From assembly GCF_012184425.1 (NCBI RefSeq), contig NZ_VTOW01000003.1:1-64000 (forward strand): a stretch of 64,000 nt of DNA, written 5' to 3'. Positions 1 to 64,000 of this stretch are shown in pieces. Both the position numbers and the translations under genes were made by a program. Each line of letters starts with the position of its first letter. Positions within the stretch are counted from its first letter, which is position 1. The notes under the pieces were generated by a model that was not told the origin of the DNA, did no database searches, and worked only from the letters and a program-made list of their open reading frames with translations. This stretch comes from Candidatus Manganitrophus noduliformans. Its GTDB lineage: Bacteria > Nitrospirota > Nitrospiria > SBBL01 > Manganitrophaceae.

Positions 1-129
1 ACTCCCACCATCTCCTTCCTCCTGTATCTCGGTCCAACCGATCATACAGGATCATTGAATGGGGGTGGGTCCATTTTACATTATCGCGAACCTTCCAAGT
101 GGGCCCACTTTACTTTATCATTCACAACA
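1..129. mobile_element. Probable terminal fragment of an IS21-type insertion sequence
   Basis: Two similar direct repeats lie at 65-87 and 99-122; both begin GTGGG and share CCA(t/c)TTTAC followed by TTATC. IS21-family ends carry several such transposase-binding repeats and finish in CA; the run TTCACAACA at 121-129 offers such an end. Beyond it the DNA turns AT-rich and enters the NACHT reading frame directly. The transposase genes would lie to the left, outside the window. Recognition is by pattern memory only, so the family name is tentative. Confidence 0.45.
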
Positions 130-1421
130 ATAGGATAACTTTTGATGCATTAACTCTTGCCTCTAGTATACCAAGGCTTGTTTTTCGAGGGGCCCTTGGA
201 ATGGGGAAAACTACTCTTTCAAAGCGGCTTTGCCATGAGATGGCTCGTAAGATGAAAGATGATCCGTCACAAAAACTTCCTGTTCTCGCTTTCCTTAGTA
301 CAGCACGGGATGAAAGAAACCACAAGGTCACCAAAATTATTGCTGACGCTGCGAGAGAATCATTTCACAGCCTTGAAAACTTCCCAGTTGAAGAAGTTAA
401 TTGGGTACTTGATGGTTTCGATGAAATTGAGTCATCAAATCTTCGGGAGAGAATACTAGAATGGTGCACTGCTCCTGAAAATAGTGAAACCAACATTATT
501 CTAAGTTCAAGACCATCTATTATTCCTCCATATGTTCCTGGATTAACGCCAGTCGCCTTATTGCCCTTTAGTTCTTCTCAGATAAAGGCATTTATTGAAC
601 GATTTCCGTGGCGCAAACCATCAGGGGCGGATCAATTATTAACCGTTTTGGAAAAGACGCCTGACTTGTTTAATCTTGCCCAATCTCCATTGCTGCTCAC
701 ACTTATAACAATTCTGTCCCAATATATTGGACCAGAGAGACTTCCAAAAAGAAAAGAGGAGATTTATCGTGTTCTCGTAAAACTTCTCACGGGTGATTGG
801 GATTTTGCGAAGGGAGTTGAAAGACCTCAGACGATTCAAGAAGTAGATCTAAGGCTGGCTATTCTAAGAAGAACAGCATACGCTCTCTACTCTATGAAGA
901 AGAGATCTTTTACAAAGAATGAATTCGTAACTCTAGTGACCAATTCTATACCAGCAAGTTTTATTGACCATAGAACCTCTTTAGATTTCCTGGATGATTT
1001 GATTAGAGATTGCATTATTATTCCGTTATCACGGGAAGAATTTGGGTTTTTCCATTTTTCTATCCAGGAATATTTGGCTGCTGAAGAGCTTGCGCAGGAT
1101 ATCACTACTGAGCGCGTGGTTAATGCTATTCAAGAATATTTTCGATCTGATGGATGGTGGGAAGAAACACTTGTCTTTTATGCGGGGATCAAGCGAGATG
1201 TAAGTGTCTTGATAAATGAATTGCACAGAAACCTTACTACAAAAATAGCAGGCGGAGATACACCTCATCAGAGTTTGGTCCGTTTGCTCAGAAGGTGGTT
1301 TGATGTTGCAGACTTTACAAAGCTCGACTCATTAAATCCGCGTGGTTCAGTGGCCAAGGCATTAACGATTCTAAACGTTGGAGCCGGAATTGTGCCTTGG
1401 GAAAAATATGGCAGGATATAG
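99..1421 (+). CDS. NACHT-family STAND NTPase, 5'-truncated
   Basis: The frame encodes a STAND ATPase of the NACHT type. A Walker A loop (GALGMGKTT) lies at residues 31-39, a Walker B stretch (VLDGFDEIE) near residue 105, a sensor-like SSRPS near 140, and the typical C-terminal FHFSIQEYLAAEEL near 325. Bacterial NACHT proteins usually carry an N-terminal effector (nuclease, protease or membrane domain) and act in antiphage defence. Here fewer than 30 residues precede the P-loop, and the only start (GTG at 99) sits inside an IS-like terminal repeat. The gene therefore appears to be cut by the insertion and has lost its effector, promoter and ribosome site. Its AT-rich composition contrasts sharply with the GC-rich neighbours, which suggests horizontal acquisition. 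The family assignment is firm; function in this state is doubtful. Confidence 0.8.
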   Translation: MGPLYFIIHNNRITFDALTLASSIPRLVFRGALGMGKTTLSKRLCHEMARKMKDDPSQKLPVLAFLSTARDERNHKVTKIIADAARESFHSLENFPVEEVNWVLDGFDEIESSNLRERILEWCTAPENSETNIILSSRPSIIPPYVPGLTPVALLPFSSSQIKAFIERFPWRKPSGADQLLTVLEKTPDLFNLAQSPLLLTLITILSQYIGPERLPKRKEEIYRVLVKLLTGDWDFAKGVERPQTIQEVDLRLAILRRTAYALYSMKKRSFTKNEFVTLVTNSIPASFIDHRTSLDFLDDLIRDCIIIPLSREEFGFFHFSIQEYLAAEELAQDITTERVVNAIQEYFRSDGWWEETLVFYAGIKRDVSVLINELHRNLTTKIAGGDTPHQSLVRLLRRWFDVADFTKLDSLNPRGSVAKALTILNVGAGIVPWEKYGRI

Positions 1422-1483
1422 TGTTGAACTGACTTGCATCATATTTTTAATGGGTTTTTCGTCAGCCCATTTCTCCGGAAAAA

Positions 1484-1693
1484 TTACATCACTTCCCAAG
1501 CCGCATTGTAAGCCTCCGTCACATCTTCCTCGCCAAAATTCAGATCCCCATTCACCACCGCCGCCACCTGCACCCCGGTCCCATACTTGGCGATGACGCT
1601 GTGCAGCTCGGCCCCGCCGTTCTTGCTCCCCCGAAAGTAGCCCCCTTCATCATTCTTTTTCCCATTGATTCCCCAATAGCATACGGGTATCAT
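1484..1693 (-). pseudogene. Possible 69-residue orphan or gene remnant, unrecognised
   Basis: The region between the NACHT gene and the repeat lipoprotein contains one reading frame on the minus strand that looks protein-like. It is rich in glycine, with segments such as GGYFRGSKNGGAE and DLNFGEEDVTEAYNAAWEV. The frame runs open further upstream but enters low-quality sequence antisense to the lipoprotein gene. No ribosome site or signal peptide is evident. It may be the 3' end of a decayed gene left at the edge of the AT-rich island. I do not recognise the family. Confidence 0.25.
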
Positions 1694-1739
1694 CCTCGGT
1701 ATATTTAGCGGCCGAGGCCGTTTACATCCAGGAACACAA

Positions 1740-3416
1740 ATGAAAAAAGTTTGGATCGGCTGGAGCGCGGTTTTATTCAGCCTGTTTCTCATAACGGGGT
1801 GTGGAAGCCTTTCGCAAGGATCGGCGGAAAACACCGATCCCGCCGCGCCGATCGTGACCGGCGTAAGCCCATCCGAGGCAAAAGTCGGAGAACAAATCCG
1901 GGTGACGGGAGAGCGGTTCGGAACCGGCCAGGGAAACAGCAGCTTGATCGTCGGCGGCGCGGCGGCGACGCAGATCGTGAGTTGGAGCGACACGGAAATT
2001 CTCGCCGTCGTGCCCGCGGACGCGTCGAGCGGATCGGTGAAGGTGGTGATCGACGGAGCGGAAAGCAGCCCCGGGTTTCTGGCGGTCTTGTGGAGCCAAG
2101 AAAATCCGGAGAATGTGGCGATCTCGGCGGCGGCGAGCGACCAACAATCTCCCCAAGCGGTCTCCGACGGAATCGGCGGAATGATCATCGCCTGGATGGA
2201 TATTCGCAGCGGGACGCATTTCGATCTCTACGCCCAGCGCGTGAACGGAAGCGGGGCGGTGCAATGGACGAGTGACGGTGTCCCCATCTCGACCGCGGCG
2301 GGGAGCCAACAGCACCCGCAGATCATCTCGGACGGCGCCGGCGGCGCCATCATCACCTGGCAAGATGGCCGCGATGGAAATTTAGACATCTATGCCCAGC
2401 GGATTAATAGAGACGGCGTCGTGCAATGGGCTGTCGATGGGATCGCCGTCGCGGCAGGGGGGCACTCCGAGTTGTCCCCCCAGATCGTCCCGGACGGCGC
2501 CGGCGGCGCCATCCTCGCCTGGCAGGATGATCGCAACGGAAAAATAGATGTCTATGCGCAGCGGGTCGATGCGAACGGAGCCGTCCAGTGGGCCGCCGGG
2601 GGTGTCGCCGTCTCCAACGCGGCGGCGAACAAGATCTTTTTCCGCTTGATCCCTGATGGCGCCGGAGGGGCCGTCCTCGTCTGGCAAGACGATCGGGGCG
2701 GAGATTGGGACCTCTACGCGCAGCGGATCAATCGAAACGGATCGGTCCGATGGTCCGCCGCCGGCGTCGCTGTTTCCATTGCGGCGAATACCCAGGGCGC
2801 GCCTCAGCTCGTTTCGGACGGCACAGGCGGGGCGATTGTCGTCTGGCAGGATGATCGCGATGGAGCGTGGGACGTCTACGCGCAGCGGGTGAATGGAAGC
2901 GGAATAGCCGCGTGGACCGCCGACGGGGTGATCATTTCCAATGCGGCCAATGACCAACTCGCTCCCCGGTTGGTGTCGGATGGCGCGGGCGGGGCGATCA
3001 TCACCTGGCAGGATGGTTCCGGCCAAACCGTTTTTGATGTACGCGCCCAGCGGGTCGACGGGAGCGGGGCGGCACATTGGGCCGCCGGCGGTGTTGTCAT
3101 CTCCTCCGCCCCCGACATTCAGGGGATGCCTCAGTTGGCGACCGACGGCGCCGGTGGGGCGATCATCGCGTGGCAGGACCTTCGCAGCGGGCGTTGGGAT
3201 ATTTATGCCCAGCGGGTGAATGGGAGCGGAGAGGCGCAATGGAGCATCGACGGCGTTGCGATCTCCACCGCGCCGGGCGACCAGAAAGTCCCCCTGCTGA
3301 TCTCGGACGGCGCCGGCGGCGCGGCCGCCGTCTGGGAAGATGCTCGCAATGGAACCGACGCGGTCCCGAGTTGGGACATCTACGCCCAGGGAATCAGCGC
3401 CGCCGGAAAACAATAA
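1740..3416 (+). CDS. Lipoprotein with IPT/TIG domain and about eight 50-residue repeats
   Basis: This is a 558-residue surface or periplasmic lipoprotein. The signal peptide ends in a lipobox (LFLITGCGS), with the acylated Cys at about residue 21. Residues 35-118 form an immunoglobulin-like IPT/TIG domain (pattern PIVTGVSPSEAKVGEQI and VVIDG). The rest is a tandem array of about eight units of roughly 50 residues, each reading approximately DGAGGAIIxWQDxRxG, DxYAQRVNxxG, W, DGVxIS. Such short beta-rich repeats usually fold as a beta-propeller or beta-solenoid. The gene stands alone with an AT-rich upstream region. No enzyme motif is visible; binding or adhesion is the likely role, which is inference. 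Confidence 0.7.
   Translation: MKKVWIGWSAVLFSLFLITGCGSLSQGSAENTDPAAPIVTGVSPSEAKVGEQIRVTGERFGTGQGNSSLIVGGAAATQIVSWSDTEILAVVPADASSGSVKVVIDGAESSPGFLAVLWSQENPENVAISAAASDQQSPQAVSDGIGGMIIAWMDIRSGTHFDLYAQRVNGSGAVQWTSDGVPISTAAGSQQHPQIISDGAGGAIITWQDGRDGNLDIYAQRINRDGVVQWAVDGIAVAAGGHSELSPQIVPDGAGGAILAWQDDRNGKIDVYAQRVDANGAVQWAAGGVAVSNAAANKIFFRLIPDGAGGAVLVWQDDRGGDWDLYAQRINRNGSVRWSAAGVAVSIAANTQGAPQLVSDGTGGAIVVWQDDRDGAWDVYAQRVNGSGIAAWTADGVIISNAANDQLAPRLVSDGAGGAIITWQDGSGQTVFDVRAQRVDGSGAAHWAAGGVVISSAPDIQGMPQLATDGAGGAIIAWQDLRSGRWDIYAQRVNGSGEAQWSIDGVAISTAPGDQKVPLLISDGAGGAAAVWEDARNGTDAVPSWDIYAQGISAAGKQ
2206..3405 (+). repeat. In-gene tandem repeat, about 150-bp units
   Basis: The YAQR(V/I) motif recurs at a spacing of about 50-55 codons through the C-terminal two thirds of the lipoprotein, with the last unit cut short at YAQGI. 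The units diverge in DNA sequence, unlike the near-identical HAMP array further along, so this looks like an older expansion. Confidence 0.6.
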
Positions 3417-3528
3417 AAGCAATGCCTGTACCTGTACAAGAAGTTTCATTCCCCGGGGGTTGAAGTTGTCGGATCATTCTGCTTAAACTAAAAAAAGTAC
3501 GGCTGAAACTGCGGAGGGTTGAATCTCA

Positions 3529-4617
3529 ATGGAGGGAAGATCCTGGATGAAATGGCCCGGGAGATTCAACATCCTCAGGGGGAGCCCGTCTCGTAAGATC
3601 GGTTATGCCCTTGCCGTTTTGGCGACCGGATCGGCGCTGTTTATCAAACTGGCGATCGGCACCTTAATCGAGTCGCCCCCTTTTCTTCTTTTCTTTGCAG
3701 CGGTCATGATCAGCTCCTGGTACGGCGGTCTCGGACCGGGTCTGCTGGCGACGTTCCTGGCGACAATGGCCGACGTGTACTTCTTTTTTCTTCCCTCTCA
3801 AGCATTTGAGGTAAAAAGTCTCGATATTCTGATGGTCGGCTTATTTGTGTTGGAGGCGGTGATCATCAGCGTGTTGAGCGAGGTGCGGCTTTCGGCCCTG
3901 CGGCAAGCCGGAGAGCTCAACCGTCTCAAATCCCAATTCCTCTCGATTGTTTCCCACGATCTTCGCACGCCGCTGAATGCCATCATCGGCTACAGCAGCC
4001 TCTTAAGAGATCCGCGCGTGAGTGAGAACGTCGCCAAACGGGAAGAGATGCTCGAAAGAATTCACCAGAATGCCCGGATACAGCTGAGTTTGATCACTGA
4101 TGTGCTGGACCTCAGCCGAATTGAAACCGGAAAGATCGCGATTGAAACGGAGCAGGTCGATCTCTCCGAGCTGATTCGGGAGATCCTTAATATGTTGGAA
4201 CCGCTGGGGACGGAAAAAGGGCTGGTCGTCGACTTTGTTGAAGATCCGACCGCGCCCGCGATCCGGACCGATCGCGGGAAGGTGAGACAGATCTTCACCA
4301 ATTTGATCGGCAACGCCATCAAGTTTACAGAACAAGGATCGATCCGGATCCGGGTCATTCACCATCTTTCCCAAGAGGCGGTTTCCGTGGAGATCACAGA
4401 CACCGGAATCGGAATCTCCGAAGAAGATCTTCCCCATATTTTTGAGCCGTTCTATCAGGCCCCTGCTTTTAAAGAGGCGTATGGTCCAGGCACGGGACTG
4501 GGGCTGTCGATTGTAAAGCGCTTTGCCGATCTTCTCGGAGGAAGCGTCGAAGTCGTCAGCAAACCGGGCGCCGGCTCCACCTTTACCGTCCGCTTCCCAT
4601 ACGATCTGCCGGCCTAA
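3529..4617 (+). CDS. Membrane sensor histidine kinase with DUF4118 (KdpD-like) region
   Basis: A 362-residue transmembrane histidine kinase. Residues 20-115 contain four hydrophobic segments resembling the DUF4118 membrane region of KdpD. The HisKA motif [12 protein letters not shown] follows, with the phospho-acceptor His at residue 143. The ATP-binding domain carries an N box ([10 protein letters not shown]), DTGIGIS and a G2 box ([11 protein letters not shown]). There is no receiver domain and no response regulator beside it, so its partner is elsewhere. Two starts are possible: ATG 3529 and ATG 3547 each have a GGAGGG-like site about nine bases upstream. It converges with the lipoprotein gene downstream. 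Confidence 0.85.
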
Positions 4618-4651
4618 TCTTTTAATTTTTGTTTTCATTCCTCATTGAACT

Positions 4652-5443
4652 TCATCTCCTGTTGCAGGGACCTGCGGACGGCTCCAATTGCTCGACGCTC
4701 ATTTCTTGATCGCCGTCGGCAAAAGCTCCCTTCAGCAGGTTGATGTCGTCGAACTGATTCCCGAAGTCGGCATAGAAAGTATCGCCGACGCGGCGGTAGA
4801 TCCCGTAGCCGCGCGTTACGATCGGATTGGCGTTTCCGGAGACATGAACGTCTTTTTGTCGGAAGATGGAGCCGGGGACGGTCAGGTTGAACGGGATGGC
4901 GCTGTGGACGAATTCGAAGGCGTTCTCCTCGTCGCTCACCCGGCCGATGTTGATCAGCGGGCAAAGATATGATTTAAAGCGCTCCATCCTCGGATCGTTT
5001 TCTCGATGTCCCAATGCGCCGCACCGCATGATCGGTGTTTCGAATTCTCCGACCAGCCCCATATGAGGGACAATATCGGTGGTCGTTTCATCCAGCGGGA
5101 GGATCGGATTGTTCAGCGCCACCATCCGGATCTGATCGTTGGCGTAGCTGTATGTTCCGGAGAAGGAAACATCCTGGCCGGTATCGAGGGTGATGTAGAC
5201 GTTAAAGCTCCCGTCCGACCGGAAATCGAAGTAGTAGGTGAGCTGCGAATTGCTTCGGCCGCAGACGAAGATCACGTCGAACGGCTGATTGGGTGTAAAA
5301 GGGAAGAGGCGATCGATCTCGTTCTGCACCGCTTGTTGATTGCCCCCGCCCGCGCCTCCGCCGTTGCCGCCGGAGCCGCCGCTTCCGCATCCGGATAAAA
5401 AAAATCCGATGAGCAATATGATACTGATCCGCCGCTTCACCAT
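4652..5443 (-). CDS. Lipoprotein of unknown function
   Basis: A 263-residue predicted lipoprotein. The signal peptide ends at a clear lipobox (GFFLSGCGS), followed by a Gly-rich linker (GSGGNGGGAGGG) that would tether a globular domain to the membrane. The mature part looks beta-rich and has several Cys residues (FVCGRS, IMRCGAL, YLCPL, GPCNRR) that could form disulphides. No family is recognised. The gene is a single unit, with its promoter probably in the 335-bp gap shared with the TPR gene on the other strand. Confidence 0.6.
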   Translation of the reverse strand: MVKRRISIILLIGFFLSGCGSGGSGGNGGGAGGGNQQAVQNEIDRLFPFTPNQPFDVIFVCGRSNSQLTYYFDFRSDGSFNVYITLDTGQDVSFSGTYSYANDQIRMVALNNPILPLDETTTDIVPHMGLVGEFETPIMRCGALGHRENDPRMERFKSYLCPLINIGRVSDEENAFEFVHSAIPFNLTVPGSIFRQKDVHVSGNANPIVTRGYGIYRRVGDTFYADFGNQFDDINLLKGAFADGDQEMSVEQLEPSAGPCNRR

Positions 5444-5778
5444 TTTTCTCCTCCCCGCCGATCGGCGCGTCGTGAACTTTCCCCATGGCTTGTCTTAGCA
5501 AGGGGGATGCCGGAGATTTTTCCGGCCGGGGCAGTGTTTTTAAGAGTTCTTTTTGTATGAGAAGGGGGGGAATCCCGGCTTCCGGAAGGAACCGGTTCCG
5601 GTTTCCGGAACGGCGCTCAATCGATCGGGAAGCGTCCTGACTATTTTGGATTCAGCGACGGTGATGCGCGTTTTACCTGCTCGATCATCCCTCAAAACTG
5701 AGCAATATTGACCAGACCCCATTCTATCTTACAGGCATAATAGGCATCGGTAAGATCACAATGAAACAAGGAGACCCC
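5444..5778. other. Intergenic region between divergent lipoprotein genes
   Basis: This 335-bp gap contains no convincing gene. It includes a 12-bp perfect palindrome (GGAACCGGTTCC, 5589-5600) flanked by further CCGGAA/TTCCGG copies, which could be an operator. A TTGACC at 5708-5713 is a possible -35 for the TPR gene, but no good -10 follows at normal spacing. Confidence 0.4.
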
Positions 5779-6165
5779 ATGAGCATAAAAAAGATTGGAT
5801 TTCTTTCCGTGTTTCTGATTGCATTGTCCATGCTCGCCGGCTGTTATGGCAAGGCGGGGCCCGTCTCGGACATACCTCATTTTACTTCCCCCTCCGGCTG
5901 GCCCAGCGCGGCCGCCGCGGAAAAGAACAATGAAGGCGTCGGCCACCTTATTCAGTCCCATTGGGACGTCGCCGCTCCGATTTTTAAAGAGGCGATTGAT
6001 CTCTCCGCCAATTTTCCTGAGCCCTATTTTAATCTGGGGGTCGCTTTAGACGGGATGGGGAAACACGATGAGGCGAAGGTCGCATTCCAAAGTGCGAAAA
6101 AGTTCGGGGCGGACGACCCGAGAATCGTAAAGAGTGAAATTTTAATGAAGCATCTTAAAATGTAA
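5779..6165 (+). CDS. Small TPR lipoprotein
   Basis: The protein has 128 residues when started at ATG 5779, which has AAGGAG six bases upstream; the in-frame ATG at 5761 has no such site. The signal peptide ends at LSMLAGCYG, a lipobox. Residues 45-128 form about two tetratricopeptide repeats (AAPIFKEAIDLSANFPEPYFN and LGVALDGMGKHDEAKVAF regions), a protein-interaction fold. It probably scaffolds something at the inner face of the outer membrane, which is inference. A strong inverted repeat follows the stop codon. Confidence 0.7.
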   Translation: MSIKKIGFLSVFLIALSMLAGCYGKAGPVSDIPHFTSPSGWPSAAAAEKNNEGVGHLIQSHWDVAAPIFKEAIDLSANFPEPYFNLGVALDGMGKHDEAKVAFQSAKKFGADDPRIVKSEILMKHLKM

Positions 6166-6182
6166 TTTTCTTGTCAAAATGA

Positions 6183-6230
6183 CGTTCGTGGCATAGGAGA
6201 TTCGACTCGGTCTCTCCTATGCCACGAACG
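6183..6230. terminator. 18-bp perfect hairpin between convergent genes
   Basis: The arm CGTTCGTGGCATAGGAGA at 6183-6200 is repeated perfectly inverted at 6213-6230 around a 12-base loop. It lies between the stop codons of the TPR gene (plus strand) and ppc (minus strand). There is no U-tract, so it may act as a bidirectional transcription or mRNA 3'-end barrier, or be a REP-like element. Confidence 0.6.
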
Positions 6231-6271
6231 GGCCCTGTGGAGGGCGATGCTCTCCGCAATCCCTACTCGCC

Positions 6272-9106
6272 CTATCCCGTATTCCGCATCCCCGTCGCGA
6301 TACAATTGATCGTCAGCAGGATGGCATGAATCAGCTCTTCGCGCTCTTTTTTTTCGAGTTTTTGCGTGCGGAGCTTCTCGATCAGGTTGACCTGAATGTA
6401 GTTGATCGGATCGAGGAAGGGGGTCCGGAGGCGGATCGAGCGTTGGAGGGAGGGATCGTTGTCGAGGATCTCGTTTTGCCCCGTGATCTGCCTGATCATT
6501 TCCACCGTCAGATCGTACTCTTTTCGGATCCGCCCGAAAATCGCCTTTCGCAGGCGCGGATCGGAGACGAGCTCGGCGTAGTGCTGGGCGATGTGCATGT
6601 CGGCTTTCGCCAGGGTCATCTGCATGTTGTCGATCAGGTTGTTGAAAAAAGGCCAGGTCCGGTACATTTCCGCCAGGAGCGGGCCGTTGGCCGCGGGGTC
6701 GCGATCGACGAACGCTTTGAATGCCGTTCCGAGCGGATACCAGGTGCCGATCATCTGCCGGCTCTGCGTCCAGGAGAAGATCCAGGGGATGGCGCGCAGA
6801 TCCTTCAGCGATTTGGCCTGGGAGCGGTAGGCCGGCCGCGAGCCCATCTTCAAGAAGCCAATTTCGGAGATCGGGGTCGATTCCTGAAAATACCGGTAGA
6901 GATCGGGGTGGCCGACCAAATCGCGATAGCGCCGATAGGCGGCCTGAGAAAGTTCTTCCAACGCCCCCTGGAAGCGGGCCATCCGCTCTGCATCGATATG
7001 AGAGGGGGCCGGGCCGAAGGTCGCTTTGAGAACGCCGGTGATCAATAATTCAAGCTGGTGCGACGCGGTTCCCTGGTTGGCGTACTTCGACGAAATGACC
7101 TCTCCCTGCTCCGTGATCTTGATCCGGCCTTCGACGGTGTGCGGCGGCTGCGCCAGGATGGCCCGATGGGTGGGGCCGCCCCCGCGGCCGACCGTTCCGC
7201 CGCGGCCGTGAAAAAGGGTCAGCGCGATCCCCTCTTTCCGGGCGATCTCCCAAAGATGGATCTGGCTTTTGTAGAGGCCCCAACTGGCGGTGAGCATCCC
7301 CGAATCTTTGCTGCTGTCGGAGTAGCCGAGCATGATCTCCTGCCGTCGGCCGCGGGCGCGGAGCTGCAGCCGATAGACCGGATTTTTCAGCAGGCCGGTC
7401 AGGATCGCCGGCGCGGCCCGCAGGTCCTCGACAGTCTCGAAGAGGGGGGCGATGTCGATCTTGCTCCGGAAGCCGCCGTCGGGGGTGGGGCCGCAGAGAC
7501 CGGTCTCTTTCGCCAGGAGGAGGACGGCGAGGATATCGCTCATGCCAGAGGCCATGCTGATGATGTAGCTGCCGACGGCGTCGGGACCGAGCGCTCCCAT
7601 GATTTTCTTCATCGTCGCGAAGGTGTCGATCACCTCCTGGTTTTCGGGAGAGAGGGTCCAGTGCGGGGAGAGCAGAGGGCGCATCGTCATCAGCTCGCGG
7701 GTGAGGATCTCGACCTTTTTTTCCTCGTCTCCGGAGAGGAAGCCGGGATAGAGCTTGACCCGGTTGAAGATCTCGGCGATTGTCTCGCGGTGGCGGGAGG
7801 CATCCTGGCGGATGTCGAGACGGGCGAGGTGAAAGCCGAAGACGCGGATGCGGGAGAGCATCGTGTCGATCTCCATCTCCGCGGGCCGGGCCCCTCGGTG
7901 GCGGGTCAGGCTCTCGCGCATCACCTCCAGATCGGCCGCGAACGCGTCGGCGTCTCGATAACTGCGCGCCGGCGGCGCACCGTCGTGGATCTCCTCGCGG
8001 AGGCGCCGGTCGAGCTCGCGCTGCGTCTCTTCCAGCTTCAGCTTCATAAAGCCGATCTTCTGGCGGTAGGGCTCGTGCAGATTCCTTGAGCGGATCCGTT
8101 TTGCCGCCTCGGGAAAGAGGACCGCATCCGCTTCGACCGACTGAAGCAGCGTGTCGGAAACGCCGACCAGGTGGCGTGAAGGGCTGAGACTGACGACCAG
8201 TTGGTCGAGCGATTCGCGGTAGAGCCGGAAAATTAGGTCCTTGTGGGTAAGGACCGTCCACTCGGTGTCTTCCGCTTTGACGAAGGGATTTCCGTCCCGG
8301 TCGCCGCCGACCCAAGAGCCGAACCGCAGGAAGGGGGGGAGGTGGGAATCGACCGGGATCCCCTTTTTCCGGAAGTGGTCCCGCAGCTCCCCGTAGAGCC
8401 TTGGGATCACGTCATAAAAGGTCTCTTTGAAGTAGAAAAGGATGTTCTGGACTTCCTCCCGGACGGTCGGCCGCTCCAGATGGATGTCTCCCGTCTGCCA
8501 GAGAAGCGTGACCATATTGTAGATTTCCCGCTCGATCGCCCGCCGCTCCCGCGGAGTCCAGATCGGATTCTCCAGCCGGAAGATCAAAAGATAGATCGCC
8601 CGGTATTTCTCCAGGATCGTCTGCCGCTTCGCTTCCGTCGGGTGCGCGGTCATGACCGGCATGATTTCGATTTCACCCAGCCGGGCCAGCTGTTTGGCGA
8701 GCGTCGGGCGGGTCCGCTCGGAAAAGTAATGCGGGAGCGCCCCTTCGACAAAGCCCCCCCGCCGCTCCTCGTCGCGCCGCGCCTGCATGGCATCGTTCTC
8801 TTCGGCCACGTTGAGAAGGTTGAACGACAGATCGAAGGCGGAGACCACCTGCGTGCAGGTCGGAAGATCGAGCCGGTCGATCATCCGCAGGAGCTTTTTT
8901 TCGAGCTTCGGATCGTAGCGGTCGCGCAGCTTCCGGCAGATTCCCCGGAGTAGATCGACCCGGCCGACCAGCGACTCCCCCCCCTGCTCCAGCAGGACAT
9001 CCCGGAAAATATCCTCCAGATAATCGACGCCCGCCTGAACGGGGCGGAGCGGGGCCTTCATCGCGGGGGTTGATTTGGGTCCTTTGTGTTGGGGCAATTT
9101 GGCCAT
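6272..9106 (-). CDS. ppc: Phosphoenolpyruvate carboxylase
   Basis: A 944-residue enzyme that adds bicarbonate to phosphoenolpyruvate to make oxaloacetate, feeding the citric acid cycle. All signature motifs are present: TAHPTE (catalytic His), GSWVGGDRDGNP, GYSDSSKDSG and FHGRGGTVGRGGGPTHRA. The C-terminus MRNTG matches the family's usual (Q/R)NTG end that takes part in feedback inhibition. The frame stays open about 1,600 bases further upstream, but that part lies antisense to the helicase gene and is not PEPC-like; family length and the MAKLPQ start fix the beginning at 9106. This ATG has no ribosome site but has promoter elements immediately upstream, so the mRNA is probably leaderless. 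Confidence 0.95.
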   Translation of the reverse strand: MAKLPQHKGPKSTPAMKAPLRPVQAGVDYLEDIFRDVLLEQGGESLVGRVDLLRGICRKLRDRYDPKLEKKLLRMIDRLDLPTCTQVVSAFDLSFNLLNVAEENDAMQARRDEERRGGFVEGALPHYFSERTRPTLAKQLARLGEIEIMPVMTAHPTEAKRQTILEKYRAIYLLIFRLENPIWTPRERRAIEREIYNMVTLLWQTGDIHLERPTVREEVQNILFYFKETFYDVIPRLYGELRDHFRKKGIPVDSHLPPFLRFGSWVGGDRDGNPFVKAEDTEWTVLTHKDLIFRLYRESLDQLVVSLSPSRHLVGVSDTLLQSVEADAVLFPEAAKRIRSRNLHEPYRQKIGFMKLKLEETQRELDRRLREEIHDGAPPARSYRDADAFAADLEVMRESLTRHRGARPAEMEIDTMLSRIRVFGFHLARLDIRQDASRHRETIAEIFNRVKLYPGFLSGDEEKKVEILTRELMTMRPLLSPHWTLSPENQEVIDTFATMKKIMGALGPDAVGSYIISMASGMSDILAVLLLAKETGLCGPTPDGGFRSKIDIAPLFETVEDLRAAPAILTGLLKNPVYRLQLRARGRRQEIMLGYSDSSKDSGMLTASWGLYKSQIHLWEIARKEGIALTLFHGRGGTVGRGGGPTHRAILAQPPHTVEGRIKITEQGEVISSKYANQGTASHQLELLITGVLKATFGPAPSHIDAERMARFQGALEELSQAAYRRYRDLVGHPDLYRYFQESTPISEIGFLKMGSRPAYRSQAKSLKDLRAIPWIFSWTQSRQMIGTWYPLGTAFKAFVDRDPAANGPLLAEMYRTWPFFNNLIDNMQMTLAKADMHIAQHYAELVSDPRLRKAIFGRIRKEYDLTVEMIRQITGQNEILDNDPSLQRSIRLRTPFLDPINYIQVNLIEKLRTQKLEKKEREELIHAILLTINCIATGMRNTG

Positions 9107-9142
9107 GGGGGTAAATTTAACAGCCTTTTGTCCTGGAATCAA
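9107..9142 (-). promoter_or_regulatory. ppc promoter predicting a leaderless mRNA
   Basis: On the minus strand, TTGATT (9142-9137), a 17-bp spacer and TAAATT (9119-9114) are followed by only seven bases before the ppc ATG at 9106. Transcription would start at or next to the start codon. No Shine-Dalgarno sequence is present. Confidence 0.5.
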
Positions 9143-9289
9143 GAAGTTCCGGCAGCTGTAGCGGGAGCCGTTTCGGACGTAAAATCGCATTGACTTCTTC
9201 TCGACGGCTTCTTTAGGATATCGGGGCGGATCGGCCCGCCGTCTTAAATCGGATCGGCGCCGCCTAACATCATCAGGAAAATTTTTGCC

Positions 9290-12200
9290 GTGTTTCTCGA
9301 AGAGAATGAAATCATTCAGACGTTGAAGTCCTTTCCTCCGAACGAGGTCTATTTTGTCGCCCCGGAGCGTTTTGTCAGGTCGGGGTATCAATATCATCAT
9401 CAAAGACGGCTGACGGGATACCTTTGGGACAAGGGGGCTTCCGTCCTGGCCGCTTTCGTCCAGGGGACGCGGCGCTACGCCGTCCTCTTCTCCATAGAGG
9501 AAGGGGCGTTGCGCTTTTCCTGCGACTGCCCCGCCTGGACGGCCGCGTCGAACTGCAAACATGTCATCTGCGCTTTGATGACGACCCTCCATCTTCTTTC
9601 GAACAATCTCTTTAAGCTTCCGGGGGCGCAAGAAGAATATCTCGCCCCGCTGAGGGAGGCGCTGCTGAACGTTCGGGAAGCGCCCTCCCCCTCGGGTTCG
9701 AAGAGAAGAGCCCCCGTCTACGAGATCGTGATCGGAAAAGAAAAAGGCGGCCCGACCCTTTCCATTCGGAAAAACGGAAGCCGTCTTCTCTCTCCATGGG
9801 GGGTACCAGCGGAGCTGGCGCGGTTCGTTTCGCATTACGACGGTTACGTTTCCCCTTTCTTGATGGAGCAGTTCGAGGGGTATTTGAAGAAAGAAGGAAA
9901 CCGCCATCCGATCTTCTTCCGGACGGGAAAAGGGGAGGAGCGGGTTGAGTGGAGCCCTTCGACCGCCTATCGGGGGAAAACGGAGATGGACGCCACGGAG
10001 AAGGGGGTGACGATCCGGGCTGTCTGTTTCCGGGATGGAAAGGAGGTCGTCCCCTTCGCCCGGTTCGGGGGGGTGGTGGTCGATCTCAATGAGAAGCGGC
10101 TCGTGCATCTTCCTCACGCCGACGGCTGGGAGGTTTTTAAAACCTTGCGTAAGCGCTTCCATCGCGCCGGTCCGGTTTGGAGCGGCGATGAAGTGTTCGA
10201 CGACGAGGAGACCGGCGTCTCTTTCGAGGTTTCCCATCCCCTCTTCGAGGCGGCCCAGATCAACATCGCCGATTCGGACCGTGAAAAGATCTTCGACCGT
10301 CTTCTCCTGAAGATCGACGGCGAGGCGGTTTCTCCTCTCCCCGCGAAACATGCCTACGCGATGACGATCGATCCGAAAGGAGGGGACGACGACCGTCTGA
10401 TCCTCCGCGCGGAATGCCGTCCGGGGGAATCGAATGGCCTGGGTCATAAAGCGGCCGCCAGCGGCCTCAGAAATGGGGCGGCCCCCGGGGAGGCGACGAC
10501 GATTCCCCTCTTCGAGTTTTTCACCGTCTTGGAGCAGGGGCGCGAAATTTCCCAAGCGCTCCGGGCGCAAAAGAGAAAGACGGTTCTCTACGATCTTTTT
10601 TTCAAGCTCCTCCCGATCCGGACGAAAGGAGAAGCGGAAAAGCTTCTCCGTGAATCGCTTGCGGGGAACGATTTTAAAAAGCATGCGATCAAATCGGAAG
10701 CGAAGCAAATCCTGCGGTACTTCTTATCCCTTTACTTGCGGCCCGAGGTTCGCCTGCGGTTTTATGATGGGAGGTGGCGCATCGTCTCGGTCGACAAATC
10801 GAAAGAGGCCCTTCTCTATCGGATTCCGTACGATCTGTTCGGTCCGGAGGTGTTCAGAGGGATGGCCGTCCCGAACGAGATGTCGCTTCCGCCCCTTGCG
10901 CTGCACACCGGTCTTTCCGAACTATACGCCCGGTTCAAGGAGGCGGGGATCGCCCTTTTCTACGACAAAAAAGGGGTCGAGGCGTCGCGGTGGGAGTTTT
11001 CGTTCGACGCCCGGCGCGCCTCCGGAATCGACTGGTTCGAGATCAAGCCGGAGATCCGATGCGACGGGTCCCTGATCGACGAGACGGTTTGGCGGAAGGC
11101 GCTCGACCGGCGCGGGGTGGTGGAGAAAGAGGGGGTCGTCCGGATCCTCGATTCGAATTCGCGGGAGATCTTGGAGCGCCTGGCCGCCATTTACCGGCCG
11201 GAGAAGCGGGGGAGAAAGGAGATCATCCGTGTCCCGAGACTTCAGATTCTCGACTGGATCGCGCTCCGAAGAGCGGGGGTGAAGGTCACCCTCTCCGAAG
11301 CGGACGAGGCGTTGATCGCGCGGCTGACCCGATTCGAGCGGATCGAGGAGACCCCGCTCCCGGAGCGGCTGGCGGCGACGCTGCGGCCCTATCAAAAGGC
11401 CGGGTATCACTGGCTCGCCTTTCTCTACCGGAACCGTTTCGGCGCCTGCCTCGCCGACGATATGGGATTGGGGAAGACCCTCCAGGCGATCAGCCTTCTG
11501 GCGGGGATTCGGGAGGGAAAGATCGATGCCCCGGAAAAGGGGCCGTCCCCCGGAGGCCCGCATCTGCCCGAAGGCCCGCATCTGGTGGTTGTCCCGCCGA
11601 GTCTCCTCTTCAACTGGGAGAACGAGGTCGCCCGGTTCTACCCCGACCTGAAGATCCATTCTTATACCGGCGCGGCGCGAAGCGCGGCGTTCGACGGCGC
11701 CGATATCGTTCTCACCACTTACGCCTTGGTCCGAAGGGAGATCGAGACGTTGGGGAAGATCCCTTTCCACGTCATCCTTTTCGACGAGGCCCAGGCGGTG
11801 AAGAACATTCATGCCGACACCACCGGCGCGGTCCGGCGATTGACGGGGGCGTTCAAGGTGGTGATGACCGGAACCCCGCTTGAGAATCATCTCGGAGAAT
11901 ATTATTCGATCCTCGATCTGGCCCTTCCCGGCCTCTTGGGGGAATACGACGATTTCAGGGCGGAGACCAATGGCCCAGGGAAAGGAGCGGCCACCCGGCG
12001 GGAGGGGTCGCCCTCCTTGGATCTGCTGCTGCGCCGGACCCGGCCGTTCGTCCTCCGGCGGACGAAGGAGGAGATCCTGAAAGAGCTTCCCCTCAAAACC
12101 GAGATCGACGTCTACTTGGAATTGACCGACCCTCAGAAGCGCCTCTACCAGGCGACCGTCGCGCAGATCCGATCGGCGATCGACGACGCCTACCGGAGCA

Positions 12201-12823
12201 AGACCGAGGCGCAGGCGAAGATTATCGCCCTCACCGCCTTGCTGAAGTTGCGCCAGATCTGCGTCTCTCCCCGGCTCCTGGCGCCGACGCTTGAAGGGCG
12301 CTTTCCGAAAATCGAGTTTTTGATCGGCCGCCTCAACGAGTTGCTCGAAGCGGGCCACAGCGCCCTCGTCTTCTCGCAGTTCACCTCTTTCCTCGATCTG
12401 GTGGAGGAGGCGCTCCACCGCGAGGCGATTCCCTACGCGCGGCTCGACGGGAGCACCGCCGTCGGCAAGCGGAAGGCGCTGGTGGAGGGGTTTCAGAAGG
12501 GGGAAGGGGCCTCCGTTTTTCTCCTCAGTCTCAAGGCGGGGGGGCAGGGGCTTAATTTGACGAAGGCCTCTTACGTCTTCCATCTCGATCCCTGGTGGAA
12601 CCCGGCCGTCGAAGATCAGGCCTCCGATCGCGCCCACCGGATCGGACAGGAGAAGAAGGTCTCGATCACCCGCATCTTGATGCGGCATACGATCGAGGAG
12701 AAGATGATGGCGCTCAAAGAGAAGAAGCGCGCCCTCTACCGGGCGGTCATGGGAGAGACGGCCCGGGCCGGAAAGGGGTTCTCTATCTCGAAAGCCGATT
12801 TCGATTTTCTGCTGGGGCCGTAG
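9290..12823 (+). CDS. SWIM zinc finger, SNF2-family DEAD-like helicase
   Basis: A 1177-residue Swi2/Snf2 ATPase, probably a DNA-translocating enzyme in transcription or repair. The N-terminus carries a SWIM zinc finger (C78, C80, C89, H91 in CDCPAWTAASNCKH), typical of the bacterial HepA/SNF2 subgroup. The motor domains have motif I (DDMGLGKT, about 724-731), the DEAQ box (about 831), TGTPLEN, FVLRRTK, the C-terminal helicase motif LVFSQFT and motif VI SDRAHRIGQ. The GTG start at 9290 has a weak AGGAAA upstream. It diverges from ppc, and its last 41 bases overlap the 3' end of the DUF2459 gene on the other strand. Confidence 0.92.
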   Translation: MFLEENEIIQTLKSFPPNEVYFVAPERFVRSGYQYHHQRRLTGYLWDKGASVLAAFVQGTRRYAVLFSIEEGALRFSCDCPAWTAASNCKHVICALMTTLHLLSNNLFKLPGAQEEYLAPLREALLNVREAPSPSGSKRRAPVYEIVIGKEKGGPTLSIRKNGSRLLSPWGVPAELARFVSHYDGYVSPFLMEQFEGYLKKEGNRHPIFFRTGKGEERVEWSPSTAYRGKTEMDATEKGVTIRAVCFRDGKEVVPFARFGGVVVDLNEKRLVHLPHADGWEVFKTLRKRFHRAGPVWSGDEVFDDEETGVSFEVSHPLFEAAQINIADSDREKIFDRLLLKIDGEAVSPLPAKHAYAMTIDPKGGDDDRLILRAECRPGESNGLGHKAAASGLRNGAAPGEATTIPLFEFFTVLEQGREISQALRAQKRKTVLYDLFFKLLPIRTKGEAEKLLRESLAGNDFKKHAIKSEAKQILRYFLSLYLRPEVRLRFYDGRWRIVSVDKSKEALLYRIPYDLFGPEVFRGMAVPNEMSLPPLALHTGLSELYARFKEAGIALFYDKKGVEASRWEFSFDARRASGIDWFEIKPEIRCDGSLIDETVWRKALDRRGVVEKEGVVRILDSNSREILERLAAIYRPEKRGRKEIIRVPRLQILDWIALRRAGVKVTLSEADEALIARLTRFERIEETPLPERLAATLRPYQKAGYHWLAFLYRNRFGACLADDMGLGKTLQAISLLAGIREGKIDAPEKGPSPGGPHLPEGPHLVVVPPSLLFNWENEVARFYPDLKIHSYTGAARSAAFDGADIVLTTYALVRREIETLGKIPFHVILFDEAQAVKNIHADTTGAVRRLTGAFKVVMTGTPLENHLGEYYSILDLALPGLLGEYDDFRAETNGPGKGAATRREGSPSLDLLLRRTRPFVLRRTKEEILKELPLKTEIDVYLELTDPQKRLYQATVAQIRSAIDDAYRSKTEAQAKIIALTALLKLRQICVSPRLLAPTLEGRFPKIEFLIGRLNELLEAGHSALVFSQFTSFLDLVEEALHREAIPYARLDGSTAVGKRKALVEGFQKGEGASVFLLSLKAGGQGLNLTKASYVFHLDPWWNPAVEDQASDRAHRIGQEKKVSITRILMRHTIEEKMMALKEKKRALYRAVMGETARAGKGFSISKADFDFLLGP

Positions 12824-13493
12824 AGGGGACCGCCGTCGGAAGGCGTTCGAACCGTCGCGCCTCCCGGGCCGCCCCGCCGGCGGTGATCGAGAAAAAAGGA
12901 CGGACCGGAACGCCGGCGGATCGGAGGGCCTTCGCCGTCCAGACGTTGCTCGTTTTGAAGAGGTGATATTTTTCGTTCGAGAGATAGAAGCGGCTCTCGC
13001 CGTAGAGGCCCGGCCCGGCCACAATTGGGTGCTCCTTCTCGTCGTGCCGGTAGCTGTTGTGGACCGTTTTGCAGAGTTGTTCGAAACCGGGGAGGGAGAG
13101 ATCGATCCGGATGATCTCGCTTTCCGGAAAGAAGGCCTCGATCGGATCGCTGAAGCCGACGATGTGGAGCACGCTCGCCGTCGGCCAGAAGAGCGCCTTG
13201 AAAGCATACCAGAGATTGAAGCCGGGGGCCATGTAGTAATCTTTGTCCCCCCAGCCGACTTCGAGATATCGCGCGTCGGGAAAGTCGCGGCTTTCCGGCC
13301 AGACCTCCACCGGGATATCTTGTTTTTCGACGACGAAGCTCGCATGCCAGCCGTTGTTCACGACGTAGACCGGTTTGGTGGGGTCGCCCGCTTCGGGCGG
13401 AAAGAGCCCTTTCGGCGGCGAGGCGCAGGCCGAGAGGGAAAAGAAAATGATGATGAGGATGAGAAGCGATCCATTCCTGTTCATTGCAATCAT
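12783..13493 (-). CDS. DUF2459 (TIGR02117-like) lipoprotein
   Basis: A 236-residue predicted lipoprotein; its lipobox (SLSACAS) follows a short hydrophobic signal. The NNGWHASFVV segment near residue 45, the GWGDKDYY motif and the YHLFKTSNVWTAKALRSAG region match the DUF2459/TIGR02117 family, whose function is unknown. In relatives I recall, a Cys precedes the Asn of the last motif; here that position is Ser, so any thiol chemistry may be lost. The C-terminal tail is low-complexity and overlaps the helicase 3' end. A second start (Met4) is equally possible. Confidence 0.7.
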   Translation of the reverse strand: MIAMNRNGSLLILIIIFFSLSACASPPKGLFPPEAGDPTKPVYVVNNGWHASFVVEKQDIPVEVWPESRDFPDARYLEVGWGDKDYYMAPGFNLWYAFKALFWPTASVLHIVGFSDPIEAFFPESEIIRIDLSLPGFEQLCKTVHNSYRHDEKEHPIVAGPGLYGESRFYLSNEKYHLFKTSNVWTAKALRSAGVPVRPFFSITAGGAAREARRFERLPTAVPSTAPAENRNRLSR

Positions 13494-13563
13494 CGATGCA
13501 TCATGTTAGCGTATCGATACTCTAACCGTTTTTCCGGATTTGAATCAACGCCGCATCGCTCTG

Positions 13564-13593
13564 TTGACATCGGATCGGGATTGTCGATACGAT
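13564..13593 (+). promoter_or_regulatory. Promoter of the DUF1499 gene
   Basis: TTGACA at 13564-13569, an 18-bp spacer and TACGAT at 13588-13593. The leader to the ATG at 13618 is short and contains AAGGAG. Confidence 0.55.
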
Positions 13594-13617
13594 CGCTCCC
13601 ATATTATAAGGAGAGTC

Positions 13618-14388
13618 ATGGCTGAACCAACCGAGACCCCTTCAGACAAACGTCCCACCGGATGGGCCTTCGCCGCCCAGATCGGCATTTCCATCGCCGT
13701 CCTCTCCGCCCTCATGGCGATCGGGGCGGGGTTCGGGAGCCGCTTTGAGCTCTGGCACTTCCGCACCGGGTTCTCGTTTCTTCAATGGGGGGCGATGGGG
13801 GGCGCGGCGGCGGCGATCGTCTCGCTGATCGCCCTCATCGGGCTCTGGCGCAGCGCCGGCTCCCGGAGGCAGATCGTCCTCGCGCTGCTCGGTTTTACCA
13901 TCGGGATCACGATCTTCGCCATCCCGGTGCAGTGGATGATGACGGCGCGGCGCGTTCCGCCGATTCACGACATTACCACCGACACCGAAAATCCCCCGGA
14001 ATTTGTGGCGATCCTCAAAATCCGCGAAGGGGCCCCCAACCCGGCCGAATACGGCGGTCCCGAGATCGCCGCGCAACAAAAAGAGGGCTACCCGGAGCTC
14101 GGCCCGATCGTCCTCCCGGTCCCCCCGGACCAGGCCTTCGACCGGGCGGTGGCGGCGGCGCGGTCGATGGAGTGGCAGATCGTCGATGCGAACAGGGAAG
14201 AGGGGCGGATCGAGGGGACCGACACGACCTTCTGGTTCGGTTTCAAAGACGACGTCGTCATCCGGATCACGCCGGCCGATCAGGGGAGCCGGATCGATGT
14301 CCGGTCGGTCTCCCGCGTCGGGCGAAGCGACGTCGGGACCAACGCCCGGCGGATTGAAAATTATCTCAAAAAATTGGAAAAATCGTAG
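13618..14388 (+). CDS. DUF1499 membrane protein
   Basis: A 256-residue protein with three transmembrane segments in the first 110 residues (IGISIAVLSALMAIGAG, AAAAIVSLIALIGLW and IVLALLGFTIGITIFAI) and a C-terminal soluble DUF1499 domain (about 155-256; motifs AFDRAVAAARSM, TDTTFWFGFKDD, IDVRSVSRVGRSDVG). DUF1499 proteins have no established function. ATG 13618 has AAGGAG at good spacing, so it is preferred over the upstream frame extension. It is transcribed alone from the TTGACA promoter. Confidence 0.75.
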   Translation: MAEPTETPSDKRPTGWAFAAQIGISIAVLSALMAIGAGFGSRFELWHFRTGFSFLQWGAMGGAAAAIVSLIALIGLWRSAGSRRQIVLALLGFTIGITIFAIPVQWMMTARRVPPIHDITTDTENPPEFVAILKIREGAPNPAEYGGPEIAAQQKEGYPELGPIVLPVPPDQAFDRAVAAARSMEWQIVDANREEGRIEGTDTTFWFGFKDDVVIRITPADQGSRIDVRSVSRVGRSDVGTNARRIENYLKKLEKS

Positions 14389-14407
14389 GACGAGAAGAGA
14401 CCGGACA

Positions 14408-14436
14408 TTGACAGGGAGGAGATCGTTCGGTATATC
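14408..14436 (+). promoter_or_regulatory. Promoter of the toxin-like/immunity-like pair
   Basis: TTGACA at 14408-14413, a 17-bp spacer and TATATC at 14431-14436. The predicted transcript start is near 14443, about 36 bases before the GTG at 14479. Confidence 0.6.
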
Positions 14437-14478
14437 GTGTAACAGTCAAGCTTGACCTCTATTCAGAGAGCCCCCTTC

Positions 14479-15078
14479 GTGAAGCAAATCTTCCTTCGAT
14501 TGACGCCCCTTCTTTTTTCTCTCCCCTGGAAGGGGCTTCTTCTGACCCTTCTCTTTCTTTTTCCGTCCTTGGCTCTCTTCGGAGAAGAGTTCTCTCGGAG
14601 AGAGGGGGCGCCACCGTCCGCTCTCCTCGATTCGGTCCCCCTCCCCGCTCCATCGGATGCTCCGGATCGGCCAGCCTCCGGGATCAAAAAGGTCAAAAAG
14701 CCGCCGGCGAAAGAAAAATCTCCTCAAGCGTTGGAGGAAGAGGCGGCGCTGAGAAAGCGCGCCCGGCGGGCGGCCGATCGATATGCCCTTTCCAGCAAGA
14801 CCCTCTTCGACCACATCCTGGCGCGGCATGGATTTAAATCGACCGTTCCCGGAAAGAGCCGCTTCGTGAAAGGTTTCGATGTCCGCGCCGGGATCGACTT
14901 TGTTTTGAAGAGCCCCGACGCCCGCATCCGGGCCAACACGGAGGGGCGTCCCGGATTTATTTTCGAAGCGACCTACCACAAGAAAATCGGCGTCAGCCCG
15001 GAGAAAAAACCGTTGAAGACATTGCGCGTCGTGATTGATGAGGCCGGCCGGGTCATCACCGCCTTCCCGGTGAAGTAG
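14479..15078 (+). CDS. Secreted protein with BECR/EndoU-type RNase toxin-like C-terminus
   Basis: The protein has 199 residues from GTG 14479; TTG 14452 is an alternative. An N-terminal hydrophobic segment (about residues 15-35) looks like a signal peptide or anchor, followed by a Pro/Lys-rich linker. The last 95 residues follow the layout of polymorphic-toxin RNase domains of the BECR type: paired His residues (H112 and H117 in FDHILARHGF), a KSRF motif, a central beta-rich part, and the ending LRVVIDEAGRVITAFP. Such domains are normally the C-terminal ends of large secreted toxins; here the carrier is only a signal and a short stalk. The next gene begins two bases after the stop and may encode immunity. 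The fold assignment rests on motif layout only. Confidence 0.45.
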   Translation: MKQIFLRLTPLLFSLPWKGLLLTLLFLFPSLALFGEEFSRREGAPPSALLDSVPLPAPSDAPDRPASGIKKVKKPPAKEKSPQALEEEAALRKRARRAADRYALSSKTLFDHILARHGFKSTVPGKSRFVKGFDVRAGIDFVLKSPDARIRANTEGRPGFIFEATYHKKIGVSPEKKPLKTLRVVIDEAGRVITAFPVK

Positions 15079-15079
15079 G

Positions 15080-15487
15080 ATGGCGATCACTTTTGCGGTT
15101 GGAGAATCTCCTGAGAACGTTCACGATGAGGAGGCGCTTGTTTTCGAGCCGGAGCTGCGCAATTATTTCCGGCGGCTGTCGATCCAAATCGGAATCGCGC
15201 CGCCCGATCTGACGAACCTCGATCCGTATGGAGATACCCGTTTTGAAGGGGCGGGTCTCTTTCGTCTGGAGCGGGAGGTGGACGACCTCCGCTCGATCCT
15301 GGAAGCGCTTTACCGGAAGGGGGGGCTGGCGCCGTCGCTGGAGCCGCCGGAGATGATCGGCCTGGAGACCGAGCCGGAAGGAAAACCGTGCGGACGCAAC
15401 GGCGTCCTTCAATTTCTAAAAGCGCTGAAGACCCTCTCTCAAAAAGCGCGGAAAGAAGGACGGCCGCTGCTGGCGATCGGAGACTGA
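15080..15487 (+). CDS. Putative immunity-like protein paired with the toxin-like protein
   Basis: A 135-residue soluble protein without signal peptide. It starts two bases after the preceding stop codon, with no strong ribosome site of its own, so translation is probably coupled. The stretch TNLDPYGDTRFEG followed by a helical LEREVDDLRSIL resembles a motif I associate with small immunity proteins of RNase-type toxins. The cytosolic location, size and strict coupling fit protection of the producing cell. No database check was possible; a simple conserved hypothetical remains the alternative. Confidence 0.4.
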   Translation: MAITFAVGESPENVHDEEALVFEPELRNYFRRLSIQIGIAPPDLTNLDPYGDTRFEGAGLFRLEREVDDLRSILEALYRKGGLAPSLEPPEMIGLETEPEGKPCGRNGVLQFLKALKTLSQKARKEGRPLLAIGD

Positions 15488-15489
15488 GA

Positions 15490-15586
15490 AAAACCAATGA
15501 GGAATGGTTCCATTAGGAATGAGGAATCAAAGTCAAAAAAACGGAGTTTCCAATTCCTCATTCCCAGATTCTTAATTCCGAATTGG
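15490..15586. repeat. Dispersed imperfect-palindrome repeat, copy 1
   Basis: An AT-rich element made of GAGGAAT/TTAGGAAT units, the core AATCAAAGTCAAAA, and the inverted part AATTCCTCATTCCCAGATTC. A closely similar copy lies at 38405-38495. Both copies sit between the stop codons of two convergent genes; this one overlaps the 3' end of the PFK fusion. Confidence 0.65.
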
Positions 15587-17893
15587 ATTGATGTTTCCGT
15601 GCATTCTCGAAAAGAGTTCCCAGTCGAACGGCTTGGGGGTGATGCTGTGGAGCGGGATCGCTTCGACCGCTCCTTCCACCCGGCAGGCGAGGAGGCATCC
15701 GACCGCGCTCTCCGGCCGCTCCACCAGACGATGGAGCGTTTCATAGGCGAAGTGCTGCGCCAAGGTCCGGTCGATCGGCGTCGGCGGGGCGCCCCGCAGG
15801 GTGTGGCCGAGGATGGTCGCCTTCGTCGCGACCGTTAAGCGATAGTCCCCCTGCGCCGATCGCGCGGAGGGCCACTTCGCGATCGTCTGGGCGATGTAAT
15901 CGACGAGCCCGTGGACTCCGCCGAGCGGGTGATGCCGGTGCGGTGTTTTTTCCGCGACGATGAAGAGATGGCTCTTGTTCGGCACCCCCATCGACCGCTT
16001 CAGATTTCCCAAGATCACCTGATCGATGTAGGCGTCCGGGTCGGGATGTTCGTTGACCAAGATCCCCTCGGCGCGGGCCTGATAAGCGCAGGCGAGCGCG
16101 AGATGGCCCGCCCCGGCCCCCATCACCTCGACGAAAAAGACGCTTCCCATCGCGGCGCTCGTCGCCTTGAGCGATTCGAGCGAATGGTTCGCCAGCGCGA
16201 CCGCCGAGTGAAAGCCGAGCGAGGTCGTGCCGGCGAGGTTGTCGTCGATCGTCCCCGGCAGGCCGACGACCTGTACGCCGAACTTCTCAAAAAGAACGCG
16301 GGCTCCCCGGAGACTCCCGTCTCCCCCCATGACGACGAGGGCGCCGTTTTCGAGGTAGGGGGCCAGGTTCCGCATGACGACCCGTTGCACCTCTTCATCC
16401 TTGAAATCTTCGAAGCGGCTGCTCCCGATCGGGCTGCTGGCGACGCCGGCCATGCCGCGCATCTCCCGCTCGGTGAACTGCTCGATCCAGTTGTTCGCCA
16501 ACCCTAAGAATCCGTGTCGGACGAAGTGAACGGCGATCCCGAGACGGTCGCCGCAGGCGCGCAGCTCCTTGAGCGCCGCCCCGGCGCCGGCGAAATCCCC
16601 CCCGGAAACCAGGGCGACGACCTGCCGGAGTTGATTCGGCCGGAGGGTGACCCGGCCGGCCCGCTCCCGCTCGACGCTGATCCAGGCCTCGCGCGCCGTC
16701 CGCTCCCGTTCGGAGAGGCCGACCGCGGTGGAGTAGCCGGAGAGCTGGCCGTTTTCATACGCGAGAAGAACGACGTTGTCCTGCCCCTCCTTGTATTCGC
16801 CGAACTCGGAGAAGGCCTCGTGAAACGGCCTCGGATCGAGATAGGTGATCAGCGCCCGGAGCGTCGAGCTGTGGGTGTAGAGCGAGGCGACCCCTCCCTG
16901 GTGGGATCGGGCGATCCGATGGATGCCGTCGACGACATCGACATAAAGATCAAAAAACGAATTTCCGCCGGGGTAACAATAGAGGGGGTTTTTTATCAGC
17001 CGCTTGGCGCTTTTCGCATCGACCCCGAAGGCGCGCCCCGCCTCTTCCGCCTCGGCGGCCTTTTCCAGACCGGTGACCCAGCCGAAGTCTTGCGACGCCA
17101 GCGCCGGGTCGACCGTTGCGGGTTGGACCTCCTGATCGTTCGAGATCAACGCTCCGGCGACCCGCTCAAAGAGTTGGCGGGTATTCGGGCTGCTGCTGAT
17201 TAAATGTTTGAAACTCTTCGGGTCGAGGTAATTTTCCAGGTGAAGGAAGTCGAGCTGTTGGCCGACCACCCCCACCATCCGGGCGAGGGCGGCGCCGACG
17301 GCGTCGGCTTTCGGGATTCCTTTTCCTGATTCCAGCGTATTGGCGAGCCGGCAGCCGACGCGATGGGTTTTGCTTTCAACCCGGGAAACCCCATGCCGCA
17401 TCGTAAACAAAAGGCTTCGGCCGGCCAGGTTGCGCGGGAGAAGCCAGAAGCGGTCGTCGCCGAGATCGAGGACGATTCGCCCCTCCGCCAGCTGCGGCGT
17501 CAGCTGCGTCCGCGGGACGATCGCCACCGGCCGGCGGCCGAGCGGCTTCTGAACCGAACCGATCGGGCCCCGTAGCAGCGGCGCGAGCCCTCCTTCGGCC
17601 AGAACGGCATTCCAGGCTGCGAAGAAAACGATGAGATCGCCGCCGCATCCTTCATCGATCAGAGATTGCCGCGCCGTCCGGTACGCTTCGGCGTCGGGAC
17701 ATCCCTGCTGCGCCCGATCGACGAAGGCCCTCACTTTCGGGATCGCCTCCCGGGCCGTGCGGACGCGATCGGCCGCGGCGGCAAGAGGAGGAAAGGTCGC
17801 CCCCTCGGGCGGGGTCCGTCTTGCCATCGCCTCACCGTAAGCGACCAGACCTTCCACCATAACGAAACGGAGTTCTTCCCTTTGAAAATCCAT
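15572..17893 (-). CDS. Fusion of histidine phosphatase and ATP-type phosphofructokinase
   Basis: A protein of about 773 residues (numbering below counts from an upstream Met at 17905; ATG 17893 has GAGG seven bases upstream and is preferred). Residues 165-400 contain the marks of a histidine phosphatase: MRHG at 169-172 and a second His in SLYTHSSTLRAL at 345. Residues 427-777 are a 6-phosphofructokinase domain: SGGDFAG (434-440), MGGDGS (526-531), LPGTIDDN (549-556, with the catalytic Asp) and VEVMGAGAGHLAL. The canonical GGDxPGxN and TIDND are changed to GGDFAGAG and TIDDN, so substrate or phosphate donor may differ. The N-terminal 130 residues are helical and unassigned. The layout recalls eukaryotic PFK-2/FBPase-2 but uses the unrelated PFK-1 fold. 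Activity of either half is inferred. Confidence 0.8.
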   Translation of the reverse strand: MDFQREELRFVMVEGLVAYGEAMARRTPPEGATFPPLAAAADRVRTAREAIPKVRAFVDRAQQGCPDAEAYRTARQSLIDEGCGGDLIVFFAAWNAVLAEGGLAPLLRGPIGSVQKPLGRRPVAIVPRTQLTPQLAEGRIVLDLGDDRFWLLPRNLAGRSLLFTMRHGVSRVESKTHRVGCRLANTLESGKGIPKADAVGAALARMVGVVGQQLDFLHLENYLDPKSFKHLISSSPNTRQLFERVAGALISNDQEVQPATVDPALASQDFGWVTGLEKAAEAEEAGRAFGVDAKSAKRLIKNPLYCYPGGNSFFDLYVDVVDGIHRIARSHQGGVASLYTHSSTLRALITYLDPRPFHEAFSEFGEYKEGQDNVVLLAYENGQLSGYSTAVGLSERERTAREAWISVERERAGRVTLRPNQLRQVVALVSGGDFAGAGAALKELRACGDRLGIAVHFVRHGFLGLANNWIEQFTEREMRGMAGVASSPIGSSRFEDFKDEEVQRVVMRNLAPYLENGALVVMGGDGSLRGARVLFEKFGVQVVGLPGTIDDNLAGTTSLGFHSAVALANHSLESLKATSAAMGSVFFVEVMGAGAGHLALACAYQARAEGILVNEHPDPDAYIDQVILGNLKRSMGVPNKSHLFIVAEKTPHRHHPLGGVHGLVDYIAQTIAKWPSARSAQGDYRLTVATKATILGHTLRGAPPTPIDRTLAQHFAYETLHRLVERPESAVGCLLACRVEGAVEAIPLHSITPKPFDWELFSRMHGNINPIRN

Positions 17894-18009
17894 CGACGAC
17901 CTCACGACAGGTTAATAGGTGTTATTGGAGGGGAGCAATAGTTTACAGCAATTAAAATGTAAGGATCAATACCCTTCTCTGGGGAGCGTATTCCTCAAGA
18001 AACACCCCC

Positions 18010-18039
18010 TTGTTTCTTGCAAAAAGATTTGGATATAAT
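18010..18039 (+). promoter_or_regulatory. Promoter of the sensor-kinase operon
   Basis: TTGTTT at 18010-18015, an 18-bp spacer and a consensus TATAAT at 18034-18039. The predicted leader is about 125 bases, AT-rich, and ends in GGAGGG seven bases before the GTG start. Confidence 0.5.
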
Positions 18040-18172
18040 CGAATCCATATTATTTTTTTAATGCCCTGATTTAAATTGATCGATTTATCTTTAGGAGAAG
18101 ACATCTCTTTTATCTCAAATCATCGCATTTTTAATCTGGGCGATCTCTTATCTTAAACAAGGAGGGCTTGCT

Positions 18173-21100
18173 GTGGCGACCGCTTCATTGGGGAAAACGG
18201 CAAAAAACATGCCGGCATCGAAGCAGAAAGGAAAAACAGGCCGCAAGAGTTCTTCGAAGAGCGGCGGGAGTCATGGAGGCAACGGCGGATCGATGATGGC
18301 GACTCTCCTGGAAGCGCTCAGAGCGGTCAAAGCGGGAGATTTTTCGGTGAGGATGCCGGTGGTGAAGGGGGGCGTCATGGAGGAGATTGCAAGCGCCTTC
18401 AACGAGGTCGTTCAGCTGAACGAGGGGATGGCGAAAGAATTCGTCCGCGTCGGAACGATCGTCGGCCAGGAAGGGAAAATGACCGAACGGGCGTCGCTCG
18501 GCGCCGTCTCCGGCGCCTGGGCGACGAGTATCGATTCGATCAACGCGCTCATCGGCGATCTGGTCCGTCCAACCACGGAGGTCGGCCGGGTGATCACCGC
18601 CGTCGCCCACGGCGATCTTTCTCAAAAAATGGTCCTGGAGATCGACGGAAGACCGGTGAAGGGAGAGTTCCTCCGAATCGGCACGACGGTGAATATCATG
18701 GTCGACCAACTCAGCTCTTTCGCCGCGGAGGTGACCCGTGTGGCGAAGGAGGTCGGCACCGAAGGAAAACTCGGCGGCCAGGCCGATGTGAAGGGGGTTT
18801 CGGGGACCTGGAAAGATCTCACCGACAACGTGAACCAGCTTGCGGGAAATTTGACTTCTCAGGTGCGGAACATCGCGAAGGTGACCACGGCCGTCGCGAA
18901 GGGGGACCTCTCCCAGAAGATCACCGTCGATGCGAAGGGGGAAATCCTGGAGCTCAAAAATACGATCAACACCATGGTCGATCAGCTCAACTCCTTTGCC
19001 GCGGAGGTGACCCGTGTGGCGAAAGAGGTCGGCACCGAGGGAAAACTCGGCGGCCAGGCGGAGGTGAGGGGGGTCGGCGGGACCTGGAAGGATCTGACCG
19101 ACAACGTGAACCAGCTTGCGGGAAATCTGACTTCTCAGGTGCGGAACATCGCGAAGGTGACCACGGCCGTCGCAAAGGGGGACCTCTCCCAGAAGATCAC
19201 CGTCGATGCGAAAGGGGAGATCTTGGAGCTGAAGGATACCATTAACGTCATGGTCGATCAGCTTCGATCGTTCGCGGCGGAGGTGACCCGTGTGGCGAAG
19301 GAGGTCGGCACCGAGGGGAAACTCGGCGGCCAGGCCGATGTGAAGGGGGTTTCGGGAACCTGGAAGGATCTGACCGACAACGTGAACCAGCTTGCGGGAA
19401 ATTTGACTTCTCAGGTGCGGAACATCGCGAAGGTGACCACGGCCGTCGCGAAGGGGGACCTCTCCCAGAAGATCGAAGTCGACGCCCGCGGCGAGATCTT
19501 GGAATTGAAGAACACGATCAATATCATGGTCGACCAGCTTCGATCGTTCGCGGCGGAGGTGACCCGCGTGGCGAAGGAGGTCGGCACCGAGGGGAAACTC
19601 GGCGGCCAGGCGGAGGTGAAGGGGGTCTCCGGGACCTGGAAGGATCTGACCGACAATGTGAACCAGCTTGCGGGCAATTTGACCTCCCAGGTGCGGAACA
19701 TCGCGAAGGTGACGACCGCGGTGGCGAAGGGGGACCTCTCCCAGAAGATCGAAGTCGACGCCCGCGGCGAGATCTTGGAGCTGAAGAACACGATCAACGT
19801 CATGGTCGACCAGCTTCGGTCGTTCGCGGCGGAGGTGACCCGTGTGGCGAAAGAGGTCGGCACCGAGGGAAAACTCGGCGGCCAGGCGGAGGTGAAGGGG
19901 GTCTCCGGGACCTGGAAGGATCTGACCGACAACGTGAACCAGCTTGCGGGAAATTTGACTTCTCAGGTGCGGAACATCGCGAAGGTGACCACGGCCGTCG
20001 CGAAGGGGGACCTCTCCCAGAAGATCACCGTCGATGCGAAGGGGGAGATCCTCGAATTAAAAAATACGATCAACGTCATGGTCGACCAGCTTCGGTCGTT
20101 CGCGGCGGAGGTGACCCGTGTGGCGAAAGAGGTCGGCACCGAGGGGAAACTCGGCGGCCAGGCGGAGGTGAAAGATGTGGCGGGGACCTGGAAGGATCTG
20201 ACCGACAACGTGAACCAGCTCGCGGGGAATTTGACTTCTCAGGTGCGGAACATCGCGAAGGTGACCACGGCCGTCGCGAAGGGGGACCTCTCCCAGAAGA
20301 TCACCGTTGATGCGAAGGGGGAGATCCTCGAATTAAAAAATACGATCAACGTCATGGTCGATCAGCTCAGCTCCTTCGCGGCGGAGGTGACCCGTGTGGC
20401 GAAAGAGGTCGGCACCGAAGGGAAACTCGGCGGCCAGGCCGAAGTCCGCGGGGTTTCGGGGACCTGGAAGGATCTGACCGACAATGTGAACCAGCTTGCG
20501 GGGAATTTGACTTCTCAGGTGCGGAACATCGCGAAGGTGACCACGGCCGTCGCGAAGGGGGACCTCTCCCAGAAGATCACCGTCGATGCGAAAGGGGAGA
20601 TCTTGGAGCTGAAGAACACGATCAACGTCATGGTCGATCAGCTCAACTCGTTCGCGGCGGAGGTGACCCGTGTGGCGAAGGAAGTGGGCACCGAAGGGAA
20701 ACTCGGCGGCCAGGCCGATGTGAAGGGGGTCGCCGGAACCTGGAAGGATCTGACCGATAATGTGAACCAGCTCGCGGGAAACCTGACTTCCCAGGTGCGG
20801 AATATCGCGAAGGTGACCACGGCCGTCGCGAAAGGAGACCTCTCTCAGAAGATCACCGTCGATGCGAAGGGCGAAATTTTGGAGCTGAAGAACACGATCA
20901 ACGTCATGGTGGACCAGCTCAACTCCTTCTCCGCGGAGGTGACCCGCGTGGCGAAAGAGGTCGGCACCGAAGGGAAACTCGGCGGCCAGGCGGAGGTGCA
21001 GGGGGTCTCCGGAACCTGGAAAGACCTGACCGACAATGTGAACTTCATGGCGAGCAACCTGACCACGCAGGTGCGCGGGATCGTCAAGGTCGTGACCGCG

Positions 21101-23368
21101 GTCGCAAATGGGGATCTCACCCGGAAATTGGTTGTGGAAGCGAAAGGGGAGATCGCCGCGTTGGCCGATACGATCAACAGCATGACCGATACCTTGAGAA
21201 TCTTCGCCGATCAGGTGACCGACGTCGCCCGGGAGGTGGGAATCGAGGGGAAGCTCGGCGGCCAGGCGAAGGTGCCGGGGGCCGCGGGGACCTGGAAGGA
21301 CTTGACCGACAATGTGAACCAGCTTGCCGGAAACCTCACCACGCAGGTGCGGGCGATCGCGGAGGTCGCCACCGCTGTGACGAAGGGGGATTTGACCCGG
21401 TCGATTACGGTCGAGGCGCAAGGGGAGGTCTCGGCCCTCAAAAACAACATCAACCAGATGATCGCGAACCTGAAGGATACGACGCAGAAAAACATGGAGC
21501 AGGACTGGCTGAAAACCAACCTCGCCAAGTTCTCCGGAATGATGCAGGGTCAAAAAGACCTGAAGGCGATCTCCCGGTTGATCATGTCGGAGTTGACCCC
21601 GCTGATCTCCGCGCACCACGGGGCTTTCTACATTTCGGAAAATCAGGACAACGAGCCGGTCTTTAAGCTGATCAGCAGCTACGCCTTCAAGGAGCGGAAA
21701 AATCTCACTCAGCGGTTCCACCTCGGAGAGAGTTTGATCGGGCAGTGCGCGCTGGAGAAAAAGGGCATCCTCTTGACGAAGGTCCCCCCCGACTACATCA
21801 CGATCAACTCCGGTCTGGGGGAGGCCCCTCCGCTGAACATCATCGTCCTGCCGGTCCTCTTCGAGGGGGAGGTCAAAGCGGTCATCGAGCTGGCCTCCTT
21901 CCAGCCGTTCAGCCAGATCCACCAGATCTTCCTCGATCAATTGATGGCGAGCATCGGCGTGGTGCTGAACATGATCTCGGCGAGCATGCGGACGGAAGAG
22001 CTGCTCCAGGAGCTGCAGAAGTCGAACGCGGAGCTGGAGGCCCAGGCGAAAGAGCTGGAAGAAAAAGCGTCGCTGCTCGAAATCAAGAACAAAGAGGTCG
22101 AGCTGGCGAGCGTCTCTCTGGAGGAAAAAGCGGAACAGCTCTCCCTGATTTCGAAATACAAGTCGGAATTCCTCGCCAATATGTCTCATGAGCTCCGCAC
22201 CCCGCTCAACAGCCTGCTGGTGCTGGCCAAGCTCCTTTCGGAGAACAAAGACACGACCCTCACCCCCAAGCAGGTGGAGTATGCGCAGACCATCTACACG
22301 TCGGGATGCGATCTCTTGACCCTGATCAATGAGATCTTGGATCTCTCCAAGGTCGAATCGGGGAAGATGGGGGTGACCCCGAGCGATATCCGCCTTCCGG
22401 AGGTCCAGGACTATGTCGAGCGGACCTTCCGGGAGATGGCCCAGCAGAAAGGGCTTGGTTTCAACATTATCCGGGATGAGGCGTTGCCGAGCGCGATCCG
22501 GACCGATGAGCAGCGCCTCCAGCAGATCTTGAAGAACCTCTTGTCGAACGCTTTCAAATTCACCGAAAAAGGAAATGTCCTGCTCCGGATCACTCCCGCC
22601 GATCCGGAGACGGCCTTTGAGAGCGAGCTTCTCAAGCGATCGAATTCCGTCATTGCATTCTCGGTGACCGACACCGGCGTCGGGATTCCCAAGAACAAAC
22701 AGAAGCTGATCTTCGAAGCCTTCCAGCAGGCCGATGGGACCACCAGCCGGAAATACGGCGGCACCGGTCTGGGTCTGACGATCAGCCGGGAGATCGCGCG
22801 GCTGTTGGGAGGGGAAATTCACGTGGAGAGCACCCCCGGCCGGGGAAGCACCTTTACCCTCTACCTGCCGGAGTCGTATGCCGGTTCCGAGGTGGAACAC
22901 GACTACGGCCAGGACGGGCAGAACGAAATCGCCAAATCGGACGAGATCCCCCCGGGAAGCCTGAACGGAAAGAGGATTCTCGTGATCGACGACGATGTCC
23001 GCAATATCTTCGCGGTGACCAGCCTTCTTGAAAGCCAGGGGGTGACGGTCCTCTTTGCGGAGAACGGCAAGGAAGGGATTGAACTGTTGAAAAACAACAA
23101 AGACGTCGATCTCGTTTTGATGGACATCATGATGCCGGAGATGGACGGGTACGAAACGACCCGCATGATCCGAAACATGGGGAAATACAAATCGCTTCCG
23201 ATTATCGCCCTGACCGCCAAGGCAATGAAGGAGGATCGGGAGAAATGCATCGAAGCGGGTGTCTCCGACTATATCACCAAGCCGGTCGATAATAACCGTC
23301 TTCTCTCCCTGCTCCGTGTCTGGATGGATCGGAAAGAAGAGGGAAAGAAACAATCAAAATCGGCTTAG
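18173..23368 (+). CDS. Cytosolic hybrid histidine kinase with poly-HAMP array, GAF and receiver domains
   Basis: A 1731-residue sensor kinase. After a basic N-terminus, residues 40-1100 form a chain of HAMP-like coiled modules: one divergent unit, eight almost identical 92-residue units and two diverged units, each unit holding two HAMP-like helix pairs. Then come a GAF domain (about 1117-1265), a coiled coil, HisKA ([11 protein letters not shown], His about 1339), an ATPase domain ([26 protein letters not shown]) and a receiver (IDDD near 1600, phospho-Asp about 1651 in [13 protein letters not shown]). No transmembrane segment is visible. The design resembles fungal group III kinases (Nik1/Os-1) that sense osmotic stress through HAMP repeats. 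GTG 18173 has GGAGGG at ideal spacing. It is first of a three-kinase operon. Confidence 0.93.
18719..21478 (+). repeat. Ten in-frame 276-bp HAMP repeats, eight nearly identical
   Basis: The codons for [12 protein letters not shown] recur exactly every 276 bp (18719, 18995 and on to 20927, then 21203 for the diverged last unit). The first eight units are nearly identical at the DNA level, differing at few sites such as TCG/AGC and D(V)/E(V) codons. The last two units have drifted. This looks like recent tandem expansion or ongoing gene conversion; copy number could change by recombination. Confidence 0.9.
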
Positions 23369-23384
23369 CCGGTGAGGAACACTG

Positions 23385-24986
23385 ATGGAAAAGGTAAACA
23401 TCTTATTGGTCGATGATCACCCGGAGAACCTCGTCGCGCTGGAAGCAATCCTCGATTCTCCTTTCTACCGTCTGATCAAAGCCGCCTCGGGGGTGGAGGC
23501 ATTGAAACATCTCCTGCTGGACGAGTTCGCCCTGATCCTCCTCGACGTCGCCATGCCCGACCTGGACGGGTTCGAGACCGCCGTTTTAATTAAAAAACGT
23601 CCGAAGCTTCGCGACATTCCGATCATCTTTCTGACCGCCTTCAGCAAAGATGAGCCGTTCATCTTCAGAGGCTACTCCGTCGGGGCGGTCGATTACGTCT
23701 TCAAGCCGTTCGAGCCGATGGTGTTGCGGTCCAAAGTGGCGGTTTTCGCCGAGCTGTTCAGAAACCGCGAGCAGATCAAAAGACAGGGGGAGCTGCTTCG
23801 TCAAAGCGAGCGGCGGGAGCATGAACGGCGGTTTCTGGAACAGGAGTGGGCGAGCCAGAAGCGTTACCGTCACCTGGCCGATGCCGTCCCCCAAATCATC
23901 TGGACCGCCGGTCGCGACGGCGCCGTCGATTACTTCAATCAGCAGTGGCATCTTTATACCGGCTTGACTTTGGAGCAGTGCGAGGGGTGGAAGTGGAAGC
24001 GGGCGATCCATCCCGAAGACCTCCCGCGCCTGCTGCAGCAGTGGCGGGAGGCGCTCCAAGCGGGGCAGCGGCTGGAAGTTGAATGCCGGTTAAAGAAGGC
24101 CGATGGAACCTTCCGGTGGCATCTGTTCCGCGCGATTCCCGAGGCCGAAAACGGGGTGATCGTCGCCTGGCTCGGCACGGCGACCGATATCGATTATCAA
24201 AAACAAGCGGAAACGTTCTTGAAGCAAAAGACGCTGGAGGCGGAGGAGGGAAACCGGCTCAAGTCGGAATTCGTCTCCAATGTTTCCCATGAGCTGCGGA
24301 CGCCGCTCCACGCGATCCTCGGCTACTCCGATCTTTTATCGGAAGAGAGCGGGATCAAGGAGGAGCAGAGCGGGTGGGTCAAAGGGATTCATCGAAACGC
24401 GTCGGACCTCCTCGATCTCGTCAACAACCTTCTCGATCTCTCCAAGATCGAATCGGGGAAGGGGCTCCTCAACCTCAAGCAGATCGACCTCAAGGAAGTG
24501 GTCCCGGGGTTCTTCGACAATATCGGCAGCTTGACGAACGGCAAGGAAATTCAGATCAACTTGATGATCGATGAGAAACTCCGGGTCATCCAGAGCGACC
24601 CGCTGAAAATTCGACAGATCTTTTTGAACCTCCTTTCCAACGCCATCAAATTTACGGAGCGGGGGGTCATCACCACCACCTTGTCGAACAGAGAGGGGGG
24701 GATTCTTCTCACGATTCAGGATACCGGCATCGGAATGCGGCCGGAAGACCTCCCTTATATTTTCGATCCCTTTCGGCAGATCGACGGCTCCATCACGCGA
24801 AAGGCCGGCGGGACCGGATTGGGTCTGGCCATCGTTAAAAATGCAGTCACGGCGCTCAACGGGACGATCGAGGTCCGGAGCGAGCCGGGGAAGGGGTCTA
24901 CCTTCAAAATCTTTCTCCCCGAATTTCCATTCGACCGGTTCAAGCCGGTGAAGTCGCGGATTGAGTCGAATCCGGATCAAGGATGA
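23385..24986 (+). CDS. Receiver-PAS-histidine kinase, first paralogue
   Basis: A 533-residue soluble protein 17 bases after the hybrid kinase, with GAGGAA before its ATG. An N-terminal receiver domain (DD at 10-11, phospho-Asp D54 in LILLDVAMP, KPFEP) leads to a PAS domain (about 160-285, with the PAC-type WLGTATDIDYQ end) and a kinase core: HisKA His302 in [39 protein letters not shown] receiver at the N-terminus means it can be switched by phosphate from another kinase, plausibly the upstream poly-HAMP protein. No DNA-binding output domain exists in the operon. Confidence 0.9.
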   Translation: MEKVNILLVDDHPENLVALEAILDSPFYRLIKAASGVEALKHLLLDEFALILLDVAMPDLDGFETAVLIKKRPKLRDIPIIFLTAFSKDEPFIFRGYSVGAVDYVFKPFEPMVLRSKVAVFAELFRNREQIKRQGELLRQSERREHERRFLEQEWASQKRYRHLADAVPQIIWTAGRDGAVDYFNQQWHLYTGLTLEQCEGWKWKRAIHPEDLPRLLQQWREALQAGQRLEVECRLKKADGTFRWHLFRAIPEAENGVIVAWLGTATDIDYQKQAETFLKQKTLEAEEGNRLKSEFVSNVSHELRTPLHAILGYSDLLSEESGIKEEQSGWVKGIHRNASDLLDLVNNLLDLSKIESGKGLLNLKQIDLKEVVPGFFDNIGSLTNGKEIQINLMIDEKLRVIQSDPLKIRQIFLNLLSNAIKFTERGVITTTLSNREGGILLTIQDTGIGMRPEDLPYIFDPFRQIDGSITRKAGGTGLGLAIVKNAVTALNGTIEVRSEPGKGSTFKIFLPEFPFDRFKPVKSRIESNPDQG

Positions 24987-25059
24987 GCGTTTGGCGCGGC
25001 CGGAAGGGCGCTTCGATTGATCTCCGGGCGGATGATCGCCCGATTCCAATCAGGAAAAG

Positions 25060-26634
25060 ATGCCGAAGAAAAGGGGGGAAGCAAAAGTGAATATATTGCT
25101 GGTCGACGACCATCCGGAGAATCTGGTTGCGCTTGAAGCGGTGCTCGACTCTCCGGAATACACCCTCGTGAAAGCGGCGACCGGTATGGAGGCGCTTAAA
25201 CTTCTTTTGAAGGACGACTTCGGCTTGATCCTCCTGGATGTCTTCATGCCGGGCCTCAACGGATTCGAGACCGCCGCGATGATCCGCGAGCGGCCGAAAA
25301 CCCGCAACATCCCGATTATTTTCATTACCGCGGTCAACAAGGCCGAAACCGACGCCGCCCGGGGATACTCTCTCGGTGCGGTCGATTACATCATCAAGCC
25401 GTTCGATCCGGACACGTTAAAATCGAAGGTGTCGGCCCTGGTCGATCTCTATAAGAAGGGGAACAAGCTAAAGCAGCAGCTCGGCCAGTTGGAGAAACTC
25501 TCGCAGGAGCGCTACCGAAATCTCGCCAATGCGATCCCGCAGATCGTCTGGATCGCCCGTCCGAACGGGATGGTCGATTTTTTCAATCAGCAATGGTTCT
25601 CATATACCGGTCTGCCCTTCGAGCAGAGCGAGGGGTGGGGATGGAAAAAGGTGATCCACCCCGAGGACCTTCAATATTATCTCGATCGATGGGGGGAGAC
25701 ATTGAAGATCGGCATCCCTTTCGAGATCCATTGCCGCCTCAAGCGGGCCGACGGGGCGTATCGATGGCATTTGGTTCGCGCCTTGCCTGAAAGGGATCAG
25801 CACGACCAGACGATGGCCTGGCTGGGAACCAGCACCGACATCGACGATCAAAAAAGAGCGGAAGGGGTGTTGCGGCAGAAGACGGTGGAGGCGGAAGAGG
25901 CGAACCGGATCAAATCGGAGTTTGTCTCCAACGTCTCTCACGAGCTGCGGACCCCGCTGAATGCCATCATCGGGTATGCTTCTCTTTTGCTCCAGGGGAC
26001 CTACGGGGAGGTGAATGACCCTCAACGTCCGCCGGTGGAGGGGATTCAGAGAAACGCATCGGAGCTTCTGAGTCTGATCAATAACCTGCTCGACCTTTCC
26101 AAAATGGAATCGGGCAAGGTTCCGCTTGTCATCGAGCCGGTCGACCTAAATCGCCTTCTGCCCGACGTTTTTGAAAATCTCAAAGGGCTGATGAACGGGA
26201 AACAAATCGAAGTCCGATGGGATATTCAGCAAGGGCTCATCCCGATTCGGACCGATCGGTTGAAAGTCCGGCAGGTCGTATTGAATCTTATTTCCAACGC
26301 GATCAAATTTACGGAAGCGGGATCGATCGCCATTTCGGCGTCCAATGTCAACCGGGGCGTGCAGTTTTCAATCGGAGATACCGGCGTGGGGATGAAACGA
26401 GAAGACCTTCCTTACATCTTCGATCCCTTCCGGCAGATCGACGGCTCGATGACCCGAAAGGTCGGAGGAAGCGGCTTGGGGTTGACGATCGTCAAAAACG
26501 CGCTGACCCTCCTCCATGGGAGGATCGATGTTCAAAGCGAATACGGAAGGGGATCGACCTTCACGGTTTTTTTGCCGGAGCGCTTTCCCGGCGCGGTTGA
26601 ACCGGATGGGATGGAAAAGCAGCTACAGCGATGA
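25060..26634 (+). CDS. Receiver-PAS-histidine kinase, second paralogue
   Basis: A 524-residue protein with the same architecture as the preceding gene and clear sequence similarity along its whole length, so the pair arose by duplication. Receiver phospho-Asp is D60 (LILLDVFMPG), the PAS domain covers about 165-285, HisKA His294 lies in [12 protein letters not shown], and the ATPase motifs NLISNAIKFT, DTGVGM and GSGLGLTIVK are intact. AGGAA precedes the ATG. It ends the three-kinase operon; how the three proteins divide the signal is unknown. A phosphorelay through two N-terminal receivers is the simplest reading. Confidence 0.9.
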   Translation: MPKKRGEAKVNILLVDDHPENLVALEAVLDSPEYTLVKAATGMEALKLLLKDDFGLILLDVFMPGLNGFETAAMIRERPKTRNIPIIFITAVNKAETDAARGYSLGAVDYIIKPFDPDTLKSKVSALVDLYKKGNKLKQQLGQLEKLSQERYRNLANAIPQIVWIARPNGMVDFFNQQWFSYTGLPFEQSEGWGWKKVIHPEDLQYYLDRWGETLKIGIPFEIHCRLKRADGAYRWHLVRALPERDQHDQTMAWLGTSTDIDDQKRAEGVLRQKTVEAEEANRIKSEFVSNVSHELRTPLNAIIGYASLLLQGTYGEVNDPQRPPVEGIQRNASELLSLINNLLDLSKMESGKVPLVIEPVDLNRLLPDVFENLKGLMNGKQIEVRWDIQQGLIPIRTDRLKVRQVVLNLISNAIKFTEAGSIAISASNVNRGVQFSIGDTGVGMKREDLPYIFDPFRQIDGSMTRKVGGSGLGLTIVKNALTLLHGRIDVQSEYGRGSTFTVFLPERFPGAVEPDGMEKQLQR

Positions 26635-26728
26635 CCGTTAAGCGTCTGAGCGTTAGGAATCATTCCGCTCTCCTCGTATGAGGTATCGCCTCATCGCTCT
26701 TCATTTCTAATTTAAATGGTATTCGGAT

Positions 26729-26757
26729 TGACATTGCCCCTTTTTGAGGATACCCTA
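26729..26757 (+). promoter_or_regulatory. Promoter of the CDGSH gene
   Basis: TTGACA at 26729-26734, a 17-bp spacer and TACCCT at 26752-26757, followed by a 30-base leader with GAGGAGG. Confidence 0.6.
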
Positions 26758-26787
26758 ATTTCGCTTATTGATGCGAGGAGGTGACGA

Positions 26788-27027
26788 ATGTCGGATCCGA
26801 CGATTGCGCAACGCATGCCTTATGTTCAGGAAGTGGAGCCGGGGACGTATTATTGGTGCCGCTGCGGGAGATCGAAAGCCCAGCCGTTCTGCGACGGCTC
26901 TCACAAAGGGACGGAGTTCAGCCCGCTTGAGGTGAAGATCGAGCAGAAGAAAAAGGTCGCCTGGTGCGGCTGCAAGCATTCCGCCAACAAGCCCTTCTGC
27001 GACGGCACGCACTCCGGACTGAAATAA
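26788..27027 (+). CDS. Double CDGSH iron-sulfur protein
   Basis: A 79-residue protein with two CDGSH-type 2Fe-2S motifs: CRCGRSKAQPFCDGSH and CGCKHSANKPFCDGTH. Each binds one cluster through three Cys and one His, as in mitoNEET-like and bacterial MiNT-type proteins, which act in electron or cluster transfer. No signal peptide or membrane anchor is present, so it is cytosolic. It has its own promoter, a strong GAGGAGG ribosome site and an intrinsic terminator, making a single-gene unit. Confidence 0.93.
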   Translation: MSDPTIAQRMPYVQEVEPGTYYWCRCGRSKAQPFCDGSHKGTEFSPLEVKIEQKKKVAWCGCKHSANKPFCDGTHSGLK

Positions 27028-27044
27028 TCTTTTTTAATGAAAGG

Positions 27045-27077
27045 GGAGAAGGTTCTCGAAGAGCCTTCTCCTTTTTT
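27045..27077 (+). terminator. Intrinsic terminator after the CDGSH gene
   Basis: GGAGAAGG (27045-27052) pairs with CCTTCTCC (27064-27071), with inner TTC/GAA pairs, followed by a run of six T. Confidence 0.85.
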
Positions 27078-27097
27078 ATTGTTCAAGGAGGGGGGCC

Positions 27098-27517
27098 ATG
27101 AAAAGAGTCGGTCTTTGGTGGGCCGCGGCGATGACGGCCGGGCTGATCGGCGGGATGTTGTCGGTTTGGATCTTCAACGTTGGGGAGGCGTTCGCTCGAA
27201 AGGCATCGAAAGAGAAAAAGGTCGTTACGGCGGAAGATTTCCACCTCGTCGATGAAACCGGAAAACTTCGGGGCGCCCTCTTTGTCTCGGCCAAGGGGGA
27301 GCCCGGTTTCGCCCTTTTTGATAAAGAGGGGAAGGACCGTATCTTATTGATGCTGAACGCCGACGGGAGCGCGCTGATCGAGCTTCACGATGAGGCCGGA
27401 GCCTCCCGGGCCAAGCTGGCGCTTGGAAATGACGGGAGTCCAACGTTGAGCCTGGTGGGTGATCCGGCGATGACACTTCTTGACCGGGAGAAGAAGGTTC
27501 TCTGGAAAGCGCCTTGA
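27098..27517 (+). CDS. Small membrane-anchored protein with D-x-x-G-x-x-R repeats
   Basis: A 139-residue protein with one N-terminal transmembrane segment (about 7-27) and a periplasmic domain built of short beta repeats around DETGKLRG, DKEGKDRI and DEAGASRA, each about 28 residues apart. Similar proteins are widespread but have no assigned function. It has AAGGAGGGG before its ATG and lies directly behind the CDGSH terminator. The promoter of the next gene starts just after its stop. Confidence 0.6.
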   Translation: MKRVGLWWAAAMTAGLIGGMLSVWIFNVGEAFARKASKEKKVVTAEDFHLVDETGKLRGALFVSAKGEPGFALFDKEGKDRILLMLNADGSALIELHDEAGASRAKLALGNDGSPTLSLVGDPAMTLLDREKKVLWKAP

Positions 27518-27531
27518 TCTCGGTCTGTTGA

Positions 27532-27560
27532 TTGTCAAGCCGTTCCCCTCTTGTTATAAT
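27532..27560 (+). promoter_or_regulatory. Promoter of the FAD/Fe-S oxidoreductase, predicting a leaderless mRNA
   Basis: TTGTCA at 27532-27537, a 17-bp spacer and consensus TATAAT at 27555-27560, then only six bases (CAGCCC) before the ATG at 27567. No Shine-Dalgarno sequence can fit. Confidence 0.7.
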
Positions 27561-27566
27561 CAGCCC

Positions 27567-30320
27567 ATGGCGTTTGATCTAAAAAAACTTCAGCAGACAT
27601 TGGGAACGGCGAAAATCCTCTCCGACCCTCCCGCCATCACCGCCTATTCGATCGACGCCAGCATCTACAAGGTCGTTCCCCAAGCGGTGGCCGTCATCGA
27701 ATCGCGGGACGATCTTGAAAAAGTGCTCCACTATGCCAAGGAGCATCGCGTTCCGCTGACCGCCCGGAGCGGCGGGACCAATCTCACCGGCAATGCGGTG
27801 GGGGAGGGGATCATTCTCGAATTCTCCCATCTCAATCAGATTTTGGAAGTCAACGAGCAGGCCCGCTGGGCCCGGGTTCAGCCGGGGATCGTTTTCGCCG
27901 AGTTGAACAAGCGGCTGGCGAGGCGGGGATGGATGTTCGCCCCCGATCCGTCGAGCGGCGACATGTGCAAGCTCGGCGGAATGCTCGGGAACAACGCCGC
28001 CGGACCCCACACGCTGAAATACGGCGCCACCCGCGACAACGTCCTGGAGATGGAAGTTCTTCTGTCGAACGGCCATTGGATCACCGCCAAAGAGTACCGG
28101 CTCGATGATCCGCATTTCCAGAAGCTCCTGGTTGAGAATCCCTTCTTGAAAGATCTGATCGAGCTGATCCGGCGGAACAGCGACCTGATCCAATCGAAGC
28201 GGCCGAAGGTGTCGAAGAACTCCAGCGGGTACAACCTCTTCGATCTTGCCGACGGATTGGCGCGCGGCGTCTTCCCGCTCCACCAGCTCCTCATCGGAAG
28301 CGAGGGGACGCTGGGGCTGGCGGTCGAAGCGAAGATCAAGCTGGTTCCCAAACCGGCGGAAACCGCCACGGCCCTTATCTACTTCGACCGGCTCTCCGAG
28401 ATCGGCGACGCGGTCAATGCCCTCCTCCCCCTGGCGCCGAGCGCTTTGGAGATGATGGACGCCAACTCGCTCGACCTCGTCGGCCGCGCCCGCTTCGGCA
28501 TCCCGAAGCAGGCGGCGGCGATGTTGCTGGTGGAGTTCGACGCGTCGCCCCGGGCGAAGATGGAAGCGGTCCACCGGGCGATCGCGCAGTATCATCTGAG
28601 CGCCCCCATGACCGAAGCGTTCGACCCCGAAAATCAGGCCGAGCTCTGGCGGGTCCGGAAGGCGATGTATCCGACCCTATATAACTACGACGCCAAGAAG
28701 AAGCCGATCAACTTCGCCGACGATGTCGTTGTCGCCGCCGACCGGATTCCGGAGCTGATCGCCTATCTCGACCGGCTCTTTTCCGAGAAGGGGGTGGCGG
28801 TGGCGATCTACGGCCACATCGGCAACGGCAACGCCCACATCAATCCCTTGCTGAACGTGAACGATCCGGTCGACTTTGAAAAGATGGTCGCCCTCTCTCA
28901 CGAGATCCATCAAACCGTCATCGACCGCTTCGGCGGCTCGCTCTGCGGGGAGCATGGCGACGGGCGGGTGCGGGCCGAGTTCGTCAAAGATCTCTACGGC
29001 CCGGAGCTTTATACCCTCTTCAAGCGGGTGAAGACCCTCTTCGATCCGAAATATCTCCTCAATCCCGGCGTGAAGATCAGCGAAACACCGTTCACCGAGA
29101 AGATCGATCTCGAACGGCTCGCCAAGCAGTGCGCCACCTGCGGGAAGTGTAACTCGGTCTGCCCGGTCTACGATGTCGCCGGGGAGGAGTCGAATGCCGC
29201 GCGGGGGTGGTTCCACATCGTGACCGCGCCCGATTACACCTACGAGAAGTCGTCCCGCATCGTGGAAGCGTGCGTCAACTGCAAATCGTGTCGGACCGTC
29301 TGCCCCGCCGGAATCGACGTCTCGGAGCTGATTTTAAAGAAACGGGAAGAACATCCCAACCCGGTGGCGGGAATGGCCTTCCGGCTCCAATCAAAGCGCT
29401 CATTATTCGAGGGCCTGCTGAAGCTGTCCGCCTGGACGCAGCCGATCTGGGACAATCGGATCGGCCGATTCTTTATCGAGCATTTGACCCGGCCGGTCCT
29501 GAGGGGGCTGGCGCCGACGGCGCGGATTCCGTCCGACATGACCTTGCCGAAGTTGGCGAAGCGGCATTTGCGCGAGCGTTATCCCGCGCTGACCGAGTCC
29601 GACAGTCCGATCGCCTACTTCCACGGCTGCGCCGCCGACTACTTCGACGACGGCGTCGGGGACGCGGTGATCGAGGTGCTCAAAAAAAACGGGGTGGAGG
29701 CGGCGCTCCCGCCGCAGCGCTGCTCCGGAACGCCGATTCAGACCTACGGCTGGATCGACCGGGTCCGGGAGAACGCCCGGTTCAACATCGCCTCCCTCGA
29801 ACGGTTCGAGAAGGTTGTCACCGGCTGCGCCTCTTGCACCTTCATGTTGAAAGACTATGAAAGCATTCTCCCTCCCGACGAACAGGAGGAGGCGAAGCGC
29901 CTCGCGGCGAAGGTGGTCCATATCTCGGAATTCCTGGCCGGCACGGTTCCGGTCAAAGAGATGCCGTCTTCATCCGGAAAAAAGAAAAAAGTCACTTATC
30001 ATTCTTCCTGTCATCTCCGGGCGGCGGGGGTGAGTAAGCCGCCGCGGGATCTTCTCCGTCGAAATCCGAATTTCGAGTTCGTCGAGATGGCCGACGCCGA
30101 CCGCTGCGCCGGCGGCGCGGGAACGTTCTGCGTCAAAAATCCGAAACAGTCGGCGGCGATCTTCGAGCGGAAGCGGCGCGGGATCGAGGAGAGCGGGGCG
30201 GAGATCGTCGCCACCTCCTGCCCCGCTTGCATGATCCAGCTTCAGAACGGCCTGAAGGGAAAGGTGGAGGTGAAGCACATCGCCCAATTGATGAACGAAG
30301 AGGAAAAGCCGGATGGGTGA
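27567..30320 (+). CDS. FAD-linked oxidase fused to Fe-S/CCG domains (D-lactate or 2-hydroxyacid dehydrogenase type)
   Basis: A 917-residue fusion of a GlcD-like flavoprotein and a GlpC-like iron-sulfur protein, probably oxidising D-lactate or another 2-hydroxyacid and passing electrons to the membrane. The FAD domain has RSGGTNLTGNAVG near residue 65 and GTLGLAVEA; the cap domain has GHIGNGNAHINP and CGEHGDGR. Two 4Fe-4S motifs follow (CATCGKCNSVCP and CVNCKSCRTVCP), then two cysteine-rich CCG domains (FHGCAADYFD with RCSGTP, and HSSCHLR with CAGGAG). The longer open frame upstream overlaps the previous gene and lacks support; ATG 27567 sits at the predicted transcript start. It overlaps the DCC gene by eight bases. 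Confidence 0.92.
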   Translation: MAFDLKKLQQTLGTAKILSDPPAITAYSIDASIYKVVPQAVAVIESRDDLEKVLHYAKEHRVPLTARSGGTNLTGNAVGEGIILEFSHLNQILEVNEQARWARVQPGIVFAELNKRLARRGWMFAPDPSSGDMCKLGGMLGNNAAGPHTLKYGATRDNVLEMEVLLSNGHWITAKEYRLDDPHFQKLLVENPFLKDLIELIRRNSDLIQSKRPKVSKNSSGYNLFDLADGLARGVFPLHQLLIGSEGTLGLAVEAKIKLVPKPAETATALIYFDRLSEIGDAVNALLPLAPSALEMMDANSLDLVGRARFGIPKQAAAMLLVEFDASPRAKMEAVHRAIAQYHLSAPMTEAFDPENQAELWRVRKAMYPTLYNYDAKKKPINFADDVVVAADRIPELIAYLDRLFSEKGVAVAIYGHIGNGNAHINPLLNVNDPVDFEKMVALSHEIHQTVIDRFGGSLCGEHGDGRVRAEFVKDLYGPELYTLFKRVKTLFDPKYLLNPGVKISETPFTEKIDLERLAKQCATCGKCNSVCPVYDVAGEESNAARGWFHIVTAPDYTYEKSSRIVEACVNCKSCRTVCPAGIDVSELILKKREEHPNPVAGMAFRLQSKRSLFEGLLKLSAWTQPIWDNRIGRFFIEHLTRPVLRGLAPTARIPSDMTLPKLAKRHLRERYPALTESDSPIAYFHGCAADYFDDGVGDAVIEVLKKNGVEAALPPQRCSGTPIQTYGWIDRVRENARFNIASLERFEKVVTGCASCTFMLKDYESILPPDEQEEAKRLAAKVVHISEFLAGTVPVKEMPSSSGKKKKVTYHSSCHLRAAGVSKPPRDLLRRNPNFEFVEMADADRCAGGAGTFCVKNPKQSAAIFERKRRGIEESGAEIVATSCPACMIQLQNGLKGKVEVKHIAQLMNEEEKPDG

Positions 30321-30684
30321 AACGACGTCTTCCCGCAATGTTCTCATCTACGATGCCGAGTGCCGGCTTTGCGTCTCTTCAAAAGAGTGGGTCGAGCGAT
30401 GGGATCGGCGGCGCCGGATCACCTTCCTTCCGTTTCAAACGGCCGAAGCAAAGGAGCAGCTCCCCGATTTAGCGGGGATGGCCTGCATGGATGCGATGCG
30501 TTTTATCGATGCGCAAGGACAGGTCACCTCCGGGGTGGACGCTTTCCGGAGAATGCTTCCCCTCCTCCCCTTCGGACGGCTTCTTTCCCTCCTTTTTTAT
30601 CTTCCGGGGGTCCCCCGGCTGGCGGCCGTGATTTACCATCATGTCGCCGAGAACCGCTATCGCTGGTTCGGCCGGGCCCATTGA
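30313..30684 (+). CDS. DCC-family (DUF393) thiol-disulphide oxidoreductase-like protein
   Basis: A 123-residue protein with the DxxCxxC motif of the DCC family near its start (YDAECRLC), followed by a thioredoxin-like pattern (TFLPFQ) and a hydrophobic C-terminal half (LLSLLFYLPGVPRLAAVIY) that may touch the membrane. The ATG lies inside the preceding gene's last codons (ATGGGTGA), so the two are co-translated. DCC proteins are presumed redox enzymes without a known substrate; linkage to a flavin/Fe-S dehydrogenase fits. Confidence 0.8.
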   Translation: MGETTSSRNVLIYDAECRLCVSSKEWVERWDRRRRITFLPFQTAEAKEQLPDLAGMACMDAMRFIDAQGQVTSGVDAFRRMLPLLPFGRLLSLLFYLPGVPRLAAVIYHHVAENRYRWFGRAH

Positions 30685-30755
30685 GAAGATTTCCTGCCAT
30701 AGAATTACCTGAATAAACATAGGCTTCGCTCCCTCTTCGCGGTGTGGCCCGTCGT

Positions 30756-30784
30756 TTGACGGTCCCTCTCTCTTACGGTATCGT
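30756..30784 (+). promoter_or_regulatory. Promoter of the 7TM-PAS sensor gene
   Basis: TTGACG at 30756-30761, a 17-bp spacer and TATCGT at 30779-30784. Confidence 0.5.
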
Positions 30785-30814
30785 TAAATAGATCGATCCG
30801 CTGAAAGGGTCGCC

Positions 30815-31894
30815 ATGTTTGCGCAACTTTTTACCCCAACTCAGTATTTCTTCAACGTTTATGCGATTCCGGTGTTCGCGGCGGCCGCCGCGACGTTTTT
30901 ATTCGGAGCGGCTGTCCTGATCCATGAGCGGGGGAGCAGAGTCGGCCGGCTTTTTTCCTACATGACCTTCACGGGGGGTGTTTGGCTTTTCTCCTTTTCC
31001 TGGATGTACTCTGCCGTCGCGGAGGATGTCGCCCTGGTTTGGGCGAAGGCCGGATATCTGGCTGTGACGTTCCTTCCTTCCTTCATTTATGATTTCTCCA
31101 TCGTTTCCCTTCACCTGGAATGTCAGCGGCGGGTTTGGAGATGGATCATCTGGTCTTTCTCCGTGCTTTTTGCGTTGTCGGTTCTTTTGTCCGATTTCCT
31201 CGTCGAGGGGGTCTATGACTACTGGTGGGGTTATTATCCCAAGGTGGCTTGGCTGAGCATTCCCTTCCTGCTCTTTTTCTTCGGGATCATGTTTCTGAGC
31301 CTTTGGGAATACGACGGTCAATTTCGCAACGCGGTCCCGAGTGTTCATCGGGAGCGGACCAAATCTTTTCTGAAAGCGTTTGGGGTCGGCTATTTCGCTT
31401 CATTCGATTTCCTGGCGAATTATGGCGTTCCGCTTTATCCCTTCGGTTATATCCCGATCTTCATTTTTTTCCTGATCATGGCCAAAACAATCCGCCGGTA
31501 CCGGCTGATCGACATGTCGCCCGGTCTTACCGCAGATCAGATCGTCTCGCCGACGGCCGATCTTCTCATTGTCTGCGATGCGGAAGGGACGATTCAACGT
31601 GTGAATCGGACGACCTGTGCGACGCTCGGTTATTCCGAAAGAGAGCTGATCGGAAAGCCGGTCGGCTCTCTCGCGTGGCGTTCTTCCGGACTGGAAGAAC
31701 GGATTCAGGCGATGATCAGGGGGATCTCATTGGGAGACGAGAAAATACTCTTCTGCGGGAAAGAAGGGGGAATGGTTGAACTTCGCGTCTCCCTCTCCCC
31801 GTTAGGGGACAGGGAGTTTCTCCCGACGGGCGTGGTGATTATCGGGCGGGACCTGTCGGAGCATGACGCCCCAGAGATGCCGGCGCAGGGGTAA
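30815..31894 (+). CDS. 7TM-PAS sensory protein without kinase domain
   Basis: A 359-residue membrane protein. Seven hydrophobic segments span residues 15-225, resembling the 7TM N-terminal sensor module of some histidine kinases. A PAS domain follows (about 240-345; ADLLIVCDAEGTIQRVN, LGYSERELIGKP, GVVIIGRDLSEH). The protein stops right after the PAS domain; no HisKA, GGDEF or other output domain follows, and the downstream DNA encodes an unrelated gene on the other strand. Either it signals by protein contact with a separate kinase, or it is a clean truncation. No frameshifted kinase remnant is visible behind it. Confidence 0.75.
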   Translation: MFAQLFTPTQYFFNVYAIPVFAAAAATFLFGAAVLIHERGSRVGRLFSYMTFTGGVWLFSFSWMYSAVAEDVALVWAKAGYLAVTFLPSFIYDFSIVSLHLECQRRVWRWIIWSFSVLFALSVLLSDFLVEGVYDYWWGYYPKVAWLSIPFLLFFFGIMFLSLWEYDGQFRNAVPSVHRERTKSFLKAFGVGYFASFDFLANYGVPLYPFGYIPIFIFFLIMAKTIRRYRLIDMSPGLTADQIVSPTADLLIVCDAEGTIQRVNRTTCATLGYSERELIGKPVGSLAWRSSGLEERIQAMIRGISLGDEKILFCGKEGGMVELRVSLSPLGDREFLPTGVVIIGRDLSEHDAPEMPAQG

Positions 31895-31906
31895 ACCGGC
31901 GGCGGT

Positions 31907-32551
31907 CTACGGTCCCGGCGTTTTTGGCGCGGGGGGACCTGCAGGTCCCGGGTTGGGCGGGGCGGTGATTTTTTTATAGTCGGAAGGGACCTCGAAGAGA
32001 GCGGGGTCGAGCTTTTGAACCTTGATGTTCGCCAGCTGGACCAGAACGTGCTCGCCTTCTCTGAAGAACTCCTGTCGGATCGGGGCGTTGTTCAGGTCGA
32101 TCGCCTCCCAGGCGAAACCGATCCGTTTGTTTCCCTCTTTGTCTCTCCAGGTCATCTTAAACTTATTGGCCGGGCGTCCGGCGACGTTTTCCTTCGCGAT
32201 AAAGACCTTCTCGATCTTCACGCCCGACTTGGGAGAAAAGGGGTCGAGCGGGTTTTCTCCCCCGACCGTTTCCACGTACATCTTTTCATCCGGCATCAGC
32301 ATCCAGAAAACCGGCGGCCGTTTATCTCCCCGCGAGATGTGGACGACGCTTCTTCCGGCGTTGTTGATCTCCACCCGAAGCTGTTTCTGTCTGGAGTAGA
32401 CCTTGGCCGGAAAGATGCGGGCGTTCTCTCCGATCTCTCCCAGGCTGATGGTGATGTACTGATCGGCAATGAAATCGGCCCGGGCGGCCGTGCCGGCCAA
32501 AACGAGAACGACAGCCAGAAATAAGCCGATGATCTTCCGCGGATGGTTCAT
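31907..32551 (-). CDS. Periplasmic LolA/DUF4412-like protein
   Basis: A 214-residue exported protein. ATG 32551 has AAGGAGAAAG upstream and begins an ordinary signal peptide (IIGLFLAVVLVLAGTAARA). The mature part (DFIADQYITISLG, ARIFPAKVYSRQKQLRVE, FWMLMPDEKMYVE, AGRPANKFKMTW) follows the half-barrel pattern of LolA-like and DUF4412 proteins, which bind lipids or lipoproteins. A Pro-rich tail closes it. An open frame extends 15 codons further upstream but with no better start. Confidence 0.65.
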   Translation of the reverse strand: MNHPRKIIGLFLAVVLVLAGTAARADFIADQYITISLGEIGENARIFPAKVYSRQKQLRVEINNAGRSVVHISRGDKRPPVFWMLMPDEKMYVETVGGENPLDPFSPKSGVKIEKVFIAKENVAGRPANKFKMTWRDKEGNKRIGFAWEAIDLNNAPIRQEFFREGEHVLVQLANIKVQKLDPALFEVPSDYKKITAPPNPGPAGPPAPKTPGP

Positions 32552-32682
32552 TTCTTCTTTCTCCTTAGGCGGGTAACCTACCATCTTTTTTTTCAAAACG
32601 CAACGGGCGGGAGAGGGCCGGTGTCGGTCAAGACTTCCCTAACCTTGGAAGAGTGATTAAGTAAATGTCTCCAAGAATTTTA

Positions 32683-32712
32683 TTGACATTGCTGTTTCGT
32701 AAATTGTATATT
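32683..32712 (+). promoter_or_regulatory. Promoter of the secreted lipoprotein gene
   Basis: TTGACA at 32683-32688, an 18-bp spacer and TATATT at 32707-32712. A leader of about 70 bases precedes the ATG at 32788. Confidence 0.6.
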
Positions 32713-32787
32713 GCGGACCACTTACCTGAAGAAGATGCAGCCGCTCTGTATGTCATCAGAACCGCCAATATAAAACGGAGACAGAGA

Positions 32788-33978
32788 ATGGTTAATCTAA
32801 AAAAGATCAGCGTGGTATTTGGAATGTTCGCTTCATTGGCGGTTCTGATTCACGGTTGCGGATCGGGAGGCGGTGGAGGGGGCAATGCCCCGGCCGGGAC
32901 CGCGGCGCAATCCGCCGGCGCCGCTTCGAAGGCGATCGTCAGCGCGCTGGGAGTGGCTACGGATCCCGGCGGCGATGGCGACATCGCTAAAGCCGCTTTA
33001 AACCGAAAAGCGGCATCAATTCTAAGCGATGAAGCTCAGGTCCGACAGGCGTTGCACGATTTTAAGGCGTCGGCGGCTCTCCGGCGGCAGAAGACGCTTC
33101 GGGACACCACCGACTCAGGCGATCTGCCGTGTCCTGGCGGCGGGAGGCAAAGAATCCGAACGGATGACAACAACACGCCGGACGATGAGTCCGATGATTC
33201 TTTTACCGCGAACTTTGTCAACTGCTCCGGAAGCGACGGGGATGCGACCCTCTTTTTTAACGGTTCAATGCGCCTCACGTTCACGAACGGCGATCAGGAA
33301 TTTACATTGACTTTTAATCGGTTTACCAGCCGCGTCACGGAACCTTCGGGTACCTTTGAAACCTTCAACAATGGGACGATCTCTTTCTCCGGCAGAGAAG
33401 TCGAATGCGGAAATTCTTCCTTCCTGGAGATGACCTTTACGATGGATATGAACGGTACGGCCAAGGTCGATCTGGAAAACAACGGAACTTTCGAAGTCAA
33501 TGAGTCATTCTCATTTAATGACTTCGTCATGGTCTTGACGGAGGCGCATGCGCCGGAACCCGACTGCACGCCGGGTGCGACGACCTTTACAATGAACGGC
33601 AAGTCTACCTTCACCAATCGCCTGAATCGAGCCGACAACATCAGCGCCACCTTCAACAATTTCGCAATGGTGGTCACACCGGCGACAAGACTGCTTGAGG
33701 GCATCGATCGAGAGGGAGAGACCCTCTCCTTCGACGGAACCATCGCAATCTCGTCCGATTGCGTCAAGGGGACATTCACCTTCACCACCCCGGTCGGAGA
33801 AGAGCCCTTTATTCCCCTTGACGCTTCCTGCCCGGTCGACGGAAAAATCCTGGTTCACCGAGGCGGCGTCACCACGGCGGTGATATACACCTCCACGGGG
33901 GTCCAGATTGATGAAGGGGGCGACGGCTCCGCCGAGCAGACCTTCGACGATTGCGAGGCGGCGGAGGCTTGCGTTTAG
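32788..33978 (+). CDS. Lipoprotein with beta-rich C-terminal region, unknown function
   Basis: The protein has 396 residues from ATG 32788, which has GGAGA upstream; upstream frame codons overlap the promoter and are excluded. The lipobox (AVLIHGCGS) and a Gly-rich linker identify a lipoprotein. Residues 40-130 are helical and polar; the rest is beta-rich, with repeated segments such as FTMDMNGTAKVD, SFSFNDFVMVLTE, TFNNFAMVVT and SFDGTIAIS, plus several Cys residues. No catalytic motif is seen. It is a single unit between a TTGACA promoter and a strong terminator. Confidence 0.6.
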   Translation: MVNLKKISVVFGMFASLAVLIHGCGSGGGGGGNAPAGTAAQSAGAASKAIVSALGVATDPGGDGDIAKAALNRKAASILSDEAQVRQALHDFKASAALRRQKTLRDTTDSGDLPCPGGGRQRIRTDDNNTPDDESDDSFTANFVNCSGSDGDATLFFNGSMRLTFTNGDQEFTLTFNRFTSRVTEPSGTFETFNNGTISFSGREVECGNSSFLEMTFTMDMNGTAKVDLENNGTFEVNESFSFNDFVMVLTEAHAPEPDCTPGATTFTMNGKSTFTNRLNRADNISATFNNFAMVVTPATRLLEGIDREGETLSFDGTIAISSDCVKGTFTFTTPVGEEPFIPLDASCPVDGKILVHRGGVTTAVIYTSTGVQIDEGGDGSAEQTFDDCEAAEACV

Positions 33979-34000
33979 CCTGATCGGTTTTGTACTTTGG

Positions 34001-34031
34001 GCGCCCCGGTGAAAGCCGGGGCGCTTTTTTT
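34001..34031 (+). terminator. Strong intrinsic terminator
   Basis: GCGCCCCGG (34001-34009) and CCGGGGCGC (34016-34024) form a 9-bp GC stem, followed by seven T. Confidence 0.9.
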
Positions 34032-34138
34032 GTCTCCTTCACTGATACTATTTTCCTCCATGCCGTACCGTTCCTTATAAGTCATTGATTCCTCATCGCG
34101 ATTTTAGTATCATCAGAAAAACAGATCGGAGGGGAACA

Positions 34139-35563
34139 ATGATTCCGGAACATCCGTTTTGGATCGGGGGGAAGTGGCGCAAATCGGCGGAGAAGGTCGA
34201 GGTTATCAATCCATACAATCATCAGCCGATCGGGGTGACGTATTCGGCCTCGGCGGAGGATGTGGAGATGGCCCTCGCTTCAGCGACGCATGCCTTTCAA
34301 GAAATGCGGCGGATGCCGGCCTTTCGCCGCGGGGAGATCCTCCATCAGATTTCGGAGGGGCTGAAGGCCCGTCGAGAAGAGGTCGCCCGGACGATGACGT
34401 TGGAGTCGGGGAAGCCGATCGCCGACGCCCGCAACGAGGTCAACCGCGCCGTCAGCACCTTTCAGATCGCCTCCGAGGAGGCGAAGCGAATCGAAGGGGA
34501 ACTCCTTCCGCTCGATCTGATGCCGGGATCGGAAGGAAGGGTCGGCATCACACGGAGATTCCCAATCGGCCCGATCGTCGGTATCTCGCCCTTTAACTTT
34601 CCTCTCAATCTCGTCGCCCACAAAATCGCCCCGGCGCTCGCCGCGGGGAATACGATTCTGCTGAAGCCGGCCCCGAAGACGCCATTGACCGCGCTGCTCC
34701 TGGCGGAGATCATCGCGTCGGTGGGCGTTCCCGACGGGGCGGTCAGCATCTTTCTCTGCGGGAATGCGCTGGCCGAAAAGATGGTCCTCGATTCGCGGGT
34801 CAAGATGCTCAGCTTCACCGGGAGCGCCGCGGTCGGTTGGATGCTGAAAGAGAAGGCGAACAAGAAACGGGTGGTCCTGGAATTGGGGGGGAACGCCGGG
34901 GTCATTATCCACTCCGATGCCGATCTCGACTATGCCGCCAAACGCTGCGCGATCGGCGGATTCTCCTATGCCGGCCAGGTCTGCATTTCGGTCCAACGGA
35001 TTTTTGTTCAGGAGCAGATCTACTCCCGCTTCTCGAGTCTTTTTGCAGAGCAGGTGAAGGGGTTGCAGGTCGGCGATCCGACCGACGAGAAGACGGCGAT
35101 GGGGCCGATGATCGACCTCAAGGCGGCGGAGCGCGCCGAGCGCTGGATTCAGGAGGCGGTCTCGCAGGGGGCGAAGATCCTGACCGGCGGAAAACGATCG
35201 GGGACGTTGCTGGAGCCGACCGTGTTGACCGAAACGACGCCCCAGATGCAGGTGAACTGCCAGGAGGTCTTCGCGCCGATCGTGACGATGGCCCCCTACC
35301 GAAAGCTGGAAGAGGCGATTGCCCGGATCAATCAATCCCCCTATGGATTACAGGCCGGCCTCTTTGTGAGGGACATCAAAGAGACCTTCCATGCTTTCGA
35401 AGAGATCGAAGTGGGCGGCCTGATCGTCAACGACGTCCCCACCTACCGGGTCGATCACATGCCTTACGGCGGCCTCAAGGAGTCGGGGGTCGGCCGCGAA
35501 GGGGTTCGTTACGCCATCGAGGAGATGACCGACCTGAAGCTGATGGCCCTGAATCTTAAATGA
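34139..35563 (+). CDS. Aldehyde dehydrogenase family protein
   Basis: A 474-residue NAD(P)-dependent aldehyde dehydrogenase. The cofactor site (SPFNFPLNLVAHKIAPALA), the FTGSAAVG loop, the general-base Glu in VLELGGNAGV and the catalytic Cys in YAGQVCISVQR are all present. The closest remembered subgroup is the lactaldehyde/glyceraldehyde-3-phosphate (GapN-like) type, but substrate cannot be fixed from motifs. ATG 34139 has GGAGGGG upstream. Pyruvate kinase follows 73 bases later on the same strand, so a role at the triose level is possible; this is inference. Confidence 0.88.
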   Translation: MIPEHPFWIGGKWRKSAEKVEVINPYNHQPIGVTYSASAEDVEMALASATHAFQEMRRMPAFRRGEILHQISEGLKARREEVARTMTLESGKPIADARNEVNRAVSTFQIASEEAKRIEGELLPLDLMPGSEGRVGITRRFPIGPIVGISPFNFPLNLVAHKIAPALAAGNTILLKPAPKTPLTALLLAEIIASVGVPDGAVSIFLCGNALAEKMVLDSRVKMLSFTGSAAVGWMLKEKANKKRVVLELGGNAGVIIHSDADLDYAAKRCAIGGFSYAGQVCISVQRIFVQEQIYSRFSSLFAEQVKGLQVGDPTDEKTAMGPMIDLKAAERAERWIQEAVSQGAKILTGGKRSGTLLEPTVLTETTPQMQVNCQEVFAPIVTMAPYRKLEEAIARINQSPYGLQAGLFVRDIKETFHAFEEIEVGGLIVNDVPTYRVDHMPYGGLKESGVGREGVRYAIEEMTDLKLMALNLK

Positions 35564-35636
35564 AGGAGGAGGGGCGCGGGGAGAGAAGAAAGAGCGCGAC
35601 AATCTCATTCGACGATTCCGCCCTGAATAATCTATC

Positions 35637-37049
35637 GTGACAACGCCAAGACGCGCCAAAATTGTTTGCACCCTCGGGCCCGCGACCCGTTCCGAAGAAA
35701 TGATTTCCCGCCTGATCGGCGCCGGGGCCGATGTGATCCGGCTGAACTTTTCTCACGGTCTTCATGAAGAGCATGGAGCGGCGATCCGGCACATTCGACG
35801 GATTGCGGAGAAGAAGGGGAAGCCGGTCGCCATCCTTCAAGACCTTCAGGGGCCGAAGGTTCGCGTCGGCGCCTTAAAAGAGAAGTCGATTCAACTCAAA
35901 CGGGGGAAACTTCTGACGATCTTGCCGAGGCCGATCCCGGGAACGGAAGAAGCGATTTCCACGACCCATCCCGAGTTACACAAAAAGGTCCGGCCGGGCG
36001 ATGCCATTATGATGAACGACGGAGCGATCGACCTTCGCGTCCTCCGGATCGAAGATGAAAAGATCGTCTGCCGTGTTATCGGCGGGGGAACGCTTCAGGC
36101 TTACAAGGGAATCAATGTGCCGGGCCGGGATTTGGGCTTCCCCTCTCTCACCGCCAAGGACCGCGCCGATCTCAAATTCGGTCTTGCGCATGGGGTCGAC
36201 TTTGTCGCCCTCTCCATGGTCCGGCGGGTCGAGGATCTCCTGACGATCAAGCGGTTGATCCTGCGGGAGAAGAAAGATGTTCCGGTGATCGCCAAGCTGG
36301 AGCAGGCGATGGCGATCGATCATCTGGATGAAATTATGAAGGTGGCCGACGGCGTGATGGTGGCGCGCGGGGACTTGGGGGTGGAGATTCCGCTGGAGCA
36401 GGTGCCGCTGCTTCAAAAGGAGATCATCAAGAAGGCGAACGATGCGCAGATTCCGGTGATCACGGCGACGCAGATGTTGGAGTCGATGGTCGAGCGGCCC
36501 CGCCCGACCCGCGCCGAGGCCTCCGACGTCGCCAATGCGATCATCGACGGGACCGATGCGGTGATGCTCTCGGCGGAGACCGCGGCGGGGAACTATCCGG
36601 TGGAGTCGGTCAAGACGATGGCCAGGATCATCGTCGCCGCCGAAAGACGGGCGCCGGTGATGGACCGCCGTCTTCAGCAAGGACTCTCCGTGGCGCGGGC
36701 GGTCAGCTCCGCGGCCTGCCAACTCGCCTGGCAGATGAGCGCGAAGGCGATCGTCACCTCGACCCTCACCGGAGGGGCGGCCCTTCGACTTTCCAAATAC
36801 CGGCCGACGAATCCGATCCTTGCTTTTACCCCCCATCCCGAGATCGAGCGCCGGATGAGCCTCTACTGGGGGGTCACGCCGCGTCGAATGCCGTTGCTGA
36901 AAAATACCGATGACATCTTCAAGGAGTTCGTCCACGCCGTCACCCAGAGCAAAGAGGTGAAGCGGGGAGATCTGCTGGTGATGGTCGCGAAGTCACCGTG
37001 GGTCGGCTCGACCATTAACGATTTAATCAAGGTCCATCAAATCGAATAA
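35637..37049 (+). CDS. pyk: Pyruvate kinase
   Basis: A 470-residue enzyme converting phosphoenolpyruvate and ADP to pyruvate and ATP. The N-terminus has KIVCTLGPAT and RLNFSHG, the metal and substrate site has MVARGDLGVEIP, and ATQMLESM and DVANAIIDGTDAVMLS mark the end of the barrel; the C-terminal regulatory domain has the usual length. The start is GTG at 35637 with no clear ribosome site. It shares the strand with the aldehyde dehydrogenase. With ppc in the same window, the PEP node is doubly represented. Confidence 0.95.
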   Translation: MTTPRRAKIVCTLGPATRSEEMISRLIGAGADVIRLNFSHGLHEEHGAAIRHIRRIAEKKGKPVAILQDLQGPKVRVGALKEKSIQLKRGKLLTILPRPIPGTEEAISTTHPELHKKVRPGDAIMMNDGAIDLRVLRIEDEKIVCRVIGGGTLQAYKGINVPGRDLGFPSLTAKDRADLKFGLAHGVDFVALSMVRRVEDLLTIKRLILREKKDVPVIAKLEQAMAIDHLDEIMKVADGVMVARGDLGVEIPLEQVPLLQKEIIKKANDAQIPVITATQMLESMVERPRPTRAEASDVANAIIDGTDAVMLSAETAAGNYPVESVKTMARIIVAAERRAPVMDRRLQQGLSVARAVSSAACQLAWQMSAKAIVTSTLTGGAALRLSKYRPTNPILAFTPHPEIERRMSLYWGVTPRRMPLLKNTDDIFKEFVHAVTQSKEVKRGDLLVMVAKSPWVGSTINDLIKVHQIE

Positions 37050-37086
37050 GAGGACTCCCATCACTCCGTTTGAAGTTCAAAAGAAA

Positions 37087-37419
37087 TTGAATGAGGTTTC
37101 CTGTCCCGCCTGCGGAGAAGCCAAGTTTCAGGTCGCGCACGTGGAAGGAAACCCGGAGGAAGCGCACTTCGAAGCGGTCTGCCGGCCGTGCGGCTTGAAG
37201 ATGCGGGTCGTGGTGATTCCCCGGGGGGTGATCGAAGAGATTGAAGCGATGGCGCCGCCGGAAGAACGGCAGGTCCTCGAAGCCAAATGTCCTTACTGCA
37301 GCGGCATCGGGGCCCGATTCAATTTCCGCTGCCACCTGGAGCGCGGCGTCGATTACGACGTGGTCACCTGCCGTCACTGCCGCCGGGCGTACAAAGAGCC
37401 GGTTGCCCCCGCCGCGTAG
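37087..37419 (+). CDS. Small zinc-ribbon protein
   Basis: A protein of 110 residues, or 119 if translation starts at ATC 37060. It has four Cys pairs: CPAC, CRPC, CPYC and CRHC, arranged as two zinc ribbons, with a beta-rich segment between (MRVVVIPRG). No enzyme is suggested; RNA or protein binding is likely. The TTG at 37087 has no ribosome site, whereas GAGG at 37050-37053 is well placed for an unusual ATC start at 37060. It begins right after pyk and is probably co-transcribed. Confidence 0.65.
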   Translation: MNEVSCPACGEAKFQVAHVEGNPEEAHFEAVCRPCGLKMRVVVIPRGVIEEIEAMAPPEERQVLEAKCPYCSGIGARFNFRCHLERGVDYDVVTCRHCRRAYKEPVAPAA

Positions 37420-37454
37420 AGGGCGATGAAGAATCAAACGGGATGGAATCAAAC

Positions 37455-37487
37455 AAAAAGCCCCAAGGTTTTGCCTTGGGGCTTTTT
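37455..37487. terminator. Bidirectional intrinsic terminator
   Basis: GCCCCAAGG (37460-37468) and CCTTGGGGC (37474-37482) form a stem flanked by five A on the left and five T on the right, so it can stop both the zinc-ribbon transcript and the convergent cold-shock transcript. Confidence 0.9.
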
Positions 37488-37505
37488 GTTTGCAAATCGG
37501 AGTGA

Positions 37506-37706
37506 TTAGGCTTTTGACACGTTCGCCGCCTGTGGTCCTTTCGCGCCAGTAGTGACCTCAAATGTCACTTCCTGTCCTTCTTCGAGAGACTTGAACCCCT
37601 CTCCCTGAATGGCAGTGAAGTGAACGAAGATGTCGTTCCCATCTTCCTGGGTGATGAAACCGTAACCTTTGCTGGCGTTGAACCACTTTACACGACCTTT
37701 TGGCAT
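37506..37706 (-). CDS. Cold shock protein, CspA family
   Basis: A 66-residue single-stranded nucleic-acid-binding OB-fold protein. RNP1 (KGYGFI) and RNP2 (DIFVHF) motifs are intact, and length is normal for the family. It acts as an RNA chaperone. AAGGAGGAG precedes the ATG. A predicted untranslated leader of about 125 bases, typical of cspA-type thermoregulated mRNAs, separates it from the promoter. Confidence 0.95.
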
Positions 37707-37866
37707 TTTACGAACTCCTCCTTGATTTGGTGATGACCGGGCTTACTACCCGTCGATAGCAAATATTTTGCTTGAGCGACAAGCCAACCGTCGGGTCGGA
37801 TCATCACGGCCTTGCAAAAACATTTGCGTTGGCTGGATTCTATAATAAGCCCGGAAAACGTGTCAA
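37707..37866 (-). promoter_or_regulatory. Cold-shock gene promoter and long leader
   Basis: On the minus strand, TTGACA (37866-37861), a 16-bp spacer and TATAGA (37844-37839) predict a transcript start near 37832 and a leader of about 125 bases. Long structured leaders of csp genes control mRNA stability and translation at low temperature; that role is inferred from position. Confidence 0.6.
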
Positions 37867-37943
37867 GCATTTTTTTGTCGTGTTATTGGCATCCGGTCTA
37901 TCCCCGCTCCAAAATGGGCGGAGGATGATTTCGATTTCCCTTT

Positions 37944-37972
37944 TTGACAATCTTTCTCGTCTACGGTATCTT
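37944..37972 (+). promoter_or_regulatory. Promoter of the CBS-domain gene
   Basis: TTGACA at 37944-37949, a 17-bp spacer and TATCTT at 37967-37972, then a 37-base leader. Confidence 0.6.
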
Positions 37973-38009
37973 TAAAACCGTTTCCGAACGCAAGAAAAGG
38001 AGGACGACG

Positions 38010-38402
38010 ATGGTGCCGGTGAAGATGGTGATGTCAAAGAAGATTCTTAAGGTCCGACGGGGAACCAAGGTTAAAAAAGTGGCGGAGATGATGCGGGACA
38101 AGCGTGTCGGAAGCATTCTCGTCTCCGATGGGAACAACAGTTACGCCGGGATCGTCACCGATGCCGACGTGGTTCGACGCTTGGTGGCCGACGGTCTTGA
38201 TCCGGAGACCACGCCGGTGGAGAAGGTGATGACCACCCCTCTTCTCGCGATCGAAGCCGACCGCTCGGTCGTCGACGCGAACGACATCATGGATCAAGAG
38301 CATATCCGCCATCTCGGCGTCATCGAGAACGGAAAAATCATCGGCGTCCTTTCGGTGAGAGATCTGCTGAGACACGTGTATGGCGGGTGGGGATTCGTTT
38401 AA
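38010..38402 (+). CDS. Tandem CBS-domain protein
   Basis: A 130-residue protein made of two CBS domains (about 8-60 and 70-127), the Bateman module that binds adenine nucleotides. Each has the usual G-ILVSD/GVIENGKIIGVLSVRDLL pattern. ATG 38010 has AAGGAGG upstream; the longer frame begins inside the promoter. No catalytic domain is attached, so it probably regulates a partner in response to AMP/ATP-type ligands. Confidence 0.88.
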   Translation: MVPVKMVMSKKILKVRRGTKVKKVAEMMRDKRVGSILVSDGNNSYAGIVTDADVVRRLVADGLDPETTPVEKVMTTPLLAIEADRSVVDANDIMDQEHIRHLGVIENGKIIGVLSVRDLLRHVYGGWGFV

Positions 38403-38404
38403 GG

Positions 38405-38495
38405 GCAATTAGGAATCGTTCAATGAGGAATTAGGAATCAAAGTCAAAAGACCTGGTTTTCAATTCCTCATTCCAGATTCCTAATTCGTAATTGT
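38405..38495. repeat. Dispersed imperfect-palindrome repeat, copy 2
   Basis: It shares with 15490-15586 the pieces ATGAGGAAT, GGAATCAAAGTCAAAA and CAATTCCTCATTCC-AGATTC-TAATTC. It fills the whole gap between the convergent CBS and AttH-like genes. Confidence 0.65.
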
Positions 38496-39658
38496 CACTT
38501 ATTGAACGGCTCGGCGTAGCCGGTCATCTCGATATAACCTTTCCCCTCGATCGACCTCCCCTCCTTTGTTCCCTGAAAGCGGCTGGCCCCTTCCCAGTAG
38601 GCGACGCGGGTGCTTTTTGACGTGATCAGCTCTTGGTCCTCCAGGAGCGGCTCCGATTCGAGGGTCAGCCTTTCGGAGGGGATCTCGATCCGCCAGGCGA
38701 CCGGATACTCCCCGCCGCTCTTTTCGCTCTTCCAATTCCGCAGCGGCGTGAGGGTGAATGCATCGGCGGGGAGGTGCCGGGCCGTTCCGTCGGGCTCAAT
38801 GATCGTCCCGCCGGAGAAGGGATCTTTTCCCCCCTCGACCGTCCGAATTTGGTAGAGCATCACCTCTCGCTCATCTTCAAGCTGGATCGAGAACCAGTCC
38901 CATCCGACCTGATTTTTATTCAGCATGCTGCTGCTGAATTCGTGATCCATCCAACTCAATCCCGACACCGACCGCATCTTCCCATCGATCGAGAGGGTTC
39001 CCGTCGTCTTCAACCGGGTGTAGGAGAGATAGTGCGACGCCTGTCCCGGCTCGCCCCCTTTCCGGCTGATCCCGTCGGTCCCATGGAGGACGAGCGGTTT
39101 GCCGGGGGCGAGGAGAAGATCGATCTTCCAGCGTACTCCCTCGGCCGCTTCTTCCGCATCCGCCTGAAGATGAATGGTCTCGTCCGATTTTTGGCTCGCC
39201 CGCCACCGATCAATCCAAACCTCCAATCGATCCTCCCGCGCGCCCGCTTTCCCGATTGCCTCCCGGCTGATCTTGTCGGTATGGTGGAACCGTTTCTCAT
39301 CGCCGTCAGTCAGCGCGAAGTGGGCGAAGTAGAGATCCCGGATGGCCCACCGGGAGGGGTTCTTCTCCGTCTGAGGCGAATCGACCCCGCGCCGAAAGAA
39401 GGTCAGCTCATAGCCGTACCCCTTGCCGCCCGCCGTGAGATTGCCGGTGAAGTACCACCACTCCGTTTTGAAATTCGGATGCGCGCCGTGGTCCCTCGGA
39501 AAGGAGAAGCGATAGCCTGGCGCGGCCGCCTCGAATGGCCTAGAAGAAAGAGCGGCCACCTGCCGCTCCGCCGCATCGGAAGCGGCGAGGAAGAGAAGAA
39601 GGAGAATCCAGATTGTAGGGGCGTATTGCAATACGCCCCTACGCATCGTTTTATTCAT
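38495..39658 (-). CDS. AttH/CrtC-like lipocalin-fold protein
   Basis: A 387-residue exported protein with a signal peptide (IWILLLLFLAASDA). The motifs HGAHPNFKTEWWYFTGNL, ELTFFRRG, YFAHFALTD, WMDHEFSSS and GWDWFSIQL match the AttH/carotenoid 1,2-hydratase-like family, whose members have two lipocalin-like domains and often an unknown lipid-like ligand. The gene overlaps the end of the ABC permease gene by eight bases and belongs to its operon, a linkage common for this family. A 28-bp perfect palindrome encodes part of its signal peptide. Confidence 0.85.
   Translation of the reverse strand: MNKTMRRGVLQYAPTIWILLLLFLAASDAAERQVAALSSRPFEAAAPGYRFSFPRDHGAHPNFKTEWWYFTGNLTAGGKGYGYELTFFRRGVDSPQTEKNPSRWAIRDLYFAHFALTDGDEKRFHHTDKISREAIGKAGAREDRLEVWIDRWRASQKSDETIHLQADAEEAAEGVRWKIDLLLAPGKPLVLHGTDGISRKGGEPGQASHYLSYTRLKTTGTLSIDGKMRSVSGLSWMDHEFSSSMLNKNQVGWDWFSIQLEDEREVMLYQIRTVEGGKDPFSGGTIIEPDGTARHLPADAFTLTPLRNWKSEKSGGEYPVAWRIEIPSERLTLESEPLLEDQELITSKSTRVAYWEGASRFQGTKEGRSIEGKGYIEMTGYAEPFNK
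39615..39642. repeat. 28-bp perfect palindrome inside the AttH-like coding start
   Basis: The arm GTAGGGGCGTATTG (39615-39628) is followed directly by its exact inverse. GTAGGGGCG-type palindromes are familiar intergenic repeats in several bacterial groups; here it lies within codons 6-15 and is translated as part of RRGVLQYAPT. Confidence 0.9.
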
Positions 39659-42217
39659 ACGAAATCGCCTCCGTGACCTCCAGCCGCGCCGCCTTGCGCG
39701 CCGGGAAATATCCGGCGAGCAGCGCCGTCACCGTCGCAAGCAAGAAGGAGTGGACGATGACGGAAGGAGGGTAATGATAAAGGAGGGTCCAGCCGAACGA
39801 CTGTTTGTTGATGACGAAGATCAGGAGGAGCGAGAGGAAGAAGGCGCAGAAGAGGGAGAGAATGTTCCCGATCACCCCCATGTAGAAGGCCTCGATCAAG
39901 ACCACCTGGACCACCTGGCGGCGCGAGGCGCCGACCGCCCGCAAGATGCCGATCTCCCGCTGCCGCTCCAGGATCGAGACGAAGAGGGTGTTGGTGATCC
40001 CGAGCAGCGCGACCGCCACCGCGATCCATTCCAGCGCATAGGTGACGAGAAAAGTTTGGTCGAAAATCCGCAAGATCTCATTTTTGAAATTGACCTGCGT
40101 GATGAAGGCCAGCCCCGATTCCGCCCCCGCGCGCTGGACCAATTCCTGACGGACCGCATCGGGGGAGAATCCCTTTTCTAGATAGACGGCGATGACATTG
40201 AGCCGGTCGTCTTTCCAGAATTTCTGAAGAAGCGAGCGGTCGATGACCATTTTGCCGCCGTCGGTGCTGTATTCGTAGAAGACGCCGGCGATCTCCAGCG
40301 GGACCGTCCCTTCGGGGGAAGGGACCTCGATCGTCTCTCCCTCGCGCAGGCCGAAGCGGTTGGCGAAGACTTCGGAGAGGAGGACCTTCCCCTCGCGAAT
40401 CGCCCGTTGGATGACTTCATCCGAATCGCCCGACCGGAAGAGATATCGGCTGTGCGCCGCGTGGATCGCCAGATCGCGTCCGACCAGCAGCGCCGGCTCC
40501 TCCCGAAAGAGAAGTCGCAGAGAGCGGTAGCCGTCGACCGCTTCGACCCCGGCCGTTTGACGCACCGTCGAGATCAGATCATCGGGAAGGGTCTCTTCCG
40601 ATTCATTGGAGAGGAGCGAGACGGGGGCGCCGATGATATCGGCTTTGATCGTCTGGTCGATCCAGAGGACGACGGTGTTGCGGAAGCTCTCGATCATGAT
40701 GACGACGCTGATCATCATCGCCAGCGCTCCCATGAAGGCGGCGATCGTCGGCGCATTCCGCCGGATCGCCTGCTCCAAATGGCCGCGCGCCAGCCGCCAG
40801 GAGGGGGGGAGGTGCTCAAGCAGCGGCGCGATCAAATGGGAGAAGAAGAGGAGGCCGGGCGGGACGAGCATCGAGAAGGTGATCAGGAGAAAAGCGGCGG
40901 AGAGATAGCCGGCCGCGGGGAGATTCCAGTGAGGGGGGACCCGCGAGAGAAGGGCGGCGGTCACGCCGAGGAGAGAGGCGGCGATCAAGAACTTCGCCAC
41001 CGAAGGGGGCTGTTGGGAGGCATAGATCCCCTCCATCGCCTCCCGTGGCCGGAGCCGGCCGGCTTGCAGCGCGGGGAGGAGGGATGAGAGGGCCGAGACG
41101 ATGATCCCGATGCCGATCCCCTCCCAAAAGATCGACGGGGGGAGAGAAAAGGGAGAGGGGGGGATCGGGACATAGATCTCGCTGACCGTCCGGGCGACCA
41201 GCCGCAAAACCCCCTGGGCGAGAAAGGCGCCGATGAGCACCCCCCCGAGCCCCCCGAGGGTTCCCAGCAAAATCCCCTCCCATAAAAAGAGGAGGAAGAT
41301 CCGAAGGCGGGTGACGCCGAGGGAGCGGAGGATGCCGATCTCTTTCCGCCGGTGAACGACCGAGACAAGGAGGGTGTTGTAGATCAGAAAGATCCCGACG
41401 AAGAGGGAGATGGCCGAGAGGGCGGTCAGGTTCAACTGAAAGGCGAAGAGCATCTTCTCCACCTGCTCGCTCCGTTGCTCGGGTCTGCGAAGCGAGAGAC
41501 CGGGTCCAATCCGCTCGGACAAGGAGGGGATGATCTTACTCAGCGGGGTTTGCGCGTCGGTGATCAGATCGATCCGGTCGAGTGTTCCGAGCTTGCCGAG
41601 GCGCCACTGCGCGGAGGCGATGTCCATGACGGCGATATTTCCCCCCTCCGCTTCGGCCAGTCCCCGTCCTTTCAGGAGACCGACGACTCGGAGGGAGAGG
41701 AGGCGTTTCCCGTCGCGAACGGAGATCGCATCGCCGACCTGAATCCGATGGCGGGCGGCGAACGGCGCCGTCAGCAACACCGCATCGGGTTCCATCAATT
41801 CGGTAAAGAAGGTTTCCGGCTCCCTTTCGTTGAGGCCGCTGCTGATCTCATACTGGCGGAAGGGACCTTCCTGGAGGAGATCGACCCCCATCAAGAACAG
41901 GATCTCTCCCTGCGTCGAAGGGGGAGAGGTCATCGGGAGGGGAGCCTGGATGATCGGCGCGACCGATCGGACGTTCGGGGTTTCTCGAATCTCGGCGATG
42001 ATGGTTTCATCGAAAGGGCCCGCGCGGCCGACGACTTCGAGCGTGGTGTTTCCGGCGACCGCATCGACCGAGTGGCGATAGGCGCTCAAGACGCTCTGGT
42101 TCGCGATCCGGATCGAGATGAAGACCGAGATGCCGAGAGCGACCCCAATCAGGGTCAGCCAGGCCCGCCGCTCGCGGAAGAGATGGCGGAAGGAGATCCA
42201 CTCGAACAGAACGCGCA

Positions 42218-42218
<1 letters not shown>
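39651..42218 (-). CDS. FtsX-like ABC transporter permease, duplicated form
   Basis: An 855-residue membrane protein with two FtsX/MacB-like halves: an N-terminal TM (AWLTLIGVALGISVFI), a periplasmic domain, three TMs with VVHRRKEIGILRSLG, then a second set ending in SILERQREIGILRAVG and three closing TMs. This is the form found in lipoprotein- or lipid-exporting ABC systems (LolC/E- and YbbP-like). Its ATG shares one base with the stop of the ATPase gene, so the two are translationally coupled. The substrate is unknown; the AttH-like partner suggests an apolar molecule. Confidence 0.88.
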
Positions 42219-42910
<692 letters not shown>

Positions 42911-42999
42911 CCCTTGAGGAAGTAATGAATGCCACGCATCAGGTTAACATAACAAATGAGGAGGGTAAAGATAGGAGTCCGGAGCGGCGCTTCGGCCAG

Positions 43000-43716
43000 T
43001 TACTCCACGAACGTAATCTGGCCGATATATTTCGGCAGCTCTTCCCGGAGGCGGGAGGCGTATGATTCGGGGAGGATGATCCGGCGGATGTCTTGAAGGG
43101 TAAAGTGGAGGTTGCCGAGGATCCGCCACTCCCGCTCCATGTAGAAGTGCTTGGGATCATCTTCCGGCTTCGACGCGTCAAAAAACTTCAAGAAGCTGAA
43201 GATATGATAATCGAGGAACTCTTTAATGGAGAGAAGCCGCTTCAGGTGATCGGGAAGGTCGGGCTTTTCAAGAGAGTTGCGCAGCTCTCCAAAAAGATCA
43301 TGGTAATCCTGAATGGTTTGATCAAAGCGCTCGGCCAGCGTGACCCGGTCCGTTCTCCCTTTGTCGCGCGAGAGCGCATTTTTGGCGATGTAAAAAACCG
43401 GATTGGCCCCCTGCTCGACCAGGAACGATTTTAAAAAGGAGAGGCCGAATCGGCTGAATTTTTGAATGTGGATATCGAGCTCTCCGATCGGAATATCGGA
43501 GAAGCAGATGATCTGCGGATAATACATCTCGTTTTCGCTGATTCGCGCGTCGGTATTGACGGTGAGCCGACCGGAGATGGCCGGATTGTGCGGCGGGTGG
43601 GTCAGCCAGCCGGAGGTGATGATCTGGATCAGGAGCTTGTATTGATCGGCTTCGGGGAGATCCCTCCCGACAAAGTGGGTCATCTCTGTGGAGACATAAC
43701 GTTGTCGCGTGGCCAT
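43000..43716 (-). CDS. AbiGi-like (abortive-infection antitoxin family) protein
   Basis: A 238-residue soluble protein. The segments YVSTEMTHFVGRDLPEADQY, IICFSDIPIGELDIH, FSRFGLSFLKSFLVEQGANP and VFYIAKNAL match my memory of the AbiGi family, the putative antitoxin half of an abortive-infection system. The usual partner, an AbiGii-type nucleotidyltransferase, is not adjacent; neighbours are an ABC ATPase and a small exported protein. It may be an orphan antitoxin or serve another purpose. Recognition is by motif memory. Confidence 0.6.
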   Translation of the reverse strand: MATRQRYVSTEMTHFVGRDLPEADQYKLLIQIITSGWLTHPPHNPAISGRLTVNTDARISENEMYYPQIICFSDIPIGELDIHIQKFSRFGLSFLKSFLVEQGANPVFYIAKNALSRDKGRTDRVTLAERFDQTIQDYHDLFGELRNSLEKPDLPDHLKRLLSIKEFLDYHIFSFLKFFDASKPEDDPKHFYMEREWRILGNLHFTLQDIRRIILPESYASRLREELPKYIGQITFVE

Positions 43717-43881
43717 TTCCGCTTGAATCCTTGGATCTGAGGCGGGACCGTCCGATCCCTCTCTTTATTAGAATATCCAAAGCGACCACGGTGAAGCAAG
43801 CGGCCCGTTTTCCCTATTGACAGGGGGAGGCCGCTCATTGTTCAATGCGTGGTTCAGTGATATGAATGAATGGGGGATTGA

Positions 43882-44271
43882 ATGAAACAACAATTCGTTT
43901 TTGCTCTGTTGTTCTTTTTGTTTTTTCCGGTCCAGCCGGTCCTTGCGAAGACGCTGGCTTTGAGCGGGGTTCCGGAGATTCAGACAAAGAGCACGCTGGA
44001 AGAATCGATTCGGATCGAGATGGACAGCGTGAAAAAAAGGAATCATCGCGTGGTCGTTATCAAAGACGGGGATGCGTATTATTGGGAGACCCGCGAGCGG
44101 AGAAAGCTGATTCGATCGACCCAGGGTCCCCTGACCCTCTTCATCGATCCAACGGGGGGAGGGTATATCAAGGTGATTTCTTCAGAGGGGAAGGTCCTTT
44201 ATATGGAGCACCATAGCCAGGGATTGAATACCTTTACCTATTGGGGGGTCGTCGAACATTTTGAGCCGTAA
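43882..44271 (+). CDS. Small exported protein, unknown function
   Basis: A 129-residue protein with a clear signal peptide (FVFALLFFLFFPVQPVLA). The mature part contains VVVIKDGDAYYWETRERRKL and GYIKVISSEGKVLYMEH, a beta-rich pattern without Cys. No family recognised. TTGACA lies at 43817-43822 but a convincing -10 is missing. It converges with the Yip1-like gene. Confidence 0.6.
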   Translation: MKQQFVFALLFFLFFPVQPVLAKTLALSGVPEIQTKSTLEESIRIEMDSVKKRNHRVVVIKDGDAYYWETRERRKLIRSTQGPLTLFIDPTGGGYIKVISSEGKVLYMEHHSQGLNTFTYWGVVEHFEP

Positions 44272-44353
44272 GCGAAAACCGACCGGAGGAGCCTTCCTTG
44301 CCGGAGGAGTCTTCCTTGAATGATGGCTTGAGCCGCGAATGGAGTCGGCCGGC

Positions 44354-44899
44354 TTATCCCGGTGCGACCGGTCCCACCTCCGGAGAGGGCTGCACCATGC
44401 TCAAGGCAAAAACCAGGATCACCATCTGCACAATCCAGCCGATGGCGACCACCGAAATGGCGCGGATCGTGCTCTGATAGTCGAGCGCCTGCCGGACCGC
44501 CAGCACCATCGCGACGAACATCCAGACCGCGGCGACGAGAAAAACGATCTCGGCCATCCCCGGGAAGATCCCCAGCACCCGAATCAGGCCGGGCGCGCTG
44601 GCAAAACCGATGGTCCGGAGCAGCTCTCCCAAATCGGACCGCGTTTGCGGCTCCGGGAGAAGCTTGACCCCGATCAGATAGATCAGGGCCGCCCAAATGA
44701 ACCATCCGACCAAAGCGGCGGCGGCGCCGAATAAGACCTGCGCCGGTCCGCGTCCGGCGGCGCCGATCCCGGCCGCCAGTCCGGAGAAAAAGACGACCCC
44801 GAGCGCCTGAAACAACGTATCTTTATCGGCTTCGACCTCCTCATAGAGGTTCCGATCCAGTTTCGCGGCGCGAAAAATTCGATCCATTACTGTGGTCAT
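44354..44899 (-). CDS. Yip1-family membrane protein
   Basis: A 181-residue protein with five transmembrane segments in the layout of the bacterial Yip1 family (RIFRAAKLDRNLYEEVEADK, then hydrophobic stretches around ALGVVFFSGLAAGIGAA, FIWAALIYLIGVKLL, LIRVLGIFPGMAEIVFLVAAVW, SVVAIGWIVQMVILVFAL). Function is unknown. ATG 44899 has GGAGGG three bases upstream; the longer open frame upstream crosses the intergenic region and is rejected. Confidence 0.75.
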   Translation of the reverse strand: MTTVMDRIFRAAKLDRNLYEEVEADKDTLFQALGVVFFSGLAAGIGAAGRGPAQVLFGAAAALVGWFIWAALIYLIGVKLLPEPQTRSDLGELLRTIGFASAPGLIRVLGIFPGMAEIVFLVAAVWMFVAMVLAVRQALDYQSTIRAISVVAIGWIVQMVILVFALSMVQPSPEVGPVAPG

Positions 44900-45014
44900 G
44901 ATCCCTCCTCCATGTAAAGGCATGAATATCGCTTCAGGGCGATGGGGTGCGGAGTTGCTTCTTCCATCATAAGGGATTCGCATTGAGCGAGGCAAGCCGC
45001 GCCCGACATCAGAG

Positions 45015-45043
45015 TGGACTTGAGCATGGAGTCTCCGTATAAT
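45015..45043 (+). promoter_or_regulatory. Promoter of the DUF169 gene
   Basis: TGGACT at 45015-45020, a 17-bp spacer and consensus TATAAT at 45038-45043, with a 50-base leader. Confidence 0.5.
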
Positions 45044-45097
45044 ATGGCCACAGATGAAAACGGATCGCGTCCAACCTATTGCTGAAGGAGCGTAAAA

Positions 45098-45820
45098 ATG
45101 ACCGGATATGCCTCGTTGGCCCAAACGTTGACCACGCTTCTTGGATTAGACCGGCCGCCGGTGGCGGCGGCGCCGGTGGAGGCCGTTCCGAAAGGGATTC
45201 CGATTTTTGAAGGGGTTTCTCCCTCCTCCTGCGCTTTTTGGCGCCAGGCGGAAAAAGAGCTTTTCGCCGCGAACGATGCCGATCATATGAATTGCCCGAT
45301 CGGGGCGATGGTGATGGGGTTTGAGCTGACCGATGAGGCGAAAGAGGGGCTCCGGCGCGGGCTCTCGATGATGTGCGAGGTTGGGTATGTGAAGCCCGAA
45401 GAGGCGGGAGAGATTCCCGCTTTGGCGAAGAAGGGAAAGGCGATGCTGTACGGGCCGCTTTCGAACTTCCCGATTATGCCGGAGGTGGTGGTGATCTGGC
45501 TTCAGCCGGCCCAGGCGATGCTCCTGCGGGAGGCGACCGGGGATGCCGAGTGGAAGAGCGATGTCTCCTCCAAGATCTTCGGCCGACCCGCCTGCGCGGC
45601 GCTGGCGGTGGCCTCTCAGGGGGCGGCGGTTTCCCTCTCGTTCGGCTGCAGCGGCATGCGGACCTTCACCGGCGTGGAGCCGGCCTACATGCTCGCCGCC
45701 CTGTCGGGCCGCCTGCTCGAAAAACTCGAGCCGCAGCTCCAGCGGACGCACAAGGCGAATTGCGCGATGCAGGCCTTCTACGATCAGCAGAAAAGCTATT
45801 TTCCGTTTAAAAAGAAATGA
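45098..45820 (+). CDS. DUF169 family protein
   Basis: A 240-residue soluble protein of the DUF169 family (ArCR-like), recognised by LLGLDRPPVAAAPV at the start, CAFWRQAEKELF, NCPIGAMVMGFEL and SFGCSGMRTFTGVE. Three conserved Cys (in SSCAFW, MNCPIG and FGCSGMR) suggest metal or cofactor binding. No function is established. It has its own promoter and stands alone, converging with the GGDEF-EAL gene. Confidence 0.8.
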   Translation: MTGYASLAQTLTTLLGLDRPPVAAAPVEAVPKGIPIFEGVSPSSCAFWRQAEKELFAANDADHMNCPIGAMVMGFELTDEAKEGLRRGLSMMCEVGYVKPEEAGEIPALAKKGKAMLYGPLSNFPIMPEVVVIWLQPAQAMLLREATGDAEWKSDVSSKIFGRPACAALAVASQGAAVSLSFGCSGMRTFTGVEPAYMLAALSGRLLEKLEPQLQRTHKANCAMQAFYDQQKSYFPFKKK

Positions 45821-45868
45821 GAACCCGGGAGAGATTTTCCGTTTGTACGGACCGGAGGGAGACGGCCC

Positions 45869-47419
45869 CTATTTTTTGGGGGGCCGGGAAGGTTTGATCG
45901 CTTTGGGCTTGCCGAGAAGATAGCCTTGGGCGAGGTAGATGCCGAGATCGCGGACGACCTCCAGCTCCTCCTCCGTCTCGATCCCCTCCGCAACCATCCC
46001 GACCGTCACATATTCCTGAAGGGCGGCGATCAAATTCTTTAAAAACTTTCTGAATTTCTTGGACGAGACCGCCTGGAGTGTCGTCATTCGATCGATTTTA
46101 ATGTAATCGGGCATCAGCTGCGCGACAAAGGGCAAGGAGATAAAGCCGGCCCCAAAATCATCGATTGCGAACTTAAAGCCCTTCCCCCGCCATTTGTCGG
46201 CCATCTGAAGATGTTTTTCGACGCTATGGAGGGCCTCCGCTTCCGAGATCTCTAAAATGACGTCAATGCCGGGGGGCTTCGGCACCGAATCCATCCGGCT
46301 GAGAATATCCGAATCGATATTCACGAACAGCCTTTCGATTTTATGCTCTTCGGCGGCCTTGAGCTGGGTGGAAAAACAGATCCGTTTCAATTCGTTCAGC
46401 TGTCCGATCGTGTGATATCTTCTGAAGAGATCGAAGACATTCAGCTTCCCTTTCGGGTCCCGGGTGAGCGCTTCAGAACCGATCACCTGTTTCGTCCGCA
46501 GATCGATAATCGGTTGGAACACCACCTTGATCGCCGTTTCATTGAGAGGGTAACCCTCGTCGCCGATGTGAATCTTCTCCCCCCCCTTCTTGGCGATATA
46601 GAGGGCGCGATCGGCGAGGTGAATCAGCTTGTCGAGATTGTCTCCGTGATCGGGATAGAGAGAGACGCCGATGCTCAGATCGAGGGGGACGGCCGCTTTT
46701 TTCCCGATTTTCCGGATTCCTTTTCGAATCCGTTCCGCGGCGATGAGGACCCCTTCCCGCGTCGCCTTCGAGAGGACCACGACGACCTCATCGCCCCCCC
46801 AGCGGAAGATTAAATCGGATCCCCGGGTCGACTGTTTCATGTCGGTGGCGACCGCTTTTAATATTTCATCTCCGAGCTGCCGCCCCTTGGCTTCGTTGAG
46901 GCTTTTGAAGTCGTCCAGGTCGCAGAGCATAAAGGCCAGGGCATGTTTGCCACGGTCTGCGCGGATGATCTCTTCTTCCGCCCGGTGATCGAAATAGCGG
47001 CGGTTGTAAAGCCCGGTGAGGGTGTCGCGCATCGCCTCCGATTTGATCTGCTCCATGAGAGAGCGAATCTGGCGATTCTGGCGAATCATGTTTTGCACGA
47101 GCCGCCAGAGAAGCTTGGCCTCCGCCCCGCTGAACAGCTCCGCCGATTTCTTTTTGTGTCCCAGGATGAAGGCCGGCATATCGGGATCGCCGGTCACCTC
47201 CAAAATCAGATCGACGTCCGGCTGGGTGATGAGATCAAGGAGACGGGTGGTGGAGAGAATGCCGAGCCGTTTGGCCTCTTGCATCCCGGGAGCGTCTTGG
47301 TTCGTGTCGGCAATGCCGGAAATTTGGATGTCGGGGATCTCGGAGAAGCACTGCAGCAGCGCCAGGCCCCCTCTCCCCGCTCCGATAATCGCGATCCGGA
47401 TGACTGTTTCTTCCGACAT
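45869..47419 (-). CDS. Rossmann-GGDEF-EAL c-di-GMP protein
   Basis: A 516-residue soluble protein. Residues 7-100 form an NAD-binding-like Rossmann domain (IAIIGAGRGGLALL, then DTNQDAPGM), as in Gfo/Idh-type or homoserine-dehydrogenase folds. The GGDEF domain (about 125-285) has GGDEV at 208-212 and an inhibitory RxxD site (R199-D202). The EAL domain (about 295-515) keeps EAL (316-318), NID, EISE, DDFG (420-423) and EGIE. Both making and breaking of c-di-GMP look possible. An NAD(H)- or metabolite-sensing N-terminus is unusual for this class. It has a leaderless-type promoter. Confidence 0.9.
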   Translation of the reverse strand: MSEETVIRIAIIGAGRGGLALLQCFSEIPDIQISGIADTNQDAPGMQEAKRLGILSTTRLLDLITQPDVDLILEVTGDPDMPAFILGHKKKSAELFSGAEAKLLWRLVQNMIRQNRQIRSLMEQIKSEAMRDTLTGLYNRRYFDHRAEEEIIRADRGKHALAFMLCDLDDFKSLNEAKGRQLGDEILKAVATDMKQSTRGSDLIFRWGGDEVVVVLSKATREGVLIAAERIRKGIRKIGKKAAVPLDLSIGVSLYPDHGDNLDKLIHLADRALYIAKKGGEKIHIGDEGYPLNETAIKVVFQPIIDLRTKQVIGSEALTRDPKGKLNVFDLFRRYHTIGQLNELKRICFSTQLKAAEEHKIERLFVNIDSDILSRMDSVPKPPGIDVILEISEAEALHSVEKHLQMADKWRGKGFKFAIDDFGAGFISLPFVAQLMPDYIKIDRMTTLQAVSSKKFRKFLKNLIAALQEYVTVGMVAEGIETEEELEVVRDLGIYLAQGYLLGKPKAIKPSRPPKK

Positions 47420-47426
47420 GTGATTT

Positions 47427-47454
47427 AATATACCACCCCGGTAAAATTTGACAA
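47427..47454 (-). promoter_or_regulatory. Promoter of the GGDEF-EAL gene, predicting a leaderless mRNA
   Basis: On the minus strand, TTGTCA (47454-47449), a 16-bp spacer and TATATT (47432-47427) stand seven bases before the ATG at 47419. No ribosome site is present. Confidence 0.6.
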
Positions 47455-47540
47455 GGAAAGGGAGTGGGGATCGTCTTATAAAAGGCGGGGTTTCGAACAG
47501 GAGGCGCCGCCGAACCCCAGATCCGGGTAAAAGAACCCGA

Positions 47541-47569
47541 TTGCCCGGAGAAGGGGAAGCCTCTATAAT
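47541..47569 (+). promoter_or_regulatory. Promoter of the radical SAM gene
   Basis: TTGCCC at 47541-47546, a 17-bp spacer and consensus TATAAT at 47564-47569, with a leader of about 30 bases. Confidence 0.55.
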
Positions 47570-47607
47570 AAGCTTTCCAACGTCACGGGAGGTCGGAAGA
47601 GAGGGTC

Positions 47608-49059
47608 ATGAAGAAGCGGGGGGAGATTTTACTCATTTCTTGTTATGAGCTGGGACACCAGCCGGTGGGGATCGCCATGCCGCTGGGATTTCTCGCGCGG
47701 GCCGGTTATCTTCCCGACGCGGTCGATCTCTCGGTCGATAAACTCGATCCCGAAAAGGTCGCGCGCGCCCGGTTTGTCGGCATTTCCGTCCCGATGCACA
47801 CGGCGCTCCGGATCGGCGCGCGGGTGTTGGAGCGGGTTCGGGAGATGAATCCCTCCTGCCACGTTGCCTTTTTCGGCCTTTACGCTTCGTTGAATGAAGC
47901 GTACCTTCTGAAGAACGGGGCCGATTCGGTGATCGGCGGCGAATATGAGGGGCCGCTGCTGGCGCTGATCGACCGGCTCGCCGCGGGGCGGGCCGATTCG
48001 TCCGATGCGATTGACGGGGTCAGCCGGGGGGAGGAGCGGCAAGCGCCGCTGCGCGCGCATTTGTCCTTCGCGGTTCCCGACCGCGAGACGCTGCCCTCCC
48101 TTGCAAAGTATGCTCATCTTGAAGAAAACGGCGTCCGCCGGACGGCCGGCTCCGTCGAGGCGAGCCGGGGCTGCCGCCATCTCTGCCGTCACTGCCCGAT
48201 CCCGCCGGTGTATGAAGGTCGGTTTTTTCTGGTTCCCTATGAGACCGTTCTGGCGGACATACGAAACCTCGTTCGACTCGGGACGACCCATATCACTTTC
48301 GGCGATCCCGATTTTCTCAACGGCCCGAACCACTCGCTTCGGATCGTCCGGGCGATGCGCGAAGCGTTTCCGGAGATCACGTTCGATTTTACGGCCAAGG
48401 TTGAGCACCTCTTGAAGCACCGCGCCTTGATTCCCGAGTTTGCTGCGCTCGGCTGCCGGTTCATCATCTCGGCGGTCGAATCGTTAAACGATACCGTCCT
48501 TCATCATCTTGCCAAGAATCATACGCGGGCCGACGTTCTCGAAGCGTTGAAGATTGTCCGGGAGGCGGGGATTGCGCTTCGCCCTTCGCTGGTTCCCTTT
48601 ACCCCCTGGACGACGCTGGACGACATAATCGCCCTATTCGATTTCGTCGAGAAAGAGGGGCTGATCGATCATCTCGATCCGGTCCAATATACGATTCGTC
48701 TGTTGATTCCACCCGGATCTCTCTTCCTCAAAGAGCCGAGCATGGCTCCCCATTTGGGGCCGCTCGTTCAGGAGACGTTTACTTATCAATGGACCCATCC
48801 CGATCCGAGGATGGATCGGCTTCAGAAGGAGATGAGCCGCGTGGTCGAGGCGGGGACGGAGGAGGACCCGATGGTGGTTTTTTATCGATTGAAGGCGCTG
48901 GCGGTTGCCGCGAAGGAGGGCCGGTCCCCTCGAAAGATCGACGTGGCGGTCGATCCGAACCGTCCGAAGCCCCCGCGCCTGACCGAGCCGTGGTTCTGCT
49001 GCGCCGAGCCGACGGAGAATCAGTTCGCGGTCCTGGATGATTCCGAGAAGATTCTTTAG
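47608..49059 (+). CDS. CCAEP-tail radical SAM protein
   Basis: A 483-residue radical SAM enzyme. A B12-binding-like N-terminal half (about 1-130; GIAMPLGFLARAGY, VGISVPMHTALRIGARV) precedes the radical SAM domain with the CxxxCxxC cluster motif C189-C193-C196 (GCRHLCRHC). The C-terminus carries CCAEP at 464-468 (WFCCAEPTENQ), the mark of the CUAEP/CCAEP-tail radical SAM family, in which the second residue is sometimes selenocysteine. Here both codons are TGC, so this is the all-cysteine form. The reaction is not known. No small peptide substrate gene is obvious next to it. Confidence 0.88.
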   Translation: MKKRGEILLISCYELGHQPVGIAMPLGFLARAGYLPDAVDLSVDKLDPEKVARARFVGISVPMHTALRIGARVLERVREMNPSCHVAFFGLYASLNEAYLLKNGADSVIGGEYEGPLLALIDRLAAGRADSSDAIDGVSRGEERQAPLRAHLSFAVPDRETLPSLAKYAHLEENGVRRTAGSVEASRGCRHLCRHCPIPPVYEGRFFLVPYETVLADIRNLVRLGTTHITFGDPDFLNGPNHSLRIVRAMREAFPEITFDFTAKVEHLLKHRALIPEFAALGCRFIISAVESLNDTVLHHLAKNHTRADVLEALKIVREAGIALRPSLVPFTPWTTLDDIIALFDFVEKEGLIDHLDPVQYTIRLLIPPGSLFLKEPSMAPHLGPLVQETFTYQWTHPDPRMDRLQKEMSRVVEAGTEEDPMVVFYRLKALAVAAKEGRSPRKIDVAVDPNRPKPPRLTEPWFCCAEPTENQFAVLDDSEKIL

Positions 49060-49080
49060 CCAGCGCAGCGGAGGTTGTGG

Positions 49081-49410
49081 TTATGTCCTGGATTTCACGA
49101 TTTTACTTGCGGCTTGGTGGTAGGTGGAGAGGGTCCGATCGGTGCAGAGGATGTCGAGATCGATGCGATTTCCTACGGCGACGATGACTTCAAAGCGGCG
49201 GGCGCGCCAGCAGGCTTGAAATCCAGCCCGAAGCGCTTCCACGGGGGGTCGGCGCTGCTCCCTTTGTCCAGAAGAGACACCGGGGCGGGTAAAGCTTTCA
49301 AAAATCTCGAGGAGGACTTCTTCATGACGGGTCGGGATGTGAGGAAGGGTCTGAATGAGCGATCGAAGCTGAGAGATCCTTTGAAGGGTTCGGTCCACAT
49401 CCTCTTTCAT
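49081..49410 (-). CDS. Small helical partner of the nucleotidyltransferase
   Basis: A 109-residue predicted mostly helical, charged protein. Its ATG overlaps the nucleotidyltransferase stop by four bases (ATGA), with GGGGAG before it, so the two are made together. No HEPN RxxxxH motif or other known signature is seen, and it does not match families I recognise. Position and coupling suggest the partner half of a toxin-antitoxin-like pair. Confidence 0.5.
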   Translation of the reverse strand: MKEDVDRTLQRISQLRSLIQTLPHIPTRHEEVLLEIFESFTRPGVSSGQREQRRPPVEALRAGFQACWRARRFEVIVAVGNRIDLDILCTDRTLSTYHQAASKIVKSRT

Positions 49411-49868
49411 CCTTCTCCTCCCCCTTCAAGCGCTTCAATATCGGCTTTGTCCTGAAGCGATCCCCGAAGCGCTTTAAGACGTTTTAGATCCTGGACGGCT
49501 GCGATCCAGAGATCACGGCCCTGCCATGAGAGGCGCGTTCTGTTTTCCAACACGCTTGCAATCTCATCCGTTTGCGGAATCAAGAAGTCCAGGACCAGGA
49601 AGTCCTCTCCGGAAAGTTTGGTCAGCCGTCGAATCAGAAGACGCCCTTGGGCAAGAAGCATCGGGTTGGCTTCAACTGTATAACCCAACCTTTCCATGGC
49701 CGACCGGATCGCGCTCCAGTCTTCTTCCCGGACGAGCAGGTCGATATCTTCGGTGGCTCTCGGCCGGGTATAAAGCGAGACGGCAATTCCCCCCACGAGG
49801 GCATAGGGAAGCTTCTGCTTCGACAGGGCCTCAATAATCTGAACCAGTTCCGCGTAGAGATCCAACAC
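49407..49868 (-). CDS. AbiEii/MNT-type nucleotidyltransferase
   Basis: A protein of 153 residues from GTG 49868, which has GAGGAG eight bases upstream; a TTG at 49907 would add 13 residues. The core motif LVGGIAVSLYTRPRATEDID carries the GG and DxD-type (EDIDLL) residues of minimal nucleotidyltransferases. Such enzymes act as toxins or as antitoxins that modify their partners (AMPylation). The coupled downstream gene strengthens this view. Substrate is unknown. Confidence 0.7.
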   Translation of the reverse strand: MLDLYAELVQIIEALSKQKLPYALVGGIAVSLYTRPRATEDIDLLVREEDWSAIRSAMERLGYTVEANPMLLAQGRLLIRRLTKLSGEDFLVLDFLIPQTDEIASVLENRTRLSWQGRDLWIAAVQDLKRLKALRGSLQDKADIEALEGGGEG

Positions 49869-49974
49869 CGGAAACGCTCCTCGAGAGCCACGTTCTTGAA
49901 AACCCAATTCTACATCCTTTCAGACTAAAATCAATAGAGAAAGACGGTGGGCCGGGATGATGAACGGAACCGGG

Positions 49975-52875
49975 TCAGTCACTCCGTCTCCACTTAAAAG
50001 CAAGGGGAATAAACATGATCACGCCTGTCAGTAAGACTCCTCCGGAGAGCCGTGGATGCTCCAGGGTGAAGACCACCGGCGTCAGCATGAGCCGGGTCCC
50101 CGCTTTCAGCAGCGGACGCCTCGCGATAAACCTCGCCGCGTCGGGGCTCCAGGCGTAGTAAAAATCGATAAATTGCTTTCCCACAGCCGACCGCATTAAC
50201 ACCTCATCTCGGAAGTTTCTGAGCGTTTGAACATGGGGGTCGAGATAGCTGCCATACGCCGCTGTGGCGATGAAACAGCCGCGCCCATCGTCCGAGGCCG
50301 ATGCGGTGACGGTGACCGATGTTGTGGCTTCGGCGTTCTTTCCCCGTTGATCGACCGCGATCACTTTCGCCGTATAGGCGCCGCCGGAAGTATATTTCCG
50401 GCTGACCGTCGGCGTGGTGGTGATCGCGTCGGTGGCGCCGTCATTATCAAAGTCCCAGAGGTATTCGGCGATGCTGTCATCCGGATCGGGATCGGAGGCC
50501 GACGCGGTGAAGGGGACGGTGGTCCCATCGGCTGGGCCGGCGCTGAGGCTCACGGTCGGGGGCTGGTCGGACTGAAGGGCATTGAAGGCGTTGAGGAGGC
50601 TGACCTTCCCATGGCCCCAGGTGTTGTCGGGCAGCTCTGTGCCGGTGAAAAAGTCTTGGACGGCGGTGTTCTTTAAAAGCGGGCGGGGAAAGTTGGTCGC
50701 ATCGGCCTGAAGGATCAAGGCGGCGGCACCGGTCACCATAGGCGCCGACATGCTTGTCCCTCCGATCATTAGATGGCGCCCATCACGTGAAAGGTTTTCC
50801 GGGATACAGTTAGATACAAAACAGTCGGCAGAAGCGGATGACATGAGGACTCCTGGCGCCGCAAGATCAGGCTTGATCCGGCCATCCCGGGTTGGACCAC
50901 CGGCGGATAGAAAATAGAGCCAGCCGAAATCCTGAAATGCGGCCAGGCTTTGTTGGGCGCCGGTTGAACTTTCCCACCGGAACTTGGTCGTGTAAGCCCC
51001 TACTGTGATCGCGCCGTATGAGGATCCTGGTTCAGCAACCGTTCCGGCCACGGAACTGTCTGGATTCCTGGGGACATGATCCCTGAAAAAGACCTCTCCA
51101 AAAGGTGGAACGGTCCACGCATCCCACTTTCCGCTTCCTCTGTTTCCTGTTCGCTGTAGTGTAATCGACCACACGAACTCACCACTCCCCCGGCCGCTAA
51201 AGGTAACCAGGCTGTTCTTGTCCCCGTTGGGGGGAGAGGAATTGGCGTTGAAGATTTGGACGATTGATCCGTCGATGACGGCGGACTGTCTGGCCCCGTC
51301 AGTGGCAGAGAGGGGGGTGCCGTTCGGTGCGGTAACCTTGATCGTATAGGCGTCCTCGCCGGCGTACCAGAGACTGAGAATTACATCGGTGCAACCGGGA
51401 GCGTGACAGTTGGAGAGGTCGACCGTCAGCGTGTCCGATCCGTCTTTCGGAATTGTTCCCTCGGCGGGCATCGGAATTGCCCTTTGATTCCCTGCCGAAG
51501 CGACGATTATCCTACCCGGTCCGACTGCACTCTGGACCGCCTGGTCGAGGAGGCTGGTTCCGTCGATCGGGCCGCCGTGAAAACCGAAGCTCATGTTGAC
51601 GACCGCCGGTTCATTCAGGACCTTCGCCTTTTCGAAAAGATAGGCCATCGCATCGACAACGGCGGCACTCTCGAAGGTGCCGCTCTCCTCTCCCCCTTTT
51701 AGTTTCACGACGACCAGATCGGCTTTTGGCGCAACTCCTTTGTATTTTCCAGCCGCCTCTTGTCCATTCGTCGCTGATCCATCCCCCGCCGCGATTCCTG
51801 CCACATGGGTTCCGTGCCCAAGTGTGTCGGCGCTGCGGACTTGCCGGTTCGCAGGTCTGGCTGGTCGCAGTCGTCGGTATTGAGGGCGGCGTTGATCTGA
51901 GAGGCGGTGTACTCCACGCCGTAATCATTGGCGGCGTCGCCATCAGTTCCGACATCGACCGATATCTCTCCGCTTAACGCCGGTGTCAGGGTCTGGTCCC
52001 AGAGGAAGCGGATACGCGATTTTCCCGTAGTATCATCAATGAAGTCATCATGGCACCAGTCTATTCCAGAGTCGAGCACACCGACGATCACCCCTTCGCC
52101 TTCCAGACCGGAGTCGTGAAGAGGTTTTGCACCAATGCCCAGGGGAACCCGTTTTGTTGGATCATTGTAAAGAATCAGCCGAAAGTCCCCCGCTCTGCCC
52201 ATCTTTTCTGAGACTTCAATGAAGAAGGTCACAGTCGTTTGGAAAGTGAATGTCAGTTGGGCGTCCGAGCCGGGTCCGGAGTCATCGTCGGTGGCAAGGA
52301 TGGTATTGCACTCGCTATCTTCGCAAACCTTCAAAACAGGATCAAATGTACTTTCCTGACCTGCGCCTGCATGCATTGAAATCGTCAGGGATTGTCCAGC
52401 TTGAGCATCATAGGGAAGGGCGACCGGGTTTCCGGCGTCTAGCTGGCCCCCCCACTGCAGAGGAGGCCGCAGTGGCAACATCGTTAAAGCGCTTAAGTCG
52501 GACGGCCGGTTCAATGTAGCGGACGGCTGGGTTCTCGGCCACTGCTTCCAAAGCGGCGGGAGTCACCGTAGCGCTTGCCACATTGCCGATCCGGCTCCGA
52601 AGGACGAGACCGGGGATCGAAGAGAGATCGGCCTCGCCGGAGAACCCGATCAGGACATCGATGGTCGCCGCTTCCTTTTCCTTGAGCTTCATGGAAAGCG
52701 ATTTCTGAAGTTTGGGTTGCTCGGAAGGAGGGGTGATGAGAAACCGCTGCAGCCGGGGGTCGAGGGTCGCCCGTTTTTTCTCGGCGATATCGGTTGTCTC
52801 CGCCGTTGCACCGAGCGAGGTCGCCAGGAGCGCCAGCAAAAACAGGACCACTTTAAACCGCCGAAGATTCCTCAT
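49975..52875 (-). pseudogene. Subtilisin-like (S8) serine protease split by two frameshifts
   Basis: Three successive minus-strand frames (52875-52408, 52514-51705, 51804-49975, the last open further upstream) together give one exported protease of about 960 residues. Frame 1 has the signal peptide and an inhibitor-like propeptide; frame 2 a PPC-like domain (AGQSLTISMHAG) and the catalytic Asp (VGVLDSGID); frame 3 the catalytic His (GHGTHVAGIAAG) and Ser (GTSMSAP), a PKD domain (WDFDNDGATDA) and a C-terminal CFI-box-CTERM region (GCFIATAAYGS) with a closing transmembrane helix and Arg/Lys end. The first shift lies at a seven-G tract (52447-52453, read as C on the plus strand), the second between about 51825 and 51885. 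A decayed gene, sequencing error or phase-variable gene are all possible. Confidence 0.85.
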
Positions 52876-53194
52876 GGTGGTTCTCCTCTAAACGCCGCAT
52901 TAAGGTCTAGTTGGGGTTGGGTTGGATATCTATAACTTATCCCACAAAGTTATTGCAAGGAGAAAAGCATCGTGATTAGGCCACGGGGTGGAAAGCCGAA
53001 TTTGCCCGCAATCGGTCCGGTGTGACGCGCCGGCGGAGGTAGAAGTCCTCTTTTGAGTTGCGCTTCGTTTAGAAAGCCGACTTGCATGAAGAGAGTGGAT
53101 TTCTCTAGACTTAATATATTCACGATTCACTCGATCTCTCTTTCGTGGGACGAAATCGGCCCCAGCGACAGGCGTCTATGGCGAGCGGGGTTCT
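52876..53194. other. Divergent intergenic region, protease and esterase-like lipoprotein
   Basis: A 319-bp gap with the protease promoter near its left end and no convincing gene. An AT-rich stretch (TTAATATATTCACG, near 53108-53121) may serve the plus-strand lipoprotein gene, but no matching -35 at normal spacing is seen. Confidence 0.4.
52929..52958 (-). promoter_or_regulatory. Protease gene promoter
   Basis: On the minus strand, TTGCAA (52958-52953), an 18-bp spacer and TATAGA (52934-52929). Confidence 0.5.
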
Positions 53195-54301
53195 ATGAGA
53201 ATTTCAGTATTATTTATTCTGATTGTCCTCTCTGTTCTCTCCGGCTGCGGCTCCGGAGGCGATTCTTCAGAAGATATCTCGCCACAAGAGCCGCCCATTG
53301 TCCAAGAGATCCGGGCGACCGGTATCGATCAATTTCTGGGCCAAACGGAATCGAGAAGAGAACAACAAGCGGAGTGGGAGGTCCTTTTTTTCAATCCGGC
53401 GGAGGGGCGGGCCATTTGCCTTTTCGGATCTGAATATCAGATCAGCATCCGCCGCGGCGCTTCCAGCAACGTCATGTTCTATCTCCAGGGCGGAGGAGCC
53501 TGCTGGGACGCATTGACCTGCCTCGACTTAAGGACGGCACGAGAGACGGCGGAGCGGTCGTCCGCGGGTGGGATTCTGGACGCGTCGCGGTCCGACAATC
53601 CATTTAGAGATTGGAATGTTGTGTTTGTCTCCTATTGCGACGGGTCGGTCTTCAGCGGCGACAACGTGGTCCAATACCGGGATGTCACGGCCTATCATCA
53701 CGGTCTCGCGAACCTCGGCGCGGCCATGACCGCCATGCAACGGACGTTTCCCGACCCGGAGAAGATGTTGGTGGCCGGCTCCAGCGCAGGGGGGTACGGG
53801 ACCCTCTATGCCATGATGATGGCGAAGCTGGTCTTTCCGGACCGGAGCAACTGGGTGTTGAGCGACTCCGGCCCCGGAATCCAGAATGTAAACGACACCG
53901 TCGCGAGAGTGCAGCGCGAGCAAAACTGGGCTTTTCCCCGTTTCTTCCCGGCCGGCTGCACCCGCTGCCCGGAGCAACCGGCTTATCTCTTCGAATGGGC
54001 CCTCAGCCGCGATCCGAATCTGCGGGTTGGAATGTTCTCTTCGCTTCGCGATCTGGTGCTTCAAGCCTTTCTCTTTCTGAACGGGCCGGAATTCGAAGCG
54101 CTGCTTCGGCAAGTCACCGATGACATGGTCAGCCGTGTTGGAGATCGGCTGCACCGCTTTTTCATCCCAGGGGTCCTGCATACAATTCTGCTCGACCCCT
54201 CTTTCTATGACTTGCGGCTAAACGGCATTTCGATGGCCGAATGGACGGCGGCGATGGTCAACAACAACGACGCCGCTTGGCCTGATCTTGTCGCGCAGTA
54301 G
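53195..54301 (+). CDS. Pectinacetylesterase/Notum-family lipoprotein
   Basis: A 368-residue lipoprotein (lipobox LSVLSGCGS) with an alpha/beta-hydrolase of the pectinacetylesterase type. Motifs: FYLQGGGACWDALTC (oxyanion region), VSYCDGSVFSGDN, the nucleophile elbow AGSSAGGYGT with the catalytic Ser, and the later HTILLD His. The family removes acetyl or acyl groups from polysaccharides or proteins. Being lipid-anchored, it acts in the periplasm or at the surface. No polysaccharide-lyase neighbours are present, so substrate is open. Confidence 0.85.
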   Translation: MRISVLFILIVLSVLSGCGSGGDSSEDISPQEPPIVQEIRATGIDQFLGQTESRREQQAEWEVLFFNPAEGRAICLFGSEYQISIRRGASSNVMFYLQGGGACWDALTCLDLRTARETAERSSAGGILDASRSDNPFRDWNVVFVSYCDGSVFSGDNVVQYRDVTAYHHGLANLGAAMTAMQRTFPDPEKMLVAGSSAGGYGTLYAMMMAKLVFPDRSNWVLSDSGPGIQNVNDTVARVQREQNWAFPRFFPAGCTRCPEQPAYLFEWALSRDPNLRVGMFSSLRDLVLQAFLFLNGPEFEALLRQVTDDMVSRVGDRLHRFFIPGVLHTILLDPSFYDLRLNGISMAEWTAAMVNNNDAAWPDLVAQ

Positions 54302-54356
54302 GCGGCTCGGTTCATTCATTCCTCTTTTTCCCGGCAATCGTTCCGCAATCAAAACC

Positions 54357-54385
54357 TTGACACCCTTCGGTCCGTCCGCTACGAT
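54357..54385 (+). promoter_or_regulatory. Promoter of the aldolase/dehydrogenase gene
   Basis: TTGACA at 54357-54362, a 17-bp spacer and TACGAT at 54380-54385; GAGGAGG precedes the ATG at 54417. Confidence 0.65.
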
Positions 54386-54416
54386 AGGCCCCATTCTATC
54401 TTCTTGAGGAGGGTTC

Positions 54417-63734: not shown

Positions 63735-64000
63735 ATGCGAAGACGGAAGGAGGCTGATTCGGGGATCCTTTGGGTAAAGAATACCGGCCTCCGAAAGCGG
63801 CGAAGTCATCGGTGTCTCATCATCAGCCTGATCTCCATCCGTATGGACATCCTGTCTTTTTCTGCACTCTAAGCATCCCTTAATGGAATGACAAAAAATG
63901 TCATCCGGACCCGCCGGCATGGACATTCTATGGAACAGAAGGAATCAGTTTGTGAGTTCTCAGGACCTAAGTCCTTTAAGCTAAAGGGAAAAATAATTTC
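63735..64000. other. Window end, no gene identified
   Basis: The last 266 bp hold no convincing reading frame. A short hairpin (ATGACA-AAAA-TGTCAT, within 63886-63902) is visible. No CRISPR-type repeat recurs here. Confidence 0.4.

Follow-up and report, generated by a model that had tools for sequence, protein, structure and literature searches.

A fusion of a histidine-phosphatase fold with a phosphofructokinase domain in Nitrospiria: a possible sugar-phosphate kinase with a recruited ligand-sensing domain

Animal PFK-2/FBPase-2 (PFKFB) joins a sugar kinase and a histidine-phosphatase (HP) fold in one chain. The N-terminal glyoxalase-like domain of yeast phosphofructokinase (PFK) (PMC12203962) is the nearest precedent for an enzyme-fold domain at the N-terminus of a PFK; for an HP protein that acts on fructose 1,6-bisphosphate (FBP), the closest precedent is GPM2 of Mycobacterium tuberculosis (PMC4535450). 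We found no description of the fusion reported here, or of a PFK in Nitrospira, in the open-access literature. A 2025 review of the PFK superfamily does not contain the word phosphatase (PMC12203962), and PFK has been reported as missing from streamlined Great Lakes Nitrospira (PMC9239080).

The window (the whole stretch of DNA that was analysed, 64,000 nucleotides from Candidatus Manganitrophus noduliformans) carries on its minus strand an uninterrupted reading frame that starts with an ATG at 17893, preceded 6 bases upstream by GAGG, and stops at 15572-15574. The initial annotation had proposed that a single polypeptide combines a histidine phosphatase with a PFK-1-type kinase, and this was borne out by the 773-aa frame, by Pfam matches to both families and by the presence of the motifs RHG, YTHSS, GGDGS and PGTIDDN. 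Its features are as follows.

15572..17893, minus strand: HP-PFK fusion CDS, 773 aa (open reading frame, ATG start, orthologues)
17549..17893, minus strand: N-terminal helical cap, residues 1-115, high-confidence helices, least conserved part (AlphaFold, Pfam, conservation)
16709..17548, minus strand: HP-fold domain, residues 116-395 (Pfam, AlphaFold with pTM 0.87, Foldseek)
17390..17398, minus strand: RHG motif, residues 166-168, invariant, with putative phosphoacceptor His167 (alignment)
17177..17179, minus strand: Arg239, aligned with the second catalytic Arg of HP enzymes, variable among orthologues (alignment)
17093..17095, minus strand: Ser267, aligned with the general acid Glu of HP enzymes, Ser in 84/85 and Pro in one (alignment)
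16871..16873, minus strand: His341, at the position of the second catalytic His, invariant (alignment)
16631..16708, minus strand: interdomain linker helix, residues 396-421 (AlphaFold models, conservation)
15644..16630, minus strand: PFK-1-fold kinase domain, residues 422-750 (Pfam, Foldseek to E. coli PfkA with E 8e-17, tree)
16313..16327, minus strand: GGDGS, residues 523-527, ATP-type donor site corresponding to Asp103/Gly104 of E. coli PfkA (alignment)
16238..16258, minus strand: PGTIDDN, residues 546-552, with Gly124 and the base Asp127 kept and Asp129 replaced by Asn (alignment)
16142..16144, minus strand: Ser584, replacing Arg162, the F6P phosphate ligand of the R/T switch (alignment, PMC12203962)

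In Pfam, the C-terminal half matched PFK (PF00365) over residues 426-721 (188 bits, E 2.3e-55, over the cut-off) and the N-terminal half matched His_Phos_1 (PF00300) over residues 249-359 (E 4.9e-6), with scores of 26.8-28.7 bits against a curated cut-off of 21.7; the latter family was matched in 48 of 49 orthologue N-terminal halves. The AlphaFold model of the N-terminal half, computed on the alignment, consisted of the helical cap, for which Pfam gave no family match, followed by an HP fold (pTM 0.87, mean pLDDT 87). By Foldseek this half resembled TIGAR, PhoE and the Hydrogenobacter phosphoserine phosphatase PspA (target-normalised TM up to 0.76), in agreement with the phosphatase fold originally assigned to it, and the whole-protein model matched E. 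coli PfkA with the E value listed above. No significant similarity emerged when profiles of the HP half and of three E. coli HP proteins were compared.

The fusion was present in 33 of 58 relatives. Sampling of 396 genomes across the Nitrospirota recovered it in about 100, every one belonging to the class Nitrospiria, a count that omits two weak matches outside Nitrospiria and one genome with fragments only. Across the Nitrospiria fusions the HP part was 53-100% identical. An exact-peptide scan recovered 79 fusion loci on named public contigs; almost all of these carry a Nitrospira or Nitrospirota label. A sequencing or frame artefact was ruled out, as 32 of the 33 positive relatives have one intact frame and more than 70 named public contigs carry the fusion; one Manganitrophus MAG (L103) has a split copy, apparently through a single frame slip near residue 432, and a half-length match (L107) stops at a run of N. 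Most Nitrospiria share the fusion and some lack it; in one lineage of the class a copy broken by four stops (G320, contig C1:134707-135832) was observed, an apparent case of decay. Apart from two weak generic HP matches, no stand-alone N-terminal half was found in the 396 genomes of the phylum, and plasmid and phage records held no fusion, just ordinary PFKs matching the C-terminal half at about 30%. Confinement to Nitrospiria is well supported inside Nitrospirota and provisional beyond it, where coverage consisted of the exact-peptide scan and the plasmid and phage records. In a tree of PFK domains all 17 sampled fusions fell in one clade (support 100/100). The closest canonical PFKs are about 30% identical. 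The stem of this clade measured 4.4 substitutions per site and the branches within it were short, as expected after a change of function; because of the long stems, the exact sister group is unsure.

To compare the kinase half we used E. coli PfkA from the MG1655 record, and all active-site assignments in the fusion come from alignment, not from model geometry. For the roles of single PfkA and HP catalytic residues, except Asp127 and Arg162, we relied on general knowledge of these families. The fusions keep the PfkA residues Gly11, Arg72, Asp103, Gly104, Gly124, Asp127, Met169, Glu222, His249 and Arg252, the equivalents of Gly104, Gly124 and Asp127 being invariant in 85-87 orthologues. Gly104 and Gly124 together form the ATP-type donor signature of PFK; PPi-dependent PFKs have Asp104 and Lys124. 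A PPi donor was rejected on these grounds, and a changed phosphate donor is unlikely. In otherwise normal PfkA-like proteins of Nitrospiria and Meiothermus (canonical PFKs L125, L127, L130, L132, L135, L160 and others), we observed unusual donor-site residues, Asn/Gly/Thr at 103 and Ser at 124.

The sugar site gave a different result, and of the initial suggestion that substrate or donor had changed, the part concerning the substrate held. Arg162 and Arg243 of PfkA are the ligands of the 6-phosphate of fructose 6-phosphate (F6P) and Arg171 is a transition-state ligand; essentially all fusions carry R162S/T, R171A, R243K and D129N (one has D at 129). Arg162 and Asp129 are retained throughout 41 canonical, mixed and PPi-type PFKs, in which position 243 is R or K. 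The two motifs first singled out as altered fared differently: G431, G432, D433, F434, G436 and G438 of GGDFAG are invariant in 85 orthologues, making this motif a family feature, while TIDDN does hold a change, the family-wide one being N552 (Asp129 in E. coli PFK) and D551 being local, since most orthologues have N there. Since the 6-phosphate clamp and the transition-state Arg are replaced in every member, the acceptor would be held differently from F6P in canonical PFK and is perhaps not ordinary F6P. His652 and His655, invariant in the loop after the Glu222 equivalent, could help to hold a phosphate and may join in acceptor binding. At the effector site, R21, R25, R54, R154, K211 and K213 are replaced by K, V/A/S, E/D, K, V/I and N, respectively; as read from the alignment, the classical allosteric-site arginines are lost. 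Arg162 also turns away from the F6P phosphate in the T state (PMC12203962). The residues of the classical effector site and of the R/T switch are gone, and control would have moved to the fused HP-fold domain. The fusion missed the cut-off of the NCBIfam equivalog TIGR02482 (PfkA), scoring 166.5 bits against 371.

In the HP half, R166, H167, G168 and H341, the last within YTHSS (residues 339-343), are invariant in 85 orthologues. The second His and Glu expected of a phosphatase were thus recovered in part: the His is there, while the general acid, positioned by the L-x-E-x-x-x-G spacing of E. coli HP enzymes, aligns to residue 267, which is Ser in 84/85 and Pro in 1/85. The neighbouring residue 266 is Glu or Asp in 82/85 and Ala in the Manganitrophus protein; given this acidic residue and an alignment based on spacing, a shifted acid is possible. 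Residue 239, which sits at a helix start, as the model predicts for the second catalytic Arg, is R in 47/85 (including the window protein), E in 19, T in 10 and other residues in the rest. The 19 sequences with E239 have R243, while most have R239 and E243, and the two positions lie one helix turn apart; this charge swap suggests an intrahelical surface salt bridge rather than a catalytic role. Three of the five canonical HP catalytic residues are therefore fixed and two, as aligned, are not maintained, which argues against standard phosphatase chemistry. With RHG and the second His invariant, phosphatase or phosphoryl-acceptor activity is possible, and the half may bind phosphate, form a phosphohistidine intermediate or carry out an unusual catalysis.

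Of 44 fusion loci with long flanks, 38 encode a pyruvate kinase (PK) nearby, mostly adjacent, lying divergently upstream in 24, co-directionally downstream in 11 and otherwise in 3; the linked PKs are as little as 37% alike. In the window the PK gene (35649-37043) is about 18 kb from the fusion, and a spacing of 14-20 kb recurs in three other Manganitrophus genomes. Judging from this gene order, the fusion and PK may jointly control glycolytic flux. Strict co-occurrence of the fusion with PK or glycogen phosphorylase was not supported, and some fusion-bearing genomes (G007, G027) lack PK. The window also contains a PEP carboxylase gene (6275-9052), whose product, like PK, acts on PEP, and, on the plus strand at 18173-23368, a gene for a 1731-aa hybrid histidine kinase in which about ten nearly identical HAMP repeats precede GAF, HisKA, HATPase and receiver domains.

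A second PFK is present in 28 of the 33 fusion genomes, the remaining five (G007, G024, G047, G054, G057) having no other. That of the Manganitrophus genome (L001, contig C4:3075-3995) is of a mixed type, with Gly104, Lys124 and Ser for Arg at 72. Class I FBPase occurs in 57 of 58 genomes, and twice in the Manganitrophus genome, while GlpX was absent throughout the genomes examined and FBPase_3 was rare. The near-universal class I enzyme means that the HP domain is not needed as an FBPase, and the idea that it fills such a gap was rejected. FBP aldolase has been reported as absent in Manganitrophaceae (PMC9040806). The genome under study encodes a divergent class II aldolase-like protein (L171, contig C2:480279-481172; 489-aa frame, PF01116 at 68 bits), and genes of this type are found no more than about 4 kb from class I FBPase in five relatives (G021, G026, G028, G030, G032), for which reason it may be the missing aldolase.

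Taken together, these results are best explained, at a probability that we put at roughly 45%, by the fusion being a Nitrospiria-specific ATP-dependent sugar-phosphate kinase of the PFK family that recruited an HP-fold domain as a sensor of a phosphorylated ligand. The C-terminal domain would be a working ATP-dependent sugar-phosphate kinase, judging from the residues kept. The HP domain retains a phosphate pocket (R166, H167, H341) without maintaining the canonical acid and second Arg; its most likely role would be to bind a phosphometabolite, turn over little or none of it, and gate the kinase. Against a sensor, the invariance of R166, H167, G168 and H341 exceeds what simple ligand binding needs, and R239 is found in more than half of the sequences (47/85), among them the window protein; the acid may also be shifted to residue 266. 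Against the reading as a whole, a kinase without these F6P contacts could be dead, and not every fusion genome has a PK. The invariance of RHG and H341 speaks for a true bifunctional enzyme resembling PFK-2/FBPase-2, as the initial annotation had envisaged, in which one sugar (bis)phosphate would gain a phosphate at the PFK domain and lose it at the HP domain, the latter using a phosphoacceptor H167, H341 and an unconventional acid (E266 or D269). Further points in its favour are a YxYPGGxSF stretch that weakly resembles the F2,6BPase domain (E about 1, not significant) and the proven FBPase activity of the HP-superfamily GPM2 (PMC4535450). The claim is nevertheless weakened by Ser or Pro at the acid position, the variable second Arg, Ala266 in the Manganitrophus genome itself and a class I FBPase that leaves no missing activity to fill, and we consider it doubtful. 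Less probable still is its bolder form, an independent bacterial counterpart of PFK-2/FBPase-2 built from the PFK-1 fold, which would make and remove a sugar bisphosphate, possibly a signal and not fructose 1,6-bisphosphate, and so set how carbon is divided between autotrophy and the use of stores in nitrifiers and manganese oxidisers of the Nitrospira class.

The altered equivalents of R162, R171, R243 and D129 also fit the reverse arrangement, in which the HP domain would be the catalyst, e.g. a protein-phosphohistidine phosphatase, and the PFK domain would only sense a sugar phosphate. Most fusion genomes encode another PFK, and SixA-type enzymes, which lack the acid Glu and have the second Arg, work without an acid. 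That Arg is lost in many fusions, however, while neither the ATP site nor the catalytic Asp127 varies and no part is better conserved than the PFK domain (mean identity 78% vs 73% for HP), leaving this arrangement a slim prospect. We give an equally small chance to a normal glycolytic PFK whose N-terminal extension is structural and which lacks special regulation: the PK neighbourhood and the five genomes with the fusion as sole PFK agree with it, but it would leave the invariant RHG/His pocket unexplained and sits poorly with the fixed changes of the F6P ligands and the very long stem. Overall, a sugar kinase under special regulation seems likelier for the fusion protein than a simple kinase/phosphatase working in both directions.

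Nitrospira-class bacteria account for much of the world's nitrite oxidation and include Mn(II)-oxidising autotrophs; to our knowledge, the control of their hexose-phosphate metabolism has been little described. If the kinase-with-sensor reading is true, a kinase of single origin, found across the class, would have had its substrate site rebuilt and its control domain swapped in, PFK allostery having moved to a former enzyme fold; its annotation as a plain 6-phosphofructokinase may then be wrong.

Compared with bacterial ATP-dependent PFK-1 (PfkA, PF00365), the fusion has the same fold, ATP-type donor site, Asp127, Arg72, Glu222, His249 and Arg252, but it is about 30% identical, its F6P-phosphate and transition-state ligands and its allosteric site are replaced, and an HP domain is attached. 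That domain shares its fold, RHG and second His with branch 1 of the HP superfamily (PhoE, TIGAR, CobC, PF00300 and PspA of Hydrogenobacter), and differs in having Ser/Pro aligned with the acid Glu, a variable second Arg and an extra N-terminal helical cap. GPM2/SUP1 of M. tuberculosis, an HP-type FBPase, is likewise an HP superfamily protein linked to FBP metabolism, although it is a stand-alone phosphatase without a kinase domain. Yeast PFK is also a PFK-1 with an unrelated enzyme-fold domain at its N-terminus; there the recruited fold is another one and the PFK is of the eukaryotic duplicated kind. In PFKFB the kinase is a P-loop enzyme placed N-terminally, whereas that of the fusion is of the unrelated PFK-1 fold and C-terminal, and the fusion, unlike PFKFB, does not maintain the HP acid and second Arg; its likeness to PFK-2/FBPase-2 is one of layout only.
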